The position numbers and the translations under genes are program-made. The notes beneath the pieces are model-generated. The model searched no databases, was not told where the DNA came from, and saw only the letters and a program-made list of their open reading frames with translations. From Ruminococcus sp. (GTDB lineage: Bacteria > Bacillota > Clostridia > Oscillospirales > Acutalibacteraceae), in assembly GCA_017456845.1 (NCBI GenBank), contig JAFTIP010000051.1:1-41764 (forward strand): a stretch of 41,764 bases of DNA, given 5' to 3'. Of the stretch, positions 1-41,764 are shown piece after piece; position 1 is the stretch's first letter; each line of letters starts with the position of its first letter.

Positions 1-359
1 ACCGTTCACTTCACGGTTTAACAAGAACACTTATCTCGAACATGATCCTCGGCGTATCCGAGGGCTTCAAGAAGGAGCTTGAGGTTAACGGTGTTGGTTA
101 CCGTGTGCAGAAGCAGGGCAAGGACCTCGTTATGAACCTTGGCTACTCACATCAGGTAATCGTATCCGATAACGAGGATATCACCATTGAGGCTCCCGGC
201 CCCAATAAGATCATCATCAACGGCATTGACAAGCAAAAGGTAGGTCAGTTTGCTGCCGAAGTACGTGCTAAGCGTCCCCCCGAGCCTTACAAGGGCAAGG
301 GCATCAAGTATGTTGACGAAGTTATCCGCCGCAAGGAAGGCAAAACCGGTAAGAAATAA
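1..359 (+). CDS. rplF: 50S ribosomal protein L6, C-terminal part
   Basis: This is the 3' part of the L6 gene; the first whole codon in frame is at base 3 and the 5' end lies outside the window. The visible part runs from [14 protein letters not shown] through [18 protein letters not shown] to a lysine-rich end (KTGKK). These are the second alpha/beta domain and C-terminus of L6, a large-subunit protein near the GTPase-associated region and the sarcin-ricin loop. It is followed 18 bases later by rplR, the normal spc-operon order. The ATG at base 42 is internal (a conserved Met in SNMI) and is not the start. Identification is firm from the family motif and its neighbours. Confidence 0.96.
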
Positions 360-377
360 TTTAAGGAGTGAACAAGA

Positions 378-737
378 ATGGTTACTAAGACCGATAGAAA
401 AATCGCCCGCGTTAAGAGACATAAGAGAGTACGCGGCAAGGTTAGCGGTACACCCGCATGCCCCCGTCTTTGTGTATATCGCTCCACAAATAACATCTAC
501 GCTCAGATTATTGATGACGTAAACGGTGTTACACTGGTTTCTGCATCCTCACTTGATAAAGCTATTGAGGGTAACGGCGGTAACAAAGAGGCTGCTAAGG
601 CAGTTGGCAAGCTCGTTGCTGAAAGAGCAAAAGAAAAGAATATCGTTGATGTTGTATTCGACAGAGGCGGTAACATTTATCACGGCCGTGTTAAGGAATT
701 GGCCGAAGGCGCTCGTGAGAGCGGCCTCAATTTCTAA
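378..737 (+). CDS. rplR: 50S ribosomal protein L18
   Basis: L18 is a 5S rRNA-binding protein of the large subunit. The 119-residue product has the usual length. It shows a basic N-terminal tail ([18 protein letters not shown]) followed by the conserved [18 protein letters not shown] strand and the C-terminal [20 protein letters not shown] motif. The ATG at 378 follows a TTAAGGAG site with good spacing. It lies between rplF and rpsE as in other Firmicutes and is surely cotranscribed with them. Nothing is unusual. Confidence 0.97.
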
Positions 738-755
738 GGAAGGGGAGGAATTACT

Positions 756-1256
756 TTGGCTAACATTATTGACGCAGCTACAATGGAGCTTACAGAGCGC
801 GTAGTAGCTATTAACCGTGTATCTAAGACCGTTAAGGGCGGTCGTATCTACAAGTTTGCAGCACTTGTTGTTGTAGGCGACGGTAACGGAACAATCGGTT
901 TCGGTATCGGTAAAGCAGGCGAAGTTCCCGATGCAATCCGCAAGGGCATTGAGGATGCAAAGAAGAACCTCGTAAAAATCGCTTTAAGAGGTACAACAAT
1001 TCCTCATGAAGTTATCGGTGCATACGGTGCAGGCAGAGTTTTACTTAAGCCCGCTGCTCCCGGTACCGGTGTTATCGCAGGCGGTGCAGTACGTGCTGTT
1101 GTTGAGACAGCAGGTATTAAGGATATCAGAACAAAGGCTCTTCGTTCTAACAATCCTTGCAACGTTGTTCGTGCTACATTCCAGGGTCTTATGTCACTCA
1201 GAACTGCAGAAGAAGTTGCTGCTGTTCGTGGCAAGTCCGTTAAGGAAATTCTGTAA
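756..1256 (+). CDS. rpsE: 30S ribosomal protein S5
   Basis: S5 is a small-subunit protein that helps decoding accuracy and assembly. The 166-residue product has the N-terminal dsRNA-binding-like domain ([19 protein letters not shown], then [20 protein letters not shown]) and the C-terminal domain ending in [12 protein letters not shown]. The start is a TTG at 756, set by a strong GGGGAGGAA site just upstream. The next in-frame ATG is 10 codons further in, would remove N-terminal residues and has no equivalent site. It lies 18 bases after rplR and 15 before rpmD. A TTG start for a highly expressed ribosomal gene is slightly unusual. Confidence 0.97.
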
Positions 1257-1271
1257 GGGAGGCTTTTAGTA

Positions 1272-1439
1272 ATGAAAATTAAGTTAGTTAAGAGCCTCAT
1301 CGGCACAAAGAAAGATCAGATTGCAACCGCTCATGCTCTTGGTTTGAAGAAAATCGGTGATGTTACAGAGCAGCCCGATAACGCTTCTACAAAGGGTAAG
1401 GTAGCAAAGATTATCCACCTCATTGAGGTTGAAGCTTAA
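1272..1439 (+). CDS. rpmD: 50S ribosomal protein L30
   Basis: A 55-residue gene. The protein starts [20 protein letters not shown] and continues to [15 protein letters not shown], the hallmark of bacterial L30, a small large-subunit protein. The ATG at 1272 follows a GGGAGG site. The stop is TAA at 1437-1439 and rplO starts 15 bases later. Length and position between rpsE and rplO match the family exactly. Confidence 0.95.
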
Positions 1440-1454
1440 AGGAGGTGCGAGAAA

Positions 1455-1895
1455 ATGAAACTTTACGAACTTTCTCCTGCTGAGGGCTCCAAAAAGGAAG
1501 CCAGAAGAATCGGTAGAGGTCACGGCTCAGGCTGGGGCAAAACTTCCGGTAAAGGTCACAAAGGCCAGAAGGCAAGAGCAGGCCGCGGTATGAGAGTAGG
1601 TTTCGAAGGCGGTCAGATGCCCCTTCAGAGACGTCTTCCCAAGCGTGGTTTTAACAATATTTTTGCTAAGAATATCGTATCCGTAAATGTAGGCACACTC
1701 GAAAAATTTGAAAACGGTGCAGTTGTTACAGTTGCTTCTTTAGTTGAGGCAGGCATCATCAAAAATTCTTTTGACGGTGTTAAGATTCTCGGCAACGGTA
1801 ATCTCACAAAGAATTTAACAGTTCAGGTTTCTGCTTTTTCTGAGTCTGCTAAGGCTAAAATCGAGGCCGCAGGCGGAAAGGCAGAGGTGATCTAA
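1455..1895 (+). CDS. rplO: 50S ribosomal protein L15
   Basis: L15 is a late-assembling large-subunit protein. The 146-residue product has the glycine- and lysine-rich N-terminal extension ([19 protein letters not shown]) that threads into 23S rRNA, then [15 protein letters not shown] and the C-terminal globular domain. The start is the ATG at 1455 after AAAGGAGGTG. Its TAA stop is followed directly, with no spacer, by the TTG start of secY, so the two are probably translationally coupled. Confidence 0.97.
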
Positions 1896-3224
1896 TTGTT
1901 TAAGACAATTAAGAACGCGTGGTCAATTCCTGATTTAAGAAAGAAGATTCTCTTCACACTTCTTATTATCGTAATTTTCAGAATTGGTTCAGTTATCCCT
2001 GTTCCTTTTCTTGATATGACTGCGCTCAGCCAGCTTACTTTCGGTGGCGGCGATGCAGCTGCCAATTCAATCTTCGCATATCTTAACACAATGTCCGGTG
2101 GTGCGTTTGGTAACGCTACTATCTTTGCAATGGGTATCACACCCTACATCAACAGCTCCATTATTATGCAGCTTTTGTGTGTAGCTATCCCTGCACTTGA
2201 GAGACTTTCTAAAGAGGGCGAAGACGGCAGAAAGAAGATTGCAACAATCACCCGCTATTTAACAGTAGTTCTCGGTCTTATCCAGGGTACAGCTTACTTC
2301 TTCTACCTTAAGGGTCAGAGAATTCTTACTGAAGACGTAGCAGTATGGTTTGCAGCTATTGTTATTATCCTTATTTTCACAGCAGGTACAGCATTCATGA
2401 TGTGGCTTGGTGAGCAGATTAATACAAAGGGTATCGGTAATGGTATTTCCATCCTCCTCTTTGCTGGTATCGTAGCTCGTCTGCCTATGACTGTTTACTA
2501 TATGTTCCCTGTAAACAAGAACATCCCCAGCTACTGGTCTCTTGCTCAGGCAGGCAGCACTCAGTACTACTTCCTTGTTCCTGCTTTCCTTATTCTCTTC
2601 CTCATCGTTATCTGGGTTATCTGCTTTATGCAGGACGCTGAGAGAAGAATTCCCATTCAGTATGCAAAGAGAGTTGTAGGCAGAAAGATGTATGGCGGCC
2701 AGTCCAGCCACATGCCAATCAAGGTTGCTCTCGGCGGCGTTATGCCCGTTATCTTCGCAACCTCCATCCTCTCAATTCCCAGCACAATCAGAGCATTCTG
2801 GACACCTGCCGCAGGCAGCTTCTGGGATGGCTTCTTTAACGCACTCAGCCCCTCAGGCTGGCTCTACATTGTGCTCGAGTTCGTTTTAGTTCTCGCATTT
2901 GCATACTTCTATACTCAGATTCAGTATAATCCTGTGGAGATGGCCAACAACCTCAAGCAGAACAACGGCACAATCCCCGGCATTCGTCCCGGTCAGCCCA
3001 CTGCTGAGTTCATCCGCAAGATTTTGTCTAGAATTACCTTAATCGGTGCATTGTTCCTTTCCTTCATTGCAATCGTTCCCTCCATTTTCACAATGGCAGG
3101 CAACATGCAGAACCTCTCAATGGGCGGTACTTCCGTAATCATTATGGTTGGTGTAGCTATTGAGACAGTTAAGCAGATGGAAAGCCAGATGATGATGCGT
3201 CATTACAGAGGTTTTCTTGACTAA
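1896..3224 (+). CDS. secY: Protein translocase subunit SecY
   Basis: SecY is the channel of the SecYEG translocon, with ten membrane helices. The 442-residue product has the N-terminal WSIPDLRKKILFTLLIIVIF helix, the plug and TM2a region (ITPYINSSIIMQLL), and the cytoplasmic loop with RRIPIQYAKR. It ends MMRHYRGFLD, typical of Firmicute SecY. The start is a TTG immediately after the rplO stop; the ribosome-binding site (GGCAGAGGTGAT) lies inside the end of rplO. Family, length and operon position all agree. It would export both dockerin proteins in this window. Confidence 0.97.
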   Translation: MFKTIKNAWSIPDLRKKILFTLLIIVIFRIGSVIPVPFLDMTALSQLTFGGGDAAANSIFAYLNTMSGGAFGNATIFAMGITPYINSSIIMQLLCVAIPALERLSKEGEDGRKKIATITRYLTVVLGLIQGTAYFFYLKGQRILTEDVAVWFAAIVIILIFTAGTAFMMWLGEQINTKGIGNGISILLFAGIVARLPMTVYYMFPVNKNIPSYWSLAQAGSTQYYFLVPAFLILFLIVIWVICFMQDAERRIPIQYAKRVVGRKMYGGQSSHMPIKVALGGVMPVIFATSILSIPSTIRAFWTPAAGSFWDGFFNALSPSGWLYIVLEFVLVLAFAYFYTQIQYNPVEMANNLKQNNGTIPGIRPGQPTAEFIRKILSRITLIGALFLSFIAIVPSIFTMAGNMQNLSMGGTSVIIMVGVAIETVKQMESQMMMRHYRGFLD

Positions 3225-3247
3225 TTAACCGTAAGGAGGATTATATA

Positions 3248-3880
3248 ATGAATATTATTCTCTTAGGTGCTCCCGGTGCCGGCAAAGGCACACAGGCAGC
3301 AGTTATATGCGAGCATCTTTCAATTCCCACAATCTCTACTGGTAACATTATCAGAGAGGCACTGAAAAACGGCACAGAGATGGGACTTAAGGCCAAGTCC
3401 TTTATGGATAGCGGCAAGCTTGTTCCTGATGAGGTTGTTATCGGCATTATTGAAGAAAGACTTCAGAACGACGATTGCAAAAACGGCTTCATTCTCGACG
3501 GTTTCCCCAGAACCATTCCTCAGGCCGAGGCTCTGGATAAAATGGGTATCGTAATCGACAAAGCAATTTCTATTGAAGTTGCTGACGAGGTTATCGCTTC
3601 CAGACTTTCCGGACGCCGTGTTTGCGAAAAGTGCGGCAGACCCTATCACGTTGTGGATTTAAAGCCCAAGGTTGACGGCGTTTGCGACGATTGCGCAGGC
3701 ACCCTTGTTCAGCGCAAGGACGATCACATTGATACCATTAAGGCACGTCTCGAAATCTATCACAACGAAACAGAGCCCCTCAAGGACTACTATCAGGCTC
3801 AGGGCAAGCTCTTTATCGTTGAAGGTCAGGACAAGGTAGAAGATACCACAGCCCTTACTTTAAAAGCATTAGAGGCGTAA
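3248..3880 (+). CDS. adk: Adenylate kinase
   Basis: Adk interconverts ATP + AMP and 2 ADP in the cytoplasm. The 210-residue protein has the P-loop GAPGAGKGTQ (7-16), the AMP-binding region STGNIIREAL, the FILDGFPRT motif (81-89) and a long LID. The LID carries four cysteines (C126, C129, C146, C149), so it is the zinc-binding Gram-positive type. The ATG at 3248 follows GTAAGGAGGATTATATA. It sits between secY and map, four bases before map, as in many Firmicutes. Confidence 0.97.
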   Translation: MNIILLGAPGAGKGTQAAVICEHLSIPTISTGNIIREALKNGTEMGLKAKSFMDSGKLVPDEVVIGIIEERLQNDDCKNGFILDGFPRTIPQAEALDKMGIVIDKAISIEVADEVIASRLSGRRVCEKCGRPYHVVDLKPKVDGVCDDCAGTLVQRKDDHIDTIKARLEIYHNETEPLKDYYQAQGKLFIVEGQDKVEDTTALTLKALEA

Positions 3881-3884
3881 GCTG

Positions 3885-4652
3885 ATGATAGTAATCAAGT
3901 CTGCACGCGAGCTTAAAGCCATGGAGCTCGCGTGCAGGATATCTGCAAATGTGCTTAAGCTTGCAGGCACAATGGTTGAACCCGGTGTAACCACATGGGA
4001 AATTGACCAGAACATTCGTAAATATATCGAGAAGCAGGGTGCTAAGCCATCTTTCCTCGGTTACGGCGATTTTCCCGCAAGCTCATGCATTTCTGTAAAT
4101 AACGTGGTTATCCATGGTATACCTTCTAAGAACTGTATTCTCAAAGATGGCGACATAGTCTCAATTGACGTTGGTGCTTTTATTGACGGCTTTCACGGCG
4201 ACAACGCTTACACTTTCCCTTGCGGTGATGTAAGTACTGAAGCTCAGAGACTTATGGATGCTACAAGAGAATCGCTTTATGAGGGAATAAAAGCGGCAAA
4301 GGCAGGTAATCGCGTAGGCGATATCTCAAGTGCAGTTCAGAAGTATGTCGAAGATCGCAGTTACTCGGTGGTACGAGATTTTGTCGGCCACGGCGTAGGT
4401 GCGAATTTACACGAAGAACCCAGCGTACCTAATTTCGGTACTCCCGGCAGGGGACCGAGACTTATTCCCGGTATGACTATTGCCATTGAACCTATGGTCA
4501 ATATGGGCGATTATAAGGTGAAGGTGCTTAAAGACGACTGGACAACTGTTACAGTTGACGGCAAGCTCAGTGCTCACTACGAGCATACCATTGCCATTAC
4601 GCCCGACGGTCCGAAAATTTTAACAATTGCTGACAGAGAGGTACATTTATGA
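3885..4652 (+). CDS. map: Methionine aminopeptidase, type I
   Basis: Map removes the N-terminal methionine from new proteins. The 255-residue protein has the pita-bread fold with the five metal ligands in recognisable motifs: two Asp in SIDVGAFIDGFHGDNAYTF, His in GHGVGANLHEEP, Glu in AIEPMVNMG and Glu in YEHTIAIT. There is no N-terminal zinc-finger extension, so it is the plain short type. It begins four bases after adk and overlaps the next gene by four bases (ATGA). Confidence 0.96.
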   Translation: MIVIKSARELKAMELACRISANVLKLAGTMVEPGVTTWEIDQNIRKYIEKQGAKPSFLGYGDFPASSCISVNNVVIHGIPSKNCILKDGDIVSIDVGAFIDGFHGDNAYTFPCGDVSTEAQRLMDATRESLYEGIKAAKAGNRVGDISSAVQKYVEDRSYSVVRDFVGHGVGANLHEEPSVPNFGTPGRGPRLIPGMTIAIEPMVNMGDYKVKVLKDDWTTVTVDGKLSAHYEHTIAITPDGPKILTIADREVHL

Positions 4653-4885
4653 TACCGGTTGGCACTATTGTTAAGGCTAAGGCAGGCCGTGACAAAGAAG
4701 GCTTCTTTGTAGTTGTAAAAAATGAAGAAGGATGGGTATATATTGCTGACGGAAGACGCCGTAAGGTGGAAAATCCTAAAAAGAAAAACCCCATCCATCT
4801 AACAGTTACAAACACAGTTTTGTCCCATTCAATGGACACTAACCGCAATATAAGAAATGCCCTGAGATTATTCAGGGAGGATTAA
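4649..4885 (+). CDS. KOW-domain RNA-binding protein (L14e/L27e-like)
   Basis: A 78-residue basic protein with an SH3-like KOW motif: [19 protein letters not shown], then [20 protein letters not shown]. In archaea and eukaryotes this fold belongs to ribosomal proteins L14e, L6e and L27e. In Firmicutes a short relative is found between map and infA, usually annotated as a KOW-domain RNA-binding protein; its role is not established. The ATG overlaps the map stop codon (ATGA), so translation is probably coupled, and infA follows 17 bases later. A role near the ribosome is inferred from fold and context only. Confidence 0.85.
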
Positions 4886-4902
4886 TTTTCGGAGGTTATC
4901 CT

Positions 4903-5121
4903 ATGTCAAAGCAGGATGTTATTGAAATAGAAGGTACAGTTGTCGACGCTCTTCCAAACGCACAGTTTACGGTAGAGCTTCCTAACGGCCACAAAATTCT
5001 GGCTGTTATTTCCGGCAAGCTGAGAATGAACTTCATTCGTATTCTTCCCGGCGATAAGGTTACGGTTGAGATGTCTCCCTATGACCTTACCCGTGGCAGA
5101 ATTACATGGCGCTCAAAGTAA
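4903..5121 (+). CDS. infA: Translation initiation factor IF-1
   Basis: IF-1 binds the A site of the 30S subunit during initiation. The 72-residue product is a single OB-fold of standard length with [39 protein letters not shown] and a C-terminal [11 protein letters not shown]. The ATG at 4903 follows a TCGGAGGTTATCCT site. It sits between the KOW gene and rpmJ, the normal Gram-positive order. Confidence 0.97.
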
Positions 5122-5164
5122 GAATTATAAATTTACCTAACTCTAAGAAAGGAATGATTAACTA

Positions 5165-5278
5165 ATGAAAGTCAGACCTTCAGTAAAGAAAATCTGTGAA
5201 AAGTGCAAGGTTATCAAGAGAAAAGGCAGAATTATGGTTATCTGCGAGAACCCCAAGCACAAGCAGAGACAGGGCTAA
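5165..5278 (+). CDS. rpmJ: 50S ribosomal protein L36
   Basis: A 37-residue protein starting [19 protein letters not shown] and ending NPKHKQRQG, the whole of bacterial L36. It keeps the zinc-ribbon ligands (CEKC, then C and H in CENPKH), so it is the zinc-dependent form. The start is the ATG at 5165, after AAGGAATG. An 82-base spacer separates it from rpsM. Confidence 0.95.
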
Positions 5279-5360
5279 TTAAATAATTAGCAAAGTCTTT
5301 ACCAACTGCAGAAACTGCAGAAATTTGAATTTTTAAGCATTTTATGGAGGTGCAACCAAT

Positions 5361-5729
5361 ATGGCTCGTATAGCAGGTGTTGACTTGCCCAGAGACAAAA
5401 GAATCGAAATCGGTTTGACCTATATCTACGGTATTGGTAGAAAGACCGCTAACGATATCCTCGCATCCACAGGTGTAGATCCTGACGTTCGCGTTAGAGA
5501 CCTTACAGAGGATGATATTTCTAAACTCAGAGAGTATATTGACCACAACTGCCGCGTTGAAGGTGATCTTCGCCGTGACGTTGCTTTTGACATTAAGAGA
5601 CTTATTGAAATCGGCTGCTACCGTGGTGTTCGCCACAGAAAGGGCCTGCCTGTAAGAGGTCAGCGTTCTAAGACAAACGCTCGTACCCGTAAGGGTCCCA
5701 GAAAGACCATGGCCAATAAGAAGAAGTAA
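5361..5729 (+). CDS. rpsM: 30S ribosomal protein S13
   Basis: S13 sits in the head of the small subunit and contacts tRNA and the large subunit. The 122-residue product starts [20 protein letters not shown], has the helix-hairpin-helix [12 protein letters not shown], and ends with the basic tail [17 protein letters not shown]. The start ATG follows TGGAGGTGCAACCAAT. It begins the alpha-operon block (rpsM-rpsK-rpsD-rpoA-rplQ), here continuous with the spc genes. Confidence 0.97.
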
Positions 5730-5743
5730 GGAGGAGAAAGCAA

Positions 5744-6145
5744 ATGGCAGCAAAAGCTACAACTAAAAAGACTGTACGCCGTCGCCGTGAGAGAAAGAAT
5801 ATCGAGAAGGGCGCAGCACACATTCAGTCTACTTTTAATAACACAATTGTTACTATCTCCGATGTTCACGGTAATGCAATTTCTTGGGCAAGCGCAGGTG
5901 AGCTTGGCTTCAGAGGTTCAAGAAAGTCTACTCCCTTCGCAGCTCAGTCCGCTGCTGAGACAGCTGCTAAGGCAGCTATGGAGCACGGCATGAAGTCCGT
6001 TGACGTTTACGTTAAGGGTCCCGGACAGGGCCGTGAGGCAGCAATCAGAGCATTACAGACAGCTGGTCTCGAAGTTACAATGATTAAAGACGTAACTCCG
6101 ATTCCTCACAACGGATGCCGTCCTCCCAAGAGAAGACGTGTATAA
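5744..6145 (+). CDS. rpsK: 30S ribosomal protein S11
   Basis: S11 lines the platform of the small subunit at the E site. The 133-residue product has a basic N-terminus ([12 protein letters not shown]), the core motif [29 protein letters not shown], and the C-terminal [17 protein letters not shown], which is the family end. The start follows AAGGAGGAGAAAGCAA. It lies 14 bases after rpsM and 15 before rpsD. Confidence 0.97.
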
Positions 6146-6160
6146 TAGGAGGTAAAGAAT

Positions 6161-6763
6161 ATGGCAAAGAATATGCAGCCTATTGCTAAGCGTTGCAGAA
6201 CACTTGGCATTTCCCCCGCTGTTATGGGTTATTCTAAGAAGACTTCTAACAAGAACCCCGGCGGTAATATGAGAAAGAAGAAGAGCGAATACTCAATGCA
6301 GCTTACCGAGAAGCAGAAGGTTAAGTTTATCTACGGCATTCTCGAGAAGCAGTTCAGAGCTTACTACGAGAAGGCTGAAAAGGCAGAGGGTAAAACCGGT
6401 GAGGCTCTCCTCACAATTATTGAGACAAGACTTGACAACGTTGTTTACAGACTTGGTCTTGCAGCTACAAGAAGAGAGGCTCGTCAGCTCGTTAACCACG
6501 CTCACTTCACAGTAAACGGTAAGAAAGTAAACATTCCTTCCTATCTTGTAAAGGTTGGCGATGTTATCGAAGTTAAGGAGAAGAGCCGTGCTACAACTCG
6601 TTTCAAGGCTATTGCTGACGGCGAGAACGCATCTGTTCCTGCTCCTAAGTGGCTCCAGAAGGATGCTAACCTTCTCGGCGGTAAGGTAATCGCAGCTCCT
6701 CAGAGAGACGATATCGACTTCCCCGTAGAAGAGCACCTCATCGTTGAGTTGTACTCCAAGTAA
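6161..6763 (+). CDS. rpsD: 30S ribosomal protein S4
   Basis: S4 is a primary 16S rRNA binder that starts assembly of the small-subunit body. The 200-residue product has the N-terminal helical part and an S4 RNA-binding domain (RLDNVVYRLGLAATRREARQ, then NHAHFTVNGKKVNIPSYLV). The N-terminus lacks the paired cysteines of zinc-binding S4, so this is the zinc-free form, in contrast to the zinc-binding L36 in the same operon. In Bacillus S4 represses its own mRNA; no such site was recognised here. Confidence 0.97.
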   Translation: MAKNMQPIAKRCRTLGISPAVMGYSKKTSNKNPGGNMRKKKSEYSMQLTEKQKVKFIYGILEKQFRAYYEKAEKAEGKTGEALLTIIETRLDNVVYRLGLAATRREARQLVNHAHFTVNGKKVNIPSYLVKVGDVIEVKEKSRATTRFKAIADGENASVPAPKWLQKDANLLGGKVIAAPQRDDIDFPVEEHLIVELYSK

Positions 6764-6835
6764 TCCGCGTAATACTTTTTCGCAGGTTTACACACATCTC
6801 AGCAGGTTGCTGAAAATGTTAAGGAGGAATATTGC

Positions 6836-7786
6836 ATGATAGAAATCGAAAAGCCCAGAATCAACGTTGATGAATTATCAGCTGACGGCAAATACGGCAG
6901 ATTTGTTGTTGAGCCTTTAGAGAGAGGCTTTGGTAACACTTTAGGCAACTCTTTAAGAAGAGTTCTGCTTTCCTCTTTAGAGGGTGTAGCAGTTACTTCT
7001 ATTAAGATTGACGGTGTACTCCACGAGTTTTCCACCATTCCCGGTGTTAAAGAGGACGTTACAGAAATCGTTCTTAATATGAAGAGCCTTGTTGCAAAGC
7101 TCAACAGCAATGGTCCCAAGACTGTTGAAATTGCTGTTGAAGGCCCCTGCACAGTTACTGCCGATATGATTAAGTGCGACAGCGAGGTTGAGATTCTCAC
7201 ACCTGAGCTTCACATTGCAACTCTCGGCGAAGACGCAAAGCTTAATATGGAAATCACACTGGATAAGGGCAGAGGCTACGTTCCTGCTGAAAAGAACAAA
7301 GCTCTTTCCGGTAATAATGTTATCGGTGTCCTTCCTGTTGACTCCATTTACACACCTGTTCTTAAGGTAAACTTTACTGTTGACAACACTCGTGTTGGTC
7401 AGATTACTGACTATGACAAGCTCACACTTGACGTGTGGACTAACGGTGTTATTACTGCTCAGGAGGCTGTGTCTCTTGCAGCTAAGGTTATCTGCGAGCA
7501 CCTTAACCTCTTTGTTGACCTCTCTGACAGAGGCAGCCAGGAGATTATGGTAGTTAAAGAGGACAGCGGTAAGGAAAAGGCTCTTGAAATGACTATTGAA
7601 GAGCTTGACCTTTCTGTTCGTTCCTTCAACTGCTTAAAGCGTGCAGGTATCAACACTGTTGAGGACCTTATCAGCAAGTCCGAAGAGGACATGATGAAGG
7701 TTCGTAACCTCGGCAGAAAGTCCCTTGAGGAAGTTATGCAGAAGCTCCAGAGTTTGGGCTTCAGTCTTCACAGCGAGGACGAATAA
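6836..7786 (+). CDS. rpoA: DNA-directed RNA polymerase subunit alpha
   Basis: The alpha subunit nucleates polymerase assembly and contacts activators and UP elements. The 316-residue product has an N-terminal dimerisation domain ([20 protein letters not shown], then VTADMI and [10 protein letters not shown]), a linker near 235-245, and the C-terminal helix-hairpin-helix domain ([34 protein letters not shown]). Length is normal. The ATG at 6836 follows TAAGGAGGAATATTGC; 72 bases separate it from rpsD. Confidence 0.97.
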
Positions 7787-7825
7787 ACCTTTACAATTAC
7801 TACACTTAATAAGGAGTGAAATATA

Positions 7826-8167
7826 ATGCCCGGTACAAGAAAGTTAGGTAGAGCTACAGCTCACAGAACAGCAATGCTCAGAGCTATGGTTACTTTCCTT
7901 TTCGAGAACGGCAAAATAGAGACAACTGTTACTCGTGCTAAAGAAGTTTCTTCATTAGCTGAGAAGATGATCACTATTGCTAAAGAAGATAATCTCCACA
8001 ACAAGCGTATGGTTATGTCTTTTGTAACAAAAGAAGAAGTAACATACAAGCTCTTCAAGGAGATCGCACCCAAGTATGCAGATAGAAACGGTGGTTACAC
8101 AAGAATCACTAAGATTGGTCCCCGCCGCGGTGACGCAGCAGAGATGGCAATCATCGAGCTTATCTAA
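7826..8167 (+). CDS. rplQ: 50S ribosomal protein L17
   Basis: The 113-residue product starts [20 protein letters not shown] and ends [16 protein letters not shown], the two diagnostic ends of L17, which lies near the peptide exit tunnel. The start follows AAGGAGTG. It is the last gene of the operon: a strong hairpin terminator begins 16 bases after the stop. Confidence 0.97.
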
Positions 8168-8182
8168 GGGTAATATAAAATT

Positions 8183-8213
8183 AAGCGGTTGGCGAAAGTC
8201 AGCCGCTTTTTTA
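8183..8213 (+). terminator. Rho-independent terminator after rplQ
   Basis: An 11-bp stem (arms 8183-8193 and 8198-8208, with G-U pairs) closes a GAAA loop and runs into a T-tract to 8212. It ends the long ribosomal operon. Its left arm (AAGCGGTTGG) is nearly the same as that of the terminator at 11907, on the other side of the peptidase gene. Confidence 0.9.
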
Positions 8214-8223
8214 TATTTGTAAT

Positions 8224-8252
8224 GACTCTTATTTTTAGATGTCCTAAGAGTC
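8224..8252. repeat. 8-bp inverted repeat upstream of the peptidase promoter
   Basis: GACTCTTA (8224-8231) and TAAGAGTC (8245-8252) form a perfect inverted repeat with a 13-base spacer. It lies about 35 bases upstream of the -35 box of the next gene and has no T-run, so it is not a terminator. An operator is possible but unproven. Confidence 0.5.
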
Positions 8253-8286
8253 TATATCAGATGAATAAAAATCTTTTTTATTTTGT

Positions 8287-8315
8287 TTTACAAACAGTTT
8301 TATCTGTTATATAAT
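8287..8315 (+). promoter_or_regulatory. Sigma-A promoter of the peptidase gene
   Basis: TTTACA (8287-8292), a 17-base spacer and a perfect TATAAT (8310-8315). A transcript from about 8322 would give a short leader with the AGGAGG site at 8331-8336. It shows that the gene is transcribed apart from the ribosomal operon and rules out an in-frame start codon at 8283, which is upstream of the transcript. Confidence 0.85.
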
Positions 8316-8342
8316 GAAATAAAGGAAAAAAGGAGGATTACT

Positions 8343-11300
8343 ATGTTCAGAAAAGTTTTATCAGTTTTACTGGCGGTATCCCTGTTGATGTCGATGATGA
8401 TTTTAGGCACAGGTGCATCTGCTTCTGCACTTGATGAGAGAATCACCGTGAGAGAGGATAAGTCTTATGAAATTGCAGAAACAAAAGCAAACTTAGACTA
8501 CATTATTCCTGTTGGTTCCGGTAATAACATAACCTATTATGACCAAAACAATAACGAGGTGGATATTACTCCGGAGATTTCAGCTTCCAGCGTAGATGAA
8601 AGCTTATTGCCATCAAGCTATGACCTGAGAGATGAAGGCAGAGTTACTTCTGTTAAAGATCAGGGCAGCGAGGGATTTTGCTGGAACTTTGCAACAACAT
8701 CCTCAATGGAGTCAAGCATTCTCTCAAATCCTGAGCTCAGAGCAGCTTTAGGCGAGAATCCTCAGGAAAAACTGGATTTATCAGAAGCCGGCAACACTTG
8801 GTATATTCACACCAGCATTGAAGATAAAGACTCTTTTTTATACGGAGATCATATGGTGGATGATAATAAGGGCAGTGAAGGCGGCTATCATCACACCATA
8901 GCGATGGGCCTCAGCAGTGGTTTTGGTGCATATCCTGAAGAGCTTATGCCTTACGAAAGCTGGGGAATTAACTACGACGAAGCCTTAAGATTCTATTCTG
9001 ATTATCGACTTAAAGATTATGTTGCCTTTGACTATGATATCTCCTTAGCTAAACAGCGTATTATGGAATATGGCACATTGTATCTCGGCTACACAAATTA
9101 TTCATCAAATTATCATTATACTGAAGACGGTATGCAGACTTATTACACTGATGGTTTTCCTGTAAATCCTGATGATTCACGTTTGGGTCACGCTGTAGCA
9201 GTAGTTGGTTGGGATGATAATTTCAGCAAGGATAATTTCTGCGAAGAAATGCGTCCCGAAAACGACGGCGCTTGGCTTATTAAAAATAGCTGGGGTACTT
9301 GGGCGGGCAGTACAGCTGAAGGCTATGAGGGTTATTTCTGGATGTCTTATGAATCTGAAAATGACGGAGAATTTGCTCAGTATATTATGCAATCCGTAGA
9401 TGAGTTTGACAATATTTACCAGTATCAGTATTCATATACCAATGCTGTTGGCGTTTATTCAGCGGCAAACGTGTTCACAGCTAAAAATGATGAAATCCTT
9501 GAGCAGATCAGTTTTTCCAACTATACTCCTGCTGATCTTACAGTGGAAGTTTATAGACTTAATGATAATTACACATCTCCTGAAGATGGCAGTCTTCTGA
9601 CTTCCTTTACAGAATACATTGAGTATTCAGGCACACATTCTATGGATGTGCCTGAATCAGTACAACTTAATGCAGGAGATAAATTTTCAGTCGTATTAAA
9701 AAGCGATAGTAGATTTTACATACTGCAGATGCTTGAAGGTGCTATAGAGCTGAGCAACATAAGCTTTTATAAAGTTGGAGACTTGTGGACTGATGTTACA
9801 GATGAATACCACCCAGGCTATATGAGCATAAAAGCTTATACATCAAATAAAGACGGCAAAGTGTATAAAAATGAGCTTGCTGACGTTATTGAAGAGGTTG
9901 AAAATTTAGATATAAATGACGATGCCCCTCAGTATATCAAGGATAATATAAGCGACGAGCTTCAGAATGCAAAGAATGTTTTTAATGACAGTAACGCTAC
10001 TCAGAATACTGTTGATAACACCTGTTGCTTCTTAAGAAAAGCAATGAATGATTATAAGAACTTATTCTTTGAAATCAACAGTATGGACGACTTCATCGCT
10101 TTTTATAATGCAACTGCAGATAACAAGTATATTAATTCAACTGTAAATCTTAATACGGACCTTGATTTCAGCGAGTCTGACCCCATAAATCCTTTGTATA
10201 AGAAAGAATACTTCGGCGGAGTATTTAACGGTAATGGCCATACTATCAGCAATCTGGTGGTTCAGTCAAATGAGGCTTGCGGTTTGTTCAGCAACCTTGA
10301 TGGTGCAGTTGTAAGTAATTTAACACTGGATAACTGCAGTTTTACTGCTGGCAGACGTGCAGGTGCAATTTCAGGCAATGTAACTTATTCAACAATTACA
10401 GGATGTACCATTACAAACTCTGAAATTGTTACTGATTTCAGATCTGCAGGCAGTATTGCAGGTGTGGCTGAAGAATCTTCTATAAATGATTGTAAAATTT
10501 CAGTCACAAAAATTGTAAGCATAAACGAAACTGCCGGCGGTATTGTAGGTTCTTCCATATATTCAAACATTGAAAATTGCAGTATTTCCGATATAGAGGT
10601 TATTGGTTATAGTGCATTTCTGTTTACAGATTCCAATGTAAGCAACTGCGTTTACGAGGATGTTTTGATTAAAGGTTTACTTTATATAAGACTTGATGAT
10701 AATGTGTTAATCTTTAATAACTCTGATTCTTACAGTTATTATTCAATGCTTGTGTATGAAAATAACAAGTTAACCCTTCATCCATATATCGGCGTAATTA
10801 CAGATGCCTCCTCTGATGAGGCAAACATTTCCAAATCAGGCGAAATTTACGAAATAGATACCAACAATAATGAAATAGTTGATATATGGGTATCTTACGG
10901 GGAACTTGATACCAACAATTTCGCTTTTGAATTTAATATTTTAACTGATGAAGTAAAGCTTCTCGGTTATTATAACGGCGATGACGAAACTGCTACAGAG
11001 ATTGTGTTCCCTTCATATATAGGTGAACTTGCAGTTACATCATTGGCTTCAGATTTTTCAATTGAAAGTGTAGCACCCGTTAAGTCGGTAGTCTGGACAG
11101 AGAATATCAAGATGATACCTGCCTTTACTTTTATGGGTATGGATGATCTTGAAACTGTAACAATTCCTGACAGTGTTACATATATCGGTTACGGTGCATT
11201 TGTTGAATGTAAAAATATTAAAGACGTTTATTATGGCGGAACCGAGGAACAGTGGAATCTGTTGAGTTTCGGAACTGCAAATGAAAGCATTAAGAATGCA

Positions 11301-11891
11301 AACATCCATTTCGCTCAGGAAGAAACCACATCTGTAACAACAACTCCTGCAGAAAGCACTCCTGCCGACACAGAGCCTGAGTCAACAGTAACAGACCCTG
11401 CAGAGAGCACACCTGCTGAAACAGAGCCTGAGTCAACAGTAACAGACCCTGTTGAAAGCACACCTGCCGAAACAGAGCCTGAGTCAACAGTAACAGACCC
11501 TGTTGAAAGCACACCTGCCGAAACAGAGCCTGAGTCAACAGTAACAGACCCTGCAGAGAGCACATCTGCCGAAACAGAGCCTGAGTCATCAGTAACTGAG
11601 CCTGTTGAGAGTTCTACAGCAACCGAGGCTACAGAAACAACAGCTGAAACAACAGTTAACACAGAGCCTACTCAGGAAACCACAACAGCACCTCAACCAG
11701 AGTTTGAGATGGGTGATGTTAATAGCGACGGCAAGCTGAATATCAAAGATGCAACACTTATCCAGAAGCATATAGCAAAGCTTCTTACGTTAAGCGATTC
11801 CCAGCTTTCCTATGCAGACTGCAATATGGATAATAAGGTGAACATCAAGGATGCAACCTATATCCAGAAGAAGATTGCACACATCATCTGA
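8343..11891 (+). CDS. Secreted papain-family (C1) peptidase with dockerin
   Basis: A 1182-residue secreted protein. Order of parts: signal peptide (1-29, ending ASASA), propeptide-like stretch, C1 papain-type peptidase with Q107, C113 (in VKDQGSEGFCWNFATT), H283 (HAVAVVGWDD) and N315 (WLIKNSWGTW). Then come a lectin-like beta domain (about 340-500), a short helical piece (535-600), GLUG-like beta repeats (about 610-790, e.g. NGNGHTISNL), a BspA-type leucine-rich LRR_5 region (about 890-985, IPDSVTYIGYGAF), and a Thr/Glu/Pro-rich linker with five 17-residue repeats (995-1120). A two-segment dockerin ends it (1123-1182, DVNSDGKLNIKDATLIQK and DCNMDNKVNIKDATYIQK). All catalytic residues are present. 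The ATG at 8343 follows AGGAGGA. It probably acts outside the cell, docked on a cohesin scaffold; substrate unknown. Confidence 0.92.
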   Translation: MFRKVLSVLLAVSLLMSMMILGTGASASALDERITVREDKSYEIAETKANLDYIIPVGSGNNITYYDQNNNEVDITPEISASSVDESLLPSSYDLRDEGRVTSVKDQGSEGFCWNFATTSSMESSILSNPELRAALGENPQEKLDLSEAGNTWYIHTSIEDKDSFLYGDHMVDDNKGSEGGYHHTIAMGLSSGFGAYPEELMPYESWGINYDEALRFYSDYRLKDYVAFDYDISLAKQRIMEYGTLYLGYTNYSSNYHYTEDGMQTYYTDGFPVNPDDSRLGHAVAVVGWDDNFSKDNFCEEMRPENDGAWLIKNSWGTWAGSTAEGYEGYFWMSYESENDGEFAQYIMQSVDEFDNIYQYQYSYTNAVGVYSAANVFTAKNDEILEQISFSNYTPADLTVEVYRLNDNYTSPEDGSLLTSFTEYIEYSGTHSMDVPESVQLNAGDKFSVVLKSDSRFYILQMLEGAIELSNISFYKVGDLWTDVTDEYHPGYMSIKAYTSNKDGKVYKNELADVIEEVENLDINDDAPQYIKDNISDELQNAKNVFNDSNATQNTVDNTCCFLRKAMNDYKNLFFEINSMDDFIAFYNATADNKYINSTVNLNTDLDFSESDPINPLYKKEYFGGVFNGNGHTISNLVVQSNEACGLFSNLDGAVVSNLTLDNCSFTAGRRAGAISGNVTYSTITGCTITNSEIVTDFRSAGSIAGVAEESSINDCKISVTKIVSINETAGGIVGSSIYSNIENCSISDIEVIGYSAFLFTDSNVSNCVYEDVLIKGLLYIRLDDNVLIFNNSDSYSYYSMLVYENNKLTLHPYIGVITDASSDEANISKSGEIYEIDTNNNEIVDIWVSYGELDTNNFAFEFNILTDEVKLLGYYNGDDETATEIVFPSYIGELAVTSLASDFSIESVAPVKSVVWTENIKMIPAFTFMGMDDLETVTIPDSVTYIGYGAFVECKNIKDVYYGGTEEQWNLLSFGTANESIKNANIHFAQEETTSVTTTPAESTPADTEPESTVTDPAESTPAETEPESTVTDPVESTPAETEPESTVTDPVESTPAETEPESTVTDPAESTSAETEPESSVTEPVESSTATEATETTAETTVNTEPTQETTTAPQPEFEMGDVNSDGKLNIKDATLIQKHIAKLLTLSDSQLSYADCNMDNKVNIKDATYIQKKIAHII
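11343..11624 (+). repeat. 51-bp tandem repeat encoding the peptidase linker
   Basis: Five near-identical 51-base units begin (at ACAGAGCCTGAGTCA) at 11370, 11421, 11472, 11523 and 11574, with degenerate flanks. Each codes for 17 residues of the type TEPESTVTDPxESTPAE. The units stay in frame and differ mainly at silent sites and at Ala/Val, so they are likely to gain and lose copies by slippage. The acidic Thr/Pro-rich text is typical of flexible linkers before dockerins. Confidence 0.95.
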
Positions 11892-11906
11892 TAAATAATT
11901 CAAATT

Positions 11907-11938
11907 AAAAGCGGTTGGTAAATCATCAACCGCTTTTT
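11907..11938 (+). terminator. Terminator after the peptidase gene
   Basis: AAAAGCGGTTG (11907-11917) pairs with CAACCGCTTTT (11927-11937) around a 9-base loop, followed by T residues. It lies 15 bases after the stop codon and closely resembles the rplQ terminator at 8183. Confidence 0.88.
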
Positions 11939-11953
11939 TGTTGTTTGCAATAT

Positions 11954-12051
11954 GTTAGCCACCCGAGGGCAGTTCCATTGTTAGCCACGACAGAGCAATT
12001 CCGCCTTTGGATAAATTGATTTAACCCCGTCGTTTAATTAACGGCGGGGTT
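11954..12051 (+). repeat. Left copy of intergenic repeat (with GTTAGCCAC motifs and hairpin)
   Basis: GTTAGCCAC occurs at 11954-11962 (followed by CCGAGGGCAGTTCC) and at 11980-11988. From 11980 the text runs through ATTCCGCC (11998-12005) and ATAAATT to a 12-bp hairpin (arms 12023-12034 and 12040-12051, AACCCCGTCGTT / AACGGCGGGGTT). The same series of blocks occurs in the opposite orientation at 14037-14106. No U-run follows the hairpin on either strand, so a terminator role is weak here. Confidence 0.75.
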
Positions 12052-12069
12052 AGGTTATTAATTATGATT

Positions 12070-12711
12070 TTATTCTGTAGTGAAAACGTTAACTCCACTT
12101 GCTTCGATGAATTCTATAAAATCCGCATCGGAAATGTTTTCTTTGAAAAACTCAATATTTTCGTCAGTAAGCTCTTTAAGCCCTACAACAATTACACTTT
12201 CCGAGTGGTCAATATAAATATTTGTAATCATATCGCCGCTGTAAGCCAGCTCAAGATACTTAGTTATTCTGTCGTATTCATCCTGTAAAACTTCGTAGCT
12301 ATGGTCAGGGTTTGCGGTTTTGGTTGGTACGGCTGTAAGTTTTTTAAACTCCATTTTTTTATTGTCAACAATAATCGTCAGTACATCTTCTTCAATAGAG
12401 TAGGGGTAGGTATGTATTCCTTTGTCAAGGACTTCTCCGTTATAGGAAAGAATGGTTATGTAACCGTTAAAAGCACTATATTCGAAGTCATAGCTTTCGG
12501 TATAGTTGTCTTCATAGATATTCATAACGTTACCTGTGTTGTCATCTTTAAAGGTAAGGTGAATATCGTAGTAGCCTGTTTCATCATCCAAGCCGATAAC
12601 ACTGCCTTTTGTGTACCATAAACTGTCTGTAAGTTCGGGCTTTGGGGAACAAGCAGTTAAAAGAGGGAGTAATAAGAGAATTGCAAAAAACAAACATATA
12701 CTTCTTTTCAT
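12070..12711 (-). CDS. Predicted lipoprotein, function unknown
   Basis: A 213-residue protein with a lipoprotein signal peptide: MKR, a hydrophobic stretch, then the lipobox LTAC with C21 as the lipidated residue, so it should be anchored on the outer face of the membrane. The remainder is mostly predicted beta strand (YYDIHLTFKDDNTGNVMNIY and similar) with a short helical C-terminus (ENIEFFKENISDADFIEFIE). I do not recognise the family. It lies 12 bases downstream of the anti-sigma-like gene and is very likely cotranscribed with it and the sigma factor, so a part in envelope sensing, or being a target of the sigma factor, is a reasonable guess. Confidence 0.8.
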   Translation of the reverse strand: MKRSICLFFAILLLLPLLTACSPKPELTDSLWYTKGSVIGLDDETGYYDIHLTFKDDNTGNVMNIYEDNYTESYDFEYSAFNGYITILSYNGEVLDKGIHTYPYSIEEDVLTIIVDNKKMEFKKLTAVPTKTANPDHSYEVLQDEYDRITKYLELAYSGDMITNIYIDHSESVIVVGLKELTDENIEFFKENISDADFIEFIEASGVNVFTTE

Positions 12712-12723
12712 AAAATCAACTCC

Positions 12724-13293
12724 TTATTTTGTACTATTTATCATTTTGTCGAAGCCTTCAAGGGTGGCGAGGTCGCATTTTTCAGAGGTGTATTTGGCGG
12801 CATATTCGCCCATATCCACCCAAGTATAAGATGTTATGTCAGAATTTTTGTTTTGGGGATACAAAACTCTACCCATAACCTCATCTTGTGGTAAATACTT
12901 TTTTGGAAAAATATGAAGATAGATAGTGTCAAGATTAAAATGATTATAAAACTCTGCCTCTAAAGTGTTATCATAAATATAAATCTTGCCGTTAATAAAG
13001 TAGTTGTCGGCAAATTCTGTGGGGAAGCAGTCGCCAAAAACCTTGTGGTCGTAGATTTCGTGAGCATATAATGCCTCAGCATTTGCTGATGTTGTGCTGG
13101 TGTAGGTAATTGTAAAGTCGGGCTTTGGTTGAGGATTAATAATCATAGCAATTACAAGGCAGGCGGCAAAAGCGACAGCAGCAACTTTTATTGTTGTAAT
13201 TACGAAGCTGCTTTTAGGTTTGTAACTCTCAGCTTCACTTATAAGCTCGTCATCAATATAGCCCATAGCTTTTGATATTCTTGAAACACTCAT
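12724..13293 (-). CDS. Predicted membrane anti-sigma factor
   Basis: A 189-residue protein with a short cytoplasmic N-terminus (MSVSRISKAMGYIDDELISEAE), one membrane helix (about 34-52, VAAVAFAACLVIAMII) and an external domain of about 135 residues. This layout and the overlap with an ECF sigma gene (ATGA shared with its stop codon) are typical of anti-sigma factors; the YIDDELI N-terminal motif is common in clostridial proteins beside such sigma factors. No zinc-binding ZAS motif (HxxxCxxC) is seen. The start is supported by AAAGGAGGGC inside the end of the sigma gene. The signal it senses is unknown. Confidence 0.75.
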   Translation of the reverse strand: MSVSRISKAMGYIDDELISEAESYKPKSSFVITTIKVAAVAFAACLVIAMIINPQPKPDFTITYTSTTSANAEALYAHEIYDHKVFGDCFPTEFADNYFINGKIYIYDNTLEAEFYNHFNLDTIYLHIFPKKYLPQDEVMGRVLYPQNKNSDITSYTWVDMGEYAAKYTSEKCDLATLEGFDKMINSTK

Positions 13294-13844
13294 ATGTGCA
13301 CGCCCTCCTTTATAAGATATTTCTTAAGCTTATTTCGTGTGTGAAAAAGCATTGATTTAACTTTGCTTTCGCTGAATTTGTACCGCTTTGCAATATCACT
13401 TACTGAGTCGAAGTACCAGTATTTTCGTATAAATACGTTGCGTGCATCGGCTTTTTCTTTTTTAAGAAACTCACTTATAACTCTGCCGATTTCTTCATCA
13501 TCAAAATTCTTAGAAATTGCGTGATCGGGGAGGATTTCTTCTAACTCTGAAAAGCAAACTGTAATATTACTATCTCGCCTTTTGGCACGGTTATATTCTA
13601 ACTTTTTAAGAGATAGGTTCCTCACAATTTTACAAATAAAAGTCATGAAATTAGCAGGGCGTGCAGGGGGGATTTTGTTCCACAAGGTAAGATATGTATC
13701 ATTTACGCATTCCTCTGAGTCCTCAGTATTACTAAGAATATTACCTGCAATACTAAGGCAAAGCTTGCCGTATTTTGAGGCAGTTTCAGCTATGGCTTTT
13801 TCGCTTCGCGAAAAGAAAAGCTCAATAATCTTATTGTCATCCAC
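13290..13844 (-). CDS. ECF-type RNA polymerase sigma factor
   Basis: A sigma-70-family protein of about 184 residues with only regions 2 and 4. Region 2 contains SEECVNDTYLTLWNKIPPAR and FICKIVRNLSLKKLEYNRAK. Region 4 holds the helix-turn-helix DSVSDIAKRYKFSESKVKSM. It would direct polymerase to a small regulon, probably including its own operon. I choose the GTG at 13844 as the start because the AAGGGAG site (13853-13859) is 8 bases upstream. The in-frame ATG at 13850 is only 2 bases from that site, and the GTG at 13853 overlaps it. The resulting N-terminus (MDDNKIIELFF) also looks typical of the family. Confidence 0.88.
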   Translation of the reverse strand: MDDNKIIELFFSRSEKAIAETASKYGKLCLSIAGNILSNTEDSEECVNDTYLTLWNKIPPARPANFMTFICKIVRNLSLKKLEYNRAKRRDSNITVCFSELEEILPDHAISKNFDDEEIGRVISEFLKKEKADARNVFIRKYWYFDSVSDIAKRYKFSESKVKSMLFHTRNKLKKYLIKEGVHI

Positions 13845-13901
13845 AAGCATCACTCCCTTGACTTTATTATATTATTACATATTTCTACTTTCAATAATAA
13901 A

Positions 13902-13928
13902 GTACGGAAATGAACCGATTTGGTTGCA
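13902..13928 (-). promoter_or_regulatory. Possible ECF-type promoter of the sigma operon
   Basis: On the minus strand TGCAACC (13922-13928) is followed, after 15 bases, by CGTAC (13902-13906). An AAC core at -35 and CGT at -10 with about 16 bases between them is the general pattern of ECF-dependent promoters, and such sigma operons usually control themselves. No good sigma-A promoter is seen in this gap. The assignment rests on pattern only. Confidence 0.4.
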
Positions 13929-13991
13929 AAAAATAAAATTTTTATCTGACCCGCCGTAGATGTAGGTTGACTTTGAGTACAAACTGTCCGT

Positions 13992-14030
13992 AGGCGAATT
14001 GCCCTCAAGGGGCTGCCTTGTGGCTAACCC
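13992..14030 (-). repeat. GTTAGCCAC / GGGCAATTCGCC repeat block, right side
   Basis: On the minus strand GTTAGCCAC (14020-14028) is followed by a GC-rich stretch and GAGGGCAATTCGCC (13993-14006). It matches the block starting at 11954 on the plus strand (GTTAGCCACCCGAGGGCAGTTCC) in reverse orientation. It lies next to the larger repeat at 14037-14106. Confidence 0.65.
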
Positions 14031-14032
14031 GC

Positions 14033-14063
14033 AAAAAACCCGCCGTTAATAAAACGACGGGTT
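14033..14063 (-). terminator. Terminator of the transketolase operon, within the right repeat
   Basis: Arms 14037-14047 and 14053-14063 pair fully on the minus-strand RNA (one U-G pair); on the plus strand there is a C-A mismatch. In the minus direction it is followed by six T residues (14038-14033). It lies about 40 bases after the transketolase stop and forms part of the repeat element. Confidence 0.85.
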
Positions 14064-14106
14064 AAGATAAATTTATTAATAGGCGGAATCACCCACCGTG
14101 GTTAAC
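14037..14106 (-). repeat. Right copy of the ~70-bp intergenic repeat
   Basis: Read on the minus strand from 14106: GTTAACCACG, then ATTCCGCC, ATAAATT, TTAACCC, GTCGTTTTATTAACGGCGGG. This follows the left copy (11980-12051) block by block, roughly three-quarters identical by eye, in inverted orientation. The repeat begins on the stop codon of the transketolase C-terminal gene (CGT TAA). Confidence 0.75.
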
Positions 14107-15046
14107 GGGCAAGCTCTTCGCGGATTACATCTGCGATACCTGTTTCGGTGAGGCCGAACTTCTCAAGAAGCTCCCAAGCGGGGCCTGAGTAGACGTAGCG
14201 GTCATAAACGCCAACCTTGCGAACCTTAACGGGGCACTCCTCGCTGGTTACCTCAAGAACTGCATCGCCAAGACCACCGATAACGTTGTGCTCTTCAACA
14301 GTGATAATCTTGCCTGTTTCCTTAGCAGCCTTGATGATGATATCGCGGTCGATAGGCTTAATGGTGTGGATGTTGATAAGACGAACGCTGTATCCTTCTT
14401 CCTGAAGCTTTAAGCAAGCCTTGCGGCACTCGTTAACAACAAGACCTGTAGCGATAACTGTAATGTCATTACCCTCCTGAAGAGTAATACCCTTGCCAAG
14501 CTCGAACTCGTAAGTTTCGGGGTCATTGAAGGAATCAATAGCAAGTCTGCCAAGTCTGATGTAAACAGGGCCAACGTGCTCAATAGCAGCCTTTGCAGCT
14601 GCTTTCATTTCCCAATGGTCAGCAGGGCAGAGAACTGTCATGCCGGGGATTGTACGCATAAGAGCAACGTCCTCAAGGCACTGGTGAGTTGCACCGTCTT
14701 CGCCTGTGGAAATACCTGCGTGGCTGCCTGCGATTTTAACGTTTAAGTGGGGGTAACCTATGGAGTTACGAATCTGCTCGTAAGCTCTGCCTGTTGCAAA
14801 CATTGCAAAAGAAGCAGCAACGGGGATTTTACCTGCTGATGCAAGACCTGCGGAAACGCAAATCATATTACCTTCTGCAATACCGCAGTCAAAGAATCTT
14901 TCGGGAAATTCTTTCTTGAAAATAGAAGTCTTGGTAGCACCTGCAAGGTCAGCATCAAGAACAATAATATCTTCGTTAGTTTTAGCAAGCTCGCAAAGAG
15001 CCTCGCCAAAGCTTTCTCTGGTTGCTTTTGTTACGATATCAGCCAT
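14102..15046 (-). CDS. Transketolase, C-terminal subunit
   Basis: A 314-residue protein holding the pyrimidine-binding and C-terminal domains of transketolase: DIIVLDADLAGATKTSIF, then FDCGIAEGNMICVSAGLA (with the catalytic Glu), YEQIRNSIGYPHLNVKI and the C-terminal TVEEHNVIGGLGDAV. It works with the N-terminal subunit to move two-carbon ketol units in the pentose phosphate pathway. I place the start at the ATG at 15046, which overlaps the stop of the first gene (TAATG) and is 9 bases after GGAGGG; a GTG two codons earlier is less well placed. The split into two chains is common in Firmicutes and archaea. Confidence 0.94.
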   Translation of the reverse strand: MADIVTKATRESFGEALCELAKTNEDIIVLDADLAGATKTSIFKKEFPERFFDCGIAEGNMICVSAGLASAGKIPVAASFAMFATGRAYEQIRNSIGYPHLNVKIAGSHAGISTGEDGATHQCLEDVALMRTIPGMTVLCPADHWEMKAAAKAAIEHVGPVYIRLGRLAIDSFNDPETYEFELGKGITLQEGNDITVIATGLVVNECRKACLKLQEEGYSVRLINIHTIKPIDRDIIIKAAKETGKIITVEEHNVIGGLGDAVLEVTSEECPVKVRKVGVYDRYVYSGPAWELLEKFGLTETGIADVIREELAR

Positions 15047-15894
15047 TAGCACTCACCCTCCAATTCCTTAAGCTGAGCCTCAAGCTCTGCAATTGCTTTT
15101 TCGTACTCGTCTTTGTTGGGGCCTTTGCCGTGCCAGTCAACCTGGTCTTCCATAAAGCTAACGCCCTTGCCCTTAACAGTAGCAGCAAGAATAGCTGTGG
15201 GCTTGCCCTTAACTTCCTTAGCTTTGTTAAAAGCAGCTTCAATATCGTCAAAGCAGTGGCCGTTGATTTTGATTACCTCAAAACCAAAGCTCTCGAACTT
15301 TTTATCAAGAGGCTCAATACCGCAAACATCAGAAACTTTGCCGTCAATCTGAAGGCCGTTCTGGTCAACGATAACTACTAAGTTATCAAGCTTGTTGTGA
15401 GCAGCAAACATAGCTGCCTCCCAAACCTGACCCTCTTCGCACTCGCCGTCGCCGAGGACTGTGTAAACACGGTAGGGGTTATTGTCAATTTTAGAAGCCA
15501 GAGCCATACCGCAAGCGGCAGAAATACCCTGACCGAGTGAGCCTGTGCTCATATCAATACCGGGAGTTTTGTTCATATCGGGGTGACCCTGAAGCATCGC
15601 GCCAACGTGGCGAAGCTTTGAGATTTCTTCCCAAGGGAAGAAGCCCTTAAGTGCAAGGATTGCATAAAGGCTGGGGCAGCAATGACCCTTTGAAAGAACA
15701 AAACGGTCGCGGTTTGTCATTTTAGGATTTGTGGGGTCTACGTTCATTTCAGCGAAATAAAGGTAGGTCATAATGTCAGCGGCTGAAAGTGAACCGCCGG
15801 GATGGCCTGACTTAGCGTGGAATGTACCTTCAACGGCACCCATTCTTGCTTTACAGGCAAGCTTTTTAAGCTCGTTTTTCTGAGTGTTCTGCAT
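15046..15894 (-). CDS. Transketolase, N-terminal subunit
   Basis: A 282-residue protein carrying the thiamine-diphosphate-binding domain: HAKSGHPGGSLSAADIMTYL (about 26-45), RFVLSKGHCCPSLYA, and the metal/TPP motif GDGECEEGQVWEAAMFAAHN (148-167). The start is the ATG at 15894, preceded by AGGAGG with 7 bases between; a longer reading from 15936 has no binding site and would add an unrelated hydrophobic leader. It is first in a two-gene operon with its C-terminal partner. Confidence 0.95.
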   Translation of the reverse strand: MQNTQKNELKKLACKARMGAVEGTFHAKSGHPGGSLSAADIMTYLYFAEMNVDPTNPKMTNRDRFVLSKGHCCPSLYAILALKGFFPWEEISKLRHVGAMLQGHPDMNKTPGIDMSTGSLGQGISAACGMALASKIDNNPYRVYTVLGDGECEEGQVWEAAMFAAHNKLDNLVVIVDQNGLQIDGKVSDVCGIEPLDKKFESFGFEVIKINGHCFDDIEAAFNKAKEVKGKPTAILAATVKGKGVSFMEDQVDWHGKGPNKDEYEKAIAELEAQLKELEGEC

Positions 15895-15937
15895 AGCAAT
15901 TCCTCCTATTGAACAGTTTAATAGTAGTATTAGCAAT

Positions 15938-15966
15938 ATTATATTACCATAAAGGCGTTATTTCTA
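15938..15966 (-). promoter_or_regulatory. Promoter of the transketolase operon
   Basis: On the minus strand TAGAAA (15961-15966), 17 bases, then a perfect TATAAT (15938-15943). The -35 box matches four of six positions. The leader would be about 35-40 bases with AGGAGG. Confidence 0.6.
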
Positions 15967-16051
15967 ATTTTCTTTTAAGAAAAATAAAGCCATTTTCATG
16001 TAGAATTTAATGGATAAATTTGTCGCTTTTTCGTCGATAACAACTATAGAC

Positions 16052-16080
16052 TTGAATTTGTGCATGGTTTAAAATATAAT
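16052..16080 (+). promoter_or_regulatory. Promoter of the coaX operon
   Basis: TTGAAT (16052-16057), 17 bases, TATAAT (16075-16080). Transcription from about 16087 leaves a leader of only some 10 bases before the ATG at 16097, which rules out an in-frame start at 16079. Confidence 0.7.
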
Positions 16081-16096
16081 GATAGTGGTGATATTT

Positions 16097-16864
16097 ATGT
16101 TATTAGTATTTGACGTAGGCAATACAAATATTAAACTTGGCCTTTTTAAAAACGAAGACCTTGTTATGATAGCACGCACCTCAACCGACGAGAGCAAAAC
16201 AGGCGATGAGCTTGCTTTGGAAATTAAAGGGATTTTCGAGGTTTACGGCTTTGATATTAATTCTGTTGAAGGTATTATTATCAGCAGCGTTGTACCACAG
16301 GTGTTGACAAGCCTTAAAAGGGCGGTAAAGCTTCTTTTTAAGATGGAGCCTTTGGTTGTAGGACCCGGACTTAAAACGGGAATTAATCTTAAGATAGATA
16401 ATCCTGCCTCAGCAGGAGCTGATTTGGTAACAGGCTGTGTAGGTGCGGCTGAAATGTATAAACTGCCTTGCATAGCTATCAGTATGGGTACAGCCACCAC
16501 TGTTTTTGTTATTGATGAGAATAAGTCTATGATTGGCGGTGCTATTATCCCCGGTGTGGGTACGTCCCTTAACGCACTTGTCAAGGAAGGCGCCTTGCTT
16601 CCTTCTGTTGCTATTCATGCACCGAGTAAGGTTGTTGGTAAGAATACGGATGAATGTATGCGTTCGGGTATTGTTATCGGTACAGCCTCAATGATTGACG
16701 GTATGATTGACCGAATTGAGGAAGAAACAGGCTTTAAATGTTCACTTGTTGCCACAGGCGGCTTAGCCGCAGAGATTGTACCAAGCTGTAAGCATAAAAT
16801 CAAGCTTAGAGATGACCTTATGCTTCAGGGTCTAAGGCTTATATACGAGAAAAACAAATTGTAA
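16097..16864 (+). CDS. coaX: Type III pantothenate kinase
   Basis: CoaX phosphorylates pantothenate, the first step of coenzyme A synthesis; type III enzymes are not feedback-inhibited by CoA. The 255-residue protein starts MLLVFDVGNTNIKLGLF, with the phosphate-binding DVGNTNIKLG (6-15). It also has PASAGADLVTGCVGA and the second ASKHA motif SMGTATTVFVID, then GGAIIPGV. The ATG at 16097 is preceded by GTGGTGAT and lies just inside the predicted transcript. It heads a run with a vitamin transporter component and birA. Confidence 0.95.
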   Translation: MLLVFDVGNTNIKLGLFKNEDLVMIARTSTDESKTGDELALEIKGIFEVYGFDINSVEGIIISSVVPQVLTSLKRAVKLLFKMEPLVVGPGLKTGINLKIDNPASAGADLVTGCVGAAEMYKLPCIAISMGTATTVFVIDENKSMIGGAIIPGVGTSLNALVKEGALLPSVAIHAPSKVVGKNTDECMRSGIVIGTASMIDGMIDRIEEETGFKCSLVATGGLAAEIVPSCKHKIKLRDDLMLQGLRLIYEKNKL

Positions 16865-16884
16865 TTTTTGATTTTTGACGTCAA

Positions 16885-16943
16885 TTACAGGCTTTGCCTG
16901 TAAAATAAATATTTTAAAGCGTCTCACTCCGAAAGGTGGAGAC
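16885..16943 (+). other. Two hairpins in the coaX / ECF-transporter gap
   Basis: TTACAGGC-TTT-GCCTGTAA (16885-16903) is a perfect 8-bp stem without a clear U-run. GTCTC...GAGAC (16921-16943) is an imperfect stem with a GAAA loop that ends four bases before the AGGAGG site (16947-16952). They could attenuate or stabilise the mRNA between coaX and the next gene. I do not recognise a known riboswitch. Confidence 0.45.
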
Positions 16944-16959
16944 AGCAGGAGGAATTATT

Positions 16960-17601
16960 ATGACAGCAAGAAGAAAATCAACCATTAACCCAATGGTAGT
17001 GGAAATGACCATGACCGCAGTTCTGGCGGCATTGATTATTTTGATGACCTTTACACCTATCGGTTATATCCCGATTGGCCCTGTGAAGATGACTCTTATT
17101 ACATTGCCTGTTGCGGTAGGCAGCATTGTGCTTGGCAAAAGAAGCGGCCTTATTTTAGGTGCTATTTTCGGACTTACAAGCTTTTACACCTGTTTTGGTA
17201 TGGATTTTCTCGGAAATATATTTTTGGGATATAATCCGCTTTTAACCTTTGTTATGTGCGTTGTTCCCAGACTTGCCTGCGGTTTTTTACCTGCTCTTAT
17301 TTATGATGCAATCAGCAAAAAAGGTACCAAGAGAACTATGCTTGCAATTCCTGTTGCAGGGGCAAGTGTAGCAATAATTAACACCGTTCTTTTCTTGGGC
17401 TCAATGTGGCTTTTCTTTGGTGACATTTTCACAACAAATCAGGATGTGATTTCTGCTTTAGGCGGTATGGTTATTAACAATATTTTCTTGTTATTTGCGG
17501 CTTTTGCAGGTACTAACGGACTTATCGAGATTGCAGTTAATGTTGTGGTAGGTACTGCTATCTGTAAGCCTTTAACTTTAGTAAAGAAAAGATTAGTATG
17601 A
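16960..17601 (+). CDS. ECF-transporter substrate-binding (S) component, possibly for pantothenate
   Basis: A 213-residue hydrophobic protein with about six membrane segments. The N-terminal part (MTMTAVLAALIILMTFTPIG, YIPIGPVKMTLITLPVAVGS, then LGAIFGLTSF) is typical of the S components of energy-coupling-factor vitamin transporters (PF12822-like). Such proteins bind the vitamin and need the shared EcfA/A'/T module, which is not in this window. The location after coaX suggests pantothenate, though biotin (given birA downstream) cannot be excluded; BioY has different motifs. The start ATG at 16960 follows AGGAGGAATTATT. The stop overlaps birA by four bases. Confidence 0.82.
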   Translation: MTARRKSTINPMVVEMTMTAVLAALIILMTFTPIGYIPIGPVKMTLITLPVAVGSIVLGKRSGLILGAIFGLTSFYTCFGMDFLGNIFLGYNPLLTFVMCVVPRLACGFLPALIYDAISKKGTKRTMLAIPVAGASVAIINTVLFLGSMWLFFGDIFTTNQDVISALGGMVINNIFLLFAAFAGTNGLIEIAVNVVVGTAICKPLTLVKKRLV

Positions 17602-18311
17602 TAAATTTCCCTTTAGATACAGTTTATTTAGAGTCGGTGGACTCTACCAACAGCTACCTTAAAAGAATAATTAAAGAGGACGGCTTAACTCGCGGCTTGG
17701 CAGTTATGGCAGAAATGCAGACCTCAGGCAGGGGTAGACTTGGAAGAAGCTGGCTGAGCACAAAGGGTGACACCCTTTGTATGAGTGTTGCAGTAAAAAA
17801 CAAATACGCCGAGGGCTTTACCTTGCTGGCAGCGTTGGCAGTATACGAGGCTTTAACAGCTTTTTGTAAAGATAAAGCATTGCAGATTAAATGGCCTAAC
17901 GATATTATTTGTGAAAATAAAAAGCTCTGCGGTATTCTTTGCGAGCGAGTTAATGAAAATACTCTTATCGGAATAGGGATAAACGTTAATGACAAAGCTT
18001 TTGCTGACGAGATAGCCCATAAGGCAACGTCTCTTTATTTGCTCAGCGGTAAAAAATATGATGTTAAGGATATTTTCAGAGCTTTGAATAAGTCCTTTGA
18101 AAATGTTTTTGCAAAGTATGATTTCGTTTTTACTGTTGATGCAAAGCGTGAATATGAAAAGCTTTGTGCCAACATAGGCAAAAATGTTACTGCTCAAAAC
18201 CAAGAGGGAGAGGCGTTAGGCGTTGGCGAGGACGGTTCGCTGCTTGTAAAAACTAAGGATGAAATAATCAGCATTTCCTCAGGCGAGGTTGCAGTGCATA
18301 ATATATATTGA
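17598..18311 (+). CDS. birA: Biotin--[acetyl-CoA-carboxylase] ligase, without DNA-binding domain
   Basis: This enzyme attaches biotin to carboxylase carrier domains. The 237-residue protein has TVYLESVDSTNSYLK, the biotinyl-AMP loop SGRGRLGRSW (43-52), KWPNDI (98-103), GILCE and GIGINVN, and a small C-terminal SH3-like domain. It begins directly with the catalytic domain: there is no helix-turn-helix, so it is a single-function ligase and not a repressor. It overlaps the S-component stop (ATGA) and is followed 14 bases later by a flavin-reductase-like gene. Confidence 0.94.
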   Translation: MINFPLDTVYLESVDSTNSYLKRIIKEDGLTRGLAVMAEMQTSGRGRLGRSWLSTKGDTLCMSVAVKNKYAEGFTLLAALAVYEALTAFCKDKALQIKWPNDIICENKKLCGILCERVNENTLIGIGINVNDKAFADEIAHKATSLYLLSGKKYDVKDIFRALNKSFENVFAKYDFVFTVDAKREYEKLCANIGKNVTAQNQEGEALGVGEDGSLLVKTKDEIISISSGEVAVHNIY

Positions 18312-18325
18312 TTGGAGTAATAGTT

Positions 18326-18829
18326 ATGGGTTTTAAAGAAATTGATATTAAAGAACTTGAGTTCAGCCCTTTTGAAAAAATCGGCAAACAGTGGATGCTG
18401 ATTACAGCGGGTAATAAAGAAGCTTTTAACACAATGACCGCAAGCTGGGGCGGGCTTGGTGTACTTTGGAACAAAAACGTTGCTTTCACTTTTATAAGAC
18501 CCTCTCGCTACACCTTTGAGTTTTGTGAAAAAGAAGAGTACTTTACTCTTACATTCTTTTCCGAAGAGTACAGAAAGGCATTAAGCTTTTGCGGTACAAA
18601 GTCGGGCAGAGATGTTGACAAATGCAAGGAAACAGGCTTAACGCCTGTCTTTGATGCTGAGGCTCCATACTTTGAAGAAGCCGAGCTTGTTCTGGTATGT
18701 AAGAAGCTTTATGCTCAGGATATGGATAAGGTTTGTGTGGTTGATGATGCAGTACTTACAAACTACGGCGAAGATGAGCCCATGCACAGAATGTACGTAG
18801 GCGAAATTGTCAAAGCATTTACCCGTTAA
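18326..18829 (+). CDS. Flavin reductase-like (FMN-binding) protein
   Basis: A 167-residue protein of the flavin-reductase-like family (split beta-barrel, FMN-binding). It shows KQWMLITAGNKEAFNTMTAS, the WGGLGVLWNKNVAFTFIRPS block and a C-terminal MHRMYVGEIVKAF. Relatives reduce or bind FMN; the physiological partner is unknown. The ATG at 18326 is chosen because GGAG (18314-18317) is 8 bases upstream; an in-frame codon at 18308 overlaps birA and lacks a site. It closes the coaX operon before a terminator. Confidence 0.85.
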   Translation: MGFKEIDIKELEFSPFEKIGKQWMLITAGNKEAFNTMTASWGGLGVLWNKNVAFTFIRPSRYTFEFCEKEEYFTLTFFSEEYRKALSFCGTKSGRDVDKCKETGLTPVFDAEAPYFEEAELVLVCKKLYAQDMDKVCVVDDAVLTNYGEDEPMHRMYVGEIVKAFTR

Positions 18830-18880
18830 CTACAGGTGTGCGGCTCGCTTTTGGGCAGTTAATATATTCATTAGTAAATT

Positions 18881-18911
18881 AAAAGCTCTCCTTTTAGGGA
18901 GAGCTTTTTTT
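18881..18911. terminator. Bidirectional terminator between flavin-reductase and ABC genes
   Basis: AAAGCTCTCC (18882-18891) pairs with GGAGAGCTTT (18898-18907); T-runs flank it on both strands (TTTTTTT on plus, TTTTAATTT on minus). It lies between two convergent genes and can serve both. Confidence 0.88.
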
Positions 18912-18918
18912 CTATGGT

Positions 18919-21855
18919 TTATTCGGTTCTTAAAGCTTCTACGGGGTCTTTTTTAGCTGCCAGTTTTGAGGGGATAAGACCTGCGATAAACGTCAGTATC
19001 ATACTGATTATTACAAGAATAACGCCTGCACCCATGGGAAGGGACGCTGTAATTGTAACGTCTGTTAAGAGTAAATCAAGAATTGCATTGATTGGAATAT
19101 TAAGTAGTATCGTAAGCCCTACGCCGATAAGTCCCGAAACAAGTCCGATAATAAGGGTTTCGGCGGTGAAGATATTGGAAACATTGCGTTTAGATGCACC
19201 CATTGAGCGTAAAACACCGATTTCTTTGGTTCGCTCTAATACAGAAATGTAGGTGATAACGCCAATCATAATTGAAGAAACCACAAGCGAAATAGAAACA
19301 AATGCAGTTAGTCCGTAGGTAACAGCGTCCACAATAACGCTTACAGATGACATCATCAGAGCCACATAATCTGTGTATGTGATTTTGTCGTCATCTTCTG
19401 CTGTTTGGTTGTAGTCGCCAATCATATCTGTAATGCTTTGTTTTGCATCAAAGGAAACAGGGTAGATGCTTACGTTTGATGGATTGTCGTAATCCACAGA
19501 GCCCAAGGTGTTAAGAGTGTTTTCAAGAGTTACCTCGGGAACAAACTTATCAAAGTCGGCTGCCATTTCTTCCTCTGTTTTATCGTCGTAATATACATCA
19601 AGCATAGCTGCCAAATCAGAGGTAGAGAAGGTAGAAAGTCCTGCCATAGCCTGCTCGGCATACTGAGCAGAAATCATCTTTTCCATACTGCTTACCATAA
19701 GGTCTTCTATTTCTTCGTCGCTCATATCCTCAAGATATGCTCGGGCGGTTTCTGCATCAACTCCGCCTTCGCCTGTATTGGCTGAAAGCATAGCCTCTAT
19801 TCGGCTTTCTCTGTCAGGATATTGCATCATATATTGTTCGGAAGACTCTGTAAGCATATCCTCGGGGGGAGTGGTGATGATTTCGGTATACATCTGTGCC
19901 TTCTGCTTATCGGGCAGATGACCTATATAGGTGTTCAGCATTTCAGCTTTTTCTGCAGTGGTGTATTCTTTGTTGCTTTCTATAAAGTTTGCACCGGTCA
20001 ATACGTCAATAGTAGTATCTGCCATCTGCTCTTTTATAATTTCGCTGTCATTAATCGAGTCAATGTAATGTTCGGTAAGTGCCTTTGTATAGCAAACAGT
20101 ACCTGACAATGCGGTGGAAGTTGCGTCTTCTCTGGGACGGATAATACCTACGATTTCAATATCCTCGGAATTATCAACAGCCACCTTCAAGAGGGTTTCG
20201 TTTTCGGAAATATCTTCCCATACTCCGTGCTCGTTTTTAGAGTAAAGGTCGGTGGGGAGTACCAACTTAAAGGTTTTGCCTAAAAGCTCGTCGTAGCTCC
20301 ATGATGTTTTTGCATCGCTCTCATATTCCTCGCCTTTTGAAAGAGCAAGCATAATATCATCCACTTCTTCGGAGTCTTTGAGTCCTAAGGCATAAAGTGC
20401 GGTGTCGGCGATTTCGTTATTTTCATTTACAACAAGAACAACCTCGTTGTAGTTTTCAGGCCAACGGCCTCCGTTTTCTACAATTTCATACTGCTCGGTA
20501 ATAAGAGGACTTATGGAGCCTCCGTCTTTAGAAGGAATCATCTCCTGCCATACGTCGAGCATATAGTCTGAGGGGGATATAGACTCAGAGTAGCTGTCGG
20601 AAATCATACCCTCAAAAAGGGCAGAGGGATTGAGTTTTTCCAATTTTTCGTCTGTGTCAGAGCTGTAAATAAGCAAATCAAGGTCGTAGCCGTACTGAAT
20701 GGAATTTATATATTCGTCCAGCGTTGCTGCATTTTTATCAAGATATGCTTTAAATGGTTCAAGATTATTCTGGCTTGTGCCTGAGCCGCTTACGGTTTCA
20801 AGCATATCGTACATAATGGTGTTGGCGTAAACCTTGCCGTCCTCTCTGTTTTGTCCGCTTTCAGCCATAGACATCATAGAAGCCATCATTGCAGTCATAT
20901 CGAGAGCTTCTTCCTCAATAACAATAGGGTAAGATGAAAGGGTTTCTTCCTGAATATTGTCAATAAAAGCCTGAATACCGCTGGAAAGTGAAAGTATTAA
21001 TGCGATGCCTATTATGCCGATTGAACCTGCAAAAGAGGTTAAAAGCGTACGTGCTTTTTTGGTGAGCAGATTATTAAAGGAAAGAGAAAGTGCGGTAAAG
21101 AATGACATAGATGGCTTCTTCTTTTTCTTTTTGCCTTCATTTGCAAACTTGTTTTCAGCTTCCTTTATTTCGTCCTCAGTAACAGGGTTAGAGTCACCTA
21201 CCACCAAGCCGTCCTTAAGATTTACGATTCTGGTAGCATACTGCTCGGCAAGCTCCGGATTATGGGTAACCATAACAACCAGACGGTCTTTGGCAACTTC
21301 TTTAAGAATTTCCATAATCTGAACGCTTGTGTCGGTGTCAAGGGCACCGGTGGGCTCGTCGGCTAAAAGAATGTCGGGGTTATTAACCAGCGAACGTGCA
21401 ATGGCAACCCTCTGCATCTGTCCGCCCGACATCTGGTTAGGCTTTTTCTTAAGCTGGTCGCCCAAACCTACCTTTTTAAGAGCTTCTTTGGCACGCTTTT
21501 TTCTCTCAGATTTTTTTACGCCTGAAAGTGTCAGGGCGAGCTCAACGTTAGAAAGTACAGTCTGGTGGGGAATAAGGTTGTAGGACTGAAAAACAAAACC
21601 AACGGAGTGGTTGCGGTAAGTGTCCCAATCTCTGTCTTTGTATTTTTTAGTGCTTACGCCGTTAATCTGAAGGTTGCCGCTTGAATAACGGTCAAGACCT
21701 CCGATAATGTTTAAAAGTGTGGTTTTACCACAGCCAGAGTGACCAAGTATTGCCACAAACTCGTTTTGGCGAAAGCTTACGGTTACACCTTTTAAGGCTT
21801 GAACGGTGGTATCGCCCATTTTATATTCCTTGCGGATATCTTTTAAGTTAAGCAA
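18919..21855 (-). CDS. MacB/FtsX-type ABC transporter, fused ATPase and permease
   Basis: A 978-residue fusion. Residues 1-220 are the ATPase, with Walker [10 protein letters not shown] (38-46), signature [10 protein letters not shown] (142-151) and Walker [13 protein letters not shown] (162-173). A lysine-rich linker (242-248) leads to TM1 (about 271-292), an external domain of more than 530 residues (about 293-830), then three C-terminal helices with the FtsX motif [19 protein letters not shown] and the end DPVEALRTE. The external part is much longer than in MacB. It probably moves or releases a peptide, lipid or antibiotic at the membrane. The start is the TTG at 21855, 9 bases after AAAGGAG. 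No membrane-fusion partner is nearby. Confidence 0.9.
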
Positions 21856-21926
21856 TATGCTTCGCTCCTTTCTCAATGATAGCAGTATAACACATCAATA
21901 TGAATTGAGTATTAACAAACTTAAAA

Positions 21927-21955
21927 ATTATAATACATTATAGCAAAAATATCAA
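21927..21955 (-). promoter_or_regulatory. Promoter of the ABC transporter gene
   Basis: On the minus strand TTGATA (21950-21955), 17 bases, TATAAT (21927-21932). A second TATAAT-like box lies 10 bases upstream but has no matching -35. The leader is about 65 bases. Confidence 0.7.
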
Positions 21956-21957
21956 TC

Positions 21958-21994
21958 GAAAAAAATATCAACCGCCCGAAATAATCGGACGGTT
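21958..21994 (-). terminator. Terminator of the glycosyltransferase gene
   Basis: In minus orientation AACCGTCCGA pairs with TCGGGCGGTT (plus coordinates 21985-21994 and 21970-21979, one U-G pair), followed by GATATTTTTTT. It starts 8 bases after the glycosyltransferase stop and abuts the ABC promoter. Confidence 0.85.
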
Positions 21995-22001
21995 AAAGGT
22001 T

Positions 22002-23294
22002 TTATTTAACTTTTGCGTTTTCAAGGTCATCAATTGTAGCGTTTACGCTGTGGGGAATAGGTTTCCACTCAACTTTTTTAAAGATAGCTACAACAGCAAT
22101 GGGGCAATAAGTAATCATAAATAAAGGATAAGTGAAAACCGAGCGGATTTTCTGCCCCTTAGTGGCTCTTATCACCTTATGCTCGGTAATCATGGTTACA
22201 AGTCCCATTGCAAAGAAAATAAGATACATTATAGCAAAACAGCTTATTATAGGCCATAAGCAGTTAAATGCCAGCTTTAATGGATTAAGGTCACCGGAAA
22301 AAGTTATGAACCCGTAAATACATTCAACAATTGCCTTAACAAGGTTGTAAACAGAATAGGCAGAAGCGGGGAAAAGGGTCATAAAAAAGTCGTAGCAGGT
22401 AAAGGAGCCTTTGAATATTCGCTTAAGAAGCTTACCGCCATACATACCTAAAATCTGATAGAAACCTTTTGCCCAGCGTAAACGCTGATTCCAAGAGCTT
22501 TTAAAAGTTACAGGCTGTTCGTCAAAAAGAATAGACTTTTCGCTGATGCCGAACTTTTCACCCTGTATTACAGAGTCAACTGTAAATTCTATGTCTTCGG
22601 TAAGCAGATGATGTTTCCAACCGCCCTGCTTTTCTATAATTTCACGTCTTACACAGAAGCCTGTACCTGAAATTGCAGCGGAAAGGTGTAAGTCCTCACG
22701 TGCTTTGTTAAGGTAAGTAGCTTCTCTAATAAAAGAAAGAGAATAACCTGATGTAATCCAGTTTGTGCCGTAGTTTTTAGAGTTGCGGTAGCTTGTAAGC
22801 ACGTTGAAGCCCTCACAAAGCTTAAGGTTCATTTCCTTTACAAAGTCCTTGTCCACAAGATTGTCGGCGTCAAAAATCAGATAAGCATCGTGTTTTATTC
22901 CTTTATCAAAAAGGTTTTTAAAAGCAAAGTCAAGGGCATAGCCTTTGCCGATAAGACTTTGGTTTTGCCTTTCAAAAACAGTTGCACCGCTTGCCTCGGC
23001 ATATTTAGCTGTATAGTCACAGCAGTTGTCGGCAACAACAAAAATATCTATAAGCTCCTCGGGGTAATCCTGACGCTTCAAGCTGTCAATAAGTCCGCCT
23101 ATAACGCTTTGCTCGTTTCTTGCACATATAATTACACCGAAAGAATGAAGCTTTGAGGGCTTTTTCTTTTCGGTGGTTCTTTTTCTTTTTATGAGCTCGT
23201 ATATGATGAAGAAAACCTGATATAAATAGCACAGAGAAAAGAACCCTGTGATAATGCTGTCGCATATCAATAACAGAATTTCCGTAGTAATCAA
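22002..23294 (-). CDS. Membrane glycosyltransferase, family 2
   Basis: A 430-residue protein: an N-terminal membrane helix (about 10-34), a GT-A catalytic domain, and three or so C-terminal helices (about 305-395). It carries the D,D,D,QxxRW signature of processive GT2 enzymes (cellulose, hyaluronan and poly-GlcNAc synthase-like): D in VVADN (89), FDADN (141-145), TED (232-234) and QRLRW (270-274). So it likely polymerises or transfers a sugar from a nucleotide donor at the membrane; the sugar is unknown. The start is a TTG at 23294; GGGGAAAGG lies very close to it, so the exact start is uncertain. It has its own promoter and terminator. Confidence 0.9.
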   Translation of the reverse strand: MITTEILLLICDSIITGFFSLCYLYQVFFIIYELIKRKRTTEKKKPSKLHSFGVIICARNEQSVIGGLIDSLKRQDYPEELIDIFVVADNCCDYTAKYAEASGATVFERQNQSLIGKGYALDFAFKNLFDKGIKHDAYLIFDADNLVDKDFVKEMNLKLCEGFNVLTSYRNSKNYGTNWITSGYSLSFIREATYLNKAREDLHLSAAISGTGFCVRREIIEKQGGWKHHLLTEDIEFTVDSVIQGEKFGISEKSILFDEQPVTFKSSWNQRLRWAKGFYQILGMYGGKLLKRIFKGSFTCYDFFMTLFPASAYSVYNLVKAIVECIYGFITFSGDLNPLKLAFNCLWPIISCFAIMYLIFFAMGLVTMITEHKVIRATKGQKIRSVFTYPLFMITYCPIAVVAIFKKVEWKPIPHSVNATIDDLENAKVK

Positions 23295-23339
23295 CCTTTC
23301 CCCAGGTATGCTTAAAATTCTAATTACATGGATAACTAA

Positions 23340-23368
23340 ATGATAATACTTTTTACCCTAAAAGTCAA
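23340..23368 (-). promoter_or_regulatory. Promoter of the glycosyltransferase gene
   Basis: On the minus strand TTGACT (23363-23368), 17 bases, TATCAT (23340-23345). The -35 box lies two bases from the T-run of the upstream terminator, so the two signals are packed together. Confidence 0.7.
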
Positions 23369-23369
23369 C

Positions 23370-23405
23370 CAAAAAAGCACCCCCTGCACAGGTTTGTGCA
23401 GGGGG
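23370..23405 (-). terminator. Terminator of the CotH gene
   Basis: A perfect 11-bp stem CCCCCTGCACA / TGTGCAGGGGG (23380-23390 and 23395-23405) around a four-base loop, then TGCTTTTTT in the minus direction. It lies 16 bases after the CotH stop. Confidence 0.92.
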
Positions 23406-23421
23406 AATTTGTAAATAAATT

Positions 23422-25479
23422 TTAAACTGGTTCGCCTACTTTGTAGGGGATTTCGTAGTTTGCAACAAATTTCTGGATATTTGTTGCATCCTGAACGGAA
23501 AGCTTCTGGTCGGCATTTACGTCTGCGGCAGTAAAACCGTCGCCTTCCAGTTTTTCGAGCTTTGCAAGTGCTTTCTGGATTAAGGTAGCGTCCTTAACAT
23601 TTACCTTGCCGTCAAGATTTGCATCGCCTAATATAACGTTTTTATAAACAGCCTTATGGAATTCTGAGCTAAGCCAAGCGGCACGGGTGTTGAGCCAGTC
23701 AAGCATATAGTTGAATTCGCCCTCATAGGTGAACACCTCAGAATCGGTGTACTTTGTAACCTCAGTATCAGCTGTAAAGATACCTGTTTCGGGGTTGTAT
23801 GTACCGTTTAAAAGTTCAGAGTGGTCGCAAATCCAGTCGCCTGTGTTGATTCTCCAGCCCATTTCGTAGTTCATCTGAGCTGAATCCTTAAGGTAATTAT
23901 AGTATACGTCAGCAGAGTAAATGTCGCCCTCAGCTACGTTTTCGCTGTTAAGAATTTCTAAAGCAGGAACAAAGTCCTCAAACCAAATTTCAGCCATTCT
24001 TTGAAGAATAGTTTCATTCATCATTGCATAGCCGGGTAAGGTGTATTTGCCTGTTTTGCCTGAACCTCTGCCGGAGTTAAGTTTATACTGTGTCCACCAG
24101 CCTGTAGGCTCTTCGTAATCCTTAACGCCCATTCTGTCAAGGTCACCCTTAATGCCTGTGGCATTACCTAAGGAGTTGTCGTAGTCCCAGCAGGGAGAGC
24201 CAAAGAACTTATAGTTGCCGTCTTCGTCTGCCTGATATGTAAGGTAGAAGCTGGAAATACCAACATCCCAGTTTTTGCTGAGCTCATTAATAAGAACTAA
24301 TTTTGCCAGAGAGTCAACGTCCACAAGCTCCTCAAGTTTGTCGGAATCGTTAACTACCGCTGAATACATTTCGTCAAACTTTGCTTTTACTATGTTGAGA
24401 ACTTTATCGTAGTTGGGGTCGTCGTTGTCAAGCTCGGGGCCCTTTACTGTAAGATTGCATTTTGCTTTTGAAGAATAGGTGTGGTAGTCGGTACTTCCTG
24501 CACCTGCGTCAATCTCAACAAGGAAGGGGAACTCCTCTTTAAGGCTGCCGTCTTCGTTAAGGTGGGTTTCGTCTTCAATAACTTTAACAAGGTTTTTCTT
24601 GCCTGTGTCTACCTTCTGAGCCATTTCGTAAGTGCCTAAGTACTCACCGTTCATATAAAAATCAACAAATCTTGAATCGGAAGAGTAGGGAATGCCTACT
24701 GCGTCTCCAAGGTCAAAAAGAATTCTGTTTCTGGCAAGTGAAGAGTCCTGATAATTTGCAAGAAGGGAAAGCTTTTTGGTTTTTTCCATACCGTCCACAG
24801 AAACAGCCTCTTCGTATGTAACATTAAAGGGTTTCTTTTCTTTCGCCCATGTTGTGTTGCCTCTGCCCTTGATTTTTTTGATAGGTGTGTTGTCAAAAGT
24901 GCCGTCGCTGTTTACAATAGCGCCCGTTGCCTTGGCATCATTTTCTTTATCCTGAGAAAGATAAGAGAGAAGGTCTGTGCCATTGCCGTCAGCATCAGGG
25001 TTGTTGATGTAAACTGCGGCTTCGGCTGAAGATTTTCTGAATCTTACTATGTATTCGTTATTCTCAGCGTGTACAGCGTAGTCTTCAGTTACGGAGTATA
25101 CAACTTCCAAAAACGAACCGCTTTTGATTGTTTCACCGTTAAAAGTAATGTCAGTACTGAAAGTGTTAAGTATAGTAACTTTTTCGCTATCGGCACCTGA
25201 GGGCAGGAAGAAGTAATACTCTTTTGAGATACCGTCTTCACGCTTAACGCCCATATCACGCTGCTCGTCCTCATCATAGTCGCGGTAAAGGTCGAGCTGC
25301 TGCCAATGCTGCCAAGCCTCGGTTTCGGCGGTATCCGAAACGCCGTGAACATAGATAGCGTTTTCTTTAATATAAGAGACATCCTTAAAATTAAAGGGAG
25401 CTTCTTCGGCACTTACTGAAAAAGCAAAAACAGAAAGTGTCATAATTAAAGTTAATAAAAGTGCAAGAAATTTTTTCAC
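23422..25479 (-). CDS. Secreted CotH-kinase-family protein with dockerin
   Basis: A 685-residue secreted protein. It has a signal peptide (1-24, ending VSA), a beta-rich N-terminal part, a CotH domain (about 185-560) and a dockerin (618-680). The CotH domain shows KGRGNTTW (204-211), KKPFNV (215-220), an aromatic-rich core and WDYDNSLG (431-438), the motif with the metal-binding Asp. Bacillus CotH is an atypical protein kinase of spore-coat proteins; related domains are common in cellulosomal proteins, where the target is unclear. The dockerin has two calcium loops (DANLDGKVNVKDATLIQK, DVNADQKLSVQDATNIQK). The start is a GTG at 25479, 7 bases after AAAGGAGG. It sits alone between a promoter and a terminator. 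Confidence 0.92.
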   Translation of the reverse strand: MKKFLALLLTLIMTLSVFAFSVSAEEAPFNFKDVSYIKENAIYVHGVSDTAETEAWQHWQQLDLYRDYDEDEQRDMGVKREDGISKEYYFFLPSGADSEKVTILNTFSTDITFNGETIKSGSFLEVVYSVTEDYAVHAENNEYIVRFRKSSAEAAVYINNPDADGNGTDLLSYLSQDKENDAKATGAIVNSDGTFDNTPIKKIKGRGNTTWAKEKKPFNVTYEEAVSVDGMEKTKKLSLLANYQDSSLARNRILFDLGDAVGIPYSSDSRFVDFYMNGEYLGTYEMAQKVDTGKKNLVKVIEDETHLNEDGSLKEEFPFLVEIDAGAGSTDYHTYSSKAKCNLTVKGPELDNDDPNYDKVLNIVKAKFDEMYSAVVNDSDKLEELVDVDSLAKLVLINELSKNWDVGISSFYLTYQADEDGNYKFFGSPCWDYDNSLGNATGIKGDLDRMGVKDYEEPTGWWTQYKLNSGRGSGKTGKYTLPGYAMMNETILQRMAEIWFEDFVPALEILNSENVAEGDIYSADVYYNYLKDSAQMNYEMGWRINTGDWICDHSELLNGTYNPETGIFTADTEVTKYTDSEVFTYEGEFNYMLDWLNTRAAWLSSEFHKAVYKNVILGDANLDGKVNVKDATLIQKALAKLEKLEGDGFTAADVNADQKLSVQDATNIQKFVANYEIPYKVGEPV

Positions 25480-25513
25480 GCCAATTCCTCCTTTAGGATT
25501 TATATTTTGTATT

Positions 25514-25548
25514 ATTATATCATATACTTTTTGCAGATTCTATGCAAA
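25514..25548 (-). promoter_or_regulatory. Promoter and inverted repeat before the CotH gene
   Basis: On the minus strand TTGCAT (25542-25547), 17 bases, TATGAT (25519-25524) is one reading; TATAAT at 25514-25519 with a poor -35 is another. A perfect inverted repeat TTTGCA-N7-TGCAAA (25530-25548) overlaps the -35 region and could be an operator. Confidence 0.5.
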
Positions 25549-25564
25549 TATTAGCTAAATATTT
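25546..25564. repeat. AT-rich inverted repeat between CotH and epimerase genes
   Basis: AAATATT (25546-25552) and AATATTT (25558-25564) with AGCTA between them. It shares its first bases with the TTTGCA repeat and lies upstream of both divergent genes. Its AT content makes chance more likely. Confidence 0.35.
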
Positions 25565-25596
25565 GTATCAAATTTTGTAGCTCGTGATTTTTTTCG

Positions 25597-25625
25597 TTGC
25601 AGGATTAAGCTTGTTATGGTATTAT
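25597..25625 (+). promoter_or_regulatory. Possible promoter of the epimerase operon
   Basis: TTGCAG (25597-25602), 17 bases, TATTAT (25620-25625). The -35 matches only three of six positions, so this is the best candidate and not a firm call. Confidence 0.35.
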
Positions 25626-25669
25626 AGATATATATTTTTGGGATATAGTATAATCAGGAGGTTAAAACT

Positions 25670-26719
25670 ATGTTTATTTATGAAAAAAGTGTTGTAAAGG
25701 CAGATATGGATGATCTTATCTCCCGCGATATTCCTTTTGAAAAATTAAAGGGCAAAACCGTACTTGTTACAGGTGCCACAGGTATGCTTGCCTACTACTT
25801 TACCCTTGCACTTATGCACCTGAATATAAAGAAGGATTATGGCATTAAGGTGCTTGCTTTGGTAAGAAGCAAAGCAAAGGCAGAGGCTAAATTTGCAGGC
25901 TTTTTAGAGGACGAAAACTTCGAGATTATCGCTCAGGACGTTTGCACTCCAATTGAGTATGAGGGCGACATAAACTATATTTTCCACGCTGCAGGTGCTG
26001 CAAGCCCCTACTTCATCAAGAATGACCCCACAGGCATTATTGCTGCCAATACTCAGGGCACAGTTAATATTTTAGAGCTTGCAAGAAAGAAGAACATTGA
26101 CAATATTGTTTACCCCTCAACCCGTGAGATTTATGGCAAGGTGGATGATGTTGACTTCGTTAAGGAAACCGATATGGGCACCTTTGACCCCTTAGAGGCA
26201 AGAAGTTGCTATCCTGAAAGCAAGCGTATGGCTGAGACTATTCTTAAAAGCTATCTTGTGCAGTACGGTATTCCCTTTACTGTACTTAGAATTGCTCATT
26301 CCTATGGTCCCGGTATGATTATCGGCAATGACGGCAGAGTTATGGCTGACTTTATTACAAACGCTGTTAATTCCAACGATATCGTTATGAAAAGCGATGG
26401 CTTGGCAGAAAGAGCTTTCTGCTATGTAACCGATGCAGTAGCTGCAATTTTCCTTGTAATGCTTAAGGGCGAAAACGGTGAGGCTTATAACCTTGCCAAC
26501 GAAACAGAGCCTATGGCAATCAGAGATGTTGCTCAGCTTATTTCTGATTTATTCCCCGAAAGAAATATAAAAGTGGTTTACGAGGTTGCTACAGACACTT
26601 CCGGCTATTGCAACTATAAACGTAAAGGTCTTGATACTTCTAAACTTGAAGCTTTGGGTTGGAAGCCTCAGGTTAAGCTTAAGGACGGCTTGAAGAGCAC
26701 AGTTTTAAGCTTTGATTGA
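25670..26719 (+). CDS. NAD-dependent nucleotide-sugar epimerase/dehydratase
   Basis: A 349-residue extended short-chain dehydrogenase. It has the NAD-binding TGATGML (34-40), IFHAAGAASPYF, the serine region YPSTREIYG, the catalytic pair Y181 and K185 (SCYPESKR), the GPGM motif and a C-terminal LEALGWKPQVKLKDGL typical of sugar-nucleotide enzymes. The closest types are dTDP-glucose dehydratases, UDP-glucuronate decarboxylases and epimerases; the exact substrate cannot be read. The start ATG follows CAGGAGGTTAAAACT. The next gene, a pyruvyl transferase, begins 52 bases later, so both probably act on one glycan. Confidence 0.9.
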   Translation: MFIYEKSVVKADMDDLISRDIPFEKLKGKTVLVTGATGMLAYYFTLALMHLNIKKDYGIKVLALVRSKAKAEAKFAGFLEDENFEIIAQDVCTPIEYEGDINYIFHAAGAASPYFIKNDPTGIIAANTQGTVNILELARKKNIDNIVYPSTREIYGKVDDVDFVKETDMGTFDPLEARSCYPESKRMAETILKSYLVQYGIPFTVLRIAHSYGPGMIIGNDGRVMADFITNAVNSNDIVMKSDGLAERAFCYVTDAVAAIFLVMLKGENGEAYNLANETEPMAIRDVAQLISDLFPERNIKVVYEVATDTSGYCNYKRKGLDTSKLEALGWKPQVKLKDGLKSTVLSFD

Positions 26720-26771
26720 TAATTTTGTTTTAAAATAAAGCGTCATACAGGCGTAATTGTGAGAGGTTTGT

Positions 26772-28283
26772 ATGGATAAAGAAAAAGTTAATATAAGTGT
26801 AAATCCTGCACCTCTTACAAAAGAGGAAGCGTCACTTGTTGAGCCCGAAACCAAGGTGCTTATTTGCGGACTTATGCAGTGCAGGAATTTAGGCGACGTG
26901 GTAATTGCCGATTGCGTAAAATATCTTATTAAAAAATCCGCAAAAAAAGACGGACTCAATAACGTTAAGATTTCAACCCTTGATATCAGAAGGCAAAAGG
27001 ATAAAAAAAGTCTTAACAGGGTCCGTAACAGCGATTTGGTGATTTTCCCCGGCGGTGGATTTATTAAGTATAAGGCTGAAAAATTCCCCCTTGAAATGGG
27101 CAGAGTTACCGACAGAGCTGAGCATTACGGAATTCCTGTAATGTACAACGCTATGGGCTATGAGGGTTTTGACGGTGAAAATGAGGGATGCAAAACCCTC
27201 AAGGCAATGCTTGAGAATTCCTCAAGCCGTTACATAACCTGCCGTGATTTTTCACAAGAGCTTAACGAAACTTACCTTAGTGATACTGCCCTTACATCCG
27301 TAAGAGTTGCCGACCCCGCAATGTGGGTAAGTGAAACCTATAAAATCAAGCGTAATCCCGATTCGGATATTGTGGGTCTGGGTGTGGCAAGAGGCGGTCT
27401 TTTTGAAGACCACGGAGTGCCTGTTACCAAGGAAGATTTGCTGGATATCTGGTCAAGCCTTATTAAAGCACTTGAGGCCGAGGGTATTAAGTATAAGCTT
27501 TTTACAAACGGATTGAGGCAGGACGAAGAATTCCTTACGGATCTACTCGCCTTTATGGGCAGGGAAGAGGAAAGAGAAAACATTTCCCTTCCTTCTGCCG
27601 AAAATGCAAAGCAGCTTGTGGAGTATATTTCAGGCTTTTCCTCAATGATTGCCACAAGAATGCACGCCAACATAATTGCGTTTTCATTGGGCATTCCTTC
27701 AGTTGCTTTTGTGTGGAATGATAAGCTCAGATTTTTTGGCGAAAGTATAGGTTGCCCTGAGCGTTATCTTGAATATACTCAGCTGAAAAACACAAAGCAT
27801 ATCGTAAATGTGCTTAAGAAAGCTCAGGCTGAGGGGTATCAAGAGGGGATTTTAAAGCAGGAGAAAGCATCTGCCTATAAAAGCGTAAGGGCGTTTTTCT
27901 CGCCCTTTGCCAAGGAGCTTCTTAATAACCGCAGGCGTGACTTATCTAAGAAAAAGCTGGTATGTTACGGGCTTCCGAATTTGGACTCGCCTAAGCTTAA
28001 TGATGAGTTTTTTGAAAATTATATTGACTATTACGTTATCGACGACCCTGAGCTTGCAGGTACAACCTGCCTTTCAAAGCCTGTTTATTCAAGCAAAAAG
28101 CTTCGAAAGATATTTAATAAGCCGTTTGTAATTGTCAGCGAAACCGTTGAGTATTCTGATTGCTTAAAAGCTCTTGAAAAATATAAGTACAAAGAAAAAT
28201 TCGATTTCACAAATATGCATTCTTACACCAGATATGTGTATAAAAAAGGCGAAGTGTTTCTTGCGGAATCTAAAGTGAAATAA
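26772..28283 (+). CDS. Polysaccharide pyruvyl transferase family protein
   Basis: A 503-residue protein. The N-terminal two-thirds (about 28-360) match the pyruvyl transferase (CsaB/WcaK) fold, with KVLICGLMQCRNLGDVVIA, VIFPGGGFIKYK (90-101) and the late block ATRMHANIIAFSLGIPSVAF. Such enzymes add ketal-linked pyruvate to sugars of surface polymers; in Gram-positives pyruvylated polymer anchors SLH proteins. A C-terminal part (about 390-503) goes beyond the usual family length and is not recognised. The start ATG at 26772 follows GAGAGG. Together with the epimerase it forms a two-gene operon closed by a terminator. Confidence 0.85.
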   Translation: MDKEKVNISVNPAPLTKEEASLVEPETKVLICGLMQCRNLGDVVIADCVKYLIKKSAKKDGLNNVKISTLDIRRQKDKKSLNRVRNSDLVIFPGGGFIKYKAEKFPLEMGRVTDRAEHYGIPVMYNAMGYEGFDGENEGCKTLKAMLENSSSRYITCRDFSQELNETYLSDTALTSVRVADPAMWVSETYKIKRNPDSDIVGLGVARGGLFEDHGVPVTKEDLLDIWSSLIKALEAEGIKYKLFTNGLRQDEEFLTDLLAFMGREEERENISLPSAENAKQLVEYISGFSSMIATRMHANIIAFSLGIPSVAFVWNDKLRFFGESIGCPERYLEYTQLKNTKHIVNVLKKAQAEGYQEGILKQEKASAYKSVRAFFSPFAKELLNNRRRDLSKKKLVCYGLPNLDSPKLNDEFFENYIDYYVIDDPELAGTTCLSKPVYSSKKLRKIFNKPFVIVSETVEYSDCLKALEKYKYKEKFDFTNMHSYTRYVYKKGEVFLAESKVK

Positions 28284-28285
28284 AA

Positions 28286-28326
28286 TACCCCGACAAAGTT
28301 TTTATAACCTTGTCGGGGATTTTTTT
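28286..28326. terminator. Terminator between pyruvyl transferase and LicD genes
   Basis: CCCCGACAA (28288-28296) pairs with TTGTCGGGG (28310-28318), followed on the plus strand by ATTTTTTT. It starts five bases after the plus-strand stop and lies 8 bases beyond the minus-strand LicD stop, so it can serve both convergent genes, though its minus-strand T-run is weaker. Confidence 0.88.
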
Positions 28327-28333
28327 GTTGTGA

Positions 28334-29410
28334 TTATTTCTCAAAAGGAATAATATCATAATCCACGCCGTAGTAGCGGTGGCTGCGTTTTCTTTTGAAT
28401 TTTGGCTTATAATCTTCGGCTGTTACACCCTCAAAGATAATGTTTTCGTCGGCTACGGTGTGGTTAACCCTTTCCTCCACAGGTGGCAGCTGCATATAGT
28501 CGCCAAACATATGGTTAAGAAGTTTTTTGTACTCCTTGGGAGCACGTACAGTTTTACCTTCAAAGTCAATGTCGGTACCCTCGGCCCACAGTTCAAAGGG
28601 AGCAATTTCTTTAGGATAGCCGTGAAAGCCGGCCAAACTTGCCACAAGACGCTTATTGCTTAATGCTTTGGTAAGTTTTGCAATAAGACTCCTGAGTCCG
28701 TAAAGCAAGGGCAGAGGTAAAATGCATTGAATAATTCTGAAAGTTACAATAAAAGGCAGGCTCATATTTTTGTAAAGGAACTCTGAGGTTTTCTTTTTGG
28801 AGCAGATAAAAGCATTAATAAGGCTGAAGGATTTGAAGCAAAGCTTCTGGATAATGCCTTTGTCGCTTATATAGTCCAAGGGGAAAATATCCATAAAAAT
28901 TCCCTTGTGAATACCTGTGTGCTCAAATTTATCTTCGCCGAAATAGGTGCCGTTTTTTCTGAGCTTTGCATAGAAAAAGTAGCAGTCTTTTTCGGTTTTG
29001 TGAGTCTGCAGGAAGAATTCATCTGAAAATTCGTCTTTAAGTGTTAACAGCTTGTCAAAGTCTTCTCTCGGCATAGAAACGTCGATATCATCATCCCATG
29101 GAATAAATCCGCCTGTGCGTGCGGCACCAATGAGAGTACCGCCTACGATGTAATATCTTAACTTATGCTTTCGGCAAACTCTGTCAAGCTCTGTTAAAAT
29201 TTCAAGTTCGGTTTTCTGAAGCTGCCTGAGTTTTTTATTGCTTTTTTCTTTTTCTTCAATTGCTTTTGTAATTTTTGCTTCGATAATTTGCTTAACGTCA
29301 GCAGAATATTCGTTTTCGAGGTAAGGGGTTACCGCCTCAAAAGCTGCCTCTGCCGCAGTACTTGCCAAAAAAATATCTTTTTCGGATATTGAATTTTCAT
29401 TAATATTCAT
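28334..29410 (-). CDS. LicD-family phosphotransferase
   Basis: A 358-residue protein of the LicD/fukutin nucleotidyltransferase-like family, which moves phosphocholine or similar phospho-groups onto cell-surface sugars such as teichoic acids. The core shows LRYYIVGGTLIGAARTGG (about 84-101) and PWDDDIDVSMPREDF (104-118), with the metal-binding Asp cluster. Residues 1-70 form a helical, lysine-rich extension. I see no choline-uptake or activation genes (licA-C) nearby, so the group transferred is unknown. The ATG at 29410 follows AAAGGAG. It is 38 bases downstream of a BlaI-family repressor gene, probably in one operon. Confidence 0.9.
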   Translation of the reverse strand: MNINENSISEKDIFLASTAAEAAFEAVTPYLENEYSADVKQIIEAKITKAIEEKEKSNKKLRQLQKTELEILTELDRVCRKHKLRYYIVGGTLIGAARTGGFIPWDDDIDVSMPREDFDKLLTLKDEFSDEFFLQTHKTEKDCYFFYAKLRKNGTYFGEDKFEHTGIHKGIFMDIFPLDYISDKGIIQKLCFKSFSLINAFICSKKKTSEFLYKNMSLPFIVTFRIIQCILPLPLLYGLRSLIAKLTKALSNKRLVASLAGFHGYPKEIAPFELWAEGTDIDFEGKTVRAPKEYKKLLNHMFGDYMQLPPVEERVNHTVADENIIFEGVTAEDYKPKFKRKRSHRYYGVDYDIIPFEK

Positions 29411-29448
29411 AACAAAATCTCCTTTGTACTGCGGCTAAGTGTTAGGTT

Positions 29449-29823
29449 TTAAAGCTCAGCCTTACGGCTTTTGATTACCTCTTCAAGCTCATTTAAAAGC
29501 TTAAGGTCGGTGGTTTCGCCTATAAATGCCTTGAAAAACACAGGCATCTGGGCTTTGTCGTAGTTCTTGCTTTTGGTAAGACTCAAAACCAAGTATTCCT
29601 CACGACTCATAGTGGGTTTAAAGGTTCGGGCGTAATTTTTGGTGGCTTTTTTAAAGCCGGCAACCTCAATCATACCCTTTTCCATCAGCGAGTTTATCAG
29701 AAGGTGAACGTAGCTGTCTTTCCAGGTTTTGTCCACGGAGTTTCTGATAATCTCAGAGCTTGTCAATGGCTCATCAAAGTTCCACAACAGCTCAACAATC
29801 TGTTCTTCGCTCTTTGTAAGCAT
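29449..29823 (-). CDS. BlaI/MecI/CopY-family transcriptional repressor
   Basis: A 124-residue winged-helix regulator. The N-terminal half has SEEQIVELLWNFDEPLTSSE and the helix-turn-helix IIRNSVDKTWKDSYVHLLIN, then SLMEKGMIEVAGF, as in penicillinase repressors; the C-terminal half should dimerise. Classical members are cleaved on a signal from BlaR1/MecR1 or bind copper (CopY). Here there is no BlaR1 gene beside it and no CopY-type cysteine motif. It is followed by licD in the same direction and faces a MATE transporter, so those are its likely targets. The start follows TAAGGAGAATCTAAAA. Confidence 0.88.
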   Translation of the reverse strand: MLTKSEEQIVELLWNFDEPLTSSEIIRNSVDKTWKDSYVHLLINSLMEKGMIEVAGFKKATKNYARTFKPTMSREEYLVLSLTKSKNYDKAQMPVFFKAFIGETTDLKLLNELEEVIKSRKAEL

Positions 29824-29871
29824 TTTTAGATTCTCCTTATATATGAATGATATTTAATACAAATTAAATAA

Positions 29872-29919
29872 GAGTAAGGTTATAATATAAACTTAAATAT
29901 TAACTGATGCTTCTTACTC
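29872..29919. repeat. 7-bp inverted repeat near the repressor transcription start
   Basis: GAGTAAG (29872-29878) and CTTACTC (29913-29919) are separated by 34 AT-rich bases. The second arm lies just at the predicted minus-strand start of transcription (about 29920), a place where an autorepressor could bind. Confidence 0.4.
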
Positions 29920-29926
29920 ATGTTAA

Positions 29927-29954
29927 ATTATATCAGTTCTAAATTAATCGTCAA
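29927..29954 (-). promoter_or_regulatory. Promoter of the BlaI-LicD operon
   Basis: On the minus strand TTGACG (29949-29954), 16 bases, TATAAT (29927-29932). Its -35 box is only 9 bases from the -35 of a plus-strand promoter, so the two are back to back. Confidence 0.75.
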
Positions 29955-29963
29955 TGCCGAGGA

Positions 29964-29993
29964 TTGACAAAAACTGTTTTTTATGGCTATAAT
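29964..29993 (+). promoter_or_regulatory. Upstream promoter facing the MATE gene
   Basis: Perfect TTGACA (29964-29969), 18 bases, perfect TATAAT (29988-29993). It would give a leader of about 100 bases before the MATE ATG at 30100. Confidence 0.65.
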
Positions 29994-30034
29994 TTGACTT
30001 GAGATTATAAATATATTTCCATAATTTATCATAA

Positions 30035-30062
30035 TTGACAAGAAGTTGTATTGTATTATAAT
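30035..30062 (+). promoter_or_regulatory. Proximal promoter of the MATE gene
   Basis: Perfect TTGACA (30035-30040), 16 bases, perfect TATAAT (30057-30062). The leader would be about 30 bases including GGGAGG. Two consensus promoters in tandem suggest strong or dually controlled expression. Confidence 0.75.
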
Positions 30063-30099
30063 ATAGAATATAAGTAGAGCTTACAAGGGAGGCTTTAAT

Positions 30100-31461
30100 A
30101 TGGCGGAGTCGCAGATAAGAATGACAGAAGGCTCTATTTCAAAAAATATAGTAAAATTTGCAGTTCCTTTGTTTTTTGGCAACCTTTTTCAGCAGCTATA
30201 TAATACTGCTGATTCTTTGATAGTAAGTAATAAATTAGGTGCTGTTGCTTTAGGTGCAGTAAGTGCTACGTCTATGCTTATATTTTTGCTCGTTGGCTTT
30301 TTTCAGGGGCTTTCCTTAGGCGCAGGCGTGCTGATTTCTCAGTTTTTCGGTGCCGAGGATTTTCGCAATATGCGTAGGGCAATACATACCAATTTGCTGT
30401 TCAGCATTGCTGTGGGCGTGTTTTTGTCTGTGGCAGGTGTGGTATTATCACCGCAGATACTTAAGTGGATGGGCACTCCCGAAAGCCTTTACCAAGGTGC
30501 ACTTGAATATATACAGGTGTATTTTATTGGTGCCTTGGGGTTAGTAATGTATAACGCCTGTATGGCGGTAATGCAAGCAGTAGGCGACAGCAAGCACCCA
30601 CTTTATTATCTTATTATTTCCTCTGTTACCAATGTTGTGCTTGATTTGATTTTTATTATGGGTTTTGGTTTTGGCGTATGGTCAGCTGCCCTTGCTACTA
30701 TTATTTCTCAGTTTTTAAGCGTTTTTCTGTGCCTTTTCAGACTTATGAGAGTGAGTGACGAAAGCCGAATTTCCATAAAAGAGCTTAAGCCTGATTTTCG
30801 TATGCTTTGGATGATAATACGCTATGGCTTACCCTCCGGCTTACAAAATTCTATTATTGCCCTTGCAAATGTTGTGGTGCAGTCAAACATAAACTATTTT
30901 GGCGATATGGCGGTGGCAGGTTGCGGAGCATACTCTAAAATCGAGGGCTTTGCCTTTTTGCCGATTACAAGCTTTACTGCGGCGATTTCAACCTTTGTAG
31001 GGCAAAATATAGGTGCCAGACGTTTTGAACGAGCCAGGAAGGGTGCACGTTTTGGTATTGGAATGTCAATGCTTATTGCCGAGATTATAGGTGTGGTGTT
31101 CTTTTTACTTGCTCCTTACCTTATTATGGCATTTACCCGAGATCCTGAAGCCGTCCGATTTGGTGTAGACAAAGCTAAGGTTTGTGCACTATTCTATTGT
31201 TTGTTGGCAGCATCCCACTCTTTTTCGGCTGTGCTTCGCGGTGCAGGCAAGGCTTTAGTGCCAATGATTACAATGCTTATGTTCTGGTGTGTAGTGCGTG
31301 TAGGATTTTTAATGATAGTTGTGCCCTTAACCGAAAGCATAGCTGCTGTTAACTGGGTGTATCCGTTAACATGGAGCTTAAGCACCGTTGCGTTATTAAT
31401 TTATTATCTTAAAGCTAACTGGCTTGGGGAAAAGGATAATAAAACGAGACAAAAAACTTGA
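30100..31461 (+). CDS. MATE-family efflux transporter (first)
   Basis: A 453-residue inner-membrane protein with the layout of MATE multidrug and toxin exporters (about 12 helices in two related halves). It has VKFAVPLFFGNLFQQLYNTA, DSLIVSNKLGAVALGAVSAT, the QAVGDSKHPLYYLIISSVTN region and the second-half VGQNIGARRFERARKG. MATE proteins swap drugs, flavins or metabolites for Na+ or H+. The ATG at 30100 follows AAGGGAGG. It is divergent from the BlaI-type repressor gene, which may control it. The substrate cannot be read. Confidence 0.92.
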   Translation: MAESQIRMTEGSISKNIVKFAVPLFFGNLFQQLYNTADSLIVSNKLGAVALGAVSATSMLIFLLVGFFQGLSLGAGVLISQFFGAEDFRNMRRAIHTNLLFSIAVGVFLSVAGVVLSPQILKWMGTPESLYQGALEYIQVYFIGALGLVMYNACMAVMQAVGDSKHPLYYLIISSVTNVVLDLIFIMGFGFGVWSAALATIISQFLSVFLCLFRLMRVSDESRISIKELKPDFRMLWMIIRYGLPSGLQNSIIALANVVVQSNINYFGDMAVAGCGAYSKIEGFAFLPITSFTAAISTFVGQNIGARRFERARKGARFGIGMSMLIAEIIGVVFFLLAPYLIMAFTRDPEAVRFGVDKAKVCALFYCLLAASHSFSAVLRGAGKALVPMITMLMFWCVVRVGFLMIVVPLTESIAAVNWVYPLTWSLSTVALLIYYLKANWLGEKDNKTRQKT

Positions 31462-31514
31462 TTTTGTATTTTGTTACATTTTTGTTGTACGACTTATAAA
31501 TCGTGTAATTTTTC

Positions 31515-31543
31515 TTGAAAACGACAAAGTAAATGATTATAAT
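31515..31543 (+). promoter_or_regulatory. Promoter just before the terminator hairpin
   Basis: TTGAAA (31515-31520), 17 bases, perfect TATAAT (31538-31543). Transcription would begin near 31550, inside the left arm of the hairpin described next. Confidence 0.7.
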
Positions 31544-31547
31544 TATT

Positions 31548-31577
31548 AATGTTGTGCTTTTGGGCACAACATTTTTT
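31548..31577 (+). terminator. Terminator-like hairpin after the MATE gene
   Basis: AATGTTGTGC (31548-31557) pairs perfectly with GCACAACATT (31564-31573) around TTTTGG, followed by T residues to 31577. It can end the MATE transcript. Because a promoter lies only 4 bases upstream, the next gene's mRNA would carry most of this hairpin at its 5' end. Confidence 0.8.
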
Positions 31578-31632
31578 GTGAGGGATTGTGAAGAATATTC
31601 ACAAAGCAGATTATATATTAGGAGTCTTTTTT

Positions 31633-31854
31633 TTGTTTTATAGTTACACTGAAGAAGAATTATACCATCCTGAAATCGGCTGTTACGTGGCGTATGGCAT
31701 AGAGGCTAAAGATTTGGTTACAGGGGATACGGTTAAGAAAGTATCTGATCTTTTTCTTGATAAAGCCGAAGCGATGGATTTTACAATACTGTTAAACCAA
31801 TGTCAGCCCGAGATTGTGCATTTTGAGGAGATTTGCCAAGGTGCAATAGAGTAA
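31633..31854 (+). CDS. Small protein, DUF6514-like
   Basis: A protein of about 73 residues with the pattern LYHPEIGCYVAYGIEAKD, then a stretch ending NQCQPEIVHFEEIC. This resembles short clostridial proteins of the DUF6514 type, whose function is unknown; the match is from memory of the pattern and is only moderate. I prefer the TTG at 31633, which has AGGAG (31620-31624) 8 bases upstream. A GTG at 31588 would add 15 hydrophobic residues and has a poorly spaced site. It stands alone between two hairpins with its own promoter. Confidence 0.65.
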   Translation: MFYSYTEEELYHPEIGCYVAYGIEAKDLVTGDTVKKVSDLFLDKAEAMDFTILLNQCQPEIVHFEEICQGAIE

Positions 31855-31895
31855 ATATCGGAATATTTTTATTTTTTAGGAATAGAATAGTTATG

Positions 31896-31927
31896 AGGCG
31901 GCGAAGCTGTGCTTTGCCGCCTTTTTT
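31896..31927 (+). terminator. Terminator after the DUF6514-like gene
   Basis: AGGCGGCGAAGC (31896-31907) and GCTTTGCCGCCT (31911-31922) form a 12-bp stem (one G-U pair) with a TGT loop, followed by a T-run to 31927. Confidence 0.9.
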
Positions 31928-31954
31928 GTGAATATTTTATGATTATAACAAAAT

Positions 31955-31983
31955 TTTACTGTACTAAGAGGAAGTTTTATGTT
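31955..31983 (+). promoter_or_regulatory. Possible promoter of the LOG-family operon
   Basis: TTTACT (31955-31960), 17 bases, TATGTT (31978-31983). Both boxes are imperfect. A promoter is expected here because a terminator lies just upstream. Confidence 0.4.
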
Positions 31984-32016
31984 ACAATTACTTATATATA
32001 TCAGGGAGGAATTACT

Positions 32017-32598
32017 ATGAAAATTTGTGTGTTTGGAGCTGCTTCTCCAAAAATTGACCCTAAGTTTATTTCTGAAACCGAAGCTTTAGGTGCAGAACTG
32101 GCAAAACGTGGCCATACACTGGTGTTTGGTGGTGGCGGCAACGGGCTTATGGGTGCCGCAGCAAGAGGGGCCAAAAGTGCCGGCGGCGAGGTAATAGGGA
32201 TTATCCCCAAGTTTTTTGAGGATGAGAATATAGAAGCACTTTTTGAGGAGTGCGATGACCTTATTGAAACCGACTCTATGCGTGACCGTAAAATGATTAT
32301 GGAAGAAATGTCTGATGCTTTTTTAATCGTTCCCGGCGGTATCGGCACATTTGAGGAGTTTTTTGAGGTTCTGACTTTAAAGCAGTTAAGACGCCACGAT
32401 AAGCCCATTGCAATCTATAATGTTGCCGAGTATTACAACGAGCTTCAGGCGGTTATGGACGTTTCTATGGCAAAGGGCTTTATTAACGAAAACTGTAAAT
32501 CTCTTTACAAGTTTGCCTATAATTTTGATGAAGTATTTGGATATATTGAAGAAACCGACGGAGTTTCACTTAGTGTTAAAGAGTTAAAGGATGGCTAA
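32017..32598 (+). CDS. LOG-family protein (TIGR00730), nucleotide phosphoribohydrolase type
   Basis: A 193-residue Rossmann-like protein. It starts MKICVFGAASPKIDPKFIS and has LVFGGGGNGLMGAAARGA, the active-site pair SMRDRKMIMEEM and PGGIGTFEEFFEVLT. These are the motifs of LOG (Lonely Guy) proteins, which split cytokinin riboside monophosphates into base and ribose phosphate; many bacterial members are wrongly called lysine decarboxylases and their real bacterial substrate is uncertain. The ATG at 32017 follows AGGGAGGAATTACT; a longer reading from 31909 crosses the promoter region. The MBL gene starts 2 bases after the stop. Confidence 0.9.
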   Translation: MKICVFGAASPKIDPKFISETEALGAELAKRGHTLVFGGGGNGLMGAAARGAKSAGGEVIGIIPKFFEDENIEALFEECDDLIETDSMRDRKMIMEEMSDAFLIVPGGIGTFEEFFEVLTLKQLRRHDKPIAIYNVAEYYNELQAVMDVSMAKGFINENCKSLYKFAYNFDEVFGYIEETDGVSLSVKELKDG

Positions 32599-32600
32599 AA

Positions 32601-34208
32601 ATGGAAGTCAGATTTTTAGGAGCAACCCACGAGGTTACAGGAAGCTGTACTTATATCAACGTTTCGGGTAAGAATATTCTGATTGACTGTGGAATGGAGC
32701 AGGGAAAAGATGTTTTTGAGAACACCCTTCCCCCCGTTAATGCAAACGAAATTGACTACGTTTTTCTTACGCATGCCCACGTTGACCATTCGGGCAACTT
32801 GCCCCTTTTATATAAACAAGGCTTTAGCGGTACGGTTATTGCTACCAAAGAAACTGCAAATCTTTGTGAGATAATGCTCAGAGACTGTGCGTTTATTCAG
32901 GAAAGCGAGGCAAAGTTCAGAAGCCGCAAAGCCAAGCGTGCAGGTAAAGAGGCTGTAGAGCCTCTTTATACTCTGGAGGATGCCGAGGGCGTGCTTTCCC
33001 TTTTCCGCCCTTGTTCTTATCTGGAGCTTGTTACAATTGATGAAAGCATTACCTTAAGGTTTACTGATATCGGTCACCTTTTGGGCAGTGCCGCTATTGA
33101 AATATGGCTTACAGAAGCAGGCGTTACTAAGAAAATTGTTTTTTCAGGCGACGTTGGCAACGTAAACCAACCTATTATCAATAACCCCTCATATGTGGAG
33201 GAAGCCGATTTTGTTGTGTGCGAATCTACCTATGGAAACCGTCTGCACAACGCAAAGCGTCAGAATAGCATAGAGGTATTAGCTTCTGTGATTCAGCGAA
33301 CTTTAGACAGAGGCGGAAACCTTATTATTCCTTCCTTTGCAGTAGGCAGAACTCAGGAAATGCTTTACTTTATCCGCGAGATTAAGGAAAAAGGTCTTGT
33401 TAAGAATCACCACAATTTTCCTGTTTATGTAGATAGCCCCTTGGCAAATGAGGCTACGGGAATTTATCTTCAGTGCGATACAAGCTGTCTGGATGAAGAG
33501 TTTAAGGCAGTTATGAAGGACGGCAACAACCCGCTGTGGTTTGACGGGCTTAACACCTGCGTAACCAGTGACGAAAGCCGCCAGCTTAATATGAACACCA
33601 CGCCTAAGGTTATTATTTCTGCCAGCGGTATGTGTGAAGCAGGCAGAGTCTGCCATCATCTTAAGTATAATCTGTGGCGTAAGGAATGTACTCTGCTTTT
33701 TGTAGGATATCAGGCAGAAGGTACATTGGGCAGAAAAATCCACGACGGTGCTGAGTCGGTGCGTCTTTTCGGCGACGAAATTGCAGTTAACTGCGAGGTA
33801 AGTGAGCTTATAGGCGTAAGCGGTCACGCCGATAAGGAAGGGCTTTTAAACTGGCTTAAAGGCTTTAAAAAGAAACCTCAGCTTATCTTTGTTAATCACG
33901 GAGACGATGACGCTGTAAGGGATTTTTCCGATGCTGTTGAGCAGGAAATAAGCGTTAAAGCCTTTGCACCTTTCAGCGGTACAAGTTATGACTTGTTGAA
34001 AGGCGAGTTTATAGAAATTACCGAGGGTGTTCCTGTTAAGCAGAAAAACGCAAAGGAAAGGCAGTACCAAAGCCCCTTGCAGAAAACCCTTGTGTCATCT
34101 GCTAAAAAGCTTCTGGCACTTGCCGAGGGCTCGGCCGGAATACCAAATAAAGATATGAGAAATCTAACTAAGGAAATAGAAAGGCTTATTAAGGAATACC
34201 GAAGATAA
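32601..34208 (+). CDS. MBL-fold / beta-CASP ribonuclease-like protein
   Basis: A 535-residue zinc hydrolase. It has the metallo-beta-lactamase motif THAHVDHSG (57-65), GHLLGSAAIEIW, FSGDVG, then the beta-CASP part with SFAVGRTQEMLYF, SASGMCEAGRVCHHL and VSGHADKEGL. This is the plan of CPSF73-like RNA nucleases (bacterial RMM/YtmA-type proteins); RNA cleavage is likely but not shown. The C-terminal tail (about 470-535) is lysine-rich and may bind nucleic acid. AAAGGAT precedes the ATG. It is in one operon with the LOG gene and probably with the MATE gene 19 bases later. Confidence 0.9.
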   Translation: MEVRFLGATHEVTGSCTYINVSGKNILIDCGMEQGKDVFENTLPPVNANEIDYVFLTHAHVDHSGNLPLLYKQGFSGTVIATKETANLCEIMLRDCAFIQESEAKFRSRKAKRAGKEAVEPLYTLEDAEGVLSLFRPCSYLELVTIDESITLRFTDIGHLLGSAAIEIWLTEAGVTKKIVFSGDVGNVNQPIINNPSYVEEADFVVCESTYGNRLHNAKRQNSIEVLASVIQRTLDRGGNLIIPSFAVGRTQEMLYFIREIKEKGLVKNHHNFPVYVDSPLANEATGIYLQCDTSCLDEEFKAVMKDGNNPLWFDGLNTCVTSDESRQLNMNTTPKVIISASGMCEAGRVCHHLKYNLWRKECTLLFVGYQAEGTLGRKIHDGAESVRLFGDEIAVNCEVSELIGVSGHADKEGLLNWLKGFKKKPQLIFVNHGDDDAVRDFSDAVEQEISVKAFAPFSGTSYDLLKGEFIEITEGVPVKQKNAKERQYQSPLQKTLVSSAKKLLALAEGSAGIPNKDMRNLTKEIERLIKEYRR

Positions 34209-34227
34209 GCTTTCTTTGAATAGGGAA

Positions 34228-35619
34228 ATGGAACTTAAACGAAAATTAATAGGGGACAGGCATTTTTACAAAAAGGTGGCAGTCATTGCCTTGCCTGTCC
34301 TTGTGCAAAACATAATAACAAACTTTGTGTCGCTCGTTGACAACATTATGGTTGGTCAGGTGGGTACCGAGCAGATGTCGGGCGTTGCTATTGTTAACCA
34401 GCTTATTTTTGTGTTTAACATCTGTATTTTTGGCGGAATATCAGGGGCAGGTATTTTTACTGCCCAGTATTTCGGCAAAGGCGACCATAAGGGAGTAAGA
34501 GACACCTTCAGGGCAAAGCTTATAATTTGCCTTGCGGTTACCGTGATTGCCCTTGGGGTGTTTTTCTTCTTTAATCAGGAGCTTATATCCTTGTTCTTGC
34601 ATCAGAGCGACGACGGCTTGGACCTTTTGAAAACCTTGGAATACGCTCAAAGCTATATTTACATAATGCTACTGGGGCTTCTGCCCTTTGCTTTAACTCA
34701 GGCGTATTCGGGAACTTTGCGTGAAACAGGCCAGACGGTAGTGCCTATGGGGGCAGGTATTGCGGCTTTTCTGATTAACGTAAGCCTTAACTACGTTCTT
34801 ATTTTCGGTAAGCTGGGGGCTCCCCAATTAGGTGTTCAGGGTGCGGCTATTGCAACGGTTATTGCAAGATATGCCGAATGTCTGGTGGTAATCATCTGGA
34901 CTCATGCAAATAAAAATAAGTGCAAGTTTGTAAAGGGTACTTACAGAAGCTTTAAAATCCCCAAACCTCTTGTTAAGGACATTGCTACCAAGGGTGCACC
35001 TCTGATTTTAAACGAGGTTATGTGGTCGTTGGGTACCACTATGTTGGTACAGTGCTATTCGGTAAGAGGACTTGAAGCGGTTTCGGCTATGAATATTTCC
35101 TCAACGGTTTCAAACCTTTTCTTCTGTGCGTTCTTCGCACTTGGTTCGGCTGTTTCCATAATTGTTGGCCAGCTTTTAGGTGCGGGAGAGCTTGAGCGAG
35201 CAGTAGATGAAGACCGCAAGCTTATAGCCTTGGCTGTTGCGGTTTGCGTTGTGGTGGGAGCTGTGCTTTTTGTAACAGCACCTTTATTCCCGTCGGTTTA
35301 CAATACTACCGATTCTATCAAGATTCTTGCAACCTCGCTTTTAAGGGTAGCGGCGGTTATGATGCCCCTGAACGCCTTTGTGCATATGGCGTACTTTACG
35401 CTCCGCTCAGGCGGTAAAACTATTGTTACCTTCCTTTTCGACAGCGTGTTTGTATGGGGTGTTTCAATTCCTGTTGCCTTTACACTTTCAAGGTTTACAG
35501 GGCTTCCTGTTTTAGAACTTTACATAATCGTTCAGGCTTTAGAGCTTATTAAATGCGTAATAGGCTTTGTAATGTTAAAGAAAAAACTATGGGTTCAGAA
35601 CTTAGTTAAAGAAAATTAA
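34228..35619 (+). CDS. MATE-family efflux transporter (second)
   Basis: A 463-residue protein of the MATE family, different in sequence from the first. It starts MELKRKLIGDRHFYKKVAVI and continues with LPVLVQNIITNFVSLVDNIM, VGQVGTEQMSGVAIVNQL, then GTLRETGQTVVPMGAGI and the second-half VSIIVGQLLGAGELERA. About 12 membrane helices are expected. Substrate unknown. Start choice is uncertain: I use the ATG at 34228, but the TTG at 34216 is possible, and neither has a well-spaced binding site, which suggests coupling to the upstream gene. Confidence 0.9.
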   Translation: MELKRKLIGDRHFYKKVAVIALPVLVQNIITNFVSLVDNIMVGQVGTEQMSGVAIVNQLIFVFNICIFGGISGAGIFTAQYFGKGDHKGVRDTFRAKLIICLAVTVIALGVFFFFNQELISLFLHQSDDGLDLLKTLEYAQSYIYIMLLGLLPFALTQAYSGTLRETGQTVVPMGAGIAAFLINVSLNYVLIFGKLGAPQLGVQGAAIATVIARYAECLVVIIWTHANKNKCKFVKGTYRSFKIPKPLVKDIATKGAPLILNEVMWSLGTTMLVQCYSVRGLEAVSAMNISSTVSNLFFCAFFALGSAVSIIVGQLLGAGELERAVDEDRKLIALAVAVCVVVGAVLFVTAPLFPSVYNTTDSIKILATSLLRVAAVMMPLNAFVHMAYFTLRSGGKTIVTFLFDSVFVWGVSIPVAFTLSRFTGLPVLELYIIVQALELIKCVIGFVMLKKKLWVQNLVKEN

Positions 35620-35633
35620 ATGGGGGAAAGAAG

Positions 35634-36491
35634 ATGTTATACGTACTGGTTAATCCGTTGGCATCAAACGGAAAAGCAGAGGAAAATGTTCAGGAGGCTG
35701 TAAAAAACTTTAAGTGTGCGGACTTTAAGCAGTTAAGCCTTATTGACCTTGATGTAAAAACGCTTATAGAAAGTACAACAGCCGAAGATAATATTGTTAT
35801 TCTCGGCGGTGACGGTACCCTTAATCGCTTTGCAAACGATACCGCAGATATAGACTTTAACTGCCCTGTGTATCTTTATAAAAGCGGCACAGGCAACGAC
35901 TTTATGAAAGACGTTGAGGATAAGGTAGAGAACGATATGGTTCTTATTAACGAGTATCTTAAGGACTTGCCCATTATTACGGTAAAGGGCAAAAGCTACC
36001 GCTTTGTTAACGGCATCGGTTACGGAATCGATGGTATGTGCTGTGAGGTTGCGGATAAAATGCGTGCCGCGGGAAAGGAAAATATCAGCTACGCAGGTAT
36101 TTCAATTAAGCTTCTTATCCACGGCTATAAATGCCCCAATGCAAAAATCACCGTTGACGGCAAGGTTTATAATTTCAAAAAGGTATGGCTTGCCTCGGGT
36201 ATGAAGGGCAGATATTACGGCGGAGGTATGAACATTGCGCCTTCTCAGGACAGAACCTCAGGCAAATTAACCTCTGCAGTTATACATAACAGCGGTAAGC
36301 TTAAGACTCTTTTGGTGTTTCCCAAGCTTTTCAAGGGCGAGCATGTGAAGCATACAAAAATGTTTACTGCCATTGAAGGCAGAAAGATTACTGTTGAGTT
36401 TAGCCATCCAATGGCTTTGCAGATTGACGGCGAAACAGTTTTAGATGTAAGCTCCTATACCATTAAATCCCCTGTAAAGGTTAAAGCATAA
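35634..36491 (+). CDS. Diacylglycerol/lipid kinase family protein
   Basis: A 285-residue protein of the DAG-kinase catalytic-domain family (DgkB/YegS-like). It has the nucleotide-binding GGDGTLNRFAND (58-69), SGTGNDFMKDV (84-94), and GIGYGIDGMCCEVAD, then the beta-sandwich half with GMKGRYYGGGMNIAPSQD. Members phosphorylate diacylglycerol or other lipids; in Gram-positives DgkB recycles the lipid left by lipoteichoic-acid synthesis. The exact lipid is not readable here. The ATG at 35634 follows GGGGGAAAGAAG, 14 bases after the MATE stop. Confidence 0.9.
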   Translation: MLYVLVNPLASNGKAEENVQEAVKNFKCADFKQLSLIDLDVKTLIESTTAEDNIVILGGDGTLNRFANDTADIDFNCPVYLYKSGTGNDFMKDVEDKVENDMVLINEYLKDLPIITVKGKSYRFVNGIGYGIDGMCCEVADKMRAAGKENISYAGISIKLLIHGYKCPNAKITVDGKVYNFKKVWLASGMKGRYYGGGMNIAPSQDRTSGKLTSAVIHNSGKLKTLLVFPKLFKGEHVKHTKMFTAIEGRKITVEFSHPMALQIDGETVLDVSSYTIKSPVKVKA

Positions 36492-36560
36492 ATAGGCACG
36501 AGGAGTTTATGCATTAGAGAGGAATAAAATAAGGATATATTCGGTATCGGACTTATAGTT

Positions 36561-36941
36561 TTGCTGTTACTTGACGTAAATGTAATTTGGTTGTTCAGGG
36601 ATGCTATAATGGATTGTTTTAACAGTAATCATATTAAGCTGCCTAAAGCCAAGAATCTGTTTTACTGGCTGATGTTAAAATGTGATTTGCAGCAACTGAA
36701 GAAATACAATAAAGAATGCATAATTACCCATAGATTTTATGTGTGGTATGATGTTGTCAGTTTGCTTATGTATTTGGTTTCAGTTTTATTTTATTTCATT
36801 TTACCAAGCAATGTTTTTGATATTGTGCTGATAGTATTCATTGCATTTAAGTTTATCGCTCTTTGCCTTGTAGTGATTTTTTTGTTTCCAAACGGCTCTC
36901 GTTCTATTTCTATTTTCAACAAGCGAAACAAAAGCAAGTGA
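36561..36941 (+). CDS. Small membrane protein, doubtful or decayed start
   Basis: An open frame of up to 126 residues that I do not recognise. It has two hydrophobic segments (YDVVSLLMYLVSVLFYFI and IVLIVFIAFKFIALCLVVIF, about 63-110) and a basic tail. Its base use is more AT-rich than its neighbours. The TTG at 36561 has no binding site. The frame extends upstream to 36528 and would add a hydrophobic NKDIFGIGLIVLL stretch, with AGAGAGG just before it (36516-36522) but no start codon, as if an ATG there had been lost. A real but damaged gene, or an uncommon start, is possible. Confidence 0.4.
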   Translation: MLLLDVNVIWLFRDAIMDCFNSNHIKLPKAKNLFYWLMLKCDLQQLKKYNKECIITHRFYVWYDVVSLLMYLVSVLFYFILPSNVFDIVLIVFIAFKFIALCLVVIFLFPNGSRSISIFNKRNKSK

Positions 36942-36961
36942 TATATTATTGATAATAATTT

Positions 36962-36992
36962 TCGGGTGTTCCGCTATGAACACCCGATTTTT
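36962..36992 (+). terminator. Terminator after the small membrane protein
   Basis: TCGGGTGTTC (36962-36971) and GAACACCCGA (36978-36987) form a perfect 10-bp stem, then TTTTT. It isolates the clp operon from upstream transcription. Bases 36993-37081 hold nothing I can name. Confidence 0.9.
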
Positions 36993-37081
36993 ATATTTGT
37001 AAATAAGAAAATCAAAGAAAAACGAAGAATATAAGAGCAAATGAGAGGATGATACTGATTTTAGATGAAAAAATAAACCAA

Positions 37082-37114
37082 TTTGACTTTAACTGACTTT
37101 GACTTTCTCTGACT
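37082..37114 (-). promoter_or_regulatory. Two abutting CtsR operators
   Basis: The CtsR box is a direct heptad repeat, RGTCAAA-N3-RGTCAAA. On the minus strand there are heptads at 37108-37114 (AGTCAGA), 37098-37104 (AGTCAAA), 37092-37098 (AGTCAGT) and 37082-37088 (AGTCAAA). They pair into two operators, each with the 3-base spacer, sharing base 37098. The second overlaps the -35 box of the promoter. Confidence 0.88.
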
Positions 37115-37127
37115 TTCAGGCTAAAAT
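37099..37127 (+). promoter_or_regulatory. Promoter of the ctsR-clpC operon
   Basis: TTGACT (37099-37104), 17 bases, TAAAAT (37122-37127). The -35 lies inside a CtsR heptad, which explains repression. A TATAAT at 37173-37178 lacks a -35 at the right distance. Confidence 0.7.
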
Positions 37128-37129
37128 AT

Positions 37130-37153
37130 AGTCAAAGGTCAGGAAAGGACAAA
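37130..37153 (+). promoter_or_regulatory. Third CtsR operator, plus orientation
   Basis: GGTCAGG (37137-37143), AAA, GGACAAA (37147-37153), with an extra AGTCAAA half-site abutting at 37130-37136. It lies just after the expected transcription start, in the opposite orientation to the first two operators. Confidence 0.7.
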
Positions 37154-37194
37154 TTACACTAAACCTTTTCCGTATAATAAAAGAGGTGACGTAT

Positions 37195-37647
37195 ATGCGG
37201 CTTAGCGATATGCTGACAGAATATATAATGGATATGATTAACGAAACCGGCGACGCCGAGATAAAGCGTAACGAGCTTGCAAACCATTTCGGTTGTGTGC
37301 CAAGCCAGATAAATTATGTGCTTACATCCAGATTTACCCCTGAGCAGGGTTATATAGTCGAATCAAGGAGAGGCGGCGGAGGTTACATCCGAATTACAAG
37401 AGTTAATACGGATAAATCTGCATCCTTAATGCATATTGTTAATTCTGTGGGTAACAGCCTTGACAGAATGACAGCAGAAGTAATGATTAACAACCTTTTA
37501 GCTGTAAATGCAATAAATGCAGATACCGCCAGACTTTTAGCCTCAGCCTTAAGTGACAGGGCTTTATCGCCTGTGGAACCAAGGGGCAGGGATATTGTAA
37601 GAGCAAGTATTTTTAAGAATATGATTTTAAATCTAACAGGGAGGTAA
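37195..37647 (+). CDS. ctsR: Heat-shock repressor CtsR
   Basis: CtsR represses clp genes by binding heptad repeats and lets go on heat or protein stress. The 150-residue protein has an N-terminal winged helix (ELANHFGCVPSQINYVLTSR), the glycine-rich thermosensing wing RGGGGYIRI (59-67), and a C-terminal dimer domain with NNLLAVNAINADTARLLASAL. The ATG at 37195 follows AGAGGTGACGTAT; a GTG three codons earlier overlaps the site. Three CtsR operators precede it, so it controls its own operon with mcsA, mcsB and clpC. Confidence 0.95.
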   Translation: MRLSDMLTEYIMDMINETGDAEIKRNELANHFGCVPSQINYVLTSRFTPEQGYIVESRRGGGGYIRITRVNTDKSASLMHIVNSVGNSLDRMTAEVMINNLLAVNAINADTARLLASALSDRALSPVEPRGRDIVRASIFKNMILNLTGR

Positions 37648-37651
37648 TAAT

Positions 37652-38161
37652 ATGAAATGTCAGAAATGTAATCACAGAGAAGCCAACACCCACATAAAAA
37701 AAGTGGTAAACGGCGAGTACACAGAGTATATGCTCTGTAGCGAGTGTGCCCATGCTATGGGGTACGATAACGTATTTGATCTTGAAATGCCTGATATGTT
37801 CGGGGGGTTACTCCAAAGCTTTTTCGGCGGTGCATTGCCTGCCCGCTCAGGTGCATCCAGATGTCCTGTGTGCGGCAGTACCTACGGCGACATAACAAAC
37901 ACAGGCAAGGTGGGCTGTGCAAATTGCTACGATGCTTTTTATGAGGAACTCTTGCCCTCAATAAAACGAATTCACGGCAACACTCAACACTCCGGTAAGG
38001 TGCCTCAGAGTATCGAATACACTGAGGTAAAGAAAGGTGATGAGTGTGAGAATGAGCTGGAAAGACTGAAGCATGAGCTTAAAAAGGCAATAGATGAGCA
38101 GAATTTTGAGCTTGCGGCAGAGCTTCGAGACAAAATTAAGGCAAAGGAGGCAGAAAAATGA
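37652..38161 (+). CDS. mcsA: McsA, activator of the arginine kinase
   Basis: A 169-residue protein with two double zinc-finger parts: CQKC with CSEC (3-6, 29-32) and CPVCG with CANC in the middle. A UVR motif follows at the C-terminus (LKKAIDEQNFELAAELRDKI). McsA activates the McsB arginine kinase and helps deliver clients to ClpC. It begins 4 bases after ctsR and overlaps mcsB by four bases (ATGA). Confidence 0.93.
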   Translation: MKCQKCNHREANTHIKKVVNGEYTEYMLCSECAHAMGYDNVFDLEMPDMFGGLLQSFFGGALPARSGASRCPVCGSTYGDITNTGKVGCANCYDAFYEELLPSIKRIHGNTQHSGKVPQSIEYTEVKKGDECENELERLKHELKKAIDEQNFELAAELRDKIKAKEAEK

Positions 38162-39153
38162 GTGATGCAGTAATCATTTCCTCCCGTGTGCGTTTAGCCC
38201 GAAACTTAAGGGATTATCCATTTCCAAACCGAATGACCGATGCAGGGCGTGATGAAATTTGCGAAAAGGTTAAGGCGGTTACATGCGGAAAAGATTTTTG
38301 CGGCTATAAATTTATGGCGGTAAAAATGGAGGACGTAAACGAGTTTGACCGAGTTGCAATGGTGGAACGTCACCTTATAAGTCCGGAGTTTGCATCAGGT
38401 GATAAGGGTAAGTTTTTAATTACCACTGAAAATGAGGAAATCAGCATAATGGTAGGTGAGGAGGACCACCTGAGAATTCAGGTGATTCTGCCTACTTTCG
38501 ATATTGAAAAAGCCTATGAAATTGCCGACAACCTTGACACTGAGCTTGATAAACACCTGCACTTTGCCTTTGATAAGCGCCTTGGTTATCTTACTCAGTG
38601 CCCTACAAACTTAGGCACAGGTATGAGGGCAAGCATTATGATGCATCTGCCTGCTTTAAAGGAAAGCCGCACGGTTTCACGCATAGCCGCCAATCTTTCG
38701 AAGCTTGGCCTTGTAATACGCGGAGCTTTTGGTGAGGATACCGAGGCACGAGGTGCTATGTATCAGATTAGCAATCAGGTAAGCCTTGGTATTTCAGAGA
38801 AAGCTGCCATAGATAATTTAAAAAGCATCACCGAGCAGCTTGTAAACTCCGAGCTTAAAACCAGAGAAACAATGATGCAAAGCTTTGAGTATCAGGATAA
38901 AATCGGAAGAAGTTACGGTATTTTAATTACCGCAAGGCTAATAAGCCACAAGGAAGCAGTTAAGCTTCTTTCAAACTTAAGGGTAGGAATTTGTGAAGGA
39001 CTTATAGACAGCGTAACTCTGGAAACTGTGGACAGTTTGATGCTTAAAATTCAGCCTGCAAGCATTATGAGGCTTAAGGGTACAAGGCTTACGCCTGACG
39101 AACGTGACAGAGTAAGAGCTGAAATAATCAGAGAGGAGTTAAAATTCAGATAA
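38158..39153 (+). CDS. mcsB: Protein arginine kinase McsB
   Basis: McsB phosphorylates arginines of damaged proteins and so marks them for ClpCP; it can also inactivate CtsR. The 331-residue protein is a phosphagen-kinase-type enzyme with SSRVRLARNLRDYPFPNRM near the N-terminus, LGYLTQCPTNLGTGMRAS around the catalytic Cys, and RGAFGEDTEARGAMYQISNQ. It is shorter than some Bacillus homologues (about 360 residues), mainly at the C-terminus. It overlaps mcsA by ATGA and precedes clpC. Confidence 0.94.
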   Translation: MSDAVIISSRVRLARNLRDYPFPNRMTDAGRDEICEKVKAVTCGKDFCGYKFMAVKMEDVNEFDRVAMVERHLISPEFASGDKGKFLITTENEEISIMVGEEDHLRIQVILPTFDIEKAYEIADNLDTELDKHLHFAFDKRLGYLTQCPTNLGTGMRASIMMHLPALKESRTVSRIAANLSKLGLVIRGAFGEDTEARGAMYQISNQVSLGISEKAAIDNLKSITEQLVNSELKTRETMMQSFEYQDKIGRSYGILITARLISHKEAVKLLSNLRVGICEGLIDSVTLETVDSLMLKIQPASIMRLKGTRLTPDERDRVRAEIIREELKFR

Positions 39154-39195
39154 ATTATTTAAGGTAATTGAAAAATAGGAAGGGATTGAAGGTAT

Positions 39196-41637
39196 ATGTA
39201 TCAGTTTAAGGGATTTACACAAAAAGCCAACGAAGCTATGAATCTGGCAATCAGAAGCGCCGCCGAAATGGGCCACACCTATATCGGCACCGAGCATATG
39301 CTCTTAGGTCTTTTAAAAGAGCAAACAGGTGTAGCTGCCGCTACTCTTAATGAATGCGGTTTAAAGGAAGAAAGCCTTAAAGAAAAAATCGAGGCAACTA
39401 TAGGCAAGGGTGTTAAAACCACTCTTACTCCTGAGGATTTTACTCCGAGAACAAAGCGTGTTATGCAAACTGCGGTTATAACCTCAGCACAGGTAGGCCA
39501 CAGCTTTGTGGGTACCGAGCACCTTTTGGTGGCTCTGCTTTCAGAGCGTGACTCCTATGCCGTTAAATTTATGGAGGAGCTTTCGGTTTCCGTAAATTCG
39601 GTTTTAACTGCACTTAAAGGAGCATTAAGCGAAGAGGCAGAAAAGGATTTTTCTCCTCAGTCGGCTGAAAGAGCCAAGGATTCCAAGGGTAAAAACAAGA
39701 ACCTCGAAAAATTTGGCAGAGACCTTACCGAAGCCGCAGAAAAAGGAGAGATTGACCCTGTAATCGGCAGAGAGCAGGAAATCCGCCGAGTTATTGAAAT
39801 TCTTTCACGCAGAACAAAAAATAATCCCGTGCTTATTGGCGAGCCGGGTGTTGGTAAAACTGCAGTTGCCGAGGGATTGGCACTTAAAATAGCAAAAGGC
39901 GAGGTGCCTGAGCTTTTAAAGGATAAAAAGGTACTGAGCCTTAACTTAACAGGTATGATTGCAGGCACAAAGTACCGCGGTGATTTTGAAGAGCGAATCA
40001 AAGGAGTTATTGACGAGCTTAAGAAAGATAAAAACACAATACTGTTTATCGATGAGCTTCATACAATCGTTGGCGCAGGCTCGGCTGAAGGCTCTGCTGA
40101 TGCAGCAAATATTTTAAAGCCTACCCTTGCCAAGGGCGACTTTCAGGTTATAGGAGCCACAACACTTAACGAGTACAGAAAATATATTGAAAAGGACTCT
40201 GCTTTGGAAAGACGTTTTCAGCCCGTTAAGGTAGGTGAGCCTACTAAAGATGAGGCCAAGGAAATACTTAAGGGACTCAGAGATAAGTACGAGGCACACC
40301 ATAAGGTGAAAATTTCCGACGAGGCCATTGATGCTGCAGTTGAGCTTTCGGTAAGATATATTGCAGACCGATATTTGCCCGATAAAGCCATTGACCTTAT
40401 TGACGAAAGTGCTTCGCGTTTAAGGCTTAAGGAGCAGACAGCGCCGCCTGAACTTAAGAAAATTGAGGATGAAATCGCGAAGCTTGAGATTGAAAAGGCT
40501 GAGGCTGTTTCTAATCAGGACTTCGAGCGTGCCGCCAAGGTAAGAGATAAGCAGAAAAGCTTAAAAGAATCCCTTGAAGCAGAGAAAGAAAAATGGAAAA
40601 CAGATACAGAGTCAAACATTGCGGTAGTCGGCAAAGAGGATATTGCAAAGACTGTTTCCGATTGGTCGGGTGTGCCTGCCGAGGAGCTTACAAAAGAAGA
40701 AAGCGAAAGGCTTTTAAACCTTGAAGCTGAGCTTCACAACCGTGTAATTGGTCAGGAAGAGGCAGTTACTGCCGTTGCCAAAGCGATTCGCCGAGGCAGG
40801 GCAGGTCTAAAAGAGGAAAACCGACCCGTAGGTTCTTTTATCTTCTTAGGACCCACGGGTGTTGGTAAAACCGAGCTTACAAAATCCTTGGCAAGTGCAA
40901 TGTTTGGCGATGAAAATGCAATGCTCCGCCTTGATATGAGCGAGTATATGGAAAAGCACACGGTATCAAAGCTTATCGGTTCACCTCCGGGATACGTGGG
41001 CTATGATGAGGGCGGTCAGCTTACCGAGAAGGTAAGAAGAAAGCCTTACTCCGTAATCCTTTTCGACGAGATTGAAAAAGCTCATCCCGACGTTTTCAAT
41101 ATGCTTCTGCAGATTCTTGAGGACGGAAGGCTCACAGATTCTCAGGGCCGTACCGTAAGCTTCAAAAATACGGTAATTATTATGACCTCAAACGTAGGTG
41201 CAAGGCTCATTACAGATAAATCCACGTCGCTGGGTTTTGATACTCAGGCAGAGAGTAAGCGTGATAACATTAAGGAAACTGTAATGGCAGAGCTTAAAAA
41301 GGTTTTCAGACCTGAGTTTTTAAACCGTATTGACGATATTATAGTTTTCAATAAGCTTACCAAGGATGAGGTTAAAAAGATAGCAGAGCTTATGCTCAAA
41401 AATTTAGGCGAAAGGCTTAATAATTTAGGCTATGAGCTTCGGTTTACCGAAAAAGCTTTGGAGCGTATTGCCGAGGAAGGTTTTGATGAAGCTTATGGTG
41501 CTCGCCCCATAAGACGTGCTGTGCGAAGCTTAGTTGAGGATGAACTCAGCGAAAAGCTTTTAAGCGGAGATTTTGAGGGGAAGGCAAGGATTTGTTGCGA
41601 TTGTGACACGGGTAAAATGATATTTACCGCAGAGTAA
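39196..41637 (+). CDS. clpC: ATP-dependent Clp protease ATP-binding subunit ClpC
   Basis: An 813-residue AAA+ unfoldase that feeds ClpP. Parts: a double Clp-N domain (about 1-145, with HTYIGTEHMLLGLL and HSFVGTEHLLVALL), AAA module 1 with Walker A GEPGVGKTA (215-223) and ILFIDELHT, a UVR-containing middle domain (about 425-465, NQDFERAAKVRDKQ) that binds McsB/adaptors, and AAA module 2 with Walker A GPTGVGKTE (552-560), ILFDEIEKAHPDVFN and the sensor-2 GARPIRRAV. The middle domain marks it as ClpC and not ClpB or ClpE. ClpP itself is not in the window. It lies 42 bases after mcsB. Confidence 0.96.
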   Translation: MYQFKGFTQKANEAMNLAIRSAAEMGHTYIGTEHMLLGLLKEQTGVAAATLNECGLKEESLKEKIEATIGKGVKTTLTPEDFTPRTKRVMQTAVITSAQVGHSFVGTEHLLVALLSERDSYAVKFMEELSVSVNSVLTALKGALSEEAEKDFSPQSAERAKDSKGKNKNLEKFGRDLTEAAEKGEIDPVIGREQEIRRVIEILSRRTKNNPVLIGEPGVGKTAVAEGLALKIAKGEVPELLKDKKVLSLNLTGMIAGTKYRGDFEERIKGVIDELKKDKNTILFIDELHTIVGAGSAEGSADAANILKPTLAKGDFQVIGATTLNEYRKYIEKDSALERRFQPVKVGEPTKDEAKEILKGLRDKYEAHHKVKISDEAIDAAVELSVRYIADRYLPDKAIDLIDESASRLRLKEQTAPPELKKIEDEIAKLEIEKAEAVSNQDFERAAKVRDKQKSLKESLEAEKEKWKTDTESNIAVVGKEDIAKTVSDWSGVPAEELTKEESERLLNLEAELHNRVIGQEEAVTAVAKAIRRGRAGLKEENRPVGSFIFLGPTGVGKTELTKSLASAMFGDENAMLRLDMSEYMEKHTVSKLIGSPPGYVGYDEGGQLTEKVRRKPYSVILFDEIEKAHPDVFNMLLQILEDGRLTDSQGRTVSFKNTVIIMTSNVGARLITDKSTSLGFDTQAESKRDNIKETVMAELKKVFRPEFLNRIDDIIVFNKLTKDEVKKIAELMLKNLGERLNNLGYELRFTEKALERIAEEGFDEAYGARPIRRAVRSLVEDELSEKLLSGDFEGKARICCDCDTGKMIFTAE

Positions 41638-41665
41638 CTTTTATATAAAGGTATTGGGAAATAGG

Positions 41666-41703
41666 AAAAGCAGGAGAGAATTATTACGTTCTCTCCTGCT
41701 TTT
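41666..41703. terminator. Terminator between clpC and the poly-Asp gene
   Basis: A perfect 15-bp stem (arms 41666-41680 and 41689-41703, AAAAGCAGGAGAGAA and its complement) with an 8-base loop. It lies between convergent stop codons and is flanked by T or A tracts, so it can act both ways. Confidence 0.85.
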
Positions 41704-41718
41704 AGTTATATATGGAAA

Positions 41719-41764
41719 TTATTCGTCGTTGTCGTCATCGTCGGTGTCGTCATCGTCGTCGTCA
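41719..41764 (-). CDS. C-terminus of a protein with poly-aspartate tail (partial)
   Basis: On the minus strand the window edge reads in frame DDDDDDTDDDDNDE followed by TAA (41719-41721), the last 14 residues of a gene that starts outside the window. Such acidic tails occur, for example, in the RNA polymerase delta subunit and in several small Firmicute proteins; 14 residues are not enough to decide. The GAC/GAT repeats look like a microsatellite but keep the reading frame. Confidence 0.6.
   Translation of the reverse strand, partial: DDDDDDTDDDDNDE

Follow-up and report, generated by a model that had tools for sequence, protein, structure and literature searches.

The window analyzed here is a 41,764-nt stretch of Ruminococcus DNA in which two outer genes converge on a block of three further genes. 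On the plus strand lies a gene for a papain-family cysteine peptidase with a dockerin (8346..11891; Pfam PF00112, PF00404), which ends in TGA at 11889-11891 and is followed by a predicted terminator of its own (11907..11937, +; terminator scan), upstream of the first repeat, element A. On the minus strand lies the gene for a transketolase C-terminal subunit (14102..15052; Pfam PF02779, PF02780), upstream of elements B and C. Between the repeats, all on the minus strand, are a sigma factor gene with region 2 (13290..13853; Pfam PF04542, E 4e-8), a putative anti-sigma gene (12724..13293), and a putative lipoprotein gene that is convergent with element A (12070..12711). The labels of the latter two were taken from the initial annotation, and neither had a Pfam match. 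AAC-N16-CGTA at 13902..13927 (-) is probably an ECF promoter that serves the sigma gene, and similar sequence is also present in the related loci L061 and L062.

The initial annotation described inverted repeats at this locus, with a second shared block beside each copy, and both descriptions were borne out. A repeat search of the window detected arms at 11998-12051 and 14036-14089 that form an inverted repeat of 54 nt (83% complementary), as well as a direct repeat of 24 nt (79%) at 11953-11976 and 11979-12002, next to the first copy. Exact matches of the shared blocks were located on both strands: GTTAGCCAC occurs at 11954 and 11980 on the plus strand and at 14020-14028 on the minus strand, and GTTAACCAC lies at 14098-14106 on the minus strand. 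Allowing one mismatch, the 9-mer by itself was not enriched within the window (9 versus 7.5 expected). The long repeat was far above chance: a search with the plus copy recovered its minus-strand counterpart (E 7e-10) and a further copy on a different contig (E 5e-15).

The minus side consists of two tandem elements (14111-14038 and 14024-13949), so the window holds three copies. Element A (11973..12049, +; covariance-model match of 43.3 bits, E 8.8e-11) comprises a P1 hairpin at about 11978-11990, a linker, and the P2 arms CCGCC (12001-12005) and GGCGG (12043-12047). It also contains a strong, terminator-like local hairpin (AACCCCGTCGTT..AACGGCGGGGTT; 12017..12057, +; terminator scan and fold), which competes with P2 in the predicted fold. 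Element B (14038..14111, -; 36.0 bits, E 1.5e-8) has the P1 loop TAACC, and the TAA in this loop (14104-14102) is the transketolase stop codon (the translation ends ...EELAR*), in agreement with the overlap that was initially annotated. Element C (13949..14024, -; 40.5 bits, E 6e-10) follows in tandem behind element B, with a P1 stem of CAAGG/CCTTG and the loop CAGCC. The 24-nt tandem repeat corresponds to a degenerate extra P1 unit of element A (GTTAGCCACCCGAGGGCAGTTCC; 11952..11976, +). This unit has lost its 5' stem arm, and like units are arrayed in other copies.

We found 92 distinct copies in the genome by covariance-model search (93 of 100 match rows were followed up, and two of these, L036:217 and L221:1001, are one place), spread over 34 of its 62 contigs. 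Matches were present in 74 of 161 genomes of the same genus. In a family-level sample of 150 genomes only the host genome itself had a match, and in an order-level sample of 295 genomes only the host and one weak outlier did. The element is found almost only in one genus. The initial annotation had suggested a non-autonomous repeat family and a search of this genome and its relatives for further copies. Those copies exist, and the main point of the suggestion holds, as the family is dispersed and apparently non-autonomous.

Copies are about 70-78 bp long and consist of one to three short P1 hairpins (loop usually UAGCC) that are joined through a GGGC-AATTC linker to a long stem with the arms CCGCC...GGCGG. 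The P2 stem is modelled as 5 bp around a large loop with a poorly paired inner hairpin. P1 stems vary between copies yet remain paired: in two alignment sets, 94.8% and 98.3% of cells were paired in P1 and 95.8% and 98.4% in P2, while P3 was poorly paired (61-66%). Of 18 pairs, 14 in the first set and 15 in the second had changed on both sides; these counts were reached by 22 of 500 and by none of 500 shuffles, respectively, and the covariation score was reached by none of 500 shuffles in either set. An alignment-free test of 43 copies, picked by pattern from L001-L060, gave a mean run of paired stem bases of 3.93 versus 2.34 when shuffled (0 of 10,000). In 43 copies the possible pairing of the loop with GG[C/T] was G-C in 37, A-T in 4, A-C in 2, and G-T in none, with most loop bases fixed by the choice of pattern. 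This pairing is not kept in a clade with GAGCC loops then AGCC, and a loop-GG[C/T] pseudoknot is unproven. As a gauge of selection at the RNA level, G-U pairs were compared with A-C mismatches; in P1 and the four inner P2 pairs there were 39 of the former and 28 of the latter (p 0.22). The outermost P2 pair, which was set aside in this initial test, had 24 G-U and 4 A-C by itself, and its inclusion gave 63 versus 32 (p 0.002). P3 showed the opposite trend (71 G-U versus 175 A-C).

Copies lie mostly in sense, behind a gene. Under our own hairpin and ORF rules, which used at least 60 open codons rather than a gene caller and mis-set some hairpins, a stop codon fell between -9 and +3 relative to the P1 foot in 34 of the 68 host copies with an assigned gene end (92 copies considered; control 0 of 56) and in 35 of 70 such copies in relatives (99 of 108 rows, nine fragments or edge rows being dropped; control 2 of 44), counts that are only partly independent because the relatives include orthologous sites (dnaA, aldolase). 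Half of the copies with an assigned gene end thus have an in-frame stop at the P1 foot or inside P1. With a stricter version of the rules, 71 copies had a recognised hairpin and 60 an assigned gene end; 34 of these 60 touched the stop, against 2 of 48 in the control. Among host copies classed as lying off in-frame stops, TAA, TAG, or TGA occupied the P1-foot spot in only 1 of 44, so a genuine stop matters, not the triplet. A T-run lay within 4 nt before 24 of these 44 copies (background 17%), about five of the runs being inside a preceding repeat unit. In alignment A1, read by eye, the bases before P1 are mostly stop codons or T-runs. No same-strand gene end was assigned nearby for 17 of 85 host copies and 25 of 95 copies in relatives that bear a hairpin. 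Neighboring copies within 3 kb were tail-to-tail in 15 cases, in the same orientation in 12, and never head-to-head, and no kinship is apparent among the 70 upstream frames listed. Separately, some copies abut an apparent ribosome-binding site that belongs to a divergent gene.

Since copies lie in sense behind genes and opposite neighbors are tail-to-tail, those in the window can be assigned to gene ends: element A to that of the peptidase gene, and elements B and C to that of the transketolase gene. Element A is inverted relative to B and C because the peptidase and transketolase genes converge on the sigma block, and the look of a mirror pair around three genes arises only from flanking genes that point towards each other. 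The sigma factor and putative anti-sigma genes are no part of the repeat element.

At equivalent places in close species, the element can be present or absent. At an aldolase (Pfam) locus, about 70 bp are inserted directly behind the TAA stop in four close species. The distance from stop to terminator is 33-36 nt in four empty species, and that from element end to terminator is 29-33 nt in three filled species; in three of the four filled species, the old spacer and terminator persist beyond the element. In one further genome, G052, the aldolase stop has no element behind it and the spacer is just 25 nt, so the element may have been lost there. Neither terminal inverted repeats nor a target duplication was evident by eye at this locus.

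We considered two candidate movers. Y1/RAYT (PF01797) had no match in the host genome (93% complete) or in high-copy G018, and G135, G137, and G143 were not among the 80 genomes listed with a match. Four close high-copy relatives (G052, G057, G069, and G075) each carry one or two Y1 genes, so a RAYT/Y1 mover, though unsupported, may exist in the lineage. A reverse transcriptase was rejected, as one is present in the host genome and none in eight other high-copy genomes; three of ten genomes chosen for having no repeat match also have one.

The explanation that we favor, and consider probable, is a dispersed REP-type hairpin element that sits behind genes and is tolerated or favored at stop codons. 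Such an element would work like REP elements, for which PMC12306157 offers a precedent, and would be moved as a hairpin by some factor and tolerated or favored exactly at the stop codon. We propose that the terminating ribosome would melt a hairpin abutting the codon, which could account for this tolerance; a hairpin a few bases further downstream would disturb termination. In the interval between one ribosome and the next, the message end could be marked or protected by the hairpin. Tentatively, it is also possible that a mobile hairpin either targets in-frame stops or is selected at them, in two fixed registers, with either the stem foot directly behind the stop or the stop codon as the hairpin loop. 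If so, its spread or retention would depend on a readout by the terminating ribosome or by events on the message, through a mechanism that could do without RAYT. Filled and empty sites in close species offer natural replicates for asking why repeats settle at stop codons, and they bear on how a stop-touching hairpin affects termination and message ends.

We are rather doubtful that the element is a mobile DNA hairpin without a role in the message, inserted by an enzyme beside stops or behind terminators and purged elsewhere by selection. Presence and absence at the aldolase and transketolase loci, tandem arrays, and copies behind T-runs are consistent with this, as are the seemingly unrelated upstream frames, the lack of preference for G-U over A-C in P1 and inner P2, and swaps of C-G for G-C pairs or the reverse in P1 stems, for which no G-U intermediate exists. 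However, blind insertion can hardly explain the strong orientation bias or why in-frame stops are abutted and other stop triplets almost never are. The excess of G-U once the outermost P2 pair is counted, the host's lack of a Y1/RAYT match despite the genes in four relatives, and the scarcity of reverse transcriptases in high-copy genomes also weigh against it.

The repeats had also been suggested to double as terminators. The predicted hairpin of element A (12017-12057) has a weakly T-rich tail; element B reads CCCGTCGTT...AACGGCGGG and then TTTTTT, and several copies end in AACGGCGGG-TTTT on reading, but the terminator scan of the window listed neither element B nor element C. That gene conversion has spread the copies as 3'-end control elements which act mainly as transcription terminators is improbable given that other copies sit behind a terminator, that P2 is modelled as so short a stem, and that many copies have no T-tail by eye. 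Retention of the old aldolase terminator in three of four filled species argues that terminating is no general role, and the suggestion survives for at most some copies, such as element A.

Related loci bear on the initial claim that the repeats bracket a cassette. In RGIG4202 (L062), the sigma/anti-sigma/lipoprotein block is in the equivalent place and adjoins repeats, which follow the transketolase and a dockerin protein; in RGIG6258 (L061), different sequence separates the repeat from the sigma gene; and RGIG2200 (L064) has a partial lipoprotein relative, yet its transketolase end is without a repeat. Although two repeat sets flank the three genes in inverted orientation, it is most improbable that they are scars or ends of a mobile cassette, as 89 of the 92 host copies lie outside the window, copies occur throughout the genome rather than solely at cassette ends, and their orientation follows the upstream gene, with all 15 pairs of opposite neighbors tail-to-tail.

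Compared with known repeat systems, the element stands closest to REP. Rfam 15 gave no match in the window; in seven loci that carry the element it gave 14 matches with E up to 5, none of which reached the gathering score. In open-access literature, covering titles, the starts of abstracts, and some passages, nothing was recognised as this repeat. The attC sites of integrons come with an integron integrase and RYYYAAC/GTTRRRY ends, which the ends of the element do not match by eye. Pneumococcal BOX elements are modular like this element, combining repeated hairpin modules that vary in number with an end module that is constant, but their sequence is unrelated, and both host and placement relative to genes differ. 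DNA uptake sequences are about 10 nt long and occur in more than 1000 copies, whereas the element is about 70-78 nt long with about 90 copies. They are likewise species-specific repeats that sit in hairpins near gene ends (PMC1852404). MITEs and other small mobile intergenic repeats, such as the enterobacterial RU elements, are likewise non-autonomous, dispersed, and present or absent between relatives (PMC2759123). Unlike these, the element has no terminal inverted repeats or target duplication by eye and is strongly biased in orientation and towards stop codons. The best-known REP-like repeats are those of Proteobacteria that have RAYT transposases. REP elements of the GTAG and CGTC families are short, palindromic, dispersed, intergenic, and clustered repeats with more than 100 copies per genome, which frequently lie near a stop codon or provide it (PMC2817692, PMC12306157, PMC3733652). 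Like them, the Ruminococcus element is a palindrome that lies between genes in high copy, close to gene ends; by eye it shows no GTAG or CGTC tag, and the bases before P1 are not conserved. It differs in its two-stem form, in its near confinement to one Clostridia genus, and in a host genome without a Y1/RAYT match, and would be a REP-like family from gut Clostridia whose many stems stay paired while varying in sequence. It also places the stop codon at the very foot of the hairpin or in its loop, a contact sharper than the 15-nt rule for stop-codon proximity reported for E. coli in PMC12306157.

The window contains three copies of one element, located by covariance model match at 11973-12049 on the plus strand (element A) and at 14111-14038 (element B) and 14024-13949 (element C) on the minus strand. 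A repeat search of the window recovered the inverted repeat described in the initial annotation, and motif positions showed the shared blocks beside each copy to be real. Translation likewise placed one copy on the transketolase stop codon, with the last codon CGT and the stop TAA lying inside the first hairpin (P1) of element B.

The whole-genome search that had been proposed revealed a dispersed family. Plain DNA comparison with the plus copy gave 50 matches in the host genome at E <=10, including the self-match and pieces of one place, and 19 of these had E <=1e-3. None of 38 other relatives matched at that threshold, so a structure model was required to detect their copies. Our first covariance model (R1), built from nine long-stem copies, gave 100 places in the host genome at E <=1; we followed up the 93 with E <=7e-4 and re-found 92 distinct copies at E <=1e-4 in fetched stretches, the remaining one overlapping a neighbor. 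Across the genus, 74 of 161 genomes had an R1 match at E <=1e-4, many of them only one or two; with up to 29 candidates scored per genome, the host genome, G052, G069, G075, and G137 each had at least 29. A second model (R2), built from relatives' copies and searched at E <=1e-5 with strict filters, matched only the host genome in a family-level sample (1/150 genomes, 1/135 genera). In an order-level sample of 295 genomes, it matched the host and a weak outlier, G412, with three hits (2/148 genera). The element is therefore nearly restricted to one genus. Like copies stand in tandem in three loci of other genomes (L177, L183, L254), spaced about 110-200 bp, which suggests recent local multiplication. 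Close to the element in L053, L024, L017, and L023, another dispersed palindrome (GTAGGGGCGGATATTATCCGCCC, with variants) also recurs.

P1 consists of a 3-6 bp stem and a 5-nt loop, UAGCC in most host copies, and occurs as two or three tandem units of ~26 nt in 19 of 85. It is followed in order by GGGC, AATTC, CCGCC-TTTGGA, an inner hairpin (P3), and AACGGCGG. P1 stems vary among copies yet remain paired (CCG/CGG, GCAGG/CCTGC, GTGGG/CCCAC, CTCG/CGAG, and others). In alignments fitted to the model, and biased toward it, pairing reached 94.8% (host) and 98.3% (relatives) for P1 and 95.8% and 98.4% for the long stem, P2. Cells changed on both sides numbered 121 and 186 in these model-fitted alignments, versus 45 and 58 in shuffles, and P1 pairing was also upheld by a shuffle test independent of them. 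Distant genus members show a GAGCC loop, an AGCC linker, and a similar tail.

Contact with stop codons was frequent and precise. A hairpin was recognizable in 85 of 92 host copies, and 68 of the 85 had a same-strand open frame upstream. The stop codon ended at the P1 foot or overlapped it by one base in 20 of 68, lay in the P1 loop region in nine (element B exemplifies this register), and fell within -5..+3 in a further five, a total of 34. Relatives' copies gave 25, 6, and 4 in these classes (35/70), while a mirrored control at the element's 3' end gave 0/56 in the host and 2/44 in relatives. In a third count, 44 host copies without in-frame contact had a stop-like triplet at the same spot once, and a T-run preceded 24 of them (background 17%); about ten of these runs appear by eye to be terminator tails. 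Neighboring copies <=3 kb apart were tail-to-tail in 15 cases, in the same orientation in 12, and never head-to-head, a bias expected if every copy follows its own gene. The 3' end of dnaA carries the element in four close species (L149, L174, L228, and L242, in G000, G052, G075, and G057; identified by Pfam for the host copy and by eye for the others), in some with the stop within the loop or a degenerate first hairpin. At L062:9000-9140 (-), in RGIG4202, the reading frame of a dockerin gene continues uninterrupted across P1 (...KVIFCGSATHGATPPLESLAIEVVFC*) and terminates within the 3' TTAACGG of the element; insertion can thus add a C-terminal tail.

Filled and empty sites were compared at the aldolase gene (PF01116; 30 loci read, from 154 genomes with the gene). 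In the host, G069, G075, and G057, no base separates the element from TAA. G052 has an element directly 3' of the terminator tail but none at the stop, where loss is possible because the spacer is only 25 nt. The other 25 loci had no element tail motif <=80 nt from the stop. In four empty species, a terminator stem of identical sequence follows the stop after 33-36 nt. G069, G075, and G057 have 29-33 nt between the element's end and that stem, and 101-104 nt in total. This retained spacing indicates that ~70 bp were inserted directly behind the stop. Consistent with this, the repeat at the transketolase locus is present in the window, L061 (RGIG6258), and L062 and absent from L063 and L064 (RGIG2200), the last having only a terminator of similar sequence.

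The proposal that the repeats bound a cassette of sigma, anti-sigma, and lipoprotein genes was not borne out: the family is dispersed, orientation follows each copy's own gene, and block and repeats vary independently, judging by the arrangements in relatives. The inverted bracket arises because each copy follows its own gene, making the neighbors tail-to-tail. When compared by transketolase, the closest relatives that carry names are MAGs, among them RGIG6258, RGIG4202, SIG571, and RGIG2200. In L062, relatives of all three block members adjoin transketolase (73% for sigma, 43% for anti-sigma, and 83% for lipoprotein), with a dockerin protein beyond. In L061, where sigma matches at 81% and anti-sigma at 92% over 100 residues, different sequence separates repeat from sigma gene, and the contig ends there. 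L064 lacks the repeat but contains a partial relative of the lipoprotein (49% over 83 residues). Upstream of the sigma gene, window 13902-13927 (-) reads AAC-N16-CGTA (...TTTCCGTACTTTATTATTGAAAG), which we take to be a likely ECF promoter; a near-identical stretch lies downstream of transketolase in L061 and L062, in L061 before a different open frame. The peptidase gene has a low-complexity tandem stretch (ESTPAETEPESTVTDP-like) ahead of its dockerin at 11315-11662.

A serious rival to action as RNA is that the hairpin acts as DNA, with stop contact maintained by selection. P1 pairs change between C-G and G-C, a switch without a G-U intermediate, and G-U versus A-C counts were 39 to 28 in P1 and inner P2 (p 0.22) and 71 to 175 in P3; however, for P1 and P2 they became 63 to 32 (p 0.002) once the outermost P2 pair was counted. 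As for a mover, a profile search (PF01797) found no Y1 transposase gene in the host genome, which is 93% complete; four close high-copy relatives each carry one or two such genes. Reverse transcriptases did not track element copy number across the genomes compared.

Alongside the dispersal, conserved pairing, stop contact, and insertion demonstrated for the element, we infer REP-like behavior. According to passages in PMC12306157, Escherichia coli REPs <16 nt behind a stop reduce translation, and passages there and in PMC3733652 describe GTAG REPs as frequently providing the stop codon. The exact stop-codon contact of the present element merits experimental study. The finding is real and, as far as our searches show, new: a REP-like variant whose contact with stop codons is precise.
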